Assembly: GCA_030038235.1 (NCBI GenBank)
Contig: JASHPE010000407.1
Coordinates: 1-64,000, forward strand
Reading direction: 5' to 3'
Origin: Terriglobia bacterium
GTDB taxonomy: Bacteria > Acidobacteriota > Terriglobia > UBA7540
DNA length: 64,000 nucleotides
The position numbers were made by a program, and so were the translations under genes. The notes beneath the pieces were generated by a model, which was given only the letters and a program-made list of their open reading frames with translations, had not been told where the DNA came from and did not search any database. Of the stretch, positions 1-64,000 are shown one piece after another (within the stretch, counting starts at the first letter, position 1; each line of letters opens with the position of its first letter).

Positions 1-34
1 TCAAGGCTGCCTTTCGGGATGCCGAGTTTCAGTT

Positions 35-445
35 TCATTCGCTGCCCTTCCCGGCCTCGCCAGGCTCTTGCGTCACTGAGTAGACGGCTTCCGGATCGAA
101 GACTCGCGGCTCGCTCTCGACCCACGCGCCGCCTTGGAGCCGGCGAAAGAAACAACTCTGATATCCTTCGTGGCAGACTCCAGGACCGAGCGCGTTCACT
201 TTCAACAGCACAGCATCGCGATCGCAATCGGTCGAGATCTCTCGGACCTTCAACCGATGCCCCGAAGTTTCACCCTTCACCCACAGTTTATTGCGTGAGC
301 GGCTGAAGAAGGTCACGTCGCCGGTTTCCACTGTCCGCCGAAAGGCCTCCGCGTTCATGAAGCCGACCATCAGAACGCGGTTTGTGGATTCATCCTGGAT
401 CACCGCCGCCACGAGGCCGCCGAGCTTGTCAAAATCGAGATTCAT
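35..445 (-). CDS. hisI: Phosphoribosyl-AMP cyclohydrolase
   Basis: 136 aa; motifs STDCDRDAVLLKV and CHEGYQSCFFR typical of HisI. Confidence 0.93.
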   Translation of the reverse strand: MNLDFDKLGGLVAAVIQDESTNRVLMVGFMNAEAFRRTVETGDVTFFSRSRNKLWVKGETSGHRLKVREISTDCDRDAVLLKVNALGPGVCHEGYQSCFFRRLQGGAWVESEPRVFDPEAVYSVTQEPGEAGKGSE

Positions 446-798
446 GATCGTACTCCGAACGAAATGGTTCGCCGTCCGCCACCGCTCGCGGGCCTCACAA
501 ACGCCAACTTTACCCGAGGATTGCGGTCAGCGCCCGGCCGGCTGCGGCAGCAAGAAAGGGCTTCGATGCCCGTGTTCCGCGTGATGACGACTTCGAACAT
601 CCCAACGTGATTGCATGAAAGCGAGTATAACAGACGGTCGCACTTACGATAGCTAAGGATCGCTGCTAGCTCCTAGAAGCGTTTTCTATTGCAGGTCCGC
701 CGCTCCTCGCGCGCCAGCGATTTCTCATCCTGACCAGGATTCCTGAATTTGCGTCTCACGCTTCGGAGCGTCTGATATCATGCAACCGGATTGAGACC

Positions 799-1629
799 AT
801 GAGCTCTCAAAGCGCCGTGATCCGCCTTACAGACGACGAAATCCGCGAATACCTTGCCTTCGCGTGCCGGCTTGGCGAGCTTGGCGGCGAAGTAATTCTG
901 CCGCACTTTCGCGCCGCTCTTGCTGTGGACAACAAGGCAGCATCCGGCGGTTACGATCCCGTGACCATCGCGGACCGGGCTGCGGAAGAGGCGATATCCC
1001 GCGAGATCGCGCGCGTCCATCCGGAACATGCCATCCACGGCGAAGAGCATGGCCGCTCGCCCGGCGTCTCGCCCCTTTGTTGGGTGATCGATCCTATTGA
1101 TGGCACGCGCGCGTTCATTCTGGGTCAGCTACATTGGGGAGTATTGATCGCTCTGAACGACGGCGCGCGGCCGTTGCTAGGCGTGATGCATCAGCCTTAC
1201 GTCGGCGAGACCTTTCTGGGATCACCCCTCGGAGCGGTTTTGCGGAGGAACGGCACAGAGCATCGGCTGCACGCCAGGGCATGCGCGAATCTGCGCGATG
1301 CCGCCGTCTGCGCGTCGCATCCCGATCAATTTGCGCGCCGCGAAGAGCGTGCTGCTTTCGACCTGGTGGCGTCGAAGGCGCGTCTGGCCCGTTTCGGGGG
1401 CGACTGCTATAACTACTGCCTGCTCGCCGCGGGGCTGATCGACGTGGTGATCGAATCGGCGCTCTTCGCTTACGATGTTCAGGCGCTGATCCCCATCGTC
1501 GAGGCGGCCGGGGGAGTGATGACCGGATGGGACGGTCAACCGTGCTACCAAGGCGGCGCCGTGATTGCCGCTGGCGACCCCGCGCTGCACCGGACCCTGC
1601 TTGAAGTGCTCGGATGGGCCGTAGCATGA
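799..1629 (+). CDS. Inositol monophosphatase family protein, probable histidinol-phosphatase
   Basis: 276 aa; GEEHG and WVIDPIDGTRAFILG motifs of IMPase family; near hisI. Confidence 0.85.
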   Translation: MSSQSAVIRLTDDEIREYLAFACRLGELGGEVILPHFRAALAVDNKAASGGYDPVTIADRAAEEAISREIARVHPEHAIHGEEHGRSPGVSPLCWVIDPIDGTRAFILGQLHWGVLIALNDGARPLLGVMHQPYVGETFLGSPLGAVLRRNGTEHRLHARACANLRDAAVCASHPDQFARREERAAFDLVASKARLARFGGDCYNYCLLAAGLIDVVIESALFAYDVQALIPIVEAAGGVMTGWDGQPCYQGGAVIAAGDPALHRTLLEVLGWAVA

Positions 1630-1744
1630 AGCCTCGGTCTCTGGAGAGCATCGCTTGACTTCGATTCTACGCCAAAACCATACTCAAATAGGGCGCTCGG
1701 TGAGCATCTATCAAATTCCACACAGCGATTGACGACGGTAACCG

Positions 1745-3775
1745 ATGATTGAGGCTTATAACAACCGCGCGCTGCTGACCGACCTCTACGAACTCACCAT
1801 GGCGGCAGCCTACTTCGAGCAGCATGTGAAGCTGCGGGCCACCTTTGAGCTTTTCGTGCGCCACGTGCCGCCGGAGCGCTCTTTTCTCGTGGCCGCCGGA
1901 CTCGATTCGGCGCTCGGCTACCTTGAAAATCTCCACTTCACCGACGATGATGCGGCCTTCTTGCGCCGCCTGCCCGCGTTCCGCACGGTCTCAGACGGCT
2001 TTTTCGACTATCTCCGGCGCTTCCGCTTCAGCGGCGACGTGCACGCCGTGCCCGAAGGCTCGCTCATTTTCGGCGGCGAGCCGATCCTGACCGTGACGGC
2101 GCCGATTCTTGAGGCGCAAATTATCGAAACTTATCTGCTCTCCGTCGCCAATTTCGAAACCTTGATCGCCTCCAAGGCGGCGCGAGTGGTGAGCGCCGCC
2201 GCCGGACACCCCGTGTGGGAGTTCGGAACCCGCCGCGCGCACGGGCCGCAGGCGGGCGTCCGCGCGGCGCGCGCGGCGTACGTGGGAGGCTGCGCCGGCA
2301 GCTCTAACGTCCTCGCAGGCTATCTCTACGGCGTACCGACTCAAGGCACGGCGGCACACTCCTTCACGCAGGCTTATCCCAGCGAGCGCGAAAGTTTTGA
2401 GGCGCTGCTCGATACCTTTCCGGACGCCACGCTGCTGATCGACACCTATGACACGCTGGCGGGCGCGGAGACCGCCGCAAGCCTCGGGCGCAAGCTCGCC
2501 GGCGTACGCATCGACAGCGGCAATATGCTGGAGAAAAGCCGCGGCGTGCGCGCCATTCTCGACGGGCACGGGTTGAGTGACACACGCATCTTCGCGAGCG
2601 GTGACCTGAACGAGTACAAGATTCAGCAACTGGTGGCCGACGACGCTCCGATCGACGCCTTTGGGGTTGGCACCGACCTCGCAACATCGCGCGACGTACC
2701 CGCGCTCGGAGTGGTGTATAAGCTGGTCGAGGTGGAAGAAGAAAACGGGCAGATCGAATACAAGACCAAGTTCAGCGAGCACAAGGCCCATTGGCCCGGA
2801 CGCAAGCAGGTGTTCCGCTTTTCGCGGCGCGAAACCGACCATCGGGAGCTCTACCATCACGATCTGGTGACGCGCTGGGACGAGCGTTATTCCGAGGGAA
2901 CGCCGCTGATCGAGCCCGTGATGCGCGCAGGGCGGCGCTTGAACCCGAGTCCGCCGATCACGGAGGCGCGCGCGCGGACGCTTGCCAGCCTGGAACGCCT
3001 GCCCGCACGCTACAAGTCGCTGCACGGCGGCCTGCGATATCCCGTGGGACACAGCGCGGCCCTCGAACGTCTGCTCGAAGAAGTCCGCAGGCAGTACCTC
3101 ACATTTCCGGAGACGGCGACCCCGGCTCGCGACTCGGACGGCGCGGAGGCCGACTACGGCCTCGTGTTTCTCGACGTGGACACTCAGTGGGATTTCATGG
3201 ATCCGGCTGGAGCGCTTTACGTGCCGGGCGCCGAACGTATCCGGCCGCAGCTCGCGAAGCTCGCGGAGTATGCCCGTGCGCATCGCATCCCGTGGATCTC
3301 GTCGGCGGACGCGCACGCGCCTGACGATCCGTCCTTCAGCGTATGGCCGCCTCACTGTGTGGTAGGCATGCCCGGACAGCGTCGCGTGCCGGAAACCTCC
3401 CTGCCAGGCGCCGTCATCATTCCGAATCGCGCGGGCGCTTTTCGGCCGCCGTTCGACTGGTCCGGCCACCTGGTGCTCGAAGTCGAGAAGCAGGAGTATT
3501 CGGTCGCCACCAATGCCAACTTCGACGCGATGCTGGCGGCGCTTGGCCCCAGCCGCTTCGTGGTGTTCGGCGTGGCCACGGACTATTGCGTGAAGGAATC
3601 GGCGCTGGCGCTGCGCGGGCTGCAGGCGCCGGTGGATCTGGTGGTGGACGCCATCCGCGAAATCGATCCCGAAAACGGCCGACGCGCCCTCGAGGAGATG
3701 ACAGCAGCGGGTGTGCGCCTCGTCACCACTGACGACATCTGTTCCCGCGAGCCCGAGCCGGCGATGATGAGTTAG
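1745..3775 (+). CDS. Fused nicotinate phosphoribosyltransferase - nicotinamidase
   Basis: 676 aa; N-term NRALLTDLYELTMAAAYFE (NAPRTase); C-term isochorismatase/nicotinamidase with D (FLDVDTQWDF), K (EVEKQEYS), C (ATDYCVKESA) triad and DAHAPDDPSFSVWPPHC metal motif. Confidence 0.92.
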   Translation: MIEAYNNRALLTDLYELTMAAAYFEQHVKLRATFELFVRHVPPERSFLVAAGLDSALGYLENLHFTDDDAAFLRRLPAFRTVSDGFFDYLRRFRFSGDVHAVPEGSLIFGGEPILTVTAPILEAQIIETYLLSVANFETLIASKAARVVSAAAGHPVWEFGTRRAHGPQAGVRAARAAYVGGCAGSSNVLAGYLYGVPTQGTAAHSFTQAYPSERESFEALLDTFPDATLLIDTYDTLAGAETAASLGRKLAGVRIDSGNMLEKSRGVRAILDGHGLSDTRIFASGDLNEYKIQQLVADDAPIDAFGVGTDLATSRDVPALGVVYKLVEVEEENGQIEYKTKFSEHKAHWPGRKQVFRFSRRETDHRELYHHDLVTRWDERYSEGTPLIEPVMRAGRRLNPSPPITEARARTLASLERLPARYKSLHGGLRYPVGHSAALERLLEEVRRQYLTFPETATPARDSDGAEADYGLVFLDVDTQWDFMDPAGALYVPGAERIRPQLAKLAEYARAHRIPWISSADAHAPDDPSFSVWPPHCVVGMPGQRRVPETSLPGAVIIPNRAGAFRPPFDWSGHLVLEVEKQEYSVATNANFDAMLAALGPSRFVVFGVATDYCVKESALALRGLQAPVDLVVDAIREIDPENGRRALEEMTAAGVRLVTTDDICSREPEPAMMS

Positions 3776-3857
3776 GGGTTGAGGGTTAGGGTTTGGCCTG
3801 CGAATTTCAACCCGTCTGCGCTTGATGTCTGAACCCCGGTCCCTGACCCCCGACCCC
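3774..3857. repeat. Imperfect inverted repeat made of GGGGTTGAG/GGGTTAGGG-type words between convergent genes
   Basis: Left arm aggggttgagggttagggtttgg (3774-) pairs with gaaccccggtccctgacccccgacccc (3831-3857). Confidence 0.75.
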
Positions 3858-4979
3858 TTTTTGCTCGCCCACAGTGCTGAGGACACGGTCCAGACGATCG
3901 AGTCCAGCGTGCATGTGATCTGGCGGCACACCATAATTCAGCCGTATAAATCCGTCCATCCCGAAGTGATCGCCGGGGACGACCAGCAGGCTCTGCTCGC
4001 GGATACACCGTTCCATCAGTTGACTCGAATTGATGCTGTGGCGGTAGCGCAGATACGCGATGGCGCCCGCCGCGGGCGGCACCAGTGAAAAATCTGCCCC
4101 GTGCCCGTTGATCCACTCTTCAAGCAGGGGGTAATTGCGCTGGAGAATCGATCGCGTGCGGGCAAAGATGCGCTCGCGCATGGCTGGATCGAGCGCGCGA
4201 CGGGCCAGCAGGTCGCTGAGCACGCTCGAGGCGATGGTGGTGTAGTCCTTGTACGACCAAAGCTCGAAGATCAACTCCGCGGGGGCCACCGTCCAGCCAA
4301 TGCGCAATCCAGGCAGGCCGTAAGCCTTGGAGAGCCCGTTGTTGACGATCACTTTTTCGTAGCGTCCCCAAAACGAAGGCGTCGTCTGGCCCGATCGCTC
4401 CGCTCCCTGATAGACCTCGTCGGCCAGCAGCCACGAGCCCGCGCGGCGCGCCACTGACACGATTTCGTCCATGGCGGCTTCACTCAACACGCTGCCTGTG
4501 GGATTGTTTGGATTGCATACCGCGATTAATTTGGTCCGCGGTGTCACCGCACGATTCAATTCATCGAGATCAGGCGCCCAGCTACGATCTTCACGTAGAC
4601 GGAACGGCATGACACGCGCGCCGAATCCGCGCGCCAAGCCCGGAATCTGCATGTAGTTCGGGAGCATGACCACGACGTCGTCGCCAGGTTCCACCAGCCG
4701 CCAAATCGCGAGGTAGTTCGCTTCGCAGGTGCCGTGCGTGACCAGTACGTTCTCACGCGTGGCGCCCGGATAGAAGTGGCTGATCAGGTTCCGCAGCTCG
4801 AGCGTGCCATTGCCCTGGTTGTAGAGCATCTGGCGGCGTCCAAGCTCTTGAACCGCCTCGGGCCCGCCCAGCAATTCCTCGACGGTCAGCGGATCGACGC
4901 CGCTTTCAGCGAGGTTGTACTCGACGACGTTTTCCCACTGGCTCTGCCAGCGCTCCATCTCGAAGACTTCGATTTTCAT
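3807..4979 (-). CDS. PLP-dependent aminotransferase class I/II
   Basis: 390 aa; CNPNNPTGS, SKAYGLPGLRIGW lysine motif. Confidence 0.88.
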   Translation of the reverse strand: MKIEVFEMERWQSQWENVVEYNLAESGVDPLTVEELLGGPEAVQELGRRQMLYNQGNGTLELRNLISHFYPGATRENVLVTHGTCEANYLAIWRLVEPGDDVVVMLPNYMQIPGLARGFGARVMPFRLREDRSWAPDLDELNRAVTPRTKLIAVCNPNNPTGSVLSEAAMDEIVSVARRAGSWLLADEVYQGAERSGQTTPSFWGRYEKVIVNNGLSKAYGLPGLRIGWTVAPAELIFELWSYKDYTTIASSVLSDLLARRALDPAMRERIFARTRSILQRNYPLLEEWINGHGADFSLVPPAAGAIAYLRYRHSINSSQLMERCIREQSLLVVPGDHFGMDGFIRLNYGVPPDHMHAGLDRLDRVLSTVGEQKGVGGQGPGFRHQAQTG

Positions 4980-4999
4980 CCGAAGCTACCTCAGAACAT

Positions 5000-5317
5000 T
5001 CAGCTCCTTCGAGCACGATGATGAAAAGCGCGGCCACGCGGCGCGGCCGCGACACGATTCGACCGGCCCGTCCGGCCGTTTCGGCTTGCCAGAGCGCGCG
5101 CCACAGCCTGGGGAAGCTGCAGGACGAAGGAACGCTCTGCCGAGTAGCCGTAGTCGTCGCCGCTTTCATCGACAACACGGATATACCCATGACTGGCGGC
5201 TTCCTCGTCGGGCACTACCACATATAACTTGCCGATCTCAAGCGAGACAGCGTATCCGCGATTGTTGATACAGAGCCCGAATTCTATTGTTCGCGTGCCT
5301 TTCGTTTTCATTTTCAA
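5000..5317 (-). CDS. Small conserved-looking hypothetical protein (CVDNxGY..SLExxKxYxVxPDxxA..xxRVVDESGxDY-type)
   Basis: 105 aa ORF; start codon overlaps the upstream ORF stop (5314-5317). Confidence 0.5.
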   Translation of the reverse strand: MKMKTKGTRTIEFGLCINNRGYAVSLEIGKLYVVVPDEEAASHGYIRVVDESGDDYGYSAERSFVLQLPQAVARALASRNGRTGRSNRVAAAPRGRAFHHRARRS

Positions 5318-5570
5318 TCAAGCAAGGGAAATTTGAGCTTCAGTTCCTTCCTCCCAATCCCATGCGCCTCGTACCAATGAACCTCCGCTGAATGAATCGT
5401 ACCATCGGCTAAACGTACTCGCGCGACTCCACGCAATTTTCTCCAGCGTCCTTTGCCATAGCCCTCTTCAGCCGCTTGCGATCGCGAATGCTGCAAGCAA
5501 TCGCAATGGGCTCGATCCTTTCAATCTGCGAAACAAGCTCAAAGTCGATGGCATCGGTCGCGTGTGAGCA
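5314..5570 (-). pseudogene. Frameshifted small conserved gene (..IERIEPIAIACSIRDRKRLKR | YGKGRWRKLRGVARVRLADGTIHSAEVHWYEAHGIGRKE..)
   Basis: Conserved-looking sequence continues across a frame change near 5460; the 60-aa ORF track entry (5314..5496, TTG start) covers only the C-terminal half. Confidence 0.45.
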
Positions 5571-5598
5571 GCTTCCAACTATTTGAACCCCTTCTCGC

Positions 5599-7212
5599 CT
5601 AAGGCTTCACGCACAGGAAGTTGCCCGCGTCGTTGCTGTCGCCTGTGCCCTTGTACTTCGCAATCTCCGGATATGGGCACAGCGGACGCGTCATCTTGAC
5701 GCCATGCGCCGGATTATCATCCACGTACTTCGTCGCAATGATTGTCGCGGGCGCGACATTCTTCTCCACCCATTGTTCGAGAGCCACGTAGATGTTGTGT
5801 TCGGAATCCTTCGGTCCTTCGGCATCCTCGCCAAAAGAATTGGCTCCCGGACCGCCGCCGCAGTGCTGCATTCCCGGAATCATGTAAAGCCGCATAAAAG
5901 ACTCGACGCTTGCCTGCCCCATGCGTGACGTCACGCTGTTGTAGTAGTTGATGGCGTTCTCAGGAGGAATGGCAGCGTCGCTCCAACCGTGATAGACGAT
6001 CAGCTTGCCGCCGCGCTCCTTGAATGGCGAAAGGTCGGGATCGGTCGCGTTGAGCGCCGACTCCGTTTTGGCGTCCGCTGCCTTCAGAGCGCCGTCCACG
6101 GTGAAGGTCTTCGGGTCCCAATCCTTCTGGCCGTACACCATATCCGAAAAGAATCCGTGCCCGAAAAAGTAAATCAGACTGGTGGTCGGGCTGGAACCGG
6201 TGATCCACAGGCCCCAACCGCCAAATCCATCTTCGCCGCCCGGTTCGTAGGCCGGGAACACCTGATGCCCCGCGGAATCGTGCGGCCCGGCATAGACGGC
6301 CTTTAGTGCCGTCACCTGCGGGGCCGTCAGACAACTCGTGGAATCCGCGCCCTTGCAGGCGATGGTCTCGGGATCGAAATGGCACTGCCGCGGATCGTTC
6401 AACACACCGTCTGTGACACCATCCTCAGCGTCACACGCGTCCACGACTGCCTTGGCGATCGTTGGAACCTTGGCGGCGGGAATGTAGCTGGCTGGATCCC
6501 GCGTGGTCGCTTCCACGTTGTACATCGCGGCCGTCAGGAGATGCGTCCAAAAATTCGCAGGCGCGCCGGCGAGAATGCCCTCGTAATCGTCGGGGAAGCG
6601 CTGGGCCTCCATCAGCGCTTCGCGTCCGCCGTCGGAACAACTGGCAAAGTAGTTGTGCTCCGGATTTTCACCATAGAAGGCGCCGATGATCCCCCTCGCG
6701 TTCAGCGTCATCTGGTGAATGCCGCGATTTCCGAAGTCGATCACTTTTTCGGGATGACCGAGCGCCCAGGCCGCGTCGATCGGCGAGCCGGAATGGCCGG
6801 TGTCTGTGGCGGCGGTCGCGTAACCTTGTTTCACGGCGGCGGCGAGGCTAGGATAATCAATCATGCCCGCGAATCCGCCATTGCCCTGGCCGCGGAACTT
6901 ATGATTCCAGTCGACCGCGGGCATCCAGACTTCGATCTTGATATCGGAATCCGGTGCAGGCGACGCGTCCAATATCACGCGGCAAAACGCCGGCACATCC
7001 TTGAAGTTCGGCGGCGGACCCATAGGCGGAATCGGCGAAGGCGGCGGCGTAAAGGCCCCGGCAGCGACAGTCTGCGCGAGGGTGATTTTCGTGTTCGGCA
7101 GACCGACACGCGCCAGCCTCTCGCAGGGTAACCCGTTGGCCGCAAGGGCGCCTGACGGACTTACGGCAACGATAGCCAAAAGAAAAGCGCAGAGCCTCAG
7201 CCGTAGCATCAC
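5599..7212 (-). CDS. Tannase/feruloyl esterase family protein, secreted
   Basis: 537 aa; signal peptide; nucleophile region FASCSDGGREALMEAQRFPDDYEGILAGAPA. Confidence 0.85.
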   Translation of the reverse strand: MMLRLRLCAFLLAIVAVSPSGALAANGLPCERLARVGLPNTKITLAQTVAAGAFTPPPSPIPPMGPPPNFKDVPAFCRVILDASPAPDSDIKIEVWMPAVDWNHKFRGQGNGGFAGMIDYPSLAAAVKQGYATAATDTGHSGSPIDAAWALGHPEKVIDFGNRGIHQMTLNARGIIGAFYGENPEHNYFASCSDGGREALMEAQRFPDDYEGILAGAPANFWTHLLTAAMYNVEATTRDPASYIPAAKVPTIAKAVVDACDAEDGVTDGVLNDPRQCHFDPETIACKGADSTSCLTAPQVTALKAVYAGPHDSAGHQVFPAYEPGGEDGFGGWGLWITGSSPTTSLIYFFGHGFFSDMVYGQKDWDPKTFTVDGALKAADAKTESALNATDPDLSPFKERGGKLIVYHGWSDAAIPPENAINYYNSVTSRMGQASVESFMRLYMIPGMQHCGGGPGANSFGEDAEGPKDSEHNIYVALEQWVEKNVAPATIIATKYVDDNPAHGVKMTRPLCPYPEIAKYKGTGDSNDAGNFLCVKP

Positions 7213-7239
7213 CTGGAATCCTCCCTTTTTGCTTTTTGC

Positions 7240-7305
7240 TGTAGCGCCGGTGTCCTCACCGGCGGTTTTTCAGCGATTCGCGCCGGTGGGGACACCGGCG
7301 CTACA
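7240..7305. repeat. REP-like palindrome TGTAGCGCCGGTGTCCTCACCGGCG, 25-bp arms, 16-nt loop
   Basis: Arms 7240-7264 and 7281-7305, one mismatch; same arm at 61030-61054. Confidence 0.9.
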
Positions 7306-7353
7306 CCAAAATCGCTTCATCCTCAGCTTCCGTATCCCGCAACCACAATGGGG

Positions 7354-7397
7354 TGACATGCGAGCCAGAATAGTTGCATGTTTGTGCTCATGTCAAA
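7354..7397 (-). promoter_or_regulatory. Orphan copy of the vapBC promoter/operator (TGACATG...CATGTCA)
   Basis: Reads TTGACATGAGCACAAACATGCAACTATTCT on minus strand; near-copy of 8917-8959. Confidence 0.65.
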
Positions 7398-7819
7398 CAC
7401 GCTTCCTGATGCGATGGCCTGTTGACGACCTTGGAAGTCTGCGGCCGAGCCCAGAAATCGAAATTTTTCCGTCCATAATTCAAGCTTCCGAGATGTATTC
7501 GGAGCCATTTCGCGTCATTTTCCGTCAGTTTCTGTCAATTTGGTTTCATTTTCCGTACTTTTTGGGTTCGTTTTTTTTAACCTTCTTACACACATTTATT
7601 GATTCCATTGAACTTGTTGGCTTCGTTTCCCATTTTTTTAGGGGGGGGTGGGAGGCCCCTCCCCGCCGCCTTCGAAATCCGTTCTCAGGATCGCTCTCCG
7701 CACCGAAAAGGTCGGGGCCTCAGCGCGGCCGTTAAAGCGTCGACCAGATATTTGCTGCCTCCCGGTCTCGGCGCGCTGTTTCGCCCCTGCTGCCTGTGTC
7801 CTCGAAACGGTAGCTTCGT

Positions 7820-8166
7820 TTAGCTTCGTTTTAGCTCCCGTTTTTTTGGCCTGTTCCGTTGACGATAAAGGACTTGCTTAGCTTCGTTTTGCGAAAAACG
7901 TGCAAAATTTATAGGGGGGAGGGGTCGATTTGTAGTCGATGCTCGCCTGCACGCCGGGTCACGCTGCAACCGGCAGAGTTCCCGGGGTCCTCGCCGCGAG
8001 CCCGCAGTTCGTGCTCCAGGACTTCCGGCCCCAGCCTCCGCCATTGCAGATTCAGGACACAGAGACATTTGCCCGCCTTGGTGCGCGGGCCGACGGATTT
8101 CAGGGCATTCAGACGATTGGCAGCGGGGTGATGGGAACTGCGGGCGGGATCTTCGCGGAGGGACAT
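7820..8166 (-). pseudogene. Small 'NALKSxGPRTKAGK' family protein, frameshifted (locus A)
   Basis: ORF from ATG 8166: MSLREDPARSSHHPAANRLNALKSVGPRTKAGKCLC..ELRARGEDP; continuation RELCRLQRDPACRR..INFARFSQNEAK appears in another frame. Confidence 0.6.
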
Positions 8167-8241
8167 GATTAGCCTCCAAGCGCCGGCCAGTCGTACCGGC
8201 CGAACGCAGAGCGGATAAATTGCCCTTATAATTGAAGCTAT

Positions 8242-8272
8242 AATATATCATGAGTACACGAGATGTTGTCAA
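8242..8272 (-). promoter_or_regulatory. Sigma70-like promoter for locus A
   Basis: TTGACA at 8272-8267 and AT-rich -10 (GATATATTAT), spacing 17-19. Confidence 0.55.
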
Positions 8273-8305
8273 GAAAATAAGTTCGCGTGCCGTGAAATAG
8301 GTACG

Positions 8306-8695
8306 CTACAGTACCTCGACTCGGGCTGCGCACGGAGCCGACGCAAGCGCCCGGTCACGAGTAACGAGCGTAGCTCTCAAGGCTTCGGCCAGGGCGAGAT
8401 AAGCGGCATCATAGGCGCTCACATTGTGGCGCAATTGCCAGATTCGAGGAAGTAGAACGTCATGCGGATAGCGGTTTAGCGGAAGAGCCAAGAGGTCGTC
8501 GATGGCCTCGGCGCCGCGCGGTGCAGAGATCGCGCCCGAGCGAGCATATCGGCGCAGCACCTGGGCAACTTCCACGTCCAGGAGGTGCGGCGCATGCAGC
8601 GTTTCGCCGGAGCCGAACAGGCGTCTCCTCACGAGTCCGGCGGCAGGGGTCTGCAGCAAGATTTCTAGGATCGCGGATGCGTCCACGACGATCAA
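8306..8695 (-). CDS. vapC: PIN-domain ribonuclease toxin (VapC family)
   Basis: 129 aa; MIVVDASAILEIL, DVEVAQVLRR, SAYDAAYLALAE, LVTRDRALA. Confidence 0.88.
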   Translation of the reverse strand: MIVVDASAILEILLQTPAAGLVRRRLFGSGETLHAPHLLDVEVAQVLRRYARSGAISAPRGAEAIDDLLALPLNRYPHDVLLPRIWQLRHNVSAYDAAYLALAEALRATLVTRDRALASAPCAARVEVL

Positions 8696-8922
8696 CGTCC
8701 TTCCCTTTCGGCCCTGACGGCAGCCGCGGGCGGGACCCGCAATCGAACCGGCTCACGCGTGGCGAGTCGCTGCTGAATTTCTTCCGGCGTGGGCCGCTCG
8801 ACCGCGCGGCGCGCCTCGCGGAGCAGATACTCCGAAAGGGACATGCCTTCCAACGCCGCACGGGATTTGAGCTGGCGATGGAGGGTGGATGGTACATTTC
8901 GAATCTGGATCATCACTGACAT
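8692..8922 (-). CDS. vapB: VapB/FitA-like RHH antitoxin
   Basis: MSVMIQIRNVPSTLHRQLKSRAALEGMSLSEYLLREARR; ATGA overlap with vapC; start re-assigned from 8976 to 8922 because the promoter lies between. Confidence 0.85.
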   Translation of the reverse strand: MSVMIQIRNVPSTLHRQLKSRAALEGMSLSEYLLREARRAVERPTPEEIQQRLATREPVRLRVPPAAAVRAEREGR

Positions 8923-8959
8923 GCGACTAGCATAGTTGCATGTTGGGCACATGTCAAGT
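8917..8959 (-). promoter_or_regulatory. vapBC promoter with palindromic TGACATG/CATGTCA operator
   Basis: Minus: TTGACA-TGTGCCCAACATGCAAC-TATGCT (17-bp spacer), ends at ATG of vapB. Confidence 0.7.
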
Positions 8960-8987
8960 GCGCCCAGACAAGACAAGCTGGCAGCCG

Positions 8988-10286
8988 TCAGGAAGTCCGC
9001 TTTGGACTAACGCTCTCTGGAAGGGGTTCCGTGCATACGTCGAGGATCTCGCGCTCCGTGAGCACCCGGTCCGCGTGCTTGGCGCGCGCAAAGATCCGTT
9101 CCACGCGATCGGACGAGGCATCGAGGCCGTGCCTCTCGAGCCAGAACACGACGTTTGACTTCCCGCTCATCGGCCCGATCTCAATCTGCTGCTCGAGGCC
9201 GAACCAGTGCGACGGCACGCCCGAATAGACGCGATTGGCCAGTTCTTGATCATCCCTGCGGTAAGCCTTGATGACGGCCGCGGCGTGGACGCCGGTAGCG
9301 GTACGGAAAGCGTCGGAGCCGAACACGGGATAGTTGGGGGGGATGCCGACTCCCACCGCCGCGGAGACGGCGCGCACGTAGTCCTTCAGCCGCGTGAGGT
9401 CGCGCTCCTCGTAACCGGGGGCGCCCATAAGCTTGAGGTTTACCAGCATTTGATCGATGGGCGTGTTCCCGACGCGCTCACCAATGCCGATCGCCGCTCC
9501 ATGCACCTGGTCGGCGCCGGCTTCGAAGGCCATCAAAGAGTTCGCCACGGCGAGACCGCGATCGCAATGGCCATGCCAATCCACACGAACCTGTTCGCCG
9601 GTCGGTTTGACAACTTCTTCGCAGACGAATCGCACCAGCGCGTGCACGCCGCGCGGCATGATGTGGCCCACCGTGTCGCAGACCACCACGGCGCGCGCGC
9701 CGCACTCGATGGCCGTCGTGTACAGCTTCTTGATCACCTCGGGCCGGGCGCGAGTGGTGTCTTCGGTAACGTACATCACGGGCAGGCCCAGGCTGCGCGC
9801 GAATTGGACAGCCTTCTCGGTGGTGTGCAGCAGAAAATCGAGCGTCCAGTTCTCGGTGTATTGCCGTATGGGACTCGACCCCAGAAACGTGGCCGCCTCG
9901 ATCTCGAGGCCGGTGGCCTGAACGATCTCCGCGATCGGCCGGATGTCGGATTCCAGCGTGCGCGCGGCGCAGTTGGGACGGATGCGCAGCTTCGAGGCGA
10001 CAATTTCCCCGGCCAGCGCCTGCACGTCAGCCTTGGCTCGCGGCCCGGCGCCCGGCAGTCCGAGGTTCAGGCTGTCAATCCCGACCGCCTCCATCATGTG
10101 CAGAAGCTCGATCTTCTTGCTGATCGAAGGATCGATTACGGAGGGAGATTGCAGCCCGTCGCGCAGGGTCTCGTCATTCAGCAGCGGACGCCGCGCCACG
10201 CGGAGTTGGGGTCCGGAGGCTTGGTTCCAGTCGTAGATGAGGTCTTTTCTCGTGTCCACCTGGACCATGCTCCGATCGCGATTCAT
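8988..10286 (-). CDS. 2-isopropylmalate synthase/homocitrate synthase (HMGL-like) family protein
   Basis: 432 aa; LLNDETLRDGLQSPSV, DWHGHCDRGLAVANSLMAFEAGADQVHGAAIGIGERVGNTP. Confidence 0.85.
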   Translation of the reverse strand: MNRDRSMVQVDTRKDLIYDWNQASGPQLRVARRPLLNDETLRDGLQSPSVIDPSISKKIELLHMMEAVGIDSLNLGLPGAGPRAKADVQALAGEIVASKLRIRPNCAARTLESDIRPIAEIVQATGLEIEAATFLGSSPIRQYTENWTLDFLLHTTEKAVQFARSLGLPVMYVTEDTTRARPEVIKKLYTTAIECGARAVVVCDTVGHIMPRGVHALVRFVCEEVVKPTGEQVRVDWHGHCDRGLAVANSLMAFEAGADQVHGAAIGIGERVGNTPIDQMLVNLKLMGAPGYEERDLTRLKDYVRAVSAAVGVGIPPNYPVFGSDAFRTATGVHAAAVIKAYRRDDQELANRVYSGVPSHWFGLEQQIEIGPMSGKSNVVFWLERHGLDASSDRVERIFARAKHADRVLTEREILDVCTEPLPESVSPKRTS

Positions 10287-10288
10287 CC

Positions 10289-10966
10289 TTAAGCCGTCGC
10301 CACCGGCATCCGAGCCAAATACTTGTCATGCAGCCGGCTCAAAGTCAGCAAGGCTACCGAGGCACCAAACAAACAGAATGTCATGTCCCACTGCGTATCC
10401 CAAGGGTCACCCTGGGTCCCAAGAAAAGCGTCGGCAGACGCGCCAAAAGCCACCGCGGTGCGCCATTCGAACAGCTCATAGAGCGCGCTAAAGGCTTCGC
10501 ACACGCAGAGCACCAGGAAAATCAAGGTCTTGCTTCGTTTCAGTGGCGTGGTCCGAAGCAGGAATTCGCGCGTGATGATCGCGGGCACGAAGCCCTGGGC
10601 AAAGTGGCCGAGCCGATCGTAGTGGTTGCGGGTAAGGTGAAATGCGTCGCGAATCCAGTTGAAGACCGGCATCTCCGCATACGTATAGTGGCCGCCGATC
10701 ATCAGAATCGCGGCATGGATTGACACCAGGAAATACACCAGCGTCGTGAACTGAAAGCGCCGGTAAGTAACGACCAGGATGCCGATGCCCAGAATCGCCG
10801 GCAGGACCTCAAGAAACCAGGTGAAGTAGTCGTGAGGCCGGACAGCCGACCACACGAACACCGCCAGCACACAGGCCGACAGGATCGCCAAGCTCGTCTT
10901 CTGTCTGGCAATGACAGGATTGGCTGCCGTGGACGGCAAAGGCGCGGGTTGCGCTGAACTACTCAT
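10289..10966 (-). CDS. DUF2238 (YjdF-like) integral membrane protein
   Basis: 225 aa; multi-TM, YDRLGHFAQGFVPAIITREFLLR, DTQWDM. Confidence 0.8.
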   Translation of the reverse strand: MSSSAQPAPLPSTAANPVIARQKTSLAILSACVLAVFVWSAVRPHDYFTWFLEVLPAILGIGILVVTYRRFQFTTLVYFLVSIHAAILMIGGHYTYAEMPVFNWIRDAFHLTRNHYDRLGHFAQGFVPAIITREFLLRTTPLKRSKTLIFLVLCVCEAFSALYELFEWRTAVAFGASADAFLGTQGDPWDTQWDMTFCLFGASVALLTLSRLHDKYLARMPVATA

Positions 10967-12680
10967 GACGTCTCCTCATCGCGCGAATCCGTCCGGGCGC
11001 CCGAGCCGCGACACCGAGGCCGGCGCGCAATCGTGACCAGAATCCCGGCGCAAACAGGAAATCCACGAAGTTCTCCATCAGCCGACTCGCAAGGGCGCCG
11101 TAGCCGTACCACCAGAGCTTCGGCAGCTTCGGCACCAGGTCCACATCGATGTATTTTACGCGAGCCATTTCCATCAGACCAACCCAGGAGTGGGTCCTGC
11201 CCAGGCCGCTCAGCTTGAAGCCGCCGTGCGGCGCCTCGGCGATTCCGAATGAGCTCAAACAGTCATTCACCATCACGGAGCCGGACTCGAGGCTCCGCGC
11301 CAGCCGCTCGCCGCGGCCGAGATCGCGCGTCCAGATGCTAGCCGAGAGGCCAAAGTGCGAGTCATTGGCCAGACGGACAGCTTCGGCTTCGCTGCTGACG
11401 GTCATGATCGGCAGGACGGGCCCGAACGTCTCTTCACGCATGATCCGCATCCCGTGATGAACGCCGGCGAGGACCGTGGGCTCGTAGAAAAACCCGTCGA
11501 GGCCGGCAGGGTGCGCCCGTCGCCCGCCGGTCAGGGCGGCAGCGCCGGCCGCTACGGCTTCGGCAACGTGATCCTCCACGATTTTGAGCTGGCGCTCACG
11601 AATCAGCGGGCCCACCTCGGTATCGGGGTCTTCGCCGGCCCCAACACGGAGTCGCCGCGTCTTCTCCACGCACAACTCGGTAAAGCGCGCCACCACTTCG
11701 CGCACCACGTAGACACGCTCCGCCGAAAGGCAGGCTTGACCGGCGTTGGTGAACGCGCCCCAGACGACGCCGCTTGAAGCAAGATCGAGATCGGCGTCCG
11801 CGCACACGATCACCGGGTCCTTGCCGCCGAGTTCGAGCACGGTGGGCAGCAGCCGCGCGGCAGCCTCGGCCTGGATCCGCTTGCCGGTGGCGACGCTGCC
11901 GGTAAAGACGAGCTTGTCGATAGCCGAGCTCACGAGCGTGGCGCCCGTGACAGCATCGCCCACGACCACATTGAGCACGCCTGACGGCAGATGCGCCTCC
12001 TCGGCAATCGTGTGAATGGCCAGACCCGCCTGCGGCGTGAACTCCGACGGCTTGAGCACGACGGTGTTTCCTGCGATCAGCGCCGCGCCGATCTGGTTCA
12101 TGGGAATACTGAAGGGATAGTTCGAAGGCGAGATGATCCCGATCACGCCGTAGGGCTCATATTCCAGCCGTCCGCGCTTGAATCGTACGGCGAGGTTCTG
12201 ATGCGGCACTGACTCGGACTCGAGGAATGACGGTCCGTGACCGGCGAGGTAATCAAGACCGTCGAGCGCAACCAGCACCTCCGCCAGCAAGGCCTCCAAC
12301 CGCGGCTTACCCGCCTCGCGTGTGATCAGCGCGGCCACGTCATGCCGGCGCTTGAAGAGCGCCTCCTTCAAACGCAGCAGATGCCGCGCTCTGCCGCCCG
12401 GGCCGAGATTGCGCCAGCCCGGCGCCGCCTTGCGCGCTTCCGCCACTGCAGCCTGCACTTCCGTGGCATCGGCGGCATCGAACTCGGCCAGCAACTGGCC
12501 CGTGGCAGGATTCAGGGATTGCACCTTGCGCCCCTGTCGCGGCGCCGCGCCGTGACCGCCACGCGGCGACTCGTTCGTGCTCGCGGAGCCGCTATTTTCG
12601 CGACTTTCTCGGCCCAAATCTGCCGAACTGTCTAACGTGGCTTGATCAGGATTCATGACGTCTTCCTCGTCCTCGGACAA
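10959..12680 (-). CDS. NAD(P)-dependent aldehyde dehydrogenase
   Basis: 573 aa; VLELGGKDPVIV, NAGQACLSAERVYV, EETFGPVLPI. Confidence 0.92.
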   Translation of the reverse strand: MSEDEEDVMNPDQATLDSSADLGRESRENSGSASTNESPRGGHGAAPRQGRKVQSLNPATGQLLAEFDAADATEVQAAVAEARKAAPGWRNLGPGGRARHLLRLKEALFKRRHDVAALITREAGKPRLEALLAEVLVALDGLDYLAGHGPSFLESESVPHQNLAVRFKRGRLEYEPYGVIGIISPSNYPFSIPMNQIGAALIAGNTVVLKPSEFTPQAGLAIHTIAEEAHLPSGVLNVVVGDAVTGATLVSSAIDKLVFTGSVATGKRIQAEAAARLLPTVLELGGKDPVIVCADADLDLASSGVVWGAFTNAGQACLSAERVYVVREVVARFTELCVEKTRRLRVGAGEDPDTEVGPLIRERQLKIVEDHVAEAVAAGAAALTGGRRAHPAGLDGFFYEPTVLAGVHHGMRIMREETFGPVLPIMTVSSEAEAVRLANDSHFGLSASIWTRDLGRGERLARSLESGSVMVNDCLSSFGIAEAPHGGFKLSGLGRTHSWVGLMEMARVKYIDVDLVPKLPKLWWYGYGALASRLMENFVDFLFAPGFWSRLRAGLGVAARAPGRIRAMRRRHE

Positions 12681-13221
12681 CCAACCGGCGCCAGGAGCCG
12701 TGCCTCGCAGGGCTCACGTGCCTCTTTTTTGACCGGCCCCCAAGCGGCCGCTAAGCGTCCACGGTCATTAGAACTCAACTTCGGTCGCCTGGGCTAGTGA
12801 ATACCTCACCGGCGTGACAGGTTCGTGATCTGTGACTGCCGGTGGCACCGGCCGTCGCTGGCGCCGGCCGCCCCCAAGCGGATCGATGCAGGGCCGCGGA
12901 ACGAAAATACATTACTAGACTAATCGACATACTTCTGTTATGCTGACGACAGCGTTCTGCAAGCTGCAGTTGGCGCAGAGCGCCTCATATCGCCCGGCTG
13001 GCGATCCCCCCTTTCGCCGGCCGGGGACGACTCTTTCCGTGTCCCGTGGAGGCCCCGCCCCCCTCGGGGTATCCGCGGGACCCGGGAAGTCCAGAAACGT
13101 TCTGAGGACCGCCGCGACCGACAAACAGATCTTTCCGAAGTGCTAGAGTAGTATTTTGACGGCTCCCACGGGTCACTACGGACGCCGTCCGAATCGCCAG
13201 TTGAGCACCTCCGAGGAAACT

Positions 13222-13971
13222 ATGTACAGAGTTGTGTTGCTGCGCCACGGTGAAAGCCTTTGGAACAAGGAAAACCTGTTTACCGGCTGGACGGATGTCG
13301 ATCTGTCGGAGCAAGGCCGTCAGGAAGCTCAGGACGCCGGCCGAGTTCTGAAGCAGCAGGGGTACAGCTTCAACGTCGCATACACTTCCGTGCTGAAGCG
13401 CGCCATCCGCACGCTTTGGATGGCGCTCGATGAAATGGACCTGATGTGGATTCCCGTTATACGCGACTGGCGCTTGAATGAGCGGCACTATGGCGCTTTG
13501 CAGGGCTTGAATAAAGCGGAGACGGCGGCCACGTATGGCGAGGAGCAAGTAAAGGTCTGGCGGCGCAGTTACGACATCCGGCCGCCGTCTCTGGAAGAGT
13601 CGGACCCGCGTTATCCCGGTCACGACCCGCGGTACAAGGACCTGACCAAGAGCCAGCTTCCGCTGACCGAGTGCCTCAAGGATACCGTGGCGCGCTTCTT
13701 GCCTTGCTGGAACGACGTGATCGCGCCCGAGGTGCGCTCGGGCAGCCGGGTCCTGATAACGGCGCACGGCAACAGCCTGCGCGCTCTCATCAAGTACCTC
13801 GACAACATCCCCGACGCCGAGATTCCCGAGCTGAATGTCCCGACCGGCATGCCGCTGGTCTATGAACTGGATAACGATCTCAAGCCTCTCAACCGCTATT
13901 ACCTCGGTGATCCCGAGAAGGTAAAGTCGGCGATGGAGGCGGTTGCCAAACAGGGCAAGGCCGGAGTTTAG
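13222..13971 (+). CDS. gpmA: 2,3-bisphosphoglycerate-dependent phosphoglycerate mutase
   Basis: [32 protein letters not shown]; start trimmed from ORF start 13156. Confidence 0.95.
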
Positions 13972-13977
13972 GGATCA

Positions 13978-15277
<1,300 letters not shown>

Positions 15278-15330
15278 TTACCGTCCTGTGAGGAATAGTT
15301 GAGAACTCGCAATTCTATCACCTAATGAAA

Positions 15331-15507
15331 GGGGTCAGGGGTCGGAGCCAGGGGTTAGGGGTTAGCTTAGGGGTTAGAGGTCAGGGATCGGCGAATTGGG
15401 TTCCTGTAAACATCGGTTCCTCGTGGATCTTGACTTGGTCGGCCCATCTCCGTCAGGACTAGACCCTAAACCCCAATCCCCAACCCCCAATTCCCATCCC
15501 CTACTCC
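15331..15507. repeat. Inverted repeat of GGGGTTAG/GGGGTCAG words
   Basis: Left 15331-15399 ggggtcaggggtcggagccaggggttaggggttag..; right 15461-15507 agaccctaaaccccaatccccaacccccaattcccatcccc. Confidence 0.75.
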
Positions 15508-16730
15508 GGTTCCTCGAAGATCCTCTGTTCAGGCACGACGATCACAATTCCGCTATCGCTGACGTGATAGTTCTTGCGGTCCTCCTCGAGGTCGAATCCG
15601 ATCACGGTACCCTCGGGCAGATGGATGTTGCGATCGATGATGGCCCGGCGGACGCGCGAGTAGCGTCCGATGTCGACGTGGGGAAAGATGATGCAGCCGT
15701 CCACATCGGTATAGCTGTTCACACGCACGTCGAAGGAGAGCACTGAGTTGGCCACCCGTCCTCCGGAGACAATGCAACCGGAGGAGACAATCGAGTCCAC
15801 CGCGGTTCCCACCCGCTTCCCTTCCTGGGCGAACACAAACTTGGCGGGCGGATACTGGCGCTGGTAGGTGCGCAGCGGCCAATCCTTATCGTACAAGTTG
15901 AAGACCGGGCTGACCGAGACCAGATCCATGTTGGCCTCGTAGTAGGCCTCGATGGTCCCCACGTCGCGCCAGTACTGAGCCTGCTTCTTGTTCTCGTCCA
16001 CAAAGGGATAGGCATAGACCTTTCCGTGCTCGATCAGCTTAGGCACCACGTCGCGCCCGAAGTCGTGCGAGGAATTGGGATCGTCGGCGTCGGCCAGCAT
16101 GGCCTCGATGAGCAGGTCGCGGTTGAAGCAGTAGATGCCCATCGAGACGTGGCTCTTGTCAGGCCTGCCTGGCGCGGGTTTCGGATCGGCGGGCTTCTCC
16201 TGCCAGCCCACGATCCGCAAGCTCGTGTCCAGCTCGAGCACGCCGAACGACGACGCCGCAGAGCGGTCGAATTCGAGGGTGCCGATGGTGACGTCCGCGC
16301 CGGCGTCCGCGTGGCGTTCCAGCATGCGCATGTAATTCATCTTGTAAACGTGGTCGCCGGAAAGGATCAAAACATACTTGCAAGGCTCACTACCGACCGA
16401 ATAGAGGTTCTGATAGATGGCATCGGCCGTTCCGGTATACCAGGTGTCGCCCACCCGCTTCATGGGCGGAAGCACCGAGACGAACTCTCCCATCTCATGA
16501 GCGAGCATGTACCATCCCTCACGCAGATGCCGATTCAGGGACAGGGCCTTGTACTGCGTGATCACAAAAATGCGCCGCAGCCCCGAGTTGACGCAGTTCG
16601 ACAGGGTGATGTCGATGATCCGGTAGATGCCGCCAAAATGGACCGCGGGCTTGGCCCGGTCGCGAGTGAGTGGGTAGAGGCGCTCGCCGGCGCCTCCCGC
16701 CAGCAGGCAGACCAACGTGTCGCGAACCAT
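15501..16730 (-). CDS. glgC: Glucose-1-phosphate adenylyltransferase
   Basis: 409 aa; LAGGAGERLYPLTRDRAKPAVHFGGIYRIIDITLSNCVNSG. Confidence 0.95.
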   Translation of the reverse strand: MVRDTLVCLLAGGAGERLYPLTRDRAKPAVHFGGIYRIIDITLSNCVNSGLRRIFVITQYKALSLNRHLREGWYMLAHEMGEFVSVLPPMKRVGDTWYTGTADAIYQNLYSVGSEPCKYVLILSGDHVYKMNYMRMLERHADAGADVTIGTLEFDRSAASSFGVLELDTSLRIVGWQEKPADPKPAPGRPDKSHVSMGIYCFNRDLLIEAMLADADDPNSSHDFGRDVVPKLIEHGKVYAYPFVDENKKQAQYWRDVGTIEAYYEANMDLVSVSPVFNLYDKDWPLRTYQRQYPPAKFVFAQEGKRVGTAVDSIVSSGCIVSGGRVANSVLSFDVRVNSYTDVDGCIIFPHVDIGRYSRVRRAIIDRNIHLPEGTVIGFDLEEDRKNYHVSDSGIVIVVPEQRIFEEPE

Positions 16731-16948
16731 GTCTCACCTCCTCCTCCGGCGGAATGCCTGAGAAGTTCGACCTTCAAGTCACCATCTTCCGTGTTTCCCC
16801 GAGTTTGATCAACTGCTAGTACTCACCCCGGTAGCGTATGGAGTTCGTCTGCCGGTTCCGGGCCCATCAACAGAGCGAAACGCCACTCCGTGGTCTTCTC
16901 GCGTACAGGTTCGCAATTCCGGGCGTCGGTAGGACCGGGCTGTGAAGG

Positions 16949-17165
16949 CCCGCCAATGCAGTTCGCGAACGCCACCGGCGGTCAGACGCATGTTCACGGC
17001 TGCTATGTCCTTGGACAGCGGGAAGCCTCGCACCGCGACCTGCCGCGACCATCCGCCTTCCTGGATGCGACGGTGCGTGGTGGAGAAGCTACTCCAGAAT
17101 GTCGCTACCTCACTGTGATCCGTGCGCGGGGGAAGAAAAGTGTCTGGATTCGCCGTGCGGCCCAA
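16949..17165 (-). pseudogene. N-terminal relic of a bicupin oxalate decarboxylase
   Basis: NPDTFLPPRTDHSEVATFWSSFSTTHRRIQEGGWSRQVAVRGFPLSKDIAAVNMRLTAGGVRELHW matches the OxdC N-terminal pattern, then loses it. Confidence 0.75.
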
Positions 17166-17223
17166 GTCGTTGTTTAATTCTCAGGCGACATGGGCGTTGT
17201 AAGTTGGCCTACCGCGCAAATGG

Positions 17224-17297
17224 CGCGCCCGGAGGGGCTCGAACCCCCGACCTACAGATTCGAAGTCTGCCGCTCTATCCAACTGAGCTACGGGCGC
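17224..17297 (-). tRNA. tRNA-Arg (anticodon TCG)
   Basis: GCGCCCG TA GCTC AGTTGGATA GAGC G GCAGA CTTCGAA TCTGT AGGTC GGGGG TTCGAGC CCCTC CGGGCGC cloverleaf. Confidence 0.93.
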
Positions 17298-17360
17298 CTC
17301 AGTTCCAAAATACTATGAAGCGCCCGTGCTCGCCAGCACAAAGCGCGGCTGGCAGTGGCA

Positions 17361-18176
17361 TCATTTGCGCGACCTCCCCGACGCCGTCATTCCAGCGGGA
17401 ATGACGGCGCTTCGATGTCGAAAAATCGCCCACAGCAGGAGCGTGCCCGAAACCACTGACAGGATGCTGGCTACCTGGGCGTTCGTCAACCCGAAGAACG
17501 AGCGCGGGTTGATTCGGATGAGTTCCACCAGGAAGCGGGCGACGCCGGTTAGGATCAGGTACCAGGCGAACACTTCTCCGGCCGGACGCACGGCACCGAT
17601 CGCACCGTCACTGCTGACCGCGCGGCTGCCGATCCGCCACAGCACCCAGGCAATCACCAGCGCCCCGAGCAATTCGTAAATCGGCGTGGGATGAACGCGC
17701 GCTGTGGTGGGGACAACGCCATGGGGAAAGCTCATGCCCCAAGGCAGGGAAGTGGGCTTGCCATAGTCACCGTCGCCGGAAAGCAGGCACCCGATGCGGC
17801 CGATGCCGTATCCGGCCGCGGCCGCGGGAGACGCCGCATCGAGCGAGACCAGGATCTTGATCCGGTAATGGCGCGCGAGCAGCAGGAAAGCGATGAATCC
17901 GCCGATCAAGGCTCCGAACCAGGCGTAGCCGATAGAGCTCAGCAACAGCGGTTCGGGATTGGCGAAGAACTCCCTGGGACTTTCAAGCAGGTGATAGAGC
18001 TTGGCGCCGATGATTCCCACTAGCGCCGTGATCGCAATGATCTTCTCGGCGCTCGCGTTGAGCCTCCGACGCCGCAAATCGGCGTGCAGCAGCAGGAAGG
18101 CGACGGCCAGTGCCACGGCCACCATGGTTCCGTAGGTGCCGAGTGTCACGGAGCCGAGATGAATGAAGGGATGCAT
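17361..18176 (-). CDS. lgt: Prolipoprotein diacylglyceryl transferase
   Basis: 271 aa multi-TM; YGIGRIGCLLSGDGDYGKPTSLPWGMSFP, ELIRINPRSFFGLTNAQ. Confidence 0.88.
   Translation of the reverse strand: MHPFIHLGSVTLGTYGTMVAVALAVAFLLLHADLRRRRLNASAEKIIAITALVGIIGAKLYHLLESPREFFANPEPLLLSSIGYAWFGALIGGFIAFLLLARHYRIKILVSLDAASPAAAAGYGIGRIGCLLSGDGDYGKPTSLPWGMSFPHGVVPTTARVHPTPIYELLGALVIAWVLWRIGSRAVSSDGAIGAVRPAGEVFAWYLILTGVARFLVELIRINPRSFFGLTNAQVASILSVVSGTLLLWAIFRHRSAVIPAGMTASGRSRK
17383..17408. repeat. Perfect hairpin GCCGTCATTCC-AGCG-GGAATGACGGC inside the lgt 3' end
   Basis: 11-bp perfect arms. Confidence 0.85.
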
Positions 18177-18186
18177 GAGGAAGACA

Positions 18187-18255
18187 GTCGAACGTCAAAA
18201 GTTGAAACTTGCAAGTTCCGGACCTTCGTTCAACCTTTCACTTTTGACTTTCGAC
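18187..18255. repeat. Inverted repeat gtcgaacgtcaaaagttgaaacttg / cgttcaacctttcacttttgactttcgac
   Basis: Arms 18187-18211 and 18227-18255 in the divergent lgt/OPT intergenic region. Confidence 0.7.
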
Positions 18256-18408
18256 AAATTCGATGCCAAGAACGGAATGGGCGTCGTCCCTCACGGACGG
18301 CCCGAACAACTGCGAACAACTGCGACGTGCCCGCCGCGGCTGCGCAGGGTATAATGCCGGATTCTCGATTCCCGGTTTGCCCCGGCGAGCGCCGGTCGGA
18401 GGTCCATC

Positions 18409-20454
18409 TTGCCCGAATTCAAGCCTTACGTACCCGCCGACTCCAAGGAGCCCGAGTTTACGCTGAAGGCAGTGCTAACGGGCATCATTCTGGCGGCGGT
18501 CTTCGGCTCGGCCAATGCGTATCTGGGCATGAAGGCCGGCCAGACGGTCGCTGCCACGATCCCCGCCGCCGTGATCGCCATCGCGCTCTTCCGGCTGCCG
18601 TTCTTTCGCGGCGGCGTGCTGGAGCAGAACCTGACGCGGACCGCGGCGTCGGTCGGCGAGGCGCTGGTTGCCGGCGCCATCTTCACCATCCCGGCATTCA
18701 TGATGGTGAACGTCGGCGGCCAGCGCCTCTGGACCGATCTGCGAACGCACTTCTGGGTGGGCACGCTGATTCTACTCGCCGGCGGATTGCTGGGCGTCTT
18801 CTTCATCATCATCCTGCGCCGCCCATTGTGCGTTGAATCACACGATCTGCCCTTTCCGGAGAGCACCGCCGCCGCCGAAATCGTCAAAGCGGGACAACAG
18901 GGCGCCGCCGACGCTCCCAAGTACATCTTTGGCGCGCTCGGGCTCGGCGCATTCCTGCAAATTCTGAAGGACGACAAAGGCTTCCAGGTCTTCAAGGATT
19001 CGGTCTCGTTCTTCGTGCGCTTCCCCAAGTCCGTCATCAGCTACTTCGGGTATGAGAAGGAACTGCTCGGGCAGGTGACCTACACGGGCGGCATCGCTTA
19101 TACCACGCCGTCGGCGTCGCCGGCGCTGATCGGGATCGGCTACATCATCGGACCGCGCCTGGCCGCCATCAACTTCTCCGGCGGCGTCTTCGCCTGGCTG
19201 CTGCTGATTCCGCTGGTGGTCTTCATCGATCCCGACCTGCCGGCGCGACTCGGCGCCAGCGCCGCGCCGGGAGCGCCGCCCGTACCCTGGGACCTCGTGG
19301 CCTACACCGTCTGGTACAACGTAGTGCGCCCGATCGCCGTCGGGTCGATGCTGGTGGGCACCGTCTACACGCTCTGGAGCATGCGCGATTCCATCATCCG
19401 CTCGGTGCGCGGCGCCTTCGAGACCGCCGAGACTCATGGCACGGAGATCATCAAAAAGACGCGGCTCGACATCGACATCTCTATCAAGTGGATCATCGCG
19501 GCCATCGTCGGGCTGATCGTTCCCATCACGATCATCTATCAGCATTTCGCCGGAAGCTTGGGCGCCGCGATTGTGGCCGCCATCGTGATGACCATCACCG
19601 GATTCTTCCTCTGCGCGGTCGGAGGCTATCTCGTTGGCCTCGTCGGATCATCCAACCAGCCAGTCTCCGGACTCACGCTCTGCGCCCTGGTGGTTGCGGC
19701 CATGGTGATGATCGGCATCGGCGCCAAGGGACTGGGCGGCGTGGCGGCGGTGCTGGGCGTCGCCTCGGTGGTCTGCTGTGCTTGCTGCGTGTCCGGCAGC
19801 CTGATTCAGGACCTGAAAGCGGGGTATCTGCTGGGGGGCACACCCTGGAAGATGGAAGTGGTGGAGATCTTCAGCGTGACCGCGGTTTCCTTCTTCCTGC
19901 TGCTGCCGATCATCGCGCTGCACGAGGCTAATCTCTCAACCGGCGGCATCGGCGGACGCGCTTTACCCGCTCCGCAAGCGGGATTGATGGCGGAACTCGC
20001 GCAAGGCATCGTCGGCGGCCAGATGCCTTGGGGCCTGCTGCTGATGGGCTGTCTGCTCGGCATCGGGTTCATCATGATCGAGGCCCCGTCGCCCATGCTG
20101 ATCGCGGTCGGCATGTATCTGCCGCTCGAGACCACGTCGGCAATCTTTGTAGGCGGCGCCATCAAGTGGCTGGCTGACGTCTCGGCGCGCCGCCGCAAGC
20201 TGGATCCGGAGCAGCAGGCCAAGTTCGAGGAGCGCGGCACGCTGCTGGCGTCAGGATTCATCGCAGGCGAAGCCATCACCGGCATCCTGCTGGCCGTGCT
20301 CTTCATCGAAGGGGTGCCGTCGCTGACGCACGTGGTCACGGGCCGCGATGTGTTCGGCTTCGTCCACAACTGGGGCGGATGGCTGTCGCTCGGCGCGTTC
20401 GGGATTCTGGCTTATTGCCTGGTGCGATTGCCGCTGAGAAAGCTGAAGGGATAA
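18409..20454 (+). CDS. OPT family oligopeptide transporter
   Basis: 681 aa; ~14 TM; GSANAYLGMKAGQTVAATIPAAV, GSSNQPVSGLT, TTG start. Confidence 0.9.
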   Translation: MPEFKPYVPADSKEPEFTLKAVLTGIILAAVFGSANAYLGMKAGQTVAATIPAAVIAIALFRLPFFRGGVLEQNLTRTAASVGEALVAGAIFTIPAFMMVNVGGQRLWTDLRTHFWVGTLILLAGGLLGVFFIIILRRPLCVESHDLPFPESTAAAEIVKAGQQGAADAPKYIFGALGLGAFLQILKDDKGFQVFKDSVSFFVRFPKSVISYFGYEKELLGQVTYTGGIAYTTPSASPALIGIGYIIGPRLAAINFSGGVFAWLLLIPLVVFIDPDLPARLGASAAPGAPPVPWDLVAYTVWYNVVRPIAVGSMLVGTVYTLWSMRDSIIRSVRGAFETAETHGTEIIKKTRLDIDISIKWIIAAIVGLIVPITIIYQHFAGSLGAAIVAAIVMTITGFFLCAVGGYLVGLVGSSNQPVSGLTLCALVVAAMVMIGIGAKGLGGVAAVLGVASVVCCACCVSGSLIQDLKAGYLLGGTPWKMEVVEIFSVTAVSFFLLLPIIALHEANLSTGGIGGRALPAPQAGLMAELAQGIVGGQMPWGLLLMGCLLGIGFIMIEAPSPMLIAVGMYLPLETTSAIFVGGAIKWLADVSARRRKLDPEQQAKFEERGTLLASGFIAGEAITGILLAVLFIEGVPSLTHVVTGRDVFGFVHNWGGWLSLGAFGILAYCLVRLPLRKLKG

Positions 20455-20556
20455 GAGGGTGTCCTTGCCATTCCTGGCACAACAGGTTCGGGGTGGAATC
20501 GACAACCGCGGACCGGCGACTCAGGTCCGCGGCTTTTTCCCGATGCCAGTGACAAG

Positions 20557-20961
20557 CTACGGATTCGATGGCGGCGCGCTGGAGGCCGCTTCAACCATCA
20601 GCTTGCCCTTCATCTTGGAGTGACCTAGCCCACAGAAGTTCGAACACTCAAATGGAAATGTGCCTGCCTTGTCGGCAGTGAACTCCACCGTGGTCGGCAC
20701 GCCTTTGGGAAGCTTCTGGTCGATTCCGTAGGCTGCCACCTTGAACCCGTGATCGTGGTCAGCCGCAGTTATGATCAACTTCACGCGATCGCCCTGCTTC
20801 ACCGTGACCACGGCAGGATCGAAACGGTATCTCCTGGCTGTCATCTGAATTGCGGCCCCTGGCGAGGCTGCGGGCGCGCTTTCCTGCCCGAGGATAAGGG
20901 CCCATGTCACCAGGGTTCCGGCCAGAAGGAAGATCACGACTCTGACTCGCTTTCGGAGCAT
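20557..20961 (-). CDS. Membrane-anchored cupredoxin with CuA-type site
   Basis: 134 aa; N-term TM; CSNFCGLGHSKM = CxxxCxxxHxxM, upstream H in DHDHGFKV. Confidence 0.85.
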   Translation of the reverse strand: MLRKRVRVVIFLLAGTLVTWALILGQESAPAASPGAAIQMTARRYRFDPAVVTVKQGDRVKLIITAADHDHGFKVAAYGIDQKLPKGVPTTVEFTADKAGTFPFECSNFCGLGHSKMKGKLMVEAASSAPPSNP

Positions 20962-20989
20962 AGGTGTTCTCCTGCAGTGATTTTACAGC

Positions 20990-21102
20990 ACGTCAGTTGT
21001 TCAGGATGTGTCAGTCAGTGTCAGTCAGGACTTCGTGGCTGAGCAACCGAGGTGCCGACAAACTGACGTGCTGAACAACTGAGTTACTGACCAACCGACG
21101 TC
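20990..21102. repeat. Inverted repeat of GTCAGT/CAACTGA words
   Basis: acgtcagttgttcaggatgtgtcagtcagtgtcagtcagg .. gacaaactgacgtgctgaacaactgagttactgaccaaccgacgt. Confidence 0.7.
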
Positions 21103-21552
21103 CTACTGCTTGCAGGCGCCGTAGTCCTTCACGAGCTTTGCCACGTCAAACGTCGGCCTGCCGGAATCGTCTTTCGACTTCTTGCCCCGCAGCGCCACTC
21201 GTTCACCGGGATTAAGTGAGATGTTCGAAGCCAGCAGCGCGTAGGTGCGCTGATCCTTTTCGTTCATGAGTTTGACGCCCTCTGTGGACGGCTGAACGCA
21301 GCCAACTACGGTGCGGTGGCTGCGCAGCACCAGGTATCCGACTGCAACCCCGGCTCCCGCGGCAGCGGCCGCGCCGACTGCAATTCCGGTGCTCGATCCG
21401 TATCCGCCTTTGGGCGCGGTGTAAACGCCCGTGGTCCCTGTCGATCCTCCACCCGGGCTTCCCCCATATTGCGCCAAAGCAGAGCCTCCCATTGCCAGGC
21501 CAAGAACAACCGCGAGCAACGAACACTTCATCTTGGAACTCATTATTCTCAT
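21103..21552 (-). CDS. Secreted/membrane hypothetical protein
   Basis: 149 aa; signal peptide, Gly/Ser-rich linker, TM, then VVGCVQPSTEGVKLMNEKDQRTYALLASNISLNPGERVALRGKK. Confidence 0.65.
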   Translation of the reverse strand: MRIMSSKMKCSLLAVVLGLAMGGSALAQYGGSPGGGSTGTTGVYTAPKGGYGSSTGIAVGAAAAAGAGVAVGYLVLRSHRTVVGCVQPSTEGVKLMNEKDQRTYALLASNISLNPGERVALRGKKSKDDSGRPTFDVAKLVKDYGACKQ

Positions 21553-21666
21553 CCTCCCGAGGCAAGATGTGCCCGGAGTTTGAGATGCGTTAGAAGAAGG
21601 GGTTGAGGTAAAAGTACTGTCAAGCGGGCGTCATAAAAACGTCAGCAGCAAAACTGTGGTGGTTTT

Positions 21667-24177
21667 TCACTCCTCGCGCAGCGCCACCGTTGGGTCCAGC
21701 GCCGCCGCGCGGCGCGCGGGCATCCACGACGCCAGGGCTGCAATGATGATGAAGAGCACCGCCATCAAAATGTAAGTGGGCGGGTCCGTGGCTTTGATGT
21801 TCACGAGCATGCTGGCCAGGACGCGCGTTGCGGCCAGGGCGGCGAGCAGTCCGATCACGATTCCGGCGGCGCTCAGTCGCAGTCCCTGCCCGATCACCAG
21901 CTTGAAGATGTTGCCCGGCACCGCGCCCATTGCCATCCGCACACCGATTTCCGCCGTGCGTTGACGCACCACGGTTGAAAGCACGCCATACAGCCCGACG
22001 CCGGCGAGCAGAGCCGCGATCACGGCAAATACGCCAATCAGCAAGAGCGAAAATCGCGTGGGCGCCTCTGCCTTCTCCACCAGATCCTGCATGGGCTGCA
22101 TTTCGGTGATGAGAAGTCGGGAGTCGAGCTGCGCGAGCGCCGCACGCGCCGGACCGACGAGGCTTGTGGGATCTCCGGCCGTCCGCAGCGCCCACGTCTG
22201 CGCCACGCCATAACCCAGGAATCCATCGCTGACGTAAACCTGCTCGCGGCCGGATTCGGCAAGCGAGTTGTCGCGCTGGTGGCCGACCACTCCGATGATT
22301 TCCACCCACTCCGCCTCAGGTGTATTGACGCGAATCAGGATTCGCTTGCCGACCGCCGGCTCATTGGGGAAAGCCTTGGCGGCCAGGGCCTGATCCACCA
22401 CTACGACCCTGCGCTCAGGCGCATTGTCGGCATCGGTGAATGTGCGTCCCCACAGAAGCGGCGTCCGCAAGGTTTCGAAATAGCCGGGCGACACGATTTG
22501 AAGATCGGCCGCCTGGAACTTGCTGGGATCGGTGAGTGCCGGCTCCAGGCCCCACCGGATGGGACTGAAGCCACCTGCCAGCGGAAACGGCGCCGACGAG
22601 GCTACGCTTTCAACTCCTGGCAATCCGCGCAGCTTGTCCTGGATTTGGCGCATCAGTGCGCTGCGTTGGGCGGGCTGCGGCCGGCCTTGAAACACGCCAA
22701 GCACATTGAACGTCAGCAGCCCGTTCGGCTCGTACCCTGGATTGATGCGCTCGAGCGCGAGAAAACTGCGGATCATCAAGCCGGAACCGATCAGCAGGAC
22801 GAAACAGAGAGCGACCTCCGCTACCACGACCCCGTTGCGCAATAACCCGCCGCTGAGTCCCGCATTGCGGGCGCTCGACCGGAGCACATTCATGACGTCG
22901 GGCCGCGAGGCGCGCAGCGCCGGCGCGATTCCGAAAACGACTGTCGCCAGAAGTCCGGCCGCCGCTGCGAAGGCGAGCACTGCCGGATTGATGGTGATCG
23001 ACTGAAGCCGCGGCAGGTTCTCGGGCGCGATGGCGAGCAGTTCGCGGATGCCGGCCCAGGCGAGGCCCACGCCCAGAATCGTCCCCACGGCAGACAGCAG
23101 CAGCGCCTCCGCAAGCATCTGCCGGACCAGACGCCAGCGACTGCCGCCGAGGGCCGCCCGCACCGCGAGCTCCCGTTCGCGCAGCGAAGCGCGGACGAGC
23201 AGCAGGTTGGCCACGTTCGAGCACGCAATCAGCAGCAGAAAGACCACAGCGCCCATCAGGGCCAGAATCGCGGGCCGAACATCGGTCACGAGGTACGCCT
23301 TCATGGGTTCGAGGCGGATGCGGTAACCTGCGGTCTGAAGAATCGGAACCGCCTGGCGATCCTGTGCGGCCACGGCGTCCGCTTCGGACTGGGCCTGGCC
23401 GAGTGACGCGCCTTGCTTCAGCCTGCCTACCACCTGGAGCGAGACGTTCAGTCGCTGGGAAACGTCGTAGGAGAGGCGGTTCGCCACCCAAATGTCAGGC
23501 GATGGCTCCACGCTCAGGTTGGGCGGGAAGTAGAGCTGGAAACCCGGCGCCAGTACGCCGACAATCTGCAAGCTGACATTGCCCGCATTGATGAGATCAT
23601 GCCCCACGATCGATGTGTCGCCGCCATAGCGGCGCTGCCAATAGCCGTAGCTCAGGATCGCGAATGTGGGAAGCCGTGGCGCCGCCTCGCCCCCGCCGGC
23701 GTTTGCGCCTGCAGCATTCGGAGCGGCGCCGGGAGGCGGTGGCGGCTGCGGCGCGCCGTCGGAGTCTGTAAAGTCGCGCCCCACCAGGATCCGCCCGCCG
23801 AGCAGATGCATGAAATTCGGTGTGATGCCGGCAAAGACCACCTGTTCGGATGTGCCATCTTTCCGCGGCAAAAGGCCGCGCCCGGAATTAATCCCCGCCA
23901 CATCCTCAAGGAAGCGCTTCGAGCCATTCCGCAAATCGATGAAATCGGCGTTGGAGAAAGGAAAATCGCGGACGTGGCGGCGGGTCATGTCGGAACATGC
24001 CAGCACCAGCCGGTCCGGGTCCGGGTAGGGCAGCGGCCGCAACAGCACGGCGTCCGTCACGCTGAAGATCGCGGTGCTTGCGCCGATGCCGAGGGCTAAA
24101 GTGATGGCAGCGGTCAGCGCAAATACCGGACTCTTTCTCAAGGTCCGCCAGGCGTAGGCCAGGTCTTTTCTGAACAT
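21667..24177 (-). CDS. ABC transporter permease, ADOP (acidobacterial duplicated orphan permease) type
   Basis: 836 aa; [40 protein letters not shown], two FtsX-like halves, no adjacent ATPase. Confidence 0.92.
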
Positions 24178-24422
24178 GTCAGCGCCTCCCGAATAGTATC
24201 GCGGTCACGGATTGCATTTTGCCACTCGCAGATTGCGCCATCAAGTATCCAACCTCGGTCCGCGGATTATGCGGATTATGCAGATTACGCAGATCACGCT
24301 GGATTACATCAATCGCCTCGGCCGGAAATCGAAACGGCGATTTAACTGCGGTCGTGGTGGCGCTGCAAGCGACTTATGAGGTACATGTACGGAAAGACCG
24401 TAGAAACCATGCGCGGCGCCGT

Positions 24423-25286
24423 CTAGCGCTTCTTGAGCACCGCTTTCCGCGTGGATTCCAGCGTGCTCTCAAGCGACTCCCTCGGGACGCTGGTGATGAA
24501 CGGCTTGATCATCCAACCGAGGCCGGTTGGAACGTCGCGTGTGAGGGAAACAGGTTCCAACTCGACGTAGACGCCACCGTCCTGCTCGACATACTGCCAG
24601 AAGGAATCAAGCTGCCACAGGAAGCCCTCGCCCCGGCCCTCGGGCAGGTCGCGCTCCCCGGGCTTGCCCGCGTCTTCCACCTGCCGGACGCTCGTGGAGC
24701 GGGATGTCACAAAGCAGTGCTGCGCGTCGGGCTGGATGAACGTGATATCGAAATCGGCGTCAACGGTCACCGTGATCACGTGATGCTCCCGCAGGCGCAT
24801 GAAAGCCTGGAAGTGATCGCCCTCACGATGCAGGAGGCGCGAGCGGACCACCTCGGGATAATCGTCCTGCTTATGGTCGTAGTCCTCCATCACCTTGAGC
24901 GTCCCGGCCAGAGTCGCGCCCGGAATGAAGACCGCGCCCACCCAGTGGTGGACCAGGCCCTGCGGCACGCTAATGGTGTGGCCGGAAGGGTCCAGCGTGG
25001 TGAGTGGAGCGATGTACATCTCGCCACTCCTGAGCGACGCATACACGCGGCTGCGCTCCGCGAGCGGGAGCGTGTTGATGTAGAGGAACACGCCCGGATC
25101 GCTCAGCTGTTTCGCGATCCGCGCTTCGGTGAGAGTCTCATACTCGCGGAAGGCGGCGAGCGTCGCGGGATTGAGATCGCCAGCCAGCAGCGGCGCGGCC
25201 AGCAGGCAAGCGAAGAGGGATATCGTGGCGTAAGCTCGTTTGCCAGGAAGGAGAGAGGAGGCAGGCTTTGTCGATGCGAGGGCCAA
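24423..25286 (-). CDS. Secreted hypothetical protein, possible START/SRPBCC-like fold
   Basis: 287 aa; signal peptide; 10 bp from AKR gene on same strand. Confidence 0.6.
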   Translation of the reverse strand: MALASTKPASSLLPGKRAYATISLFACLLAAPLLAGDLNPATLAAFREYETLTEARIAKQLSDPGVFLYINTLPLAERSRVYASLRSGEMYIAPLTTLDPSGHTISVPQGLVHHWVGAVFIPGATLAGTLKVMEDYDHKQDDYPEVVRSRLLHREGDHFQAFMRLREHHVITVTVDADFDITFIQPDAQHCFVTSRSTSVRQVEDAGKPGERDLPEGRGEGFLWQLDSFWQYVEQDGGVYVELEPVSLTRDVPTGLGWMIKPFITSVPRESLESTLESTRKAVLKKR

Positions 25287-25295
25287 AACGCTCCG

Positions 25296-26198
25296 TCAGG
25301 CAAGCGCCAGGTTCAGATTCTCGATGGCCTCGTCGATCTCGGCAGCGTTCTTGTAGCCGACGGTCACCGAATCGACGCCTGCGTTGCGGAAGGCGAATCG
25401 CATGGCGGCCTGGCGATCCTCCCGGCTTGTGAACTGGCCCTCGCCCACCAGCTTCATGCTGATGACCCCCATGCGTTCCTTGCGGACCTGTTTCACGTAC
25501 CCGACCACCTCGCTCACGTCGCCCAATCCGTCGGTGGCGTAATCCTCGGCGTCCATGCGCACGCCCTTATGATTCATCCGGATCATCGCCACCTGCAGCC
25601 AGTCGTCCCCCGGAAAGCGGCGCAGGGCGGGAAGGCCATGGACCGATGCGCCGTGCGACAGCACCGCATGTTTCGCCTGAGCTTCGGAAATGCCATCCTG
25701 CCAGCGCAGACTGTCCGTGGGCCACGTGGGCTCGTGCTGCCAGTGCAGCAGAACGATGTCGAAATAATCGGTGTTGGCCAGCTTGCGCAGCTCGTCGATC
25801 TTCTGCTGCGGATCCGCGCCCGACCGCGTTGTCACTTTCGTCATCAGGCGGTAGGTGTCACGGGGAAGGCCCTGGAGCGCGATGCCCAGCATCCGGTGCA
25901 TGTCGCCGTACGATTCCGCCGTCTCAAAGAAGCGAATGCCTTGGTCGTAGGCGTAGCGGACGAGCCGCGTGAATTGGTCCTGCCCGAGATCGCGCTGCAC
26001 CTGCCCGCTGAAGGTCCCGGTGCCGAAAGCGAGGCGCGTCACCTTCACGCCCGATTTGCCGAGCGTCACCCAGTCGGTGGCCGCTTCGCGCGTCGCGGGC
26101 AGCGGCAGTCCGGCACGCAGAATGCGCGGAGTCGCGCCGGCTATGGCCGCCGCGGCGAGGCTGGTCTTCAGGAATTCGCGTCTGGAGTAATGGGCCAT
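25296..26198 (-). CDS. TAT-exported aldo/keto reductase
   Basis: MAHYSRREFLKTSLAAAAIAGATP TAT signal; GIRFFETAESYGD; start trimmed from 26255. Confidence 0.87.
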   Translation of the reverse strand: MAHYSRREFLKTSLAAAAIAGATPRILRAGLPLPATREAATDWVTLGKSGVKVTRLAFGTGTFSGQVQRDLGQDQFTRLVRYAYDQGIRFFETAESYGDMHRMLGIALQGLPRDTYRLMTKVTTRSGADPQQKIDELRKLANTDYFDIVLLHWQHEPTWPTDSLRWQDGISEAQAKHAVLSHGASVHGLPALRRFPGDDWLQVAMIRMNHKGVRMDAEDYATDGLGDVSEVVGYVKQVRKERMGVISMKLVGEGQFTSREDRQAAMRFAFRNAGVDSVTVGYKNAAEIDEAIENLNLALA

Positions 26199-26237
26199 GG
26201 CAGTCTCCTCCAATTGGAGGCATCTTACCACGAGTCC

Positions 26238-26328
26238 TGCTTGTGGTGCAGGCATCCTGCCTGCGATTTGCTCACCCTGCAGGCCGTCTGGATGCTCTAT
26301 CGCAGGCAGGATGCCTGCACGACAAGCA
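26238..26328. repeat. REP-like palindrome GTGCAGGCATCCTGCCTGCGAT, ~30-bp arms
   Basis: 26246-26267 perfectly complementary to 26299-26320; one-mismatch extension to 26238/26328. Confidence 0.88.
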
Positions 26329-26348
26329 GTGCCTGCACCGCAAGAGCG

Positions 26349-26819
26349 TCACACCACCGGCAATTGCAAACGCAGCACGAGCGCGTCTTCGCCGTCGCTC
26401 GCATAGTAGCGCCGTCGCAGACCGCATTCCGCGTAGCCGAGGCTCCGGTAAAGGGTCCTGGCTGCAAGGTTCGACAGCCTTACTTCGAGGAATACGCTCG
26501 CCACCGATCGAGCGGCGAGCCGGCGGTGGCCTTCCGCGAGCAGCGCGCGCGCTATACCGCGGCGGCGGTAGTCCGCGCGCACCGCAACGTTCTGAATCTC
26601 CGCTTCCGTCCCGATCTCGATCGCGGCGAGAAACCCGACGATCGAACTCAGCGTCTCGCTCGGCTCTGCAACCAGGACAATTCCGCCCGGGTTCCGGCTC
26701 ACCCTCTCATAATCTGCCGGCCTCCACTGGGCCATCTCAGGCGCTGCGAGCTGGATTTCCAGAATTGCCGCCACATCAGCCGGTCTGAAGTCGCGGATGA
26801 CGACGGTGTTTGGCTCCAT
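26349..26819 (-). CDS. rimI: Ribosomal-protein-alanine N-acetyltransferase-like GNAT
   Basis: 156 aa; VRADYRRRGIARALLAEG, FLEVRLSNLAARTLYRSLGY; adjacent to tsaB. Confidence 0.85.
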   Translation of the reverse strand: MEPNTVVIRDFRPADVAAILEIQLAAPEMAQWRPADYERVSRNPGGIVLVAEPSETLSSIVGFLAAIEIGTEAEIQNVAVRADYRRRGIARALLAEGHRRLAARSVASVFLEVRLSNLAARTLYRSLGYAECGLRRRYYASDGEDALVLRLQLPVV

Positions 26820-27533
26820 TCATTCCCGCCAGTTCAACTCGGCGTCAGAGCGCCGGATGTAGCAGGCATCGAGTTCGTCGGGCCGCTGCGGACGACCCTC
26901 GCGGGCAGCCTGCGAGGCCACGCGAGCGATGGCGCCCGCCAGAAAACCTGGCACAACGATCGACGCCGCGCCCTGCTGGAGTTCCAGACAGAGCCCCACG
27001 GCAAGATCACGCGCAGCGTCATCCTCCGCACGGACGATGAATGTCGTTCTGCCGCCATCCTTGGATCGCAGGTCGCCGGCCAGCATCCCGATGCGAGCAG
27101 GATCGAGCACCAGCCCGTCGCCCGATTGCGTCCAACGGCCCTGCCCGGCGTCGCTGAAAATGCCGAGGTAGAATTCACCGCGACGAGCATCGAGCAACGG
27201 CACGGCGAGGCCGCCCGGCGGATTGGCCTGCGCGACCATCGCCTCGAACACCGAGACACCCCGCACCGGCCGTTCGAGAGCTCGCGCCCAACCGTGAGCC
27301 GCCGCCAGCCCCACGCGAATGCCGGTGAACGAGCCCGGTCCGTTGGCGACCGCAAAGAGATCGACGGCCGTCAATTTCAAATCGGCTGCCGCCAGCAGGC
27401 GATTCGCCATCTCGAAGAGCTGCACAGAATAGTTCCCCTTTCCATCCGCGCGCAACTCTCCCAGCCTTTCGAAGTCGCGGTAAAGACCGGCCCCGCCGTG
27501 CGCGCTGGTTGTGTCGAAGCTCAGGATAACCAT
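26820..27533 (-). CDS. tsaB: tRNA threonylcarbamoyladenosine biosynthesis protein TsaB
   Basis: MVILSFDTTSAHGGAGLYRD, VANGPGSFTGIRVGLA; start trimmed from 27689. Confidence 0.9.
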   Translation of the reverse strand: MVILSFDTTSAHGGAGLYRDFERLGELRADGKGNYSVQLFEMANRLLAAADLKLTAVDLFAVANGPGSFTGIRVGLAAAHGWARALERPVRGVSVFEAMVAQANPPGGLAVPLLDARRGEFYLGIFSDAGQGRWTQSGDGLVLDPARIGMLAGDLRSKDGGRTTFIVRAEDDAARDLAVGLCLELQQGAASIVVPGFLAGAIARVASQAAREGRPQRPDELDACYIRRSDAELNWRE

Positions 27534-27550
27534 GCGAAGGGTCGCTCGCC

Positions 27551-27596
27551 GCGCATTGCAGGCAGGATGCCTACACCACGACCTGTTGCAATGCGC
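27551..27596. repeat. Second diverged copy of GCAGGCAGGATGCCT repeat within a GCGCATTGCA/TGCAATGCGC hairpin
   Basis: gcgcattgcaggcaggatgcctacaccacgacctgttgcaatgcgc; compare 26302-26327. Confidence 0.75.
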
Positions 27597-27783
27597 GCAG
27601 GCGCCAGGATTCAGTAGCCTACCCCCCTGCCGGTACGCCTGCCCGGCTCGCAGTCCGGAAGCCAAAGCGCCCAACAGGGTATGGTACAATACTCAATTAG
27701 ACGCCGACTCGAAAGACGCAGAAGATGGCGGGATTAGCTCCACTGAGTCGAAGCTGCCACCCACGGCTGAGCGCCGAATCTCC

Positions 27784-29535
27784 ATGCCTGAGGCCACCCA
27801 CACATCCGCGCGCCCTCTCGAAGCCACGGAACTGCTGACCCTTCTACTCGAAGTCAGCGAAAAGCTCAACTCCACCCTTGACCTCGACGAGCTGCTGGGC
27901 CGGATCGCCGAGCTCATCAAGCGCGCCATCGACTACGAAGTGTTTGCCATTTTGCTCCTGAACGAGAAGATGCAGGAACTCAGCATCCGCTTCAGCATCG
28001 GCCATCCCGAGGAATCCGTCCAGCGGCTGCGCATCAAGGTGGGCCAAGGCGTGGTGGGCCGCGTGGCGGCGACGGCGCGCTCCATGCTGGTGAATGACGT
28101 TCATAAGGAGCCGAGCTACATCGCGTCGCTGCCCGCGGTCCGCTCCGAGCTTGCGGTGCCGTTGGTGGCCAAGGGCAAGGTGGTGGGCGTGATCGATCTC
28201 GAGTCGCCTTGGCCGAACTTCTTCACCGAGCGCCACCAGAGCCTCCTCGAGCTTCTCGCCGGACGCATCGCCACCTCCATCGAGAATGCGCGTCTTTACC
28301 GGCGATCCCTTCGTCAGGCGCGCACCCTGCACCTGCTCAACGAGATCAGCCGCGAGCTGAGCTCGGTCCTGGTGCTCAATGACCTGCTGCGCAAGATCGG
28401 CCAGCTCACGAAGCACTTGATCAACTACCATCGCTTCGGCATTCTGCTGGCTGACGATCGTACGCGCTACTACAACACCGTGATCTCGATCAAGCAGGAC
28501 GAGCGGATGGCCGAAAAGCCCCAGGTCGCGTTCGGACAGGGCGTGGTGGGCGCCGCCGGCGCGAGCCGGCAAACCGTGGTGGTGCCTGACGTGTCCAAGG
28601 ACCCGCGTTACATCGCCACCAATCCCGAAACGCGCTCGGAGATGGCCGTGCCGCTGATTTTTCGCGACCGCGTGATCGGCGTGGTCGACCTGGAGAGCCC
28701 GCGGCTGGGCTATTTCACCGACGAGCACGTGCGGATCTTTTCCACCCTGGCGCCCCAAATCGCCGTGGCCATCGAGAACGCCCGGCTCTATGAGCGCGTG
28801 GTGCGCAGCGAATCCTTGCTGGAACGCGACCTGGCCCGCGCGCGTGAGATCCAGCTCCACCTGATGCCAGGCCTGAAGCCGTCCATTCCCGGTCTCGACG
28901 TTCTGACGCGCTTTCAGCCCGCGCGCGAACTGGGTGGCGACCTGTACGATTTCCTGCAGTACGGCAAGGACCGCCACATTCTGGTGATCGGGGACGTCAG
29001 CGGCAAAGGATCGCCCGCCGCGCTTTACGGCGCCATGGTAAGCGGCATCCTCAGAAGCCTGGCGCCGCGCCACCTGTCCCCGCCGGAGATGCTGCGCCGT
29101 CTGAACGTGATGCTGCTGGAGCGCAAGATCGAGGGTCATTTCATAACGCTGACCTATGCCGTGTGGGACATCAAGAGCCGCCGTGTTACCCTCGCCAACT
29201 CCGGGATGCCGCTTCCCATTCTGGTGCGGCGCGGGCGAAGCCAGTCGATCCGCGCGGAAGGCGTCCCGCTCGGGTTGCTCGAGAACACGGATTACCAGGA
29301 AACTTCGGTGACGCTTGAAAAGGGAGACTTGCTCGCGATGTTTTCCGATGGCCTGGTGGAGGCCGCCAGCTCCGACGTGGAATTCGGGATGCGCCGGCTG
29401 GAGAATCTGTTCCGCGAGAACGCCAAGCGTCCGTTGGCCCAGGTCATCGACCTTGTTTTCACACAAATCGCCCGCTTCGAGCGCGGTCAGCCTCCACGCG
29501 ACGATCAGACGCTGATGCTGATCCGCGCTCTCTGA
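27784..29535 (+). CDS. Tandem-GAF SpoIIE/PP2C-type serine phosphatase (RsbU-like)
   Basis: Two GAF repeats (VGQGVVGRVAATARSMLVNDV; FGQGVVGAAGASRQTVVVPDV) then LARAREIQLHLMP, ARELGGDLYDFLQ, IGDVSGKGSPAALYGAMVSG. Confidence 0.92.
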   Translation: MPEATHTSARPLEATELLTLLLEVSEKLNSTLDLDELLGRIAELIKRAIDYEVFAILLLNEKMQELSIRFSIGHPEESVQRLRIKVGQGVVGRVAATARSMLVNDVHKEPSYIASLPAVRSELAVPLVAKGKVVGVIDLESPWPNFFTERHQSLLELLAGRIATSIENARLYRRSLRQARTLHLLNEISRELSSVLVLNDLLRKIGQLTKHLINYHRFGILLADDRTRYYNTVISIKQDERMAEKPQVAFGQGVVGAAGASRQTVVVPDVSKDPRYIATNPETRSEMAVPLIFRDRVIGVVDLESPRLGYFTDEHVRIFSTLAPQIAVAIENARLYERVVRSESLLERDLARAREIQLHLMPGLKPSIPGLDVLTRFQPARELGGDLYDFLQYGKDRHILVIGDVSGKGSPAALYGAMVSGILRSLAPRHLSPPEMLRRLNVMLLERKIEGHFITLTYAVWDIKSRRVTLANSGMPLPILVRRGRSQSIRAEGVPLGLLENTDYQETSVTLEKGDLLAMFSDGLVEAASSDVEFGMRRLENLFRENAKRPLAQVIDLVFTQIARFERGQPPRDDQTLMLIRAL

Positions 29536-29563
29536 GTGCTTGCCGGGACTGAGTTTATCGCTG

Positions 29564-30808
29564 ATGGACCCTGGAGCCTTCTATTACGGCGCGGACGCGC
29601 TTTGCTGCGAGGACTTGGAATTGGCGCGCGTCGCGGAGGAGATCGGCACGCCCACGTACGTCTACAGCCGTGCCCGCATCCTTGCGAACTTTCGGAGCAT
29701 CGCAGAGCCGCTCAGCAAACTGAACGGTCATGCCTGCTATTCGGTCAAGGCCAACTCGAACCTCGCCATCCTGAGGCTGCTCGCGGAATCGGGTTCCGGA
29801 TTCGACATCGTTTCCGGCGGCGAACTCATGCGAGTGCTTCGCGCCGGTGCCGAGCCGGGACGCGTGGTCTTCTCCGGAGTCGGCAAGACGAACGATGAGA
29901 TCGATGCGGCACTGGCCGCCGGCGTTCTCATGCTCAATGTCGAGTCGGCTAGTGAGCTGGATGTGGTCGAGAGCCGCGCGCGCCATCGCGCCATGCGCGC
30001 ACCCGTCTCGATCCGCATCAATCCTGACGTCGAAGCGGACACGCATCCGTACATTTCCACCGGACAAGCGATCCACAAGTTTGGCGTGCCCAAAGTCGAC
30101 GCCCTGGAGCTTTATTGGCGGGCCGCGCTCTCGTCCCACTTAGAGGTACGCGGCGTGGCCTGTCACATCGGGTCGCAGATCCTCGATCTTGATCCCTTTT
30201 TGCGAGCAGCGGACGAGGTGATCGCGCTCGCCCGCGACCTGCGCTCCGAAGGCATCGCGACCGAGTATCTGGACCTTGGCGGCGGCTTCGGCATCCATTA
30301 TCGCGACGAACATCCCTTCGACTTCGACCGCTTCTTCGCGGGGCTTGAGCGTAGACTTCGCAACGAGGGCTTTCGGCCGCTGCTTGAGCCCGGCCGCTCC
30401 GTGGTGGGCGACGCCGGACTTCTACTCGTGCGTGTGCTCTACGTGAAAGAGACGGAATCGAAGCGATTCATCGTGGTTGATGGTGGCATGAATGACCTGC
30501 TGCGGCCCGCACTCTACGGGTCCTATCACGAGATTCTTCCGCTGGAACGGCGCGATGGCTCGCGGAACACGGCGGACGTGGTCGGCCCTCTGTGCGAGAC
30601 CGGTGACTTTCTCGCTCGCGACAGATTGCTTCCCGGGTTCAAGTCGGGCGACCTGCTGGCGGTGCTGGATTCCGGCGCCTACGGGTTCGTGCTCGCCTCG
30701 AACTACAATAGCCGTCCTAAGCCAGCCGAAGTCCTGATCGAGGGAGGCAAGATGCGTCTGATCAGGCGGCGCGAGGTCGCGGAGGAGTTGATGGCGGCGG
30801 AACTCTGA
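29564..30808 (+). CDS. lysA: Diaminopimelate decarboxylase
   Basis: GTPTYVYSRARI, CYSVKANSNLAILRLLAESGSGFDIVSGGEL, LDLGGGFGI, SGAYGF. Confidence 0.94.
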   Translation: MDPGAFYYGADALCCEDLELARVAEEIGTPTYVYSRARILANFRSIAEPLSKLNGHACYSVKANSNLAILRLLAESGSGFDIVSGGELMRVLRAGAEPGRVVFSGVGKTNDEIDAALAAGVLMLNVESASELDVVESRARHRAMRAPVSIRINPDVEADTHPYISTGQAIHKFGVPKVDALELYWRAALSSHLEVRGVACHIGSQILDLDPFLRAADEVIALARDLRSEGIATEYLDLGGGFGIHYRDEHPFDFDRFFAGLERRLRNEGFRPLLEPGRSVVGDAGLLLVRVLYVKETESKRFIVVDGGMNDLLRPALYGSYHEILPLERRDGSRNTADVVGPLCETGDFLARDRLLPGFKSGDLLAVLDSGAYGFVLASNYNSRPKPAEVLIEGGKMRLIRRREVAEELMAAEL

Positions 30809-30845
30809 CGCGTCGCAGTTTCGCACGTGTTGGCTGAAAACTGCC

Positions 30846-31706
30846 CTACCTCTGACCCCATTTCAGTTTTTGCCGCAGGACATCGTAATAGCTCTTGTCC
30901 ACGGCGTGGATCATCTCCACGCTGGACGCGGCCTTGTGCATGCGCACGCGATCGCCGGCGTAGACTTCGATCGCCACCTGCCCGTCTACGGTCACGTACA
31001 CGGATTCGTCGGTCTTGACGGCAACTTCGATGGTCACGCTGTCGCGCAGCACGATCGGGCGGTTGGTGAGCGTGTGGGCGCAGATGGGCGTGATGATGAA
31101 GGCGCGCACATTGGGCGCAATCACAGGTCCGCCTGCCGCCAGGGAATATGCGGTCGAACCCGTGGGCGTCGAGACGATCAATCCGTCGGCCTTGTAAGTG
31201 GAGATGAACTGCTCATCGGCCTTCACATCGAAATCGAGGACGCGCGCGATCGCGCCTTTGTTGAGCACCACGTCATTCAGGGCGACGTATGGTCCAAGCT
31301 GCAAGCCATCCCGGATTACGGAAGCCTCGAGCTGCACCCGCGACTCGACGCGGAATCGGCCAGCCAGCACCGCCTCGAGCGCGGAGTATATCTCTTCGCG
31401 CGTCACGACCGTGAGGAAGCCTAGTCCGCCGAGGTTCACCGCGAGGATCGGTACCGGCCGGCCTTCGAGGGCGCGCGCCGTCGCCAGGAACGTACCGTCG
31501 CCGCCCAGCACGATGATCAAATCGACCGTGCCGCCGAGTTGGGCCCGGCCTGTTCCTCCACTCGCGCTGCCCAGCGTGTTCGCCGTCTCCTGGTCGATAA
31601 GCACCTCGATGCCGCGCTCCCGCAGCCAGCCTATCAACGACGGCACGATCTCGCTGACCTCGGCTTTGTTCGGCTTGGAAGTGATCCCGACCCGCCTGAT
31701 GTTCAT
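30846..31706 (-). CDS. nadK: NAD kinase
   Basis: 286 aa; VLGGDGTFLATAR, VSTPTGSTAYSLAAGGPV. Confidence 0.95.
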   Translation of the reverse strand: MNIRRVGITSKPNKAEVSEIVPSLIGWLRERGIEVLIDQETANTLGSASGGTGRAQLGGTVDLIIVLGGDGTFLATARALEGRPVPILAVNLGGLGFLTVVTREEIYSALEAVLAGRFRVESRVQLEASVIRDGLQLGPYVALNDVVLNKGAIARVLDFDVKADEQFISTYKADGLIVSTPTGSTAYSLAAGGPVIAPNVRAFIITPICAHTLTNRPIVLRDSVTIEVAVKTDESVYVTVDGQVAIEVYAGDRVRMHKAASSVEMIHAVDKSYYDVLRQKLKWGQR

Positions 31707-31793
31707 GCTATGTCGCTCACGTCCGGAGGCATTCTCTCAAGGACTGCGAGCCATCGTAACGAATCTACCACTCGACGAGCATTCGAGCGCAGG

Positions 31794-34700
31794 TTATTCG
31801 TCGCTCGGCCGCTTCGTCCAGGCCGGTCCCCGCAGGACGCGGCCCGCGGTCGCACCGGTCAGCCGTCCCTGCTCGAATTCGAGCTGGCCGTTCACAAATA
31901 CGTACTCCACGCCGCGGGCGATCGACGCCGGATGCTGGTAGGTCGCCGTATCCTGAATAGCGCCCGGATCGAACACCGTAACGTCCGCATAAAAGCCCGG
32001 GCGCAGAAGACCGCGTTGGTACAAGTGCTCGCGGTCGGCCGGCAACGACGTGATCTTGCGGATTGCCTGCTCCAAGTCCATCAGATGATGGTCGCGGACG
32101 TAGTAGCCCAGAAAGCGCGGCATGGATCCGAAGGCACGCGGATGCGTATGCGCTTCGAAGAGCGGACCGTCCAGCGACATTTCGTTCGCGTCGAGGCCGA
32201 TGCTGGTCCACGGCTGACGCAACCCGTACTCGAGGTCCTGCTCGCTGGCCATAAAGTAGAGCGCGCCCGTCTGCGCGTGGTCGGCCAGCACAAAATCGAA
32301 CAACGCATCGAGCGGCTGCTTGTGTTGTTGGCGGGCAATCTCGGCGATTGTCTCGCCGTCGTACTGCTGAAGATCCTTGTTGAAGACGCCGGACACCTGG
32401 ACACCTGCCGCTCCGCCGCTGTCGTAGTAGAGATTTTCCCAGTCGGGGTGATCCGAAGCCATCTCGGACTTGATGCGCTGCCGCGTGCCTGGATCACGCA
32501 GGCGATCCAGAAGCTTGTCCGGACCGCCGTCCGCGGCCCAGGGCGGCAGGCAGGAAGCGAGCGCCGTGGAACCCGCCAGGTAAGGGTACATGTCCGCCGC
32601 GACATTGAACCCGGCGGCGCGCTCCGCCTCAATGCGGGCCACGATCTTCGGCATCGAACCCCAGCGCGGCTTTCCGCTCACCTTCAGGTGAAAAATTTCC
32701 ACGGGTAGCCCGGCTTCGCGCCCGATGCGGAAGGCTTCATCGAGCGCCGCGATTTCCCCCTGACCTTCGCTGCGCATGTGCGTCGCGTAGATTCCGCCAT
32801 ACTGCGCCGCGACCTTGGCGAGCGCGATAAGTTCGTCCGTCTTCGCGTACTGGCCGGGCGGATAGATCAGCGCCGTGGAGAGTCCCAGCGCCCCCTGCTG
32901 CATGGCTTGTTCAACCAAGCCCTTCATGCGATCGAGCTCGGCCGGCGAAGGCGCCCGGTCGACATCGCCTAAGACCGCCTCGCGGACCTGAGCCGCGCCT
33001 ACGTAGGTTCCCAAGTTAATCGGTGTCCCGTCGTGCTCGAGTCTCCTAAAGTAGCCTTCGAGGTCCGTCCAATCGACCTTCAAGTGATAGTGATCGAGAA
33101 AAGGCTGCAGCGGCAGCAGCGTCTGCTCATCTTGGGGCGCAATCGACTGCCCTTCACCGGTGATCTCACTGGTGATGCCTTGCGAGAGCTTGCTCAGCGA
33201 GCGATTGTCGATCAGGAGCGAGGTCTCGGACTGGCCTAGCATGTCGATGAAGCCGGGCGCAACCACCAAACCGCTCGCGTCGACGACGCGCTTTGCCTGC
33301 GATGCGTTCAGCTTGCCGATGGCCGCGATGCGATCGTCCCGGATTCCCACGTCAGCCGCGAACCACGGATTCCCGGTGCCGTCGATCACATGGCCACCCT
33401 TGAGTATCACGTCGTACGCCAGTTCCGGCACTGCCCCAGCGGCAAGATATCCGTCGGTGGCGATCTCGCCTACTGCCTGACCCACGATGTTCGTCACCGA
33501 GTCATCCTGCTGCGGGACCGCCACGCGGTTGGCATAAACTGCGAAGGCCATGTGCTCGCCCGCGGGAGTCGTGAAGTAGCCCGCCAGACCCTTTCCCGTC
33601 ACCATCACGTTGCGATTGAGCGGATCGTAGGCGGTATACGTGCCAGTCTTGGCGTGAACCTGTCCGGCTGCTGGTGATGAGGTTTGGATATTCCACAACG
33701 TGCCGTCGCGCCCAAGAATCGGGAGCGCGCGAAAGAAGACGGGGAAATCGGGCCGGTGAGCCATGTAGGCCAAATAATGAACCATGAAGTCCGGCGTATA
33801 GAACGCGGCCTCGGAACCGCCGGCGCCATCGCCTTGCGACGCCTGGCTGAGGTCCAGCCCCGCCTGCTGAAGCCACTGACGCTCGCGGTCGAATCCGGCC
33901 GCGGACGGGTCTGCACTGCCCTTGGCCAGCAATGCGCCCAGTAAATACGGCATCAGGCTGGCGTGCAGATTCTGGCTTACCTTCAGCGTTACCTTGATCT
34001 CCTCCGACAGGGGCGGCGAGACGTGCTCGGCGATCAGGTTCTGCGGTACGTATGACGCGGCCAGTGTCTTGAAGTCCGGTGCAGCGGGATTTGTGACGCC
34101 CGTCACCTGGACGTGCTCGGCATTCAAGACCTCTGCAAAGACGATCTGGGCGAAGACGGTCGGCTGAGGCACATCATAGTTGAAGAGAATCGATGACTTG
34201 CCTAAAGGCATGGTGCCGGTCACGGTGATCGTCCGCCGGCCATCCGGCCCTGCAGAATCCTTGGAGAACGAGATGTCGGGTGTGGAGTCTGGTGCGCCGG
34301 TGGTGGCCTGATTGATGAACTGCGCGTAAACGGTTGCCGGCGAAATGTTGAGTTTCACCGGTTGTCCGGCCGAGGCGCCCGGGCTCGCGATTACGTCAAT
34401 AATATTGTCATTGACCACGACCGGTGAGATCACTGCTCCTGTGCCGAGTTCGGCCGCTCCCTCGGGAAACAGAGTGGCGTCCACGAGCGCGCGGCCGTCG
34501 ACGCGCTTCACCCCGTGCGCGGCCACCTGGCGCGCGATCTCGCGCAGCACGGCCAGCGGATCACCCGGCACCGCGCGCGTATCCACGCTTCCGCCGTAGC
34601 AGTGGTCTTCATTCTCGAACGCCAGTGTTCCGTCGGGCTGAATCCGGCCCGAAAGGTTCGGGTCGCCGCTCGCTACCAGCACGATGTCGCCGTGCAGCAC

Positions 34701-35045
34701 CCCGTTCGAGTCAAGTTCGCCCGTGCGGTAAACGCGTGTGTGAAAGCGGAAGTCGGCTCCGAGTAACGCCAGCGCCGTGCCTTCGGTCAGCAGCTTGGTG
34801 GTGGAGGCCGGCGTGAAAAGCTCTTCGGGATTCAGCGCGAAGACCGGCTTCTTCCGGTCGAGCGAATAGAACTCGATCCCGAACGTCGCATGCTTGAACT
34901 CGGGCCGGCTCGTGACCTGGCGGATGCGTTCAGCGAGCGATGCCTGCGGGTTCTGCGCAGCGCGCCCTGCTCCCGCGATCAAGATTGAACCGACCAGCAT
35001 TGCGCAGACCAAGCTCGCGCTCTTCACGTGCTGCCCATGTGACAT
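31794..35045 (-). CDS. Fused PBP4-type D-Ala-D-Ala carboxypeptidase (S13) and N-acyl-D-amino-acid deacylase-like amidohydrolase
   Basis: 1083 aa; signal peptide, STTK, SQN, KTG motifs; then YDVILKGGHVIDGTGNPWFAADVGIRDDRIAAIG.. Confidence 0.9.
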   Translation of the reverse strand: MSHGQHVKSASLVCAMLVGSILIAGAGRAAQNPQASLAERIRQVTSRPEFKHATFGIEFYSLDRKKPVFALNPEELFTPASTTKLLTEGTALALLGADFRFHTRVYRTGELDSNGVLHGDIVLVASGDPNLSGRIQPDGTLAFENEDHCYGGSVDTRAVPGDPLAVLREIARQVAAHGVKRVDGRALVDATLFPEGAAELGTGAVISPVVVNDNIIDVIASPGASAGQPVKLNISPATVYAQFINQATTGAPDSTPDISFSKDSAGPDGRRTITVTGTMPLGKSSILFNYDVPQPTVFAQIVFAEVLNAEHVQVTGVTNPAAPDFKTLAASYVPQNLIAEHVSPPLSEEIKVTLKVSQNLHASLMPYLLGALLAKGSADPSAAGFDRERQWLQQAGLDLSQASQGDGAGGSEAAFYTPDFMVHYLAYMAHRPDFPVFFRALPILGRDGTLWNIQTSSPAAGQVHAKTGTYTAYDPLNRNVMVTGKGLAGYFTTPAGEHMAFAVYANRVAVPQQDDSVTNIVGQAVGEIATDGYLAAGAVPELAYDVILKGGHVIDGTGNPWFAADVGIRDDRIAAIGKLNASQAKRVVDASGLVVAPGFIDMLGQSETSLLIDNRSLSKLSQGITSEITGEGQSIAPQDEQTLLPLQPFLDHYHLKVDWTDLEGYFRRLEHDGTPINLGTYVGAAQVREAVLGDVDRAPSPAELDRMKGLVEQAMQQGALGLSTALIYPPGQYAKTDELIALAKVAAQYGGIYATHMRSEGQGEIAALDEAFRIGREAGLPVEIFHLKVSGKPRWGSMPKIVARIEAERAAGFNVAADMYPYLAGSTALASCLPPWAADGGPDKLLDRLRDPGTRQRIKSEMASDHPDWENLYYDSGGAAGVQVSGVFNKDLQQYDGETIAEIARQQHKQPLDALFDFVLADHAQTGALYFMASEQDLEYGLRQPWTSIGLDANEMSLDGPLFEAHTHPRAFGSMPRFLGYYVRDHHLMDLEQAIRKITSLPADREHLYQRGLLRPGFYADVTVFDPGAIQDTATYQHPASIARGVEYVFVNGQLEFEQGRLTGATAGRVLRGPAWTKRPSDE

Positions 35046-35125
35046 TCACATCCTCCGACCGCCGGCGCACAACGCTCCGCTGCGGACCGACAGTTTACAT
35101 CGTTATGTTACGATGTTGAACTCAG

Positions 35126-38035
35126 TTGAACGGGGATCGACGCGTGCGCCTTCCACAAGCTGTCCTTGCCATTCTTATCGCCGGCTCCTTCGTATCGACC
35201 GGGTCCGCTCCCGCGCAGACCGAGCGTAGCGATGTCGTAGAATACAACACGTTCGAGCTTGCGGCGCCGGCCGGCGTCCTGCCAACGAGCATCGCGCCCG
35301 ATGGGGCCACGATCCTTCCCAATGGCCGCCGCGTCACGCCGCGCGGGGTCTACGTTCGTGTGGCGCCACACCCTTATGGCATGGCGCTTTCGCCTGACGG
35401 GTCCACGCTCGTGACCGTCAACAGCGGCACTTCTCCGTTCTCGCTCTCGATCATCACCCACCTCGGCAGCGGCCATCCAACGGTGGCGCAGATCCCGCCC
35501 GATGGAAAATCCTCGGACGCAGACCCGAAGAGCGTGTTCCTCGGCGTGGCGATCGCGCCCGACAACCGTACCGTCTACGTTTCCGAGGGCAACAACGGCC
35601 GCGTGGGCATCTTCGATATGATCGCCCATCAGCGGCTCGGCACACTGTCACTGGACGACCCGTCGCCGAGTGAGCCCGGCGTGAGCACGCGCGACAGCCT
35701 GACCGGCGATATGAAGCTTTCACCCGACGGGCGTCACTTGTTCGTCCTCGACTTCGCCCATTTTCGACTGGTCGTGTTCGACACGGCCTCGCGCAAGATC
35801 ACGTCAACGGCCGCGGTCGGCCTGATGCCCTTCGGTATCGCGCTTTCCCCCGACGGCGAACGCGCGTATGTGTCGAATGTGGGCACGTTCCGCTACTCGC
35901 TCATCCCTGGCATTGATCCCAACGATCAGAAAGACACTGGGATTGACTTTCCACCTTTCGGCTATCCATCCCAAGAGGCAGAACACGGTGCGACGGTTGC
36001 GGGACGCAAGATCCCGGGCCTTGGCGATCCCAACACACGGGCATCCAATTCTCTCTGGACCCTGAACATCACGGACCAGGCCCGGCCGATCGTGCTGGCC
36101 GAGACGCCGACCGGCATTCCGATCGGCGAGAAATCGGTGGGCGGCGCCAGTCCCGGCGCTGCCGTGGCGGGCCGCGAATGGATCTTCGTGTCGAATGCCG
36201 CGCAGGACAGTATCGCCAAGATTGATGCGCACGGCTTGCGTGTCCGGCACCGGCTAGTGCTCGAACCTGCTGACGCGGTGCGGCATCTGCGCGGAGTGCT
36301 GCCCTTCGGGATGGCGCTGAGCCCGGACGAGTCTCGTTTGTACGTGGCCTGCGCCGGAATCAACGCCATTGCTGTGATCGATACCCGCCGCCTGGAGGTG
36401 AAGGGCTATATTCCCACAGCGTGGTTCCCGGCACGCGTTGCCGTAAGCGCCGACGGCAACACGCTCTACGTGGCGAACGCCAAGGGCTTCGGCGCAGGGC
36501 CGAACGGCGGGCCCAATTTCCATCCCGGACCCGAAGGCACGTACATCGGTGATATCACCCATGGCGTGGTCGAGATCCTGCCTGTGCCTGACAAAGACTT
36601 GCTGGCGATCCAGACGAATCAAGTGCTCGAAAACAACGGATTCATTCCCGAGCGGCTGACGATCAGGCCGGCAGGCTTTCCGATTCCCTCAGCCGAGCGT
36701 CCGGACTCGAGCAAGGGTGAATTGAAAACCAGCAGCCACATCCATCACGTGATTTTCATCGTCAAGGAGAATCGCACTTTCGACCAGATCTTCGGCGACG
36801 TGGCGCAATTGGGCCCGGACAAGGTGAACGGCGAACCGTCCCTTGCCGTTTACGGCATGGACAGCACTGTGGCGCCGTCGCCCGAGCATGGCAACGACGG
36901 AAAGGACAGCGATCAGGCGGCGCAAGCGACCGAGCATCTTCCCACAATCCAGAATGCTAAGGTTACGCCCAATCATCACGCGCTCGCGCAGCGCTTCGGT
37001 CTCAGTGACAACTTCTACGTCGATTCCGATGTATCCGTCGACGGGCATCACTGGCTGGTGGACAATTACCCAAATGAAGTGCTAGAGACAGGCTGGCCCG
37101 CGGCTTATGGGGGCCAATTCGATTTCAAGTTCGATCCTGAAGCGCCCGGAAGAATCGAGATCGGCTCCACGCATCCCTGGCCCGAAACGTATCTCGAAGC
37201 CGGCTCGTTGTGGGAGAATCTGGCGCGGCACAACATCACGTTCCGTAATTACGGTGAAGGACTCGAAACGGCGAACGACGACGAGGAGGCTGATCTCGAA
37301 CCGACGGGCGTGCGCGAAGTAGTCAACATGCCGATGCCGGAGCCGCTGTTTGAGAACACCTCGCACACCTATCCCACGTTCAACACGAATATCTCGGACC
37401 AATACCGCTTCCAGCAGTTCAAAAAGGAGTGGGACGAGCGCTACGCGAGCGGCCGCGAGCCTTTTCCGCAGTTTATGTTCATCTGGCTGCCCAACGACCA
37501 CACCGCCGATCCGCGGCCTGCCGACGGCTACCCTTATCGCGCGTCTTACGTCGCGGACAACGACCTCGCGCTCGGCAAACTAGTGGACCTGGTCTCGCAC
37601 AGTAAGTTCTGGAAGGATACCGCAATCTTCGTGACCGAGGATGATGCGCAGTCCGGGACCGATCACGTGGACGCGCATCGCAGCGTGCTGCTGGTGATCA
37701 GCCCGTATTCGCGGCGCGGCGTATCGCATGTCCACACGAGCATGGCCAGCATCCTGAAGACCTTTGACCTGATTCTCGGTCTGCCTTACCTGAACCAGTA
37801 TGACGCGGCCGCGACTGACCTCTCGGACTCGTTCACGGACAAGCCCGACTTCACGCCATACGAAGCGCTCGAACCAGACGCCCGAGTCTTCGATCCCGCC
37901 AAGATCGTCGAGAGGGGACTCGAGCCGGTCACCCCTGGAGCGCCGCCTTCCGAGCCTTTGGACGATCCCGATCACATGCGGCGAGAAATGAGGGAGCAGA
38001 CGCATCCGAAGGCGGAGCCGCCGCAAGAAAACTAG
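35126..38035 (+). CDS. Bifunctional YncE-like beta-propeller / alkaline phosphatase-superfamily protein
   Basis: 969 aa; repeated MALSPDGS/IALSPDGERAYV blades; HIHHVIFIVKENRTFDQIFGD, FVTEDDAQSGTDHVDAHRS. Confidence 0.9.
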   Translation: MNGDRRVRLPQAVLAILIAGSFVSTGSAPAQTERSDVVEYNTFELAAPAGVLPTSIAPDGATILPNGRRVTPRGVYVRVAPHPYGMALSPDGSTLVTVNSGTSPFSLSIITHLGSGHPTVAQIPPDGKSSDADPKSVFLGVAIAPDNRTVYVSEGNNGRVGIFDMIAHQRLGTLSLDDPSPSEPGVSTRDSLTGDMKLSPDGRHLFVLDFAHFRLVVFDTASRKITSTAAVGLMPFGIALSPDGERAYVSNVGTFRYSLIPGIDPNDQKDTGIDFPPFGYPSQEAEHGATVAGRKIPGLGDPNTRASNSLWTLNITDQARPIVLAETPTGIPIGEKSVGGASPGAAVAGREWIFVSNAAQDSIAKIDAHGLRVRHRLVLEPADAVRHLRGVLPFGMALSPDESRLYVACAGINAIAVIDTRRLEVKGYIPTAWFPARVAVSADGNTLYVANAKGFGAGPNGGPNFHPGPEGTYIGDITHGVVEILPVPDKDLLAIQTNQVLENNGFIPERLTIRPAGFPIPSAERPDSSKGELKTSSHIHHVIFIVKENRTFDQIFGDVAQLGPDKVNGEPSLAVYGMDSTVAPSPEHGNDGKDSDQAAQATEHLPTIQNAKVTPNHHALAQRFGLSDNFYVDSDVSVDGHHWLVDNYPNEVLETGWPAAYGGQFDFKFDPEAPGRIEIGSTHPWPETYLEAGSLWENLARHNITFRNYGEGLETANDDEEADLEPTGVREVVNMPMPEPLFENTSHTYPTFNTNISDQYRFQQFKKEWDERYASGREPFPQFMFIWLPNDHTADPRPADGYPYRASYVADNDLALGKLVDLVSHSKFWKDTAIFVTEDDAQSGTDHVDAHRSVLLVISPYSRRGVSHVHTSMASILKTFDLILGLPYLNQYDAAATDLSDSFTDKPDFTPYEALEPDARVFDPAKIVERGLEPVTPGAPPSEPLDDPDHMRREMREQTHPKAEPPQEN

Positions 38036-38110
38036 AAGTCGGAAGGCAGGAGTCAGAAACCCTGCCGGCGTGGGGTCTTCTGACTTCTGATTTTGTGACT
38101 TCTGACTTCT
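38034..38110. repeat. Inverted repeat of TGACTTCT words between convergent genes
   Basis: agaagtcggaaggcaggagtcagaaaccc .. gggtcttctgacttctgattttgtgacttctgacttct. Confidence 0.8.
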
Positions 38111-38657
38111 ACGCCCGGTATTTCTCTCTCAGCCCCTGTCGATGATGCAGTTCGTGCCCGGCGATCATGTAGGCCAGGGCGCGCACCGAGACTTCGTTCT
38201 GGTTCGCGACTCCGCGGCGTGTCCAGGCGTCGGGTGACAGGCTCTCGAACAGACGGAGCGTGGCCTGGCGGACGGCGGAGAACTCGGCGGCGAGGTTCGC
38301 AACGGAGAGCCGGTCAAACTGGGCGGCGCGGACGTAGTCGTCCTGCTCGAATCCTTCGATAGGCGTCCGATCGGCGCGCGCAATCCGCAGCGCGCGATAG
38401 GCGAAGACGCGCTCCGAATCCGCGAGGTGGCCGATCACTTCCTTCACACTCCATTTGTCCGGAGCGTACCGATACGACGCCTGCGATTCGCTGAGGCCGG
38501 CCAGAAGTTGCGCGGTCTCGCGGCCCTGAACCTCCAGCGTGCGCAGGATATCGCCGTCGGGGACCAGGGCGATGTACTTGCCGTAGTAGGGTGCGTGCTC
38601 GGAAGGTTCCGGCCGCATGATGCTAACGCTGCTTGCTGCCATAGTCGGTTTGCTCAT
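38109..38657 (-). CDS. DinB family protein
   Basis: 182 aa; WSVKEVIGHLADSERVFAYRAL, MIAGHELHHRQGL. Confidence 0.85.
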   Translation of the reverse strand: MSKPTMAASSVSIMRPEPSEHAPYYGKYIALVPDGDILRTLEVQGRETAQLLAGLSESQASYRYAPDKWSVKEVIGHLADSERVFAYRALRIARADRTPIEGFEQDDYVRAAQFDRLSVANLAAEFSAVRQATLRLFESLSPDAWTRRGVANQNEVSVRALAYMIAGHELHHRQGLREKYRA

Positions 38658-38710
38658 GCCCCATTGTCCTCTCTGGCGACCTGCGCTTCAAGTGCGGTGG
38701 GGCCGCAAGA

Positions 38711-39631
38711 TCACTTCGCTTTCAAATAGCGATTGAAGAATTCGAGCGTCGCGAGGGCCAGGCGCAGGCGAGCTTGGGGAGTTTGGAAGGTGTGGACGTC
38801 GTCAACCTTGAGGAAAGTGACGGGCACGCCTGCCTGCTTGAGCCGGTCCGCCAGTTCCTCGGACTGGGCGATGGGCACGTTCTCATCGCGTGTGCCGTGG
38901 ACGATCAGAAAGGGCGCGTCCGTTTTCGAGACGTGAAATACGGGCGAGGCGTCAAGCCAGATTTCGGGATGCGCCGAGTAACTGGCGCCGAGGAAACTCG
39001 CCAGGAACGCGTCCTCGTCGGGATCGTGACTCGTGGTGAAATCGCTCGGCCCGCTCACGTCAACCACGGCCTGCACGCGGCTCGAATACTCGGCGAGCGT
39101 GGGATCGGAGTTATCGCGGGTGTCTTCCATCCCAAGCAGGGCCGCGAGTTGTGCCCCGGCGGAGTGACCGAAGGCGCCCATCCGGTCGCCGTTCACCTGA
39201 TATTTTGCGGCGTTGGCTCGCACCCAGCGGACGGCGCGCTGCACATCGTCCAGTTGCGCCGGCCAGCGGTTCTCGGAGTCGTGGAACAGGCGGTAATCCG
39301 CCGAGAATACCACATAACCGGCGCGCGCCAGCACTTCGCCCATGCCGTGCATGGTGCTCTTGTCGAAACTGGTCCATCCGCCGCCGTGAATCAGGACCAC
39401 CGCCGGACGCAGTTGGCCAGTGCTGCCGGCGGGCTCATACACATCGAGCAGCAGCTTCTGGCCGCCCGCTTCACCGTACTGGATATTTTCCTGAACCGAT
39501 ACTTGCGGAGCGGTTTGCGGAGCTTCAGCAGCCGACGATGCAGGATGCGAGGGAACTTCAGACGGCTGTTGTGCTGAGACGAAAGTCGCGGTTGCGAGCA
39601 GCACCGCAGTAAGGACCATCAATTTGCGCAT
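38711..39631 (-). CDS. Secreted alpha/beta hydrolase (carboxylesterase)
   Basis: MRKLMVLTAVLLATATFVSAQ signal; VVLIHGGGW, GAFGHSAGAQLAALLG; start trimmed from 39877. Confidence 0.87.
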   Translation of the reverse strand: MRKLMVLTAVLLATATFVSAQQPSEVPSHPASSAAEAPQTAPQVSVQENIQYGEAGGQKLLLDVYEPAGSTGQLRPAVVLIHGGGWTSFDKSTMHGMGEVLARAGYVVFSADYRLFHDSENRWPAQLDDVQRAVRWVRANAAKYQVNGDRMGAFGHSAGAQLAALLGMEDTRDNSDPTLAEYSSRVQAVVDVSGPSDFTTSHDPDEDAFLASFLGASYSAHPEIWLDASPVFHVSKTDAPFLIVHGTRDENVPIAQSEELADRLKQAGVPVTFLKVDDVHTFQTPQARLRLALATLEFFNRYLKAK

Positions 39632-39850
39632 TCTTAAGTCTAGCATGAGGAGTTGCGCCGCTTCGGCCGCGGTGGGACAATTTCTCGTGAGGACCACATG
39701 GGGAACAAGAACCGCGATTACTTGGGACGAGTTTCTGGCCGCCGGTATGACGATCCGGGACCTTCGCAACGAGGTACGCATGTGATCGCGGCGTCGATGC
39801 CGCCCTCTTACTTGCCATTGCCGCTTCTCGCCCAGTAAACTTCTCGCATC

Positions 39851-41569
39851 ATGCCAACATCGCGTAACCTGACCCAAGGACTTCTCATGATCTTCGCCCT
39901 GGCTTTACCTCTGCGCGCTCAGCGTCCGGCCAACCTGCTCGATCGCTCGCAGGCGCGGTCCATGACCATCACCCGCGAGGGCATTGTTGCGACCAGCCAG
40001 ACGCTCGCCTCGCAGGCGGGCGCGCAGATCCTGGCGCGCGGCGGCTCGGCGGCGGACGCAGCCATCGCGGCCAACGCTACGTTGGGCGTGGTGGAATGCA
40101 TGATGAACGGCATGGGCGGTGACCTGTTCGCCATCGAGTGGGATGCGAAATCCGGGAAGCTCACCGGTCTCAACGCGAGCGGCTGGGCGCCTGAGAAGCT
40201 GACGCCGGAGCTGCTTAAGCAAAAGGGATTCGACAAGATGCCGCAATCGGGCATCTACTCGGTGACCGTTCCCGGTGCGGTGCGCGGATGGAAGGCGCTG
40301 CACAGCAAGTTTGGACGTCTGCCCTGGGCCGAGATCTTCGAGCCGGCGATTTATTACGCCCGGAACGGCTTTCCGGTCACCGAGTTCATCCATGCCTATT
40401 GGAAGGTCGCGGAACCGCAGCTTGCGACCGATCCTGGCGCCCGCCAGGTATTCCTGATCAATGGCCATGCACCGGCGGTTGGCGAAGTCTTTCGCAATCC
40501 CGAGTATGCCCATGCGCTGGAGCTGGTCGCCCGGCAGGGCCCGGACGCGTTCTATCGCGGCGATATCGCCCGCGCCATCGTCAAGACTTCCACGAAGCTC
40601 GGCGGCGTGATGGCGGCGGCCGATCTGGCGGATTTCAAGCCTGAGTGGGTGGATCCGATTTCGACCACTTACCGCGGCTGGACGGTCTACGAACTGCCGC
40701 CCAACGGCCAGGGGATGGCGGCGCTCGAAATGCTGAATATTTTCGAGAAATTCCTGCTGCCGCAATGGGGATTCAATAGTGCCGACGCCTTTCACGTGAA
40801 GATCGAGGCACAGAAGCTTGCCTACGCCGACCTCTATCGCTACAACGCCGACCCGCGTTTCGTCAAAGTGCCGGTGGATGGGATTATCTCCAAGGCTTAT
40901 GCGGCCGAGCGTGCCTCCACGATCGACATCAAACAGGCTCACTGCGACGTCGCGCCCGGTGATCCCACCGAGTTCGGCCATGACACCATCTATATGTCGG
41001 CGATCGATCGCGACGGCAACATTGTCTCGCTGATTCAGAGCCTTTACTCGGCGTTTGGATCGGGAGTCGTGGTGGACGGCTACGGATTCATGCTGCAGAA
41101 TCGCGGCGCGTTGTTTCGTCTGGATCCCGATCATCCGGATGTGCTTGCGCCTCACAAGCGGCCGTTTCACACCATCATTCCCGGCTTCATGGAAAAAGGG
41201 GACGTGCACATCGGCTTCGGCATCATGGGCGGACCCAATCAGGCGCAGGCCCACGCGCAGTTTGTCTCAAACATGGTGGATTACGGCATGAACATCCAGG
41301 CCGCCATGGAAGCGCCGCGATTCACCAAGCCCGCCACGGGCGGATGCAACCTGTTGGTCGAGGATCGCGTGCCCGCTGCCATTCTGGACGATCTCCGCGG
41401 GCGCGGGCATATCCTCGAAGTGTGCGGCGACTACTCAACCGAGATGGGCGGCGGACAGGCTGTCATGTTCGATTCATCCACTGGCGTGAAGTTCGGCGCC
41501 TCCGATCCGCGCAAAGACGGCGCCGCGATACCGGAACCCGATCCGTACTTCAAGCCAGCAAGGCGGTAG
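39851..41569 (+). CDS. ggt: Gamma-glutamyltransferase
   Basis: 572 aa; GGSAADAAIAANATLGVVECMMNGMGGDLF, EFGHDTIYMSAIDRDGNIVSLIQSLY. Confidence 0.92.
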   Translation: MPTSRNLTQGLLMIFALALPLRAQRPANLLDRSQARSMTITREGIVATSQTLASQAGAQILARGGSAADAAIAANATLGVVECMMNGMGGDLFAIEWDAKSGKLTGLNASGWAPEKLTPELLKQKGFDKMPQSGIYSVTVPGAVRGWKALHSKFGRLPWAEIFEPAIYYARNGFPVTEFIHAYWKVAEPQLATDPGARQVFLINGHAPAVGEVFRNPEYAHALELVARQGPDAFYRGDIARAIVKTSTKLGGVMAAADLADFKPEWVDPISTTYRGWTVYELPPNGQGMAALEMLNIFEKFLLPQWGFNSADAFHVKIEAQKLAYADLYRYNADPRFVKVPVDGIISKAYAAERASTIDIKQAHCDVAPGDPTEFGHDTIYMSAIDRDGNIVSLIQSLYSAFGSGVVVDGYGFMLQNRGALFRLDPDHPDVLAPHKRPFHTIIPGFMEKGDVHIGFGIMGGPNQAQAHAQFVSNMVDYGMNIQAAMEAPRFTKPATGGCNLLVEDRVPAAILDDLRGRGHILEVCGDYSTEMGGGQAVMFDSSTGVKFGASDPRKDGAAIPEPDPYFKPARR

Positions 41570-41584
41570 GTGCTCTCCTGATTT

Positions 41585-41666
41585 CGACGTAGGGGCGGCC
41601 CTTGTGGCCGCCCAAGTGAAAAAACCCACAATCGTGAGGGCGGCCACAAGGGCCGCCCCTACGTCG
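41585..41666. repeat. Perfect 29-bp inverted repeat CGACGTAGGGGCGGCCCTTGTGGCCGCCC, 24-nt loop, between convergent genes
   Basis: 41585-41613 vs 41638-41666. Confidence 0.95.
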
Positions 41667-41669
41667 GAA

Positions 41670-42644
41670 TCAGGAACGCCCACTGATCCCCTGCCCTACC
41701 AGATACCGATCCATCCAGGCGAGGACTTCGCTCCGCATTTCCGGCAGTTCCTCGTGGGCGCAATCGAACAGCTCGATGCGGCAATCGGCGGCACGGCCGT
41801 AGCGCGCGTAGAGCGGCAGCAGCTTGTCTCGAACGCGCTCGACCCCGGCGGGCGGCGTGAGCGGGTCGCGGCGGCCGTTCACGCTCAGGTGCGGCCGCGG
41901 CACGATCAGCTCGTTGATCTCGAAGGTGTCGAAGTGTTTCAGCAGCGAGGGCGCGAAATAGTAAACGCCGTGCCCTTTGAGCCCATGCGCGGCAATCAGC
42001 GAGTCGTAATCGGTCAGGCAGCAGACGTCCATGACCGCCGAGACGCGCGGGTCGAGCGCGCCCAACCACCACGCCTTGGTAGCGCCCATCGACATTCCGA
42101 ACACGCCGATGCGGCTCGAGTCAATATCGGGATGGCGGGCGAGAAAATCGAGAGCGCGAAGCTCGTCGAACATCATCATTCCCCATAGCACCTGCCCGCG
42201 CCAGAGCATCAGCTTGAATGCGTCTTCTTCCCCGGCGTGGCCGTCGGGCTCGTGCTTGCGCTCGCCGAAGCACCAGCTATCGATCGCCAGCGTCACCAGT
42301 CCCTTCTCGGCGCAAACCGGCGCGTACGCGGGCTGCACGCTGACACCCTGAAGCAACTGCTCCTTGCCAAGATCATACATTCCCGCGTGCCAGTGCATGA
42401 AGAGTAGTCCCGGGGCCGGATGCTGCCGGCGGTCGGGGATGAGCAGCAGTGCCGGTACCGGCTCGACGCCGTTCAGGTCGAGCACCAGCCGCTGGAGCGT
42501 GTAGCCCTCGTGTTTCTCGGTGCGGATCAATTTCGGCGGCGCGGGCTGGTGCTGCCAGGGCAAATCCCCCAGCAGTCCCCACAGCTCTCCGCGACGGCTC
42601 TCCTGGTAGGCGGCGAATTCGTTCACGGCATCACGCGATCCCAT
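41670..42644 (-). CDS. Alpha/beta hydrolase (dienelactone hydrolase/acetyl-esterase-like)
   Basis: 324 aa; GLLFMHWHAG, IGVFGMSMGATKAWWLGALDPR, DCAHEELP. Confidence 0.85.
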   Translation of the reverse strand: MGSRDAVNEFAAYQESRRGELWGLLGDLPWQHQPAPPKLIRTEKHEGYTLQRLVLDLNGVEPVPALLLIPDRRQHPAPGLLFMHWHAGMYDLGKEQLLQGVSVQPAYAPVCAEKGLVTLAIDSWCFGERKHEPDGHAGEEDAFKLMLWRGQVLWGMMMFDELRALDFLARHPDIDSSRIGVFGMSMGATKAWWLGALDPRVSAVMDVCCLTDYDSLIAAHGLKGHGVYYFAPSLLKHFDTFEINELIVPRPHLSVNGRRDPLTPPAGVERVRDKLLPLYARYGRAADCRIELFDCAHEELPEMRSEVLAWMDRYLVGQGISGRS

Positions 42645-43231
42645 AGCTTACAGGTGCGCAGGCGCGACCGCGGAAAGTATAATGCAACCGTCAGGACGAG
42701 GAGCGAAGCTTTTGAGCGAGGCCTTTCAGCGAAGCTTTTGAGTGCGGCAGCTTGCTGCCGCTTTGGCAAGGCCAGCTTGCTGGCCGGGACAAGGCACGTA
42801 ATCGAGATCATTGCTAGTGGAAGAGCCGCGAGCAAGCTCGCGGGAGGAAAGCGGCGGCAAGCTGCCGCTTTGCCAAGGCCAGCCTGCTGGCCGCTGGCGC
42901 GTGCGGTTAGCCTTCGTCTCCAAAGCGGGCAGGCGACAAGAAGCGCCCGGCGCACTTCGGGCCACCTGGATTCCGGAAGCATGCAAAGCACCGCCCCGAT
43001 CCGCTCGTGTTGGGCGAGCGATATGTGGTCAAAGTTCAGGGTGCATAGAACGGGCATTCCATCGCCCTGCGAAAGAAGCACTTCGGTTGATAATCCGCGG
43101 ATGGTGCGCGTGACCGGCACGACGATGATTTCATTCAAGCGCTCAATGACTTCGTTTCGGGTCAGGATCAGAACGGGGCGGCGCTTGTCGGGCGGTCGAA
43201 ATGTATACCAGCGGATCTCGCCGCGGTTCAA
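42623..43231 (-). CDS. MazF/PemK-family mRNA interferase with repeat-encoded C-terminal extension
   Basis: MNRGEIRWYTFRPPDKRRPVLILTRNEVIERLNEIIVVPVTRTIRGLSTEVLL; native domain ends ~42913, tail translated from palindromic repeats. Confidence 0.85.
   Translation of the reverse strand: MNRGEIRWYTFRPPDKRRPVLILTRNEVIERLNEIIVVPVTRTIRGLSTEVLLSQGDGMPVLCTLNFDHISLAQHERIGAVLCMLPESRWPEVRRALLVACPLWRRRLTARASGQQAGLGKAAACRRFPPASLLAALPLAMISITCLVPASKLALPKRQQAAALKSFAERPRSKASLLVLTVALYFPRSRLRTCKLWDRVMP
42744..42892. repeat. Cluster of AGCTTGCT-core hairpins (duplicated GCGGCAGCTTGCTGCCGCTTTGGCAAGGCCAGCTTGCTGGCC unit)
   Basis: 42744-42785 and 42854-42892 repeats; ccgcgagcaagctcgcgg hairpin 42826-42843. Confidence 0.85.
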
Positions 43232-43437
43232 GCCACACCCTCCCAGCCCTCAGCATCCCAGGCCAGCGGCTCTTCGCTGGTGGAGAACTCCCCGTCCTGC
43301 GGCGGCGCGACAAGGTAAGCATCTCGATCGGCTGCAGCGAGCCTTGTACTGATCAGCCGAAGCAGACGGAGACGCTCGTGGGGTGACAGGCAGTCAACCA
43401 GCGGGAAAACATCTTCAGCGCTCAGTGATTTTGGCAT
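43228..43437 (-). CDS. PemI/MazE-like antitoxin
   Basis: MPKSLSAEDVFPLVDCLSPHERLRLLRLIS..EEPLAWDAEGWEGVA; ATGA overlap with mazF; start trimmed from 43569. Confidence 0.7.
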   Translation of the reverse strand: MPKSLSAEDVFPLVDCLSPHERLRLLRLISTRLAAADRDAYLVAPPQDGEFSTSEEPLAWDAEGWEGVA

Positions 43438-43765
43438 CGAGGATATTCTATCAGACCATTGTGCAAGCCACCGCCGCGAGCGGAGTGCTGCCGAATGCGT
43501 TCGAGAGCCGGGTGGCCATCCCGGGGCTGATGCCACATTTGCCGTGGAGTCAAAAGCGGGGACCCACAACTTCGCTGCGGCCGGCGCTCGAATTCAAGGA
43601 GGGTGCAGGAAGGCTTACCTGATCGCGGTTTGCTGACTGAAGAGTTGACCGGCTCGCAACCCCAATGGAATGTGACCTCCCCAAGTCTGTAGGCTAATCC
43701 CGGCTAGACAAATCAAGGAGCAAATGTGATTAAATAGCCTACAATAAAGAGCCTCGACAAAGCTC

Positions 43766-43794
43766 TTGACAAACCGGGTCGAGTGTGCTAGGCT
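43766..43794 (+). promoter_or_regulatory. Sigma70-like promoter TTGACA-17-TAGGCT for locus B
   Basis: TTGACAAACCGGGTCGAGTGTGCTAGGCT upstream of ATG 43820. Confidence 0.65.
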
Positions 43795-43819
43795 CGTTTC
43801 TTCCCCTTCGGAGCGTGCC

Positions 43820-44329
43820 ATGTCTCTGCGCCGCGCGCCCGTTCTCACTCCCGCGTCGCTGGCCGCGCGCCGGGCCAACGCCCGCAAGTCCACCGGACCC
43901 CGCAGCGTCGCCGGCAAGGCCCGCGTGGCCCTGAACGCCCTCAAGCACGGGCGCCACGCCCGCGGGCTGCACCCGCGCCTGCTGCGCGCCGGCGGCTGGG
44001 CGGACGCCGCCCTTTACCGCCGCTTGCAATTTGTCCTTCTCGGCGCTTTCGGGCCCTCGGATCTGGCCGGATACCGCGACTGCCAGCGCATGGCCGCCGA
44101 GGCCTGGTGCCAATTTGGCGGATTTCGAAAGCCGAGCGGAACAAAGCTGGAATCTCCTTTCGATTCAAAGGCAAATCCGCTGTGGTACCTGGAGGCTCTG
44201 CGCCGGTTGGAGGGCGTCCGAAGCGGCTCGGGAGGGCTCGGGAGCCGTCCGCGGAGGCGAATCCACCGGCGGGCGGCTGCCGGATGGGAAGCCTTGAGGT
44301 TCGCTGCCCCTGGCAGGGATTTGGCCTGA
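43820..44329 (+). CDS. 'RANARKSTGPRSVAGKARVALNALKHG' family protein (locus B)
   Basis: MSLRRAPVLTPASLAARRANARKSTGPRSVAGKARVALNALKHGRHARGLH; start set downstream of promoter. Confidence 0.65.
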   Translation: MSLRRAPVLTPASLAARRANARKSTGPRSVAGKARVALNALKHGRHARGLHPRLLRAGGWADAALYRRLQFVLLGAFGPSDLAGYRDCQRMAAEAWCQFGGFRKPSGTKLESPFDSKANPLWYLEALRRLEGVRSGSGGLGSRPRRRIHRRAAAGWEALRFAAPGRDLA

Positions 44330-44634
44330 CGTTCTGGGTGCAGCGCCGCCGCTTCTGGACCCCCGACCGCGTGTTGTCGGTGCTGCTGAGCCACCATGGC
44401 CGCCCGGACGGTTTCGTGGCGGAGCGGCCGCTGGGCGATGAGTGGGAGGACGTGGTCCGGTACCGGGTCTTTCCGCTAGTGCGTCCCACGCTGGAGGAAA
44501 GGATCCTGTACGGCCTCGACCGCCGCGGCAACCGTTATCCGGAGCTTCTGCCTGCCTGCCGGGCGCTTGTCCGGGCGCTGCGGCAGCACGGGGTTTGGCC
44601 GCTGCCGTCCCGAGCCGGTCCGAAAGGGCCGTAG
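44284..44634 (+). CDS. Hypothetical protein overlapping the locus B ORF
   Basis: MGSLEVRCPWQGFGLTFWVQRRRFWTPDRVLSVLLSHHGRPDGFVAERPLGDEWEDVVRYRVFPLVRPTLEERILYGLDRRGNRYPEL; protein-like composition. Confidence 0.5.
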   Translation: MGSLEVRCPWQGFGLTFWVQRRRFWTPDRVLSVLLSHHGRPDGFVAERPLGDEWEDVVRYRVFPLVRPTLEERILYGLDRRGNRYPELLPACRALVRALRQHGVWPLPSRAGPKGP

Positions 44635-44690
44635 TGGGTCAATTTGACGTAGGGGCGCAGCCTTGAACCCATTGCACGCGGGACGGTATC

Positions 44691-47600
44691 ATGGCGACAG
44701 ACCTAAGGGGCAGGAGACGGATGAAGGCTCGCGCCGGTGGCAACCCGAAGCGCAAGGCGGATCGGCATCCTGCGCAGCTTGCGAGCGTCATTCTCACCGT
44801 CGCGATTGCTGGTTTTGTCCTGGCTGCTTTTCGTCCGAGCCTGAGCCTGGCGCCCTCATCGGGATTCGGCCAAAGCCTGCCGGCCACGCCGCCCGCTTCC
44901 ACCGACTTCAATCGCGATATCGAACCGATCTTCAAGGCGAGCTGCCTGAAGTGTCATGGCAGCGAGACTGCCCAGGCTGGACTGCGGCTTGATTCCGAGG
45001 CCGGCATCCTGAAAGGCGGCCAGTCCGGAACGGCCATCGCTCCCGGACACAGCGGCGACAGCCTGCTGGTCAAGCGACTGCTCGGCGCGACTAATGCTCC
45101 ACGCATGCCCATGGGCGCGCAGCCGCTCCGCGACTACGAGATCAACCTGATTCGCGCCTGGATCGATCACGGCACTTTCCCCAGTGCCTCGGCGAGGGCA
45201 GGAAAAGCAGATTCTTCGTCGCCTTCGGCTCCTCAGAATGACAGCGGGGCTGGAGTGTCGCCGGGAATGACGGGGCCATCTCCGAACAGTTCACCGGCAT
45301 TCGCAACCGAGATTCGCCCGATCCTCGCGGCGCGCTGCTATCAGTGTCACGGACCGGACATCCAGCAGAACGGGCTCCGCCTCGATTCGCTTCAGGCGAT
45401 TCTTGCCGGCAGTGAGACCGGCAAAGTCGTCGTGCCGGGATCGAGCGAAAAGAGCCGCCTGATGCGGCGACTGCTGGCGCTCGATCGTCCGCAGATGCCC
45501 TATGGCGGCCCGCAGCTCCCCAAAGATCAGCTTGACTTGATCCGCCACTGGATCGACGCTGGCGCGCCGGGCCCGGACTCGTCAGCGCCGCTCGCGCATA
45601 CTGCACCCGTGAAGCACTGGGCCTATGCCGCGCCGGTCCGTCCGCCGCTGCCCGCAGTCAAGGATGATGCCTGGTGCCGCAACCCCATCGACCGATTCGT
45701 ATTGGCGCGGCTCGAGCAAGAAGGCCTTGCGCCCTCGCACGAAGCGGATCGAGAAACGCTGCTGCGCCGCGTCAGCCTGGACCTGATCGGGCTGCCGCCC
45801 ACCATTCCGGAAATCGACTCATTTCTGGCGGACAAGAGTCCGAACGCCTATGAGAAGCAGGTCGATCGGCTGCTGGCGTCGCCTCACTACGGCGAGCGCT
45901 GGGCGCGTCCGTGGCTCGACCTCGCGCGCTATGCGGATACGGACGGCTATGAGAAAGACTTGCGACGCACCGCCTGGGAGTACCGCGACTGGGTGATAAA
46001 CGCCTTGAATCAGGACATGAGCTTCAAGGAATTCACCATCGAGCAGATCGCCGGCGACATGCTGCCGCATCCGACCGACGCACAGCTTATCGCCACCGGC
46101 TTCAATCGCAACACGCTGCTGAATCGCGAAGGCGGCATCGATCCCGAGGAGTATCACTGGTACTCGCTGATCGATCGTGTGAATACCACGGCCTCGGTGT
46201 GGCTCGGAGTCACTCTCGGTTGCGCGCAGTGCCACAATCATAAATTCGATCCCTTCACTCAAAAGGACTACTATCGCTTCCTCGCCTTTTTCGACAACAG
46301 CGACTACAAGATTCTGCATCTCGGGCAGGGCGAAAACGAAGAGGAGGAACCGAAGCTGGAGCTGCCCACGCCCGCACAGGGGGATCAGAGCAAGAAGCTA
46401 CGCGCGCAGATCGCGGATCTCGAAACCAAGCTGAACACCTCCACGCCCGGGCTCGAAGCGGCGCAGACCGAGTGGGAATCAAAGCTCAAGGCTGCTCAGG
46501 CTGATTGGACCGTCCTGCGCCCGAGCCAGTACAACTCAGCAGGCGGCGCCACGCTCAAGCTGCTCCAGGACAGTTCCATTCTGGCATCGGGCAAGAATCC
46601 GCAGGCTGACACCTACCAGTTGACAGCGAATACCGATCGCACGGGAATCACCGGCATCCGCATCGAAGTCCTGCCTGATCCGAGCTTGCCCAAGGGCGGA
46701 CCGGGACGCGACCCGGACGGCAATTTCTTCCTGAGCGCGTTCCAGGTGGAGGCGAAGCCGGCGACCGGAGCGGCAGCGGCGCAGAAGATCACGTTCAAAG
46801 AGGCGATCGCCGACGAGTCACAAAGCGGTTACGAAATCGAGAACGTGCTGAAAGGCAATAAGGACGGTCCGGTCGGCTGGGCCATTGATCCCACATGGTC
46901 ACGCGTTCCCTTGCCGCGCCAGGCGGTGCTGGTTGCGGATAAGCCTTTCGGATTCGACGGCGGCACCGTACTCACCATCCGGCTCAAACACGAGATGAAA
47001 TTCGCCTCGCGCAACCTGGGACGATTTCGCTTGTCGGTGACCGCGAGCGCCGACCCGAAGTTCATCGCGCAGATTCCGGCGCACGTACGACCGATCGTCG
47101 AGATAGCACCGGCTCAACGCACAGAGGACCAGAAGAAAGATCTGGCCGGGGCATATCGCACCATCTCGCCGCTCCTCCAGCCGGACCGCGACCAGATCGC
47201 GAAGCTGAAGAAGCAGCTCGACGATCTCGGCATCGTCACAGCCATGGTGATGCGCGAGAAGCAATCCTACGAGCGTCCGTCCACGTTCATTCACATTCGC
47301 GGCGCCTTCCTGAGCCCCGCCGACAAGGTCTACGCGGACGTGCCCAGCGCCCTCGGACATCTCTCCGAAGATGAATTGCCGAACCGGCTGGGTCTCGCAC
47401 GATGGCTCGTTGACGACGGCAATCCCCTCACCGCGCGCGTCACGGTAAATCGCTTCTGGGAGACGCTTTTCGGACACGGCATTGTGGAAACCAGCGAGGA
47501 CTTCGGCAGCCAGGGCGATCCGCCCACGCATCCCGAGCTGCTTGACTGGCTGGCGACGGAGTTCATGAGCGACGGCTGGGATCAGAAGAAAATCCTGTGG

Positions 47601-48380
47601 CTGATGGTAACGTCGGCCACTTACCGCCAGTCGTCAGACGTGACGCCGCAGCTTGAGGAGCGCGACCCGTACAACAAGCTGCTGGCGCGCGGTCCGCGTT
47701 TCCGCGTGGAAGCGGAGAACGTGCGCGACATCGCCCTCGATGCCAGCGGCCTGCTGAGCCCCAAGGTCGGCGGTCCCAGCGTCTTCCCCTATCAGCCTGA
47801 AGGCGTCTGGGATCTCGTCTATAACGACGACAAGTGGGTGATGAGCACGGGCGAGGACCGCTACCGCCGCGGGCTTTACACTTTCGTGAGGCGCTCCGCG
47901 CCCTACCCGAGCATGGTCACGTTTGACGCGCCCAGCCGCGAGTTCTGCGTGCTGCGCCGGGTACGCACCAATACGCCTTTGCAGGCGCTGACTACGCTCA
48001 ATGATCCGGCATTCTTCGAGGCGGCTCAAGCGCTCGGGCGCAGAATGATGGAGGACGCTCCCGATGACGGGCCGGCTCTCGATTCCGGCCCGGGCCACGG
48101 ACCCCATCAATCTCTCGAAGCCTCCGCCGGCAACGACCCTGCCGCGCGCGCGATCTACGGATTCCGGCGCTGCACCTCGCGCGAACCTGCCTCGCAGGAA
48201 CTCGACCGATTGATGCAGTTCTATAATCTCGAACTCGCTCGCTTCCAGAACGATCCTGCGGCTGCAGCGAAGGTGATCAAAGGATACGAGAAGGTCACGC
48301 TCGATCCGGCGCAGCAGGCTGCCTGGACGATGGTTGCGAATGTGATGCTGAACCTGGATGAGACGATCACGAAAGAATGA
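44691..48380 (+). CDS. Tandem PSCyt1 cytochrome c domain, DUF1549/DUF1553 protein
   Basis: 1229 aa; CLKCHG and CYQCHG haem motifs; [49 protein letters not shown]. Confidence 0.92.
45211..45276. repeat. Intergenic-type repeat (GTCATTCTGAGGAGCCGAAGGCGACGAAGAAT) embedded in a CDS
   Basis: Reverse complement of 45211-45242 matches 54902-54933 at ~28/32 positions. Confidence 0.75.
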
Positions 48381-48383
48381 AGG

Positions 48384-48492
48384 CGTCAGCAATCAGCAGT
48401 CAGCTTTCAGCCATCAGCTCTCAGCATTGCTCTCGCCGCGGAGTGCTGGCCGCTGACGGCTGATAGCTGATAGCTGACGGCTCAAAGCTGAT
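48384..48492. repeat. Inverted repeat of CAGCTATCAGC-like words
   Basis: gtcagcaatcagcagtcagctttcagccatcagctctcagca .. tgctggccgctgacggctgatagctgatagctgacggctcaaagctgat. Confidence 0.8.
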
Positions 48493-48505
48493 ACGAGGAC
48501 AAACC

Positions 48506-49381
48506 ATGCTAACTCGTCGCCAGTTTCTCGAAAAAGCCGCTCAGGGCGTTTGCGCGGGCGCGGCCATGATCGCTTCGAAGTCGTGGGCCGCGGGCCAACT
48601 GGCCTGGCCGAAGCCGATCGGACTTGAGGTCTACACGGTCCGCGATCAATACGCGAAGGATCCCGCAGGAACGCTGAAGAAGATCGGCGCGATTGGCTAT
48701 CGCGAAGTAGAAATCTCCACCGACATTGCGGCCGATACGCTGAAGGGCTACTTGCGCAACGCGAATCTGACTGCGCCGAGCACTTATCCCGACGCCCCGA
48801 AGGACGTCGACGACTGGAAGGAGACGCTGGACCACGTTCATCCTTACGGATTCCACTACATCGTGGTCGGCGACAATCCCGTGATGGACGCCGACGCGTG
48901 GAAGCGCCGCGCCGGTCTCTTCAACGAGTGCGGAAAGCTCGCCCAGAGCGCCGGATTGCAGTTCTGCTATCACGCGCACTTCCACGAGTTCGCGCCCCTC
49001 GGCTCGACCACCGGCTACGACATCATGGCTGAGAATTGCGATCCCAGCCTGCTGAAGTTTGAGATGGACTGCTTCTGGGCTACCTATGCAGGCCAGGACC
49101 CGGTCAAGTACTTCGAAAAGTACCCCGGACGATTTCCGCTGCTCCACATCAAGGATTTCAAGTCCGGCTTCCCGACCAGCACGTCCAGCTTCCCCTACGA
49201 TAGCGGTCCGAATCCGTTCGCGCCGGCGGGCAAGGGACGCATCGACTGGGCGCGAATCTTCGCCCACGCGCCGCAGGCCGGAGTGCGGCACATCTTCGTC
49301 GAGCAGGACCGCTGCGACGGCGATCCCTTCGAAGCCGCCCAGACGAGCTTCAGCTATTTGAAGAGTCTGCGCCTGGCCTGA
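48506..49381 (+). CDS. TAT-exported sugar phosphate isomerase/epimerase (TIM barrel)
   Basis: MLTRRQFLEKAAQGVCAGAAMIASKSWA; GLEVYTVRDQYAKDPAGTLKKIGAIGYREVEI. Confidence 0.87.
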   Translation: MLTRRQFLEKAAQGVCAGAAMIASKSWAAGQLAWPKPIGLEVYTVRDQYAKDPAGTLKKIGAIGYREVEISTDIAADTLKGYLRNANLTAPSTYPDAPKDVDDWKETLDHVHPYGFHYIVVGDNPVMDADAWKRRAGLFNECGKLAQSAGLQFCYHAHFHEFAPLGSTTGYDIMAENCDPSLLKFEMDCFWATYAGQDPVKYFEKYPGRFPLLHIKDFKSGFPTSTSSFPYDSGPNPFAPAGKGRIDWARIFAHAPQAGVRHIFVEQDRCDGDPFEAAQTSFSYLKSLRLA

Positions 49382-49431
49382 GGCCCTGCCAGCGGGCTTG
49401 CACTGGCATAGCGCTCCTCATCTTCCGGACT

Positions 49432-52400
49432 TCACTGCCCCGTGGGCAGATTCACGGGCACGTCGGTCGAGGCGCCCCAGACAGTCGTGGTCGTCTTGCC
49501 GTTGCTCGATTGCAGGATGTACCACGTCCCGTTCGAGGGCCGGAACACCGCGATGTCGGTCTTCTCGTCGCCGTCGTAGTCCTTGGCCACCGGAATGTCG
49601 CCGCTCATTCCGAACGGGGTGATGACCGTCTTGCCGTCGCTCGACTGCAGCGTGTACCAGGTCCCGTTCGACGGACGGAACACCGTGTAGTCGGTTTTCG
49701 TGTCGCCGTCATAATCCCCCGGCACGGGGATGTCGCCACTGATGCCCCACACCTGCGACACCGTCTTGCCCGTGCTGCTCAGGATCACCCACCACGTCCC
49801 CGTCGATGGACGCCAGATCGCGTAATCGGTCTTGCCATCGCCATCGTAATCGCCGGGCACCGGAATATCGCCGCTCACGCCCCAGACCTGGCTTATGTGC
49901 TGGTTGGTGCTGCTGAGAATGACGTACCAAGTTCCGTTCGAAGGCCGAAATACGGCGAAGTCGGTCTTGCCGTCGCCGTCGTAGTCGCCGGGAACAGGAA
50001 TGTCGCCGCTTGCGCCCCATTGCTGCTCGCCCGTGTAGCCTGAGCTGCTGTAAGTCACGTACCAAGTCTGATTTGAGGGCCGCCAGACCGCGTAATCGGT
50101 TTTTCCGTCGCCGTCGTAGTCGCCGGGTACGACGATGTCGCCGTTCTCCCCAGCCGCCTGCGAGGTGCTGTCGCCTGTGCTGCTATCGATCACATACCAC
50201 GTCCCATTCGACGGCCGGAACACCGCGATGTCGGCCTTGCGGTCGCCGTCGAAATTCGCAATATGCTTGTCGCGCCAGTACATCGACGGCAGGCGGTTTC
50301 CCAACACATCTGCCAGCACGCCCCAGGCGGTCGTCTTGGTCCCGCCACTCGAGTAGGAGACATACCACGTTGCGTCCGAGGGCCTGAAGACGGCATAATC
50401 GTTCTTCCCGTCGCCGTTGTAGTCACCGACCACAGGAATATCGCCGCTTTCGCCCCAGGCCTGGCTGACGGTCTTTCCCGTGCTGCTCAGGATGATCCAC
50501 CAGGTGCCGGTATCCGGCCGCCAGATGGCGTAGTCTGTCTTCCCGTCATCGTCATAGTCGCCCTCGACAGGAATGTCGCCGGGCAACCCCCAGGGCGTGG
50601 TCACGGTCTTGCCCGTGCTGCTGAGGATCACGTACCAGGTTCCGTTTGAGGGCCGGAAGATCGCGTAATCGGCCTTGCCGTCGCCGTCGTAGTCTCCCGG
50701 AACCGGCACATCGCCGGCCATGCCCCAGGGCTGGGAGATCAGCTGGCCGGTACTGCTCAGCGTCACATACCAGGTCCCGTTCGAGGGGCGCCAGACAGCG
50801 TAGTCCGTTTTACCATCACCATCAAAATCGCCGGCAATTGGAACATCTCCAGGCTCTCCCAAGTACCACCAAGTTTGAGAATAGTTGTTACTGCTTTCCA
50901 AAACCTCAAACGAGCCGGACTGCGGCACCCACATGCCGAAGTCTTCCTTGCCGTCGCCGTCGTAATCGCCGTTTACGACGAGATACCCTGTGTAGCCCTC
51001 GTATTCGCTGAGCGTGCCGCCCGCGCTTAGCATGACCGACCATAGATCGGTGGACGGCTGCCACACGGCCAGATCCGCTTTCCCGTCGCCGTCGAAATCA
51101 ACCGTGCCTCCGGGATTCTGAGCCAGCGAGTAGTAGCCGCTGCCTGACAAGCCCACAGTCTGCGGGCTGGTTGGAGCATTATCCGTCACCGTCAGAGTTC
51201 CCGACGTGGCGCCGATTCCCTTCGGACTGAACTTCACCTCGATCAGACAACTGCCTCCTGCCACTATGCTCGACCCGCAGTTATTCGTTTGGCTGAAGTC
51301 CGCGCTGCTGCTCGCAATGCTCGTAATCGCCAGCGCCGCTGTCCCATAGTTGCTCAGCGTGATGTCTTGCGTCGTGCTTGTCGAGTTGAGCCTCTGATTC
51401 GAAAAACTGAGACTGGTCACAGAGAGCGTAGCGTTCGACCCGGCAACGAGCCCGGTGCCGCTCAGGCCCACCGATTGCGGACTGCTGACGTCGCTATCGC
51501 TGATGGAAACAGTTGCCGCTCTTGGACCCGTCGCGGTCGGCGTGAAGGTCGCCGTGATGCTGCAGCTTGCGCCGGCAGCGACGCTCGACCCGCAGGTGTT
51601 CGTTTGGCTGAAGTCGCCTGGATTGGCTCCGCCAAGGCTGATGCTGTTAATGGTCAGCGCTGTGCTGCCTTTATTGGTAAGGGCTATCGTTGCCGGCATG
51701 CTGGATGTTCCGACCATGTAAGCGCCGAAGTAAACGCCGATGGGCGAGACCTCCACAGCGGTGCCCGTTCCCGCGAGCGAAATCGTCTGCGGGCTCGCGG
51801 GCGCATTATCGGAGATCGACACGGTGCCGGTCTGTACCCCGGCCTGGGTGGGATCAAACTGTACCGTGATCGAGCACGAGCTTTGCGTGTAGAGCATGGA
51901 GCCGCAGTTATTTTGGGCAATAAAGCCGGCGCTGGCCGTGATGCTGTTGATGTTCAAAGTAGCTGTTCCGGTGTTGCTGAGCGTTACGCCCTGCGGAAGG
52001 CTCAATGTCCCGATAAGTTGCATACCAAAAGTCAGGCTGGAGGGAACGATCTGAACAGTTGGCTCCTGTCCAGTGCCAGTAAGGCTGACTGTCTGCGGGC
52101 TGAACTGGCCGCTATCGCTCACGCTCAACGAGGCAGTCAGGTTCCCTGTCTCGATGGGCGCGAAAGTGACATCGATGGTGCAGGTCTTTCCTGCGCCCAG
52201 GCTGGAGCCGCAGTTGTTCGTCTGAGTGAAGTCCGCAGAATTCGGGCCCGCAAAGCCGATGCTGCTGATCGGCAGGGCCGAGGTTCCGTAGTTTCCGAGC
52301 GTAACGGCCTGAGCTGTGCTGCTGGTGCCCACGTTCTGATCGCCGAATGAGAGGCTGCCCGGAGTCAACGCGACGCCGCCCTGAAGCAGTACAGAAACTG

Positions 52401-53820
52401 ATCCCGAGTTGGAGTAATTAATGGTGAAGTCGTCGGCGACAGCCAGGTCAAGCCGTCCGTCGCCGTTGAAATCAGCGGAAACCAGGCCCACGGGTCCTTG
52501 ATCGAGCGGAAAATCCACGTGCGTTTGAAAGGTGCCGTTACCGTTACCCTGGAGCAGGGACAAGTAACCGGGGGAGTTGCCGTAGTTGGAGTCCAGAACG
52601 GCGAGGTCGAGCTTGCCGTCGTCATTGAAATCGCCCACGCTCAAGTAATTGGGCTCGGTATTTGTTGCGTAGTCGGTCTCCGTCTGGAAGGTGCCATTGC
52701 CATTGCCCAGGAGCACAGCCACGATGTTGCTGAATTCCACAGGCACCGCCAGATCGAGTTTGCCGTCACCGTTGAAATCGGCGGTCGCAATGTCATAGTT
52801 GAAAGAGCCGCCGTCGACCGAATAGCTTATGGGGGGTTGAAAACTACCGTCGCCATTCCCAAGCAGTATCTCGACTCCCGGGTATCCCGGAATCGCGAGA
52901 TCCAACGTGCCGTCGCCGTCAAAATCCCCTACGGCCGGTATTCCAAAACTTCCTGCCTGGTTGGCGATCGTGGGGACCTGAAACGTTCCATCGCCGTTCC
53001 CGAGAAAGACAGCAAGGCCGCACGAATAGGGGTAGCTGATACAGTAGTAGCTGACACCGAAATCGAGCTTTCCGTCTCCGTTAAAGTCGGCGGCAAACAT
53101 GGGACTCTCTGAATCGACGCTGAGGTAAGTGCTCCCCGCGATGAAAGTGCCGTCCCCATTGCCGAGAAAAACCTGGATGCTGTTGGGATAGTAGGGGCCA
53201 CTGTTGAAAATGACGTCCAAGTTTCCGTCGCCATTAAAATCGCCCACCGTAATCAGTCCGCTGTTCGAGGTGGCCGTGAGAATGGGTGTGCCAAAAGTCC
53301 CGTCGCCGTTGCCCAGCAGGATGTCAAACCCGGTGCTCACGGGCACGGCCAGATCCGGTATGCCGTCGTTGTTGAAATCTCCGGCAATCGGCTGCTGCGG
53401 TTGGATGTAGCCGGTGAGATCGTTGAAACCAAAGCCTGGCTTGGTCTCGCTGGTCGCGATCGGGAAGTACACCACGTTCGAGTCTTGCGCGCCAGGAGTC
53501 GAGACCGTCACGGAAGCTGTGCCCACAATGGCGATCATCGACGCGGGCACTTGGGCAGTGAGCTGTCCGGTGGAAATCACCAGCGTCACCAGCGGCAGTC
53601 CGTTCCATTCCACCACCGAGCCCGGTGAGAAGCCTGCGCCGTTAACGGTAAGCGTAAATGCCGCCCCGCCCGGTACAGCGCTCGAGGGCACCAACGGTTG
53701 ATCGATGAACGGTGCAGGAGCGAGCTGCGCCGCGGCGCGCGGCGCGCAAGTGCCCAGGAAGAACATCAGTTCACAGAAGATAACCGCGGACTGCGCCCGA
53801 TGGATGTGCTTGGTTGTCAC
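49432..53820 (-). CDS. Giant secreted protein: IPT/TIG-like + FG-GAP/VCBS + four ASH (choice-of-anchor D) + ~12 FG-GAP-like repeats
   Basis: 1462 aa; signal peptide; [70 protein letters not shown] repeats. Confidence 0.92.
   Translation of the reverse strand: [1462 protein letters not shown]
49450..51110 (-). repeat. Tandem coding repeats, ~140-145 bp period (~12 units)
   Basis: Recurrent cgtaatcggtcttgccgtcgccgtcgtagtcgccgggaac and accacgtcccgttcgaaggccg blocks. Confidence 0.88.
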
Positions 53821-54083
53821 CCATCCCCCCTTTTCTCGTTGTCGGCGATTTCAGCCGGAAATTTGCCCTACCCGCTTGAAGCCGACCAAACTAGCACGCA
53901 ATTCCCCAGAATGCAACCGGCTTTTGACGCGGGTTGGGCCGTCTGACTCAGGGCCTTCTTCTCCGGGCCTGCGCCAGAGGAAATTCCACTCCCCCAAAGC
54001 GTCATACGTTCGTTCTCATCCGGGCGCGGCAGCCCGAGAAGCCTTCCGGCGATCTAGCCTACAATCCAGGGCTCAGAAATATC

Positions 54084-54112
54084 TTGACAAACACGCTGCG
54101 ATGTGCCAGCTT
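54084..54112 (+). promoter_or_regulatory. Sigma70-like promoter TTGACA-17-CAGCTT for locus C
   Basis: agcctacaat..ttgacaaacacgctgcgatgtgccagctt resembles locus B upstream region. Confidence 0.5.
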
Positions 54113-54145
54113 GTTACCGTCCCTTGAGCAATCGAGGAGCGTATC

Positions 54146-54238
54146 ATGGTTCTGCGCCGCTTCGACCGTACCGCAGGCAGGAAGCCTTCACTACAAGTGC
54201 CCGCCAATCGGCACTGCCGGCTGGGGCCTGGAGGCTGA
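54146..54238 (+). pseudogene. Degenerate third copy of the STGPRT-type family (locus C)
   Basis: MVLRRFDRTAGRKPSLQVPANRHCRLGPGG*: keeps ANx5GP spacing of ANARKSTGP. Confidence 0.4.
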
Positions 54239-54576
54239 TGATGTCTGTGCGCGGAGGTTCCGCTCGCTCCGCCCGGAACCTCGCAGCGGACGAAGCCAGC
54301 TCTAGCCTCTGCAGATCGACCTACACCACGAAAAACATCCCCAAAAACACGACCAAAGCGCCCCTCCAAAGCCGGAATGCCATGAGTAATCATAAAGATG
54401 GCGGGATTTTGGGAAAATGCACCTTAAGGGACGCGCCCGTATTTGCAAACCCTCAGTTTTTCGAATTTCGCAACCCTCTGAATCTCGGGCCGTTAACGGT
54501 CGCTCTAGCCGACACAGCTCAACCTACAATCGAAAAAACGCGCAAAAGCGCCCCCGCTCTAACATCCACGAATCAA

Positions 54577-54800
54577 AATGCACTTTCGTTTAGAATCAAC
54601 GACATTCCGGGAATGTGTCGGCTAGGCACGAAACGGGAATGTCCTTTAGAATCAGTAAAACGGGGCTACATGGCGAACAATGTTTACAAAGTTCCGAAAA
54701 CGGGAATGTCGTTTGGAATCAGCGAGATGACACTAATTCGAGAAAAGTCGAAATACCCAAAGGGCGCCCCCAGCGGAACGGGAATGTCGTTTATAATCAA
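54577..54800 (+). repeat. Four imperfect repeats CGGGAATGTCSTTTNGAATCAN with 57/67/78 bp spacing
   Basis: 54577, 54634, 54701, 54779; encode ALSFRIN / (G)MSFRIS / GMSFGISEM / GMSFIINEM. Confidence 0.7.
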
Positions 54801-54900
54801 TGAGATGTCAATTTGGGTTCAGCGATCGAAAGGCGGAGTTTACTCACGAGTAACGAGCGCGACGAAGACGCTGGGGATGCTGTTTGAAAGGCCCCACGCC

Positions 54901-54991
54901 CGTCATTCCGAGGAGCCGCAGGCGACGAGGAACCAAGCGGCACAAAGAGGCGCGCCAAGGCGCTCCCCCAGATCGCTTGGCTCGAAGGACG
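54901..54991. repeat. Copy of CGTCATTCCGAGGAGCCGCAGGCGACGAGGAAC repeat plus ACCAAGCG/CGCTTGG inverted arms
   Basis: Direct reading; related to 45211-45242. Confidence 0.7.
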
Positions 54992-55029
54992 ATACCGCAA
55001 AACCGCGCCGAGCGGCATCAAATCGTCTT

Positions 55030-57459
55030 ATGGGAACTTATCTCAAAACTGTGGGCTTAGCATTGGTGCTGGCCTTCGCGACCACTTCGGCGCGCGCAAG
55101 TTCGCCTGGCTTCGATCTCGCCGGACCGCCGATCGAGGTGAAAGTCATCCGCGGCGGCAAGCAGTTGCCGATTTCTGAAGTGCCCAATCTGCTCGAAGGC
55201 GATCGGCTGTGGCTGCACGCCGATCTTCCCGAGAACCAATCCGTCCGATATCTCCTCATCGCGGCTTTCCTGCGAGGCACCACAAATCCTCCGCCCGAAG
55301 GCTGGTTCACGCGCGTGGAAACCTGGACCAAAGAGGAGCGCCAGGAAGGCACTGAAGTCGCGGTTCCGGCGGGCGCTCAGCAGGCGCTGCTGTTTCTCGC
55401 CCCGCAGACCGGCGGCGACTTCGGCACGCTGCGCGGCGCGGTTCGAGGCCGACCGGGTGCGTTCGTGCGGGCGGCGCAGGATCTGAACGAGGCCGCCCTC
55501 AACCGCTCGCGGCTGGATGAGTTCCTGAAGGAAGTACGCGAGACGTCGGACACGAACGCCGCCGATCTGAAGGCGCGCTCTACTCTGCTCGCCCGAAGCC
55601 TGCAGATCAAGCTGAACGAGTCCTGCTTCGAAAGACCCGTCGAGGAGCAGGCGACGTGCCTCATGTCGGACTCCGACAATCTCGTGCTGGACGACCCGCA
55701 GAGCCAGTCGATGGTGGCGGCGCTCACCAGCGGGACGTCGGCGCAGTTGATCAGCGCGGTGGCATCCACGCCGATGGCGGGCGGCGGCTACTACAGCGCC
55801 TATGTGGGCGCGGTTGTGGATGTGGTGAAGATCATGGACAACATTCACACGGCAGTTTACCAGTACATTCCGGCGCTCGCCCTGCCCAAGAACGACGAAC
55901 TGAACCTGAAGCTCAACAGTCCGCCGTCGTTTCGCAATCCAAAATCGGTGCTCGTGGTCGGATTGCCCGCTGTGGAATCCGCGCAGTTGCCGCCGCTGCG
56001 GGCCGTCGATCCGAAGGCGGTCTATTGCCTGCAGAATCCAAAACTGGTCCTGCCGGTGGAAGGCGCGCCGCTGGTCTTCTCGACCGGGTACGCGCACGGA
56101 TTCACGCTTCAGCTTACGGGGAAGTCGGGCCAGACGGTCAAGCTGCCGGCGACCGCCGAAGCGGCGCAAGGCGGCTTCGTGATCGATGCCAGCGCCGCGA
56201 AGCCAGGCGACCTCGATACCGAAGTTACCGGTGTCCTGCGCGGCTTCTGGGGTTCCAAGCCTTTCGAAGGTCCGGGCTTTCACCTGCGCGCGAGTGAGCC
56301 CTCGGCTGCCTGGACGATCCCGACGCTCGATCAACATTCCCTTGTCGTGGGCCGCGAAGACACGATCGATCTGGAGTCCGACGACGCCTGCTGCGCCGAC
56401 AAGGTCACGACGGAGGACGCGGGCGGGCACGACCTCACAACCATTTGGAAGGTTCTTGATCCTGCAAAACTACAGGTGCAGGTCGCTCTCGCGAGCGCAA
56501 AGGCAGGTCCCATCACGCTGCTCGTGCACGAGTATGGCGACCCGGATCCGGCCAAGATCGCGCTCCAGGCTTATTCCGAGGAAGGCCACCTGGACGCCTT
56601 TGCGATTCACGCCGGAGACGCTCAAGGCGTGCTGACCGGAACTCGTCTCGACGAGGTCGCCAGTCTGCAGTTGGATGGAGTGAACTTCGCTCCGGCGGGC
56701 TTGAAGCATCAGGACGACAAAGACGCGCTGGCTCTTTCGGCCCCCGCGGCTGCAGCGGGCGCGCTTTCCGCCGGTCAGAGTCTCACGGCGAAAGTCACCT
56801 TGAAGGATGGACGTGTGCAGGACGTGCAGAGCGCCGTGGAGGCGCCGCGGCCCAAGGTGACACTCCTGAGCAAGGCAGTGCAGTTGAGCTCGACACCCTC
56901 AGCGATCCAGTTGGGTGACGCCGACGAGCTGCCCCAAGATGGACAACTCACGTTTGTGCTGAAGTCGGACGTGCCCAAGTCGTTCGCGCGAACAGAAAAG
57001 ATCGAGGTCGCGAGCATGGACGAGTCTTTCCATGCACTGCTCACCGTCGCGGACGGAACCCTAACCCTCGAGGACGCTGCGACGGTGCTCGCCACGCTCG
57101 AGCCTCTCAAGGCGTTCGGCCCGGCCGCGTTTGGACCGCTGCAGTTCCGCGCTGTCGACGGCACAGGAGCGGACGGCGATTGGCAGCCGCTGGCCACGCT
57201 GGTACGCCTGCCGTCACTTAAGGAAGTGCGCTGTCCGGACAAGATCGATCAACCGTGCGCGCTGAGCGGCAGCAATCTGTTTCTGCTTGATTCGGTCGCT
57301 TCAGACCCGCAGTTCGCGAAGAACATTCCCGTCCCCGTGGGTTCCGTGGCCTCAAGCTTGAGCGTACCGAGGCCGAACGGCACTGTGCTCTACGTGAAGC
57401 TGCGCGACGATCCGTCCGCGGTCAACATGGCGGCGCTTCCGGTGCTGCCGGCGCCGTAG
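55030..57459 (+). CDS. Large secreted protein of unknown function
   Basis: ~809 aa from ATG 55030 (MGTYLKTVGLALVLAFATTSARA signal); upstream part of the 1118-aa ORF is repeat/relic sequence. Confidence 0.7.
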   Translation: MGTYLKTVGLALVLAFATTSARASSPGFDLAGPPIEVKVIRGGKQLPISEVPNLLEGDRLWLHADLPENQSVRYLLIAAFLRGTTNPPPEGWFTRVETWTKEERQEGTEVAVPAGAQQALLFLAPQTGGDFGTLRGAVRGRPGAFVRAAQDLNEAALNRSRLDEFLKEVRETSDTNAADLKARSTLLARSLQIKLNESCFERPVEEQATCLMSDSDNLVLDDPQSQSMVAALTSGTSAQLISAVASTPMAGGGYYSAYVGAVVDVVKIMDNIHTAVYQYIPALALPKNDELNLKLNSPPSFRNPKSVLVVGLPAVESAQLPPLRAVDPKAVYCLQNPKLVLPVEGAPLVFSTGYAHGFTLQLTGKSGQTVKLPATAEAAQGGFVIDASAAKPGDLDTEVTGVLRGFWGSKPFEGPGFHLRASEPSAAWTIPTLDQHSLVVGREDTIDLESDDACCADKVTTEDAGGHDLTTIWKVLDPAKLQVQVALASAKAGPITLLVHEYGDPDPAKIALQAYSEEGHLDAFAIHAGDAQGVLTGTRLDEVASLQLDGVNFAPAGLKHQDDKDALALSAPAAAAGALSAGQSLTAKVTLKDGRVQDVQSAVEAPRPKVTLLSKAVQLSSTPSAIQLGDADELPQDGQLTFVLKSDVPKSFARTEKIEVASMDESFHALLTVADGTLTLEDAATVLATLEPLKAFGPAAFGPLQFRAVDGTGADGDWQPLATLVRLPSLKEVRCPDKIDQPCALSGSNLFLLDSVASDPQFAKNIPVPVGSVASSLSVPRPNGTVLYVKLRDDPSAVNMAALPVLPAP

Positions 57460-57486
57460 CATGGCCGTCAAAGGACTGCAGATGCG

Positions 57487-58647
57487 TCAGGAAGGGGATG
57501 CCCGGGGCGAGACGATCAGCGTGAGAATCGCAATCGCTATGGCTGCGGCCAGCGGAACCAGCAGAACGTTTTTCGGATTGGAGCTTGCGAGCCAACCGCC
57601 GAGGAGCGGTCCCGACGATCCGCCGGCCAGCGCGATCGCCATGACCGCTCCGAACACGGTTCCGGTCTGGTTCGGAAACCGGTCTCCGAGTACGCCGAGA
57701 GCCGTGGGAAAGGTGGCGGACATACCGAGGCCGATGACGGTAAATCCGGCGGCCATCACGTGGAAGGACTCGTGGGAGCGCGCCACCACAACGCCCGCGA
57801 TCGTCACGCCGGCAGACAGCAGCAGGACATTGCGGCTGCCGAGCCATTCGAGCCACAGCGCCGCCAGAAGGCGTCCGGCACCGAGCGCGATGCTGAGCGC
57901 GACCAGCGCCAGATCGGCATGGACGGCAGCGACTTGCGCCACGTCCTTCACCACTTGGCCGGCCCAGACGAACATGCAATTCTCGTCGCCGGACTCGAAG
58001 AAGAGCAGCAAGCCGGTCAGCCAAACCAGGGGATGGTTCAACACCGTGAGCAAGGTGCGGAGCGGCGTTCCCGAGAGCACGGGCGGCGGAAAGCGCAGCG
58101 CCAGCACGGCGATCAGCACGGCAGCGGGCGCGACGGCGAGAATCCGCAGCACCACCGAAGGCGGGAAGCGGCTGGTCAGCAAAGACATCAGTAGAGGCGC
58201 TGTGATTGCTCCGAGGCTGAATGAAAAGCCCAGCAGATTCAGGGCGGCGCCGCGTCCCGACGCGCTCAGGCTGGAGATCAGCGCGTTGGTGGCGGTGTTC
58301 AGGACGCCGCCGCCAACTCCATAGATCAGCGCCGCCAGGGCTAGGGCCGGGAAGCTCAGGAGTGACGGCATGATGACGAGCGCCGCTGCGATCAGGGCCA
58401 GGCTCACGGCGAGAGCCCGCTTGGCGCCTGCCTTGTCGAGGATGGGTCCGATCAGGATGGTCGCCGCGAGAATTCCGATCAAAGGGAACGAGCCCAGGCT
58501 CCCGGCTCGCGCGCTGCTCACTTTGAGCGTGGGGAGAAGCGAGCCCATCAGAAGCAGGACTACGCCGAAGACGAACATGCATGCATTCACCGTTGCGACG
58601 AGCGCTGTACGATGAATGGCGGCGCCGTTGCCACTCTTCGGAGTCAC
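57487..58647 (-). CDS. MFS transporter (sugar-type)
   Basis: 386 aa; ~12 TM; ATGA overlap with ROK gene. Confidence 0.87.
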   Translation of the reverse strand: MTPKSGNGAAIHRTALVATVNACMFVFGVVLLLMGSLLPTLKVSSARAGSLGSFPLIGILAATILIGPILDKAGAKRALAVSLALIAAALVIMPSLLSFPALALAALIYGVGGGVLNTATNALISSLSASGRGAALNLLGFSFSLGAITAPLLMSLLTSRFPPSVVLRILAVAPAAVLIAVLALRFPPPVLSGTPLRTLLTVLNHPLVWLTGLLLFFESGDENCMFVWAGQVVKDVAQVAAVHADLALVALSIALGAGRLLAALWLEWLGSRNVLLLSAGVTIAGVVVARSHESFHVMAAGFTVIGLGMSATFPTALGVLGDRFPNQTGTVFGAVMAIALAGGSSGPLLGGWLASSNPKNVLLVPLAAAIAIAILTLIVSPRASPS

Positions 58648-59552
58648 AGCGGATCGCCTTTCTCATTGAAACGATCGAAGCACAGCCTTGCGATTCCGAG
58701 CAGGCCGGCATTCGATCCCAGGCGGCTGCGGCGAATTCGCACTTGCCGGGCGGCGAGCGGCTGCGCCCACTGCCTCAGCGCGGCGCGCGCAGGGTCGAGC
58801 AGCAAGTTTCCCGCTGCGGCCACGCCGCCGCCGATCACGATCATCTCGGGGTTCAGCATGTCCACCACGTTGGCCAGAACAAGACCCAGGTGGCGGCCTG
58901 CTTCGCGAATCACCCTGGTTGCCTTAGGATCTCCGCTTCGCGCCAGCGCCACGACCTCGCGAGTATCCATGGGACGGCGGAAAACCCTCTGCGCCGCGCG
59001 TGCGATACCGGGTCCAGCGGCGTGCGACTCCAGGCAACCGACGGCTTTGTATTCGGGACGAAACCGATCGCGAATCGCCATCCAGCCGAGGCAGCCGGCC
59101 AACTCGCGATGCCCGCGGATCAGCCGTCCGCCGCTGATGATTCCAGCGCCGATACCGGTTCCGATGGCGACGAACACCACGTCGCGGCACTTGCGGGCCG
59201 AACCCAGCCAGGCTTCGCCGCTCACAAAGGCGTTGCGATCGCTCTCGACAAGCACCGGCAGATGGAATCGGCGGCTCAGCATCCGGCTGAGAGGCATGCG
59301 TTCCCAGCCGCGGATGTTCGGCGCCCAGACGGTTCCGTCCGCGGCGGCCAGACCAGGAACGTCGATGCCCAAAGCGTAGACGCCGCTCAACGGCAGGTTC
59401 CGCAGGAGAATGGTTAAAGCGTCCACAACCGCGAGGCCGCCTTCAGGCGGCGTGGGAGCACTGAGGCGATGCGCTATCCCGCCCGTCTCCTCGACGCGAG
59501 CCACGGCGATCTTGGTCCCGCCGAGGTCAGCTACCAGCACAGCGCGTGTCAT
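58644..59552 (-). CDS. ROK family sugar kinase
   Basis: VADLGGTKIAVARVE, ESDRNAFVSGEAWLG, IGTGIGAGIISGG. Confidence 0.88.
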   Translation of the reverse strand: MTRAVLVADLGGTKIAVARVEETGGIAHRLSAPTPPEGGLAVVDALTILLRNLPLSGVYALGIDVPGLAAADGTVWAPNIRGWERMPLSRMLSRRFHLPVLVESDRNAFVSGEAWLGSARKCRDVVFVAIGTGIGAGIISGGRLIRGHRELAGCLGWMAIRDRFRPEYKAVGCLESHAAGPGIARAAQRVFRRPMDTREVVALARSGDPKATRVIREAGRHLGLVLANVVDMLNPEMIVIGGGVAAAGNLLLDPARAALRQWAQPLAARQVRIRRSRLGSNAGLLGIARLCFDRFNEKGDPL

Positions 59553-59680
59553 AGGCTATCGAACTCGTGGCTTCACTTATGACGCGGCGGCAAACATAGC
59601 GCCCTCCAGACGTGGCTGTCAAGCAAAGCATGGAGATGGAGACGGCGCTGCGAACCTGATTTATGCTTTGTGATCCGCAT

Positions 59681-60970
59681 TCACTCGCAGGCTCGATTGG
59701 ACGCGGCATGGTATCCCGCCAACTCCGCCTGACGCTGCTTGATCAGGCGGCCGTTGGCCGTCTTCTTGTACCAGCGCGTGCCGGGGCAGTGATAAACGCC
59801 CGTCTTCAGGTTGACCCAGACGTCCGTGTTGGGATTGCCGGTTGTGGGGCCGTGGCTGAGGGGACTCCGCGGCGCCGCAGATGTCTTGGCCGGATGACCC
59901 GAGCCAGCGTTGCCGGAGGCCGAGGCCGTGCTTGGAGCCTGGCCGCTCGGAATGATTGGAGTGGTAGTCGGGGAATTGTGCACGACGGTTATGGCGGCAG
60001 CCGGTCGATGGCTCGCACGGTGATGCCACCAGGCGAACGACGATCCCGCGACTGCGAACAGCGCGATCAGCGCCGCCGCGGCTGTCCAGTAACGAGTGCG
60101 GTCTGTGGTGCGACCGCGCGCCGCCGAGGCGAGCGTGGCCTTCGATTGTTCAAGGACAGCCTGGATCTCGCCGGCATCGGCCGGCCGTTGCGACGGGTCT
60201 TTCTGCAGGCACTTCCGCACCAGAGCGCGCAGTTGCTCGGGCAATCCCGGATCGAGCGGCGGTGGATCCTCCACCATAATGGCCATGCTCAACTCGAATG
60301 GCGTCTGACCGTGGAAGGGAAGGCGTCCGCAGAGCAGCTCAAAGAACAAAGCGCCGAGCGACCACAGATCGCTTTTGGCGCTCGCCGCTTTGCCGCGCAG
60401 CAGCTCCGGCGCCATGTAACAGAGCGTGCCGGCCGTATCGCCGAGTTCGGCGAGCGATTGGCGGGACTGCGTCAGGGACTCGATCGCGGGCGCGTCCAAT
60501 CGCCGGGCCAAACCGAAGTCGAGAAGCTTGGTGTGGCCTTCGGGCGTGATCATCACGTTGGACGCCTTGAGATCGCGATGAATAATGCCTCGACCGTGCG
60601 CGTGGGCGAGTGCCGCGGCTATTTCGATGCCGTACGATACCGCGATCGCGGGCGGAAGCGGTCCATCGCGCACCACCTCCGAGAGCGGCCGCCCCTCGAC
60701 GTACTCCAAAGCGATGTAGCCGACGCCGTCTTCTTCTCCAATGTCGTGGGTGGCGCAGATCCCGGGATGGTTCAGCGCCGAAGCGGCGCGCGCTTCTTCG
60801 AGCAGCCGGCCCCACGCCTCGGCGTCCTCATCGGTGCCGGCGCGCATGATTTTGAGCGCGACTTTGCGGTCCAGGCGGACGTCCACGCCGCCCCAGACCT
60901 CGCCGAAAGCGCCCTCGCCGAGCTTCTCTTCGATGCGATAGTGGTCCAGGATTTGACCGGCCGCCGCCAT
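59681..60970 (-). CDS. Transmembrane Ser/Thr protein kinase with C-terminal VYHCPGTRWY motif domain
   Basis: 429 aa; LGEGAFGEVW, HRDLKASNVMI, DFGLARR, TM AAALIALFAVAGSSFAWW, C-term VWVNLKTGVYHCPGTRWYKKTANGRLIKQ. Confidence 0.9.
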   Translation of the reverse strand: MAAAGQILDHYRIEEKLGEGAFGEVWGGVDVRLDRKVALKIMRAGTDEDAEAWGRLLEEARAASALNHPGICATHDIGEEDGVGYIALEYVEGRPLSEVVRDGPLPPAIAVSYGIEIAAALAHAHGRGIIHRDLKASNVMITPEGHTKLLDFGLARRLDAPAIESLTQSRQSLAELGDTAGTLCYMAPELLRGKAASAKSDLWSLGALFFELLCGRLPFHGQTPFELSMAIMVEDPPPLDPGLPEQLRALVRKCLQKDPSQRPADAGEIQAVLEQSKATLASAARGRTTDRTRYWTAAAALIALFAVAGSSFAWWHHRASHRPAAAITVVHNSPTTTPIIPSGQAPSTASASGNAGSGHPAKTSAAPRSPLSHGPTTGNPNTDVWVNLKTGVYHCPGTRWYKKTANGRLIKQRQAELAGYHAASNRACE

Positions 60971-61029
60971 GACTGCAGTCTCTATCGCGATTCTACCCGG
61001 ATTTGCGGCTTCGGAGCGGTTTCATTTGC

Positions 61030-61139
61030 TGTAGCGCCGGTGTCCTCACCGGCGTGCTCCAGTGTCCCCACCGGCGTGCTCCAGTGTCCCCACCGGCGTG
61101 CGCGAGCTGAAAATCGCCGGTGAGGACACCGGCGCTACA
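61030..61139. repeat. REP-like palindrome (second copy) with perfect 25-bp arms and two 22-bp tandem repeats in the loop
   Basis: Arms 61030-61054/61115-61139; TGCTCCAGTGTCCCCACCGGCG x2 at 61055-61098. Confidence 0.93.
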
Positions 61140-61235
61140 GCAAATGAACCACGACCCGCCGCTACCCACGGTTGCCAGAATCGCGCCGCCGTCGGACAAT
61201 TGATGCGGGCTTGCGCGCGGCCCTCAGAGGAAGCG

Positions 61236-61691
61236 ATGATTGGCCACCCTGAAGACGATACCGGCGACGCGCTGGCGCGTCTCGAACGCGAGCTCGCACG
61301 CCTGAAGACCGGGCTGGAGTTGCTGGGGGTGAAGGCGTGCTCCTGTTGCCGGAATCTGTTTCGCGCCACAGAGCCGGGCAATCTGTTCGATGCCGGCGAG
61401 CTTGTGTGTTTTACATGCATTCGCCACTGGTGGCCGGAGCGATCGCGCGCGCTCGCCGCGCAGGATCGCGAGCTGATCGAGCACAAGCTGGTGCACTGGC
61501 TGCTGAACCACCACGGCGCGAAGGTGGTCCGGGACCACGAAAAACTCCCGCCTGATGACGGTCGGGGGATTCGACTGGTGGCGGCGTGCGAGGAATGCGA
61601 CGGCAAAGGGACTTGGGCAGGCTCCAAGTGCCACTTCTGTGGAGGGACCGGTGCCTTGTGCCTGGTGATCCCGAACCCGGAGGCCGCATGA
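61236..61691 (+). CDS. Small zinc-ribbon protein with DnaJ-like CxxCxGxG half-site
   Basis: CSCC..CFTC and CEECDGKGTWAGSKCHFCGGTG; start trimmed from 61062. Confidence 0.7.
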   Translation: MIGHPEDDTGDALARLERELARLKTGLELLGVKACSCCRNLFRATEPGNLFDAGELVCFTCIRHWWPERSRALAAQDRELIEHKLVHWLLNHHGAKVVRDHEKLPPDDGRGIRLVAACEECDGKGTWAGSKCHFCGGTGALCLVIPNPEAA

Positions 61692-61773
61692 CCGACGGTC
61701 CGGCGTGTGCACGCACCGGCTTGGCGCGGAAGGCGTCTGTGCTATTCTTTTGCCTTTGGAGGCAATTCGCGCC

Positions 61774-62076
61774 ATGACTTTTCTGGACACGCGTTATCGT
61801 CTGACTCGCAGCCTGACCAGTGAGGAAATCGAGCGGGCCGCTACGCTTTCCACGATCTACGGCATCCGCCGCGTCGACTTCGAAGGCAACGATCTGGTGA
61901 TCGAATACGACGCCTCGCGCATCCACGAGGCAGAAGTATTGGCGGCCGTGCGCCGCGCCGGCCTGCCTGTGGCGCCGCGGCAGCCGATTCCGCTCGGCGG
62001 GTTCGACCACACCGGCGAGTTCCATGACTTTGCCTGGCCCACTTCCGGAATCAGCCCGGCGAACCCAAAGTCTTGA
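61774..62076 (+). CDS. Small protein with HMA/ferredoxin-like fold lacking CxxC
   Basis: STIYGIRRVDFEGNDLVIEYDASRIHEAEVLAAVRRAGLPV. Confidence 0.6.
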   Translation: MTFLDTRYRLTRSLTSEEIERAATLSTIYGIRRVDFEGNDLVIEYDASRIHEAEVLAAVRRAGLPVAPRQPIPLGGFDHTGEFHDFAWPTSGISPANPKS

Positions 62077-62079
62077 CTC

Positions 62080-64000
62080 ATGCCTGATGCCCTTTCACGG
62101 CGTGCACCTCGGTCGAAGGTTTCCGCGCGCATCCTGCCGGCTCTGCTCGCTGCCATCTTTCTGGCGATCTCAGGCTTAGCGCCTGGGCTGGCGGCAGACA
62201 AGCCGCCACTCACGATCGACGAGTTCTTCAACTCGGTCGAAATCCAAACTGTTCGCATCTCGCCGGACGGACGTGCCGTGGTGATTGGCACGGCACGCGC
62301 CGATTGGGACCATAATCGCTTCCGCGACGACCTGTGGCTGTACCGCGACGGCGGCCCTCCAAGCTCCGGAAGTTTGATTCCACTCACCAGCAGCGGACAC
62401 GACTCCGATCCGCAATGGTCCCCTGACGGCCGCTGGATCGCGTTTCTCTCGGATCGCGGCGGCGACGCTGCGGAGGTCACGCCTGAGAAGCGGGCCAAGA
62501 GTGGCCGGGATGACGACGAGAATGACGATCCCGACGCGCAGGCCAAGCCGCCCACTCAGGTGTGGGTGATTTCGGCTGGCGGCGGTGAGGCGTTTCCGGT
62601 GACGCACGGTAAGGAAGATGTTCACGCGTTCGCCTGGTCCGCCGATTCCCGCCTGATTTACTTCGCCACGCGCGAGGCCTGGTCGAAGGAGCAGGAAGAC
62701 GCCTACAAGAAGGAATGGAAAGACGTGATTCAATTCCGCGAGTCGGAGCGCGGCGACGCCTTGTTCAGCGTTGATGTGACCGCAGCCGTCACGGGGCTCA
62801 CGGCGTCACCGGCTGCGCCGCCGGCGGCCCAGCCGCTCGCTACGTCGCCATGGCGCGTCAAAGCGCTCGCGGCCTCGCCCGACGGCCGCCGCTTGGTCTT
62901 CAGCACGGACTCGCGCTCCGAGCGCCAGGAAATGCTGGAAGCTTACAACCTGGACATGGTCGATCTTCACTCCGGCGCCGTGCATCTGCTGAGTCACACT
63001 CAGGCCATCTACGAGCATCCGGTGTGGTCGCGGGACGGCCGCCGCGTGTTCTTTGACGTGGGGAACGGATCGGTGGAAGGCGGCTACGAGGACGCCCAGC
63101 AGCGCGTCTATTCCGTGGAAGTGCCGGACACCTTGGCAGCGAGTGGTGCGCCGGTCGCGTCGCACACGCGCTGGGGCACGAAGTTCGAAGGGGCGGTTGA
63201 GCGTCCGAGTGTTCTCTCCGACGGCAGTCTGATCGTAACGGGCCGCCTGGGCACCGAGGTTCAACTCTATGAGGAGCGCGACCCCGCATCCGGCCTCAAA
63301 GCGTGCGCCGGTTGGGCCGGCACCTACGAGCAACCTTCCGCCGCCGATCACTCGCCGCGAATCGCTTTCGTGTACTCCTCGCTTGAGCAGCCCGCCGAGG
63401 TCTATCTCGCCCAGAGCGCCGATCAAATCGACCACGGCCAGCCTATTACGGCGTTCAACCGGCTCTTCACCACGCGCGCCTTGCCCGAAGGCAAGCCCTA
63501 TCGCTGGAAGGCCGACGACGGCACCACCGTGGAAGGCATGCTGATCTATCCGCCGGGCAAGTTCGGCGCCGGCCATCTGCCGATGTTCACTCTTATCCAC
63601 GGCGGTCCCGAGGACGCCGACGGCAATCACTTCGAGGCCGACTGGTATCAATGGGCGGCGCTCGCGGCCACGGACGGTTGGCTGGTGTTCGAGCCAAACT
63701 ATCGCGGCTCGGTCGGCTATGGTGACAAGTTCGCGCTCGGCATCATCGGGCCGATCGTGTCACGCCCGGGCAAAGACATCCTCGAGGGCGTCGATCAGCT
63801 TGTGCACGACGGCATCGCCGATCCCGATCATCTTACCGTCGGCGGCTACAGCTACGGCGGCTACATGGCCAACTGGCTGATCACCCAAACCACGCGCTTC
63901 AAAGCCGCCGTCTCGGGCGCAGGAGCTGTGGAGCACGTAGCGAATTGGGGCAACGATGATACGACGTTTGATGACGCCTATTTTCTCGGCGGCCTGCCCT
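62080..64000 (+). CDS. S9 family peptidase (prolyl oligopeptidase/DPP-like), truncated by window edge
   Basis: Own translation from ATG 62080: signal peptide, WSPDGRWIAFLSDR propeller, GGYSYGGYMANWLITQT nucleophile; absent from ORF track because no stop in window. Confidence 0.88.
   Translation, partial: MPDALSRRAPRSKVSARILPALLAAIFLAISGLAPGLAADKPPLTIDEFFNSVEIQTVRISPDGRAVVIGTARADWDHNRFRDDLWLYRDGGPPSSGSLIPLTSSGHDSDPQWSPDGRWIAFLSDRGGDAAEVTPEKRAKSGRDDDENDDPDAQAKPPTQVWVISAGGGEAFPVTHGKEDVHAFAWSADSRLIYFATREAWSKEQEDAYKKEWKDVIQFRESERGDALFSVDVTAAVTGLTASPAAPPAAQPLATSPWRVKALAASPDGRRLVFSTDSRSERQEMLEAYNLDMVDLHSGAVHLLSHTQAIYEHPVWSRDGRRVFFDVGNGSVEGGYEDAQQRVYSVEVPDTLAASGAPVASHTRWGTKFEGAVERPSVLSDGSLIVTGRLGTEVQLYEERDPASGLKACAGWAGTYEQPSAADHSPRIAFVYSSLEQPAEVYLAQSADQIDHGQPITAFNRLFTTRALPEGKPYRWKADDGTTVEGMLIYPPGKFGAGHLPMFTLIHGGPEDADGNHFEADWYQWAALAATDGWLVFEPNYRGSVGYGDKFALGIIGPIVSRPGKDILEGVDQLVHDGIADPDHLTVGGYSYGGYMANWLITQTTRFKAAVSGAGAVEHVANWGNDDTTFDDAYFLGGLP

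Follow-up and report, generated by a model that had tools for sequence, protein, structure and literature searches.

Amidohydrolases of subtype V, the D-aminoacylases, combine a common fold with a Cys/His/His ligand set, an HxH motif at the alpha metal site, a catalytic Asp and a Lys/Tyr/Arg group that binds the substrate carboxylate. The closest described proteins of this fold are the Alcaligenes D-aminoacylase (AfDam; 1M7J/1V4Y) and the Bordetella N-acyl-D-glutamate deacylase (3GIP), and related D-aminoacylases also hydrolyse L-Xaa-D-Xaa dipeptides. The N-acetyl-glucosaminate deacetylase PpOngB (9KB1), which has the same fold, carries one metal at its beta site (Cys97, His222 and His252) with Asp368 as the catalytic residue; Lys254, Tyr285 and Arg379 surround the expected substrate carboxylate, and activity is abolished by H68A or H70A (PMC12017989). 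In CE9/NagA enzymes the metal site is Glu/His/His (PMC12017989). One metal suffices in E. coli NagA, which has QxN in place of HxH, but the exchange of HxH for QxN kills mycobacterial NagA (PMC6016474). Among the serine DD-peptidases, Actinomadura R39 (1W79), Bacillus PBP4a (1W5D) and E. coli DacB share one domain organisation with SxxK, SxN and KTG motifs, and none has a C-terminal amidohydrolase. A GNAT-NSAR route from D- to L-amino acids goes back to Sakai et al. (2006, as cited in PMC8762209). Literature searches, whose coverage lay mostly outside subscription journals, returned no report of an S13-amidohydrolase fusion such as the one described here.

The fused gene and its DD-peptidase half

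The window is the whole stretch of 64,000 nucleotides that was analysed; it belongs to a soil acidobacterium whose genome is 92% complete in 481 contigs. A single open reading frame of 1083 amino acids without internal stop (31794-35045, minus strand, as are all features of this gene given below) starts with ATG, six bases after a Shine-Dalgarno-like GGAGG read by eye (35052-35056). The translation, also judged by eye, opens with a hydrophobic stretch, LVCAMLVGSILIAGAG, followed by RAAQ. This is a probable Sec signal peptide of about residues 1-30 (34956-35045), a region with pLDDT below 50 in the AlphaFold2 model, and the fused protein is probably exported. Residues 38-514 (33504-34934) form a Peptidase_S13 domain (Pfam PF02113, 202 bits against a cut-off of 22.8; NCBIfam TIGR00666, PBP4, 155.9 bits against 107.8), and residues 543-1073 (31827-33419) a domain of the D-aminoacylase fold, placed by sequence and fold matches, in which Pfam Amidohydro_3/_1 is matched and whose best solved relative is AfDam (phmmer, 312 bits). 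Base composition is even across the junction. The short linker (residues 521-542; 33420-33485) varies in length among relatives; at one locus (L081:5598-9248, minus strand) it has about 100 additional amino acids and shows no apparent relation to either domain.

The AlphaFold2 model (mean pLDDT 83.5) matches R39 and PBP4a with TM scores of 0.80-0.83 and the D-aminoacylases with 0.87-0.92 by target length (0.87-0.88 for AfDam and the Bordetella deacylase), but the orientation of the two domains in it is unreliable because pTM is 0.57. The S13 half has the same domain organisation as R39, PBP4a and DacB, and its triad is present and conserved: STTK as the catalytic SxxK (residues 81-84; 34794-34805), SQN as the SxN motif (residues 357-359; 33969-33977; SHN in one relative) and KTG (residues 466-468, KTGT at 466; 33642-33650). 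It is the only S13 present in this genome, and many relatives carry a second, distant one. The earlier note, made from the letters alone, had read a PBP4-type DD-peptidase with STTK, SQN and KTG fused to a D-aminoacylase-like domain; one frame with both domains matched, and conserved in relatives, bears this out. The S13 half is predicted to be an active serine DD-peptidase of the PBP4/R39 type, which would take the terminal D-Ala off peptidoglycan stem peptides or cut D-Ala-mDAP crosslinks.

Gene neighbourhoods and the proposed role

When the S13 half was used to scan named genomes, the best 80 loci included 34 fused ones. Recurrent neighbours were a VanX-type dipeptidase, a GNAT-NSAR pair, a MurR-like regulator, a serine hydrolase and a gamma-glutamyltransferase. 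Counted over these 34 loci, the MurR-like regulator occurred at 20, the NSAR-family enolase at 12, VanX-type peptidase and gamma-glutamyltransferase at 11 each, and GNAT at four; ten had VanX as the gene directly upstream on the same strand, in two cases joined to a serine hydrolase, and another ten had NSAR there. A search of 21 fusion genomes gave 13 occurrences of VanX, nine of which adjoin the fusion. NSAR had a GNAT gene next to it in 18 of 21 loci, and some of these pairs immediately precede the fusion. The neighbour counts ignore kinship; adjacency of VanX was seen in two phyla and on parts of the S13 tree that lie apart from each other. The NSAR genes were named from NCBIfam menC_lowGC (o-succinylbenzoate synthase), so that racemase function is deduced from the double activity of that family, which we take to extend to these genes.

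Two further arrangements were seen at such loci. A class C beta-lactamase-like serine hydrolase fused to VanX lies directly upstream of S13 at L063:1206-3698 (plus strand) and at L101, L104, L110, L111 and L113. A conserved protein of about 150 amino acids without Pfam match (L070:3381-3848, plus strand, and homologues) is encoded in the interval that separates the fusion from the gamma-glutamyltransferase, on the opposite strand.

We propose that the fusion is an exported bifunctional enzyme acting on cell-wall peptides, whose C-terminal half would hydrolyse the amide bond formed by the amino group of a D-amino acid, the substrate being either a short L-Xaa-D-Xaa peptide or an N-acyl-D-amino acid; N-acyl-D-amino-acid deacylation is a putative activity. 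The freed D-amino acids would feed a salvage route which in relatives includes the VanX-type dipeptidase and the GNAT-NSAR pair (D- to L-). From the neighbourhoods of the relatives, salvage of D-amino acids from peptidoglycan is the most likely function, and because the fusion there adjoins genes of D-amino-acid salvage it is probably a conserved wall-recycling enzyme and not a sequencing error or a dead domain. On the proposal as a whole, an exported DD-peptidase joined to a one-metal amidohydrolase in wall D-amino-acid salvage, our judgement is evenly balanced. Fusion genomes resemble the GNAT-NSAR route in their adjacent GNAT and NSAR-family genes and differ in that these are tied to wall peptidases; no L-desuccinylase was identified.

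The idea of the earlier note that the protein scavenges D-amino acids thus gains from the VanX, GNAT-NSAR, MurR and gamma-glutamyltransferase genes of its relatives, but the locus in the window lacks such a cluster. Its neighbours are a NAD kinase and a beta-propeller/phosphoesterase protein; a gamma-glutamyltransferase lies about 4.8 kb from the fusion and a gene of the diaminopimelate-decarboxylase family at 29540-30808. Neighbouring VanX, NSAR and MurR genes are absent from the locus, Peptidase_M15 was not detected in the 92% complete genome, and its GNAT-NSAR pair lies on another contig.

These housekeeping neighbours would suit a fusion that matures or edits the wall of the growing cell, for example by handling non-canonical D-amino acids, with the linked genes as wall housekeeping and no part in nutrition. 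PBP4-type enzymes normally remodel the cell wall, and here the fusion would have to do so as the sole S13. We consider this unlikely, given that a GNAT-NSAR pair and VanX speak for degradation with reuse and that in many relatives the second S13 could do the housekeeping.

The metal site of the amidohydrolase half

Residues were mapped onto AfDam from the HMMER alignment. AfDam H67 and H69 correspond to L603 and Q605 within MLGQSE (residues 602-607; 33225-33242), which by alignment and tree replaces the alpha-site HxH. AfDam C96 is deleted: TGEG (residues 629-632; 33150-33161) is one residue shorter than the usual TGNCG, and Glu631, which we propose as the replacement of the Cys ligand, stands beside or at its place. 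Both beta-site ligands are kept as His756 (AfDam His220; 32778-32780) and His786 (AfDam His250; 32688-32690), and the catalytic base as Asp952 (AfDam Asp366; 32190-32192). Also kept are Lys788 (AfDam Lys252; 32682-32684), Tyr820 (AfDam Tyr283; 32586-32588) and Arg970 (AfDam Arg377; 32136-32138), whose role as ligands of the substrate carboxylate is taken from PpOngB. In the model E631, H756, H786 and D952 are predicted at or just after strand ends, as expected for the active site of a barrel.

The earlier note had read PGFIDMLGQSE and TGEGQ, found at residues 597 and 629, as an altered metal site in which two His and the Cys were replaced. Its motifs were right, yet half of the site is intact according to the AfDam map, and the Cys, though gone, is lost with a one-residue deletion. 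The retained beta-site His pair, catalytic Asp and carboxylate residues went unmentioned in that note. Compared with AfDam and the Bordetella deacylase, the protein thus shares the fold, both beta-site His, the catalytic Asp and the carboxylate-binding Lys, Tyr and Arg, but lacks the Cys ligand and HxH, has a conserved Glu631, is fused to S13 and is probably exported. With the Cys ligand and HxH missing, it is not a subtype V D-aminoacylase proper, and we therefore class it as a variant, perhaps with a similar mode of action.

Losing HxH cannot be taken to be harmless, since PpOngB and mycobacterial NagA lose their activity when HxH is mutated; here the loss must have been compensated, or the reaction has changed. 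The precedents of PpOngB and NagA make the MLGQSE type look like a NagA-style site in the body of a D-aminoacylase. E. coli NagA has the kind of one-metal Glu/His/His site, with HxH replaced (QxN), that we propose here, although it belongs to another amidohydrolase family and has another substrate. The C-terminal half would then be an active beta-mononuclear amidohydrolase that has given up the alpha site: Glu631, His756 and His786 would hold one metal, which would activate water together with Asp952, while Lys788, Tyr820 and Arg970 would hold the substrate carboxylate. Metallo bile-salt hydrolases (PMC13081902) were considered as relatives and rejected, being amidohydrolases of another type, for which a binuclear site with a carboxylated Lys is predicted.

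The same losses of HxH and Cys, the inactive HxH mutants elsewhere and the orthologues that do without an amidohydrolase half would also be expected if this half were catalytically dead and served the DD-peptidase as a binding or structural domain. The conserved residues make this quite improbable. L603, Q605, E631, H756, H786, K788, Y820, D952 and R970 are invariant in all 32 fused and all 18 free-standing MLGQSE domains (50/50), although only about 31% of the amidohydrolase columns are invariant among the fused proteins. Against the congener dN/dS (NG86) is about 0.05 for this half and about 0.09 for the S13 half, both rough figures because dS is near saturation. Free-standing close relatives moreover indicate that the domain exists independently of the peptidase. 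Of the two outcomes foreseen in the earlier note, a pseudoenzyme is thus disfavoured, whereas a mononuclear site is supported by the residue pattern (HxH lost, the beta His pair and Asp invariant, Glu for Cys), which fits an active Glu/His/His one-metal enzyme.

Such an enzyme might instead deacetylate an amino-sugar acid, as OngB does on GlcNAc1A, and serve salvage of wall sugars. OngB, a one-metal enzyme with two His and Asp at its beta site, shares the fold and is found together with a MurR/RpiR regulator (PMC9537276), MurR-like regulators occur near 20 of the 34 named fused loci among the best 80, and free-standing close relatives adjoin a SIS-domain enzyme of the glucosamine-phosphate type (L092-L094). 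OngB nevertheless keeps its Cys97, needs HxH and acts on a sugar acid; the enzymes of the ong cluster are cytoplasmic (PMC12017989, PMC9537276), whereas the fusion appears exported; and the substrates of VanX, NSAR and GNAT are D-Ala peptides and amino acids. The chance that the substrate is a sugar acid therefore seems rather small, and we keep to D-amino acids.

In a careful amidohydrolase tree, built with the motif columns left out, His/His/Asp and Lys/Tyr/Arg were kept in nearly every row; one row was gapped at Asp and Arg, and another had His for Lys. The first motifs form a series that begins with HxH plus GNCG, continues with HxH plus GE(D/A) and ends with GEG and no HxH (MLGQSE, MMGGTT, MMDQSG), so that in this tree the Cys was replaced, by Glu, before HxH was lost. 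The tree is compatible with either one or two losses of HxH.

HxH-less paralogues also lie near GNAT-NSAR, VanX or MurR genes (L197, L198, L200, L102, L172). Two tandem amidohydrolases, of the MMGGTT and MMDQSG types, were seen at L197:13580-16946 (plus strand), and also at L198; a GNAT-NSAR pair lies about 5 kb away, accompanied in L197 by a MurR-like gene. We suggest tentatively, and at slightly less than even probability, that the HxH-less branch (MLGQSE, MMGGTT, MMDQSG) with its Glu/His/His one-metal site forms, together with VanX, S13, GNAT and NSAR, an undescribed D- to L- pathway for peptidoglycan peptides, of which Terriglobia have fused two exported steps. Proteins of the MLGQSE type match D-aminoacylases well yet lack the defining residues of that enzyme; the present case points to one such branch as an enzyme of its own, probably active with one metal, and ties it, by the fusion and its neighbourhood, to D-amino-acid salvage from the cell wall. 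If this is true, soil Acidobacteriota and Gemmatimonadota would have a testable route for reusing bacterial wall material, and the branch would be a natural example of an amidohydrolase surviving the loss of half its metal centre.

Distribution and origin of the fusion

Of 399 genomes of the class, 32 carry the in-frame fusion according to a junction-spanning query: 31 matched on both sides of the junction, plus G014, whose frame of 1217 amino acids has a longer linker. The relatives include a congener, 87% identical, and a member of another family of the class, 62% identical; all 20 fusions fetched and read were single frames with both domains. The genome is in 481 contigs, but the joining of two separate genes by assembly or sequencing error, which the earlier note had raised against its own reading, is negligibly probable because independent genomes carry the same in-frame fusion, among them the congener and G226, a complete one-contig genome of 5.65 Mb.

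The 34 named fused loci among the best 80 were all labelled Acidobacteriota or lower ranks of it, bar one labelled Betaproteobacteria, which groups with the acidobacterial fusions. Unfused S13 orthologues come from Acidobacteriota, Gemmatimonadota and a few other groups, and those at L149, L154, L156, L168 and L170 keep the gene cluster without the amidohydrolase half. Fused and unfused proteins are patchy on a quick S13 tree (12 changes); a quick amidohydrolase tree puts the 32 usable fused domains, without exception, into a single clade of 37 rows, together with five free-standing ones. The pattern agrees with a single fusion or a few, later lost or split again more than once, the quick trees being compatible with either direction of change.

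Other joined frames were seen. A triple fusion of Peptidase_M15 (VanX type), S13 and amidohydrolase occurs once, in one frame of 1397 amino acids (L138:7945-12135, plus strand). An MLGQSE amidohydrolase with a C-terminal Putative cyclase domain (PF04199) at L184:4855-7452 (plus strand) is a real fusion with a different partner. Long frames of free-standing amidohydrolases at L183 and L185-L188 were rejected as further fusions, the N-terminal extra looking, by eye, like open frame upstream of the real start. Elsewhere in the window lie an open reading frame of 1118 amino acids without Pfam match (54103-57459, plus strand) and a protein of 1462 amino acids with many FG-GAP repeats and ASH/Cep192-like Ig domains (49432-53820, minus strand).
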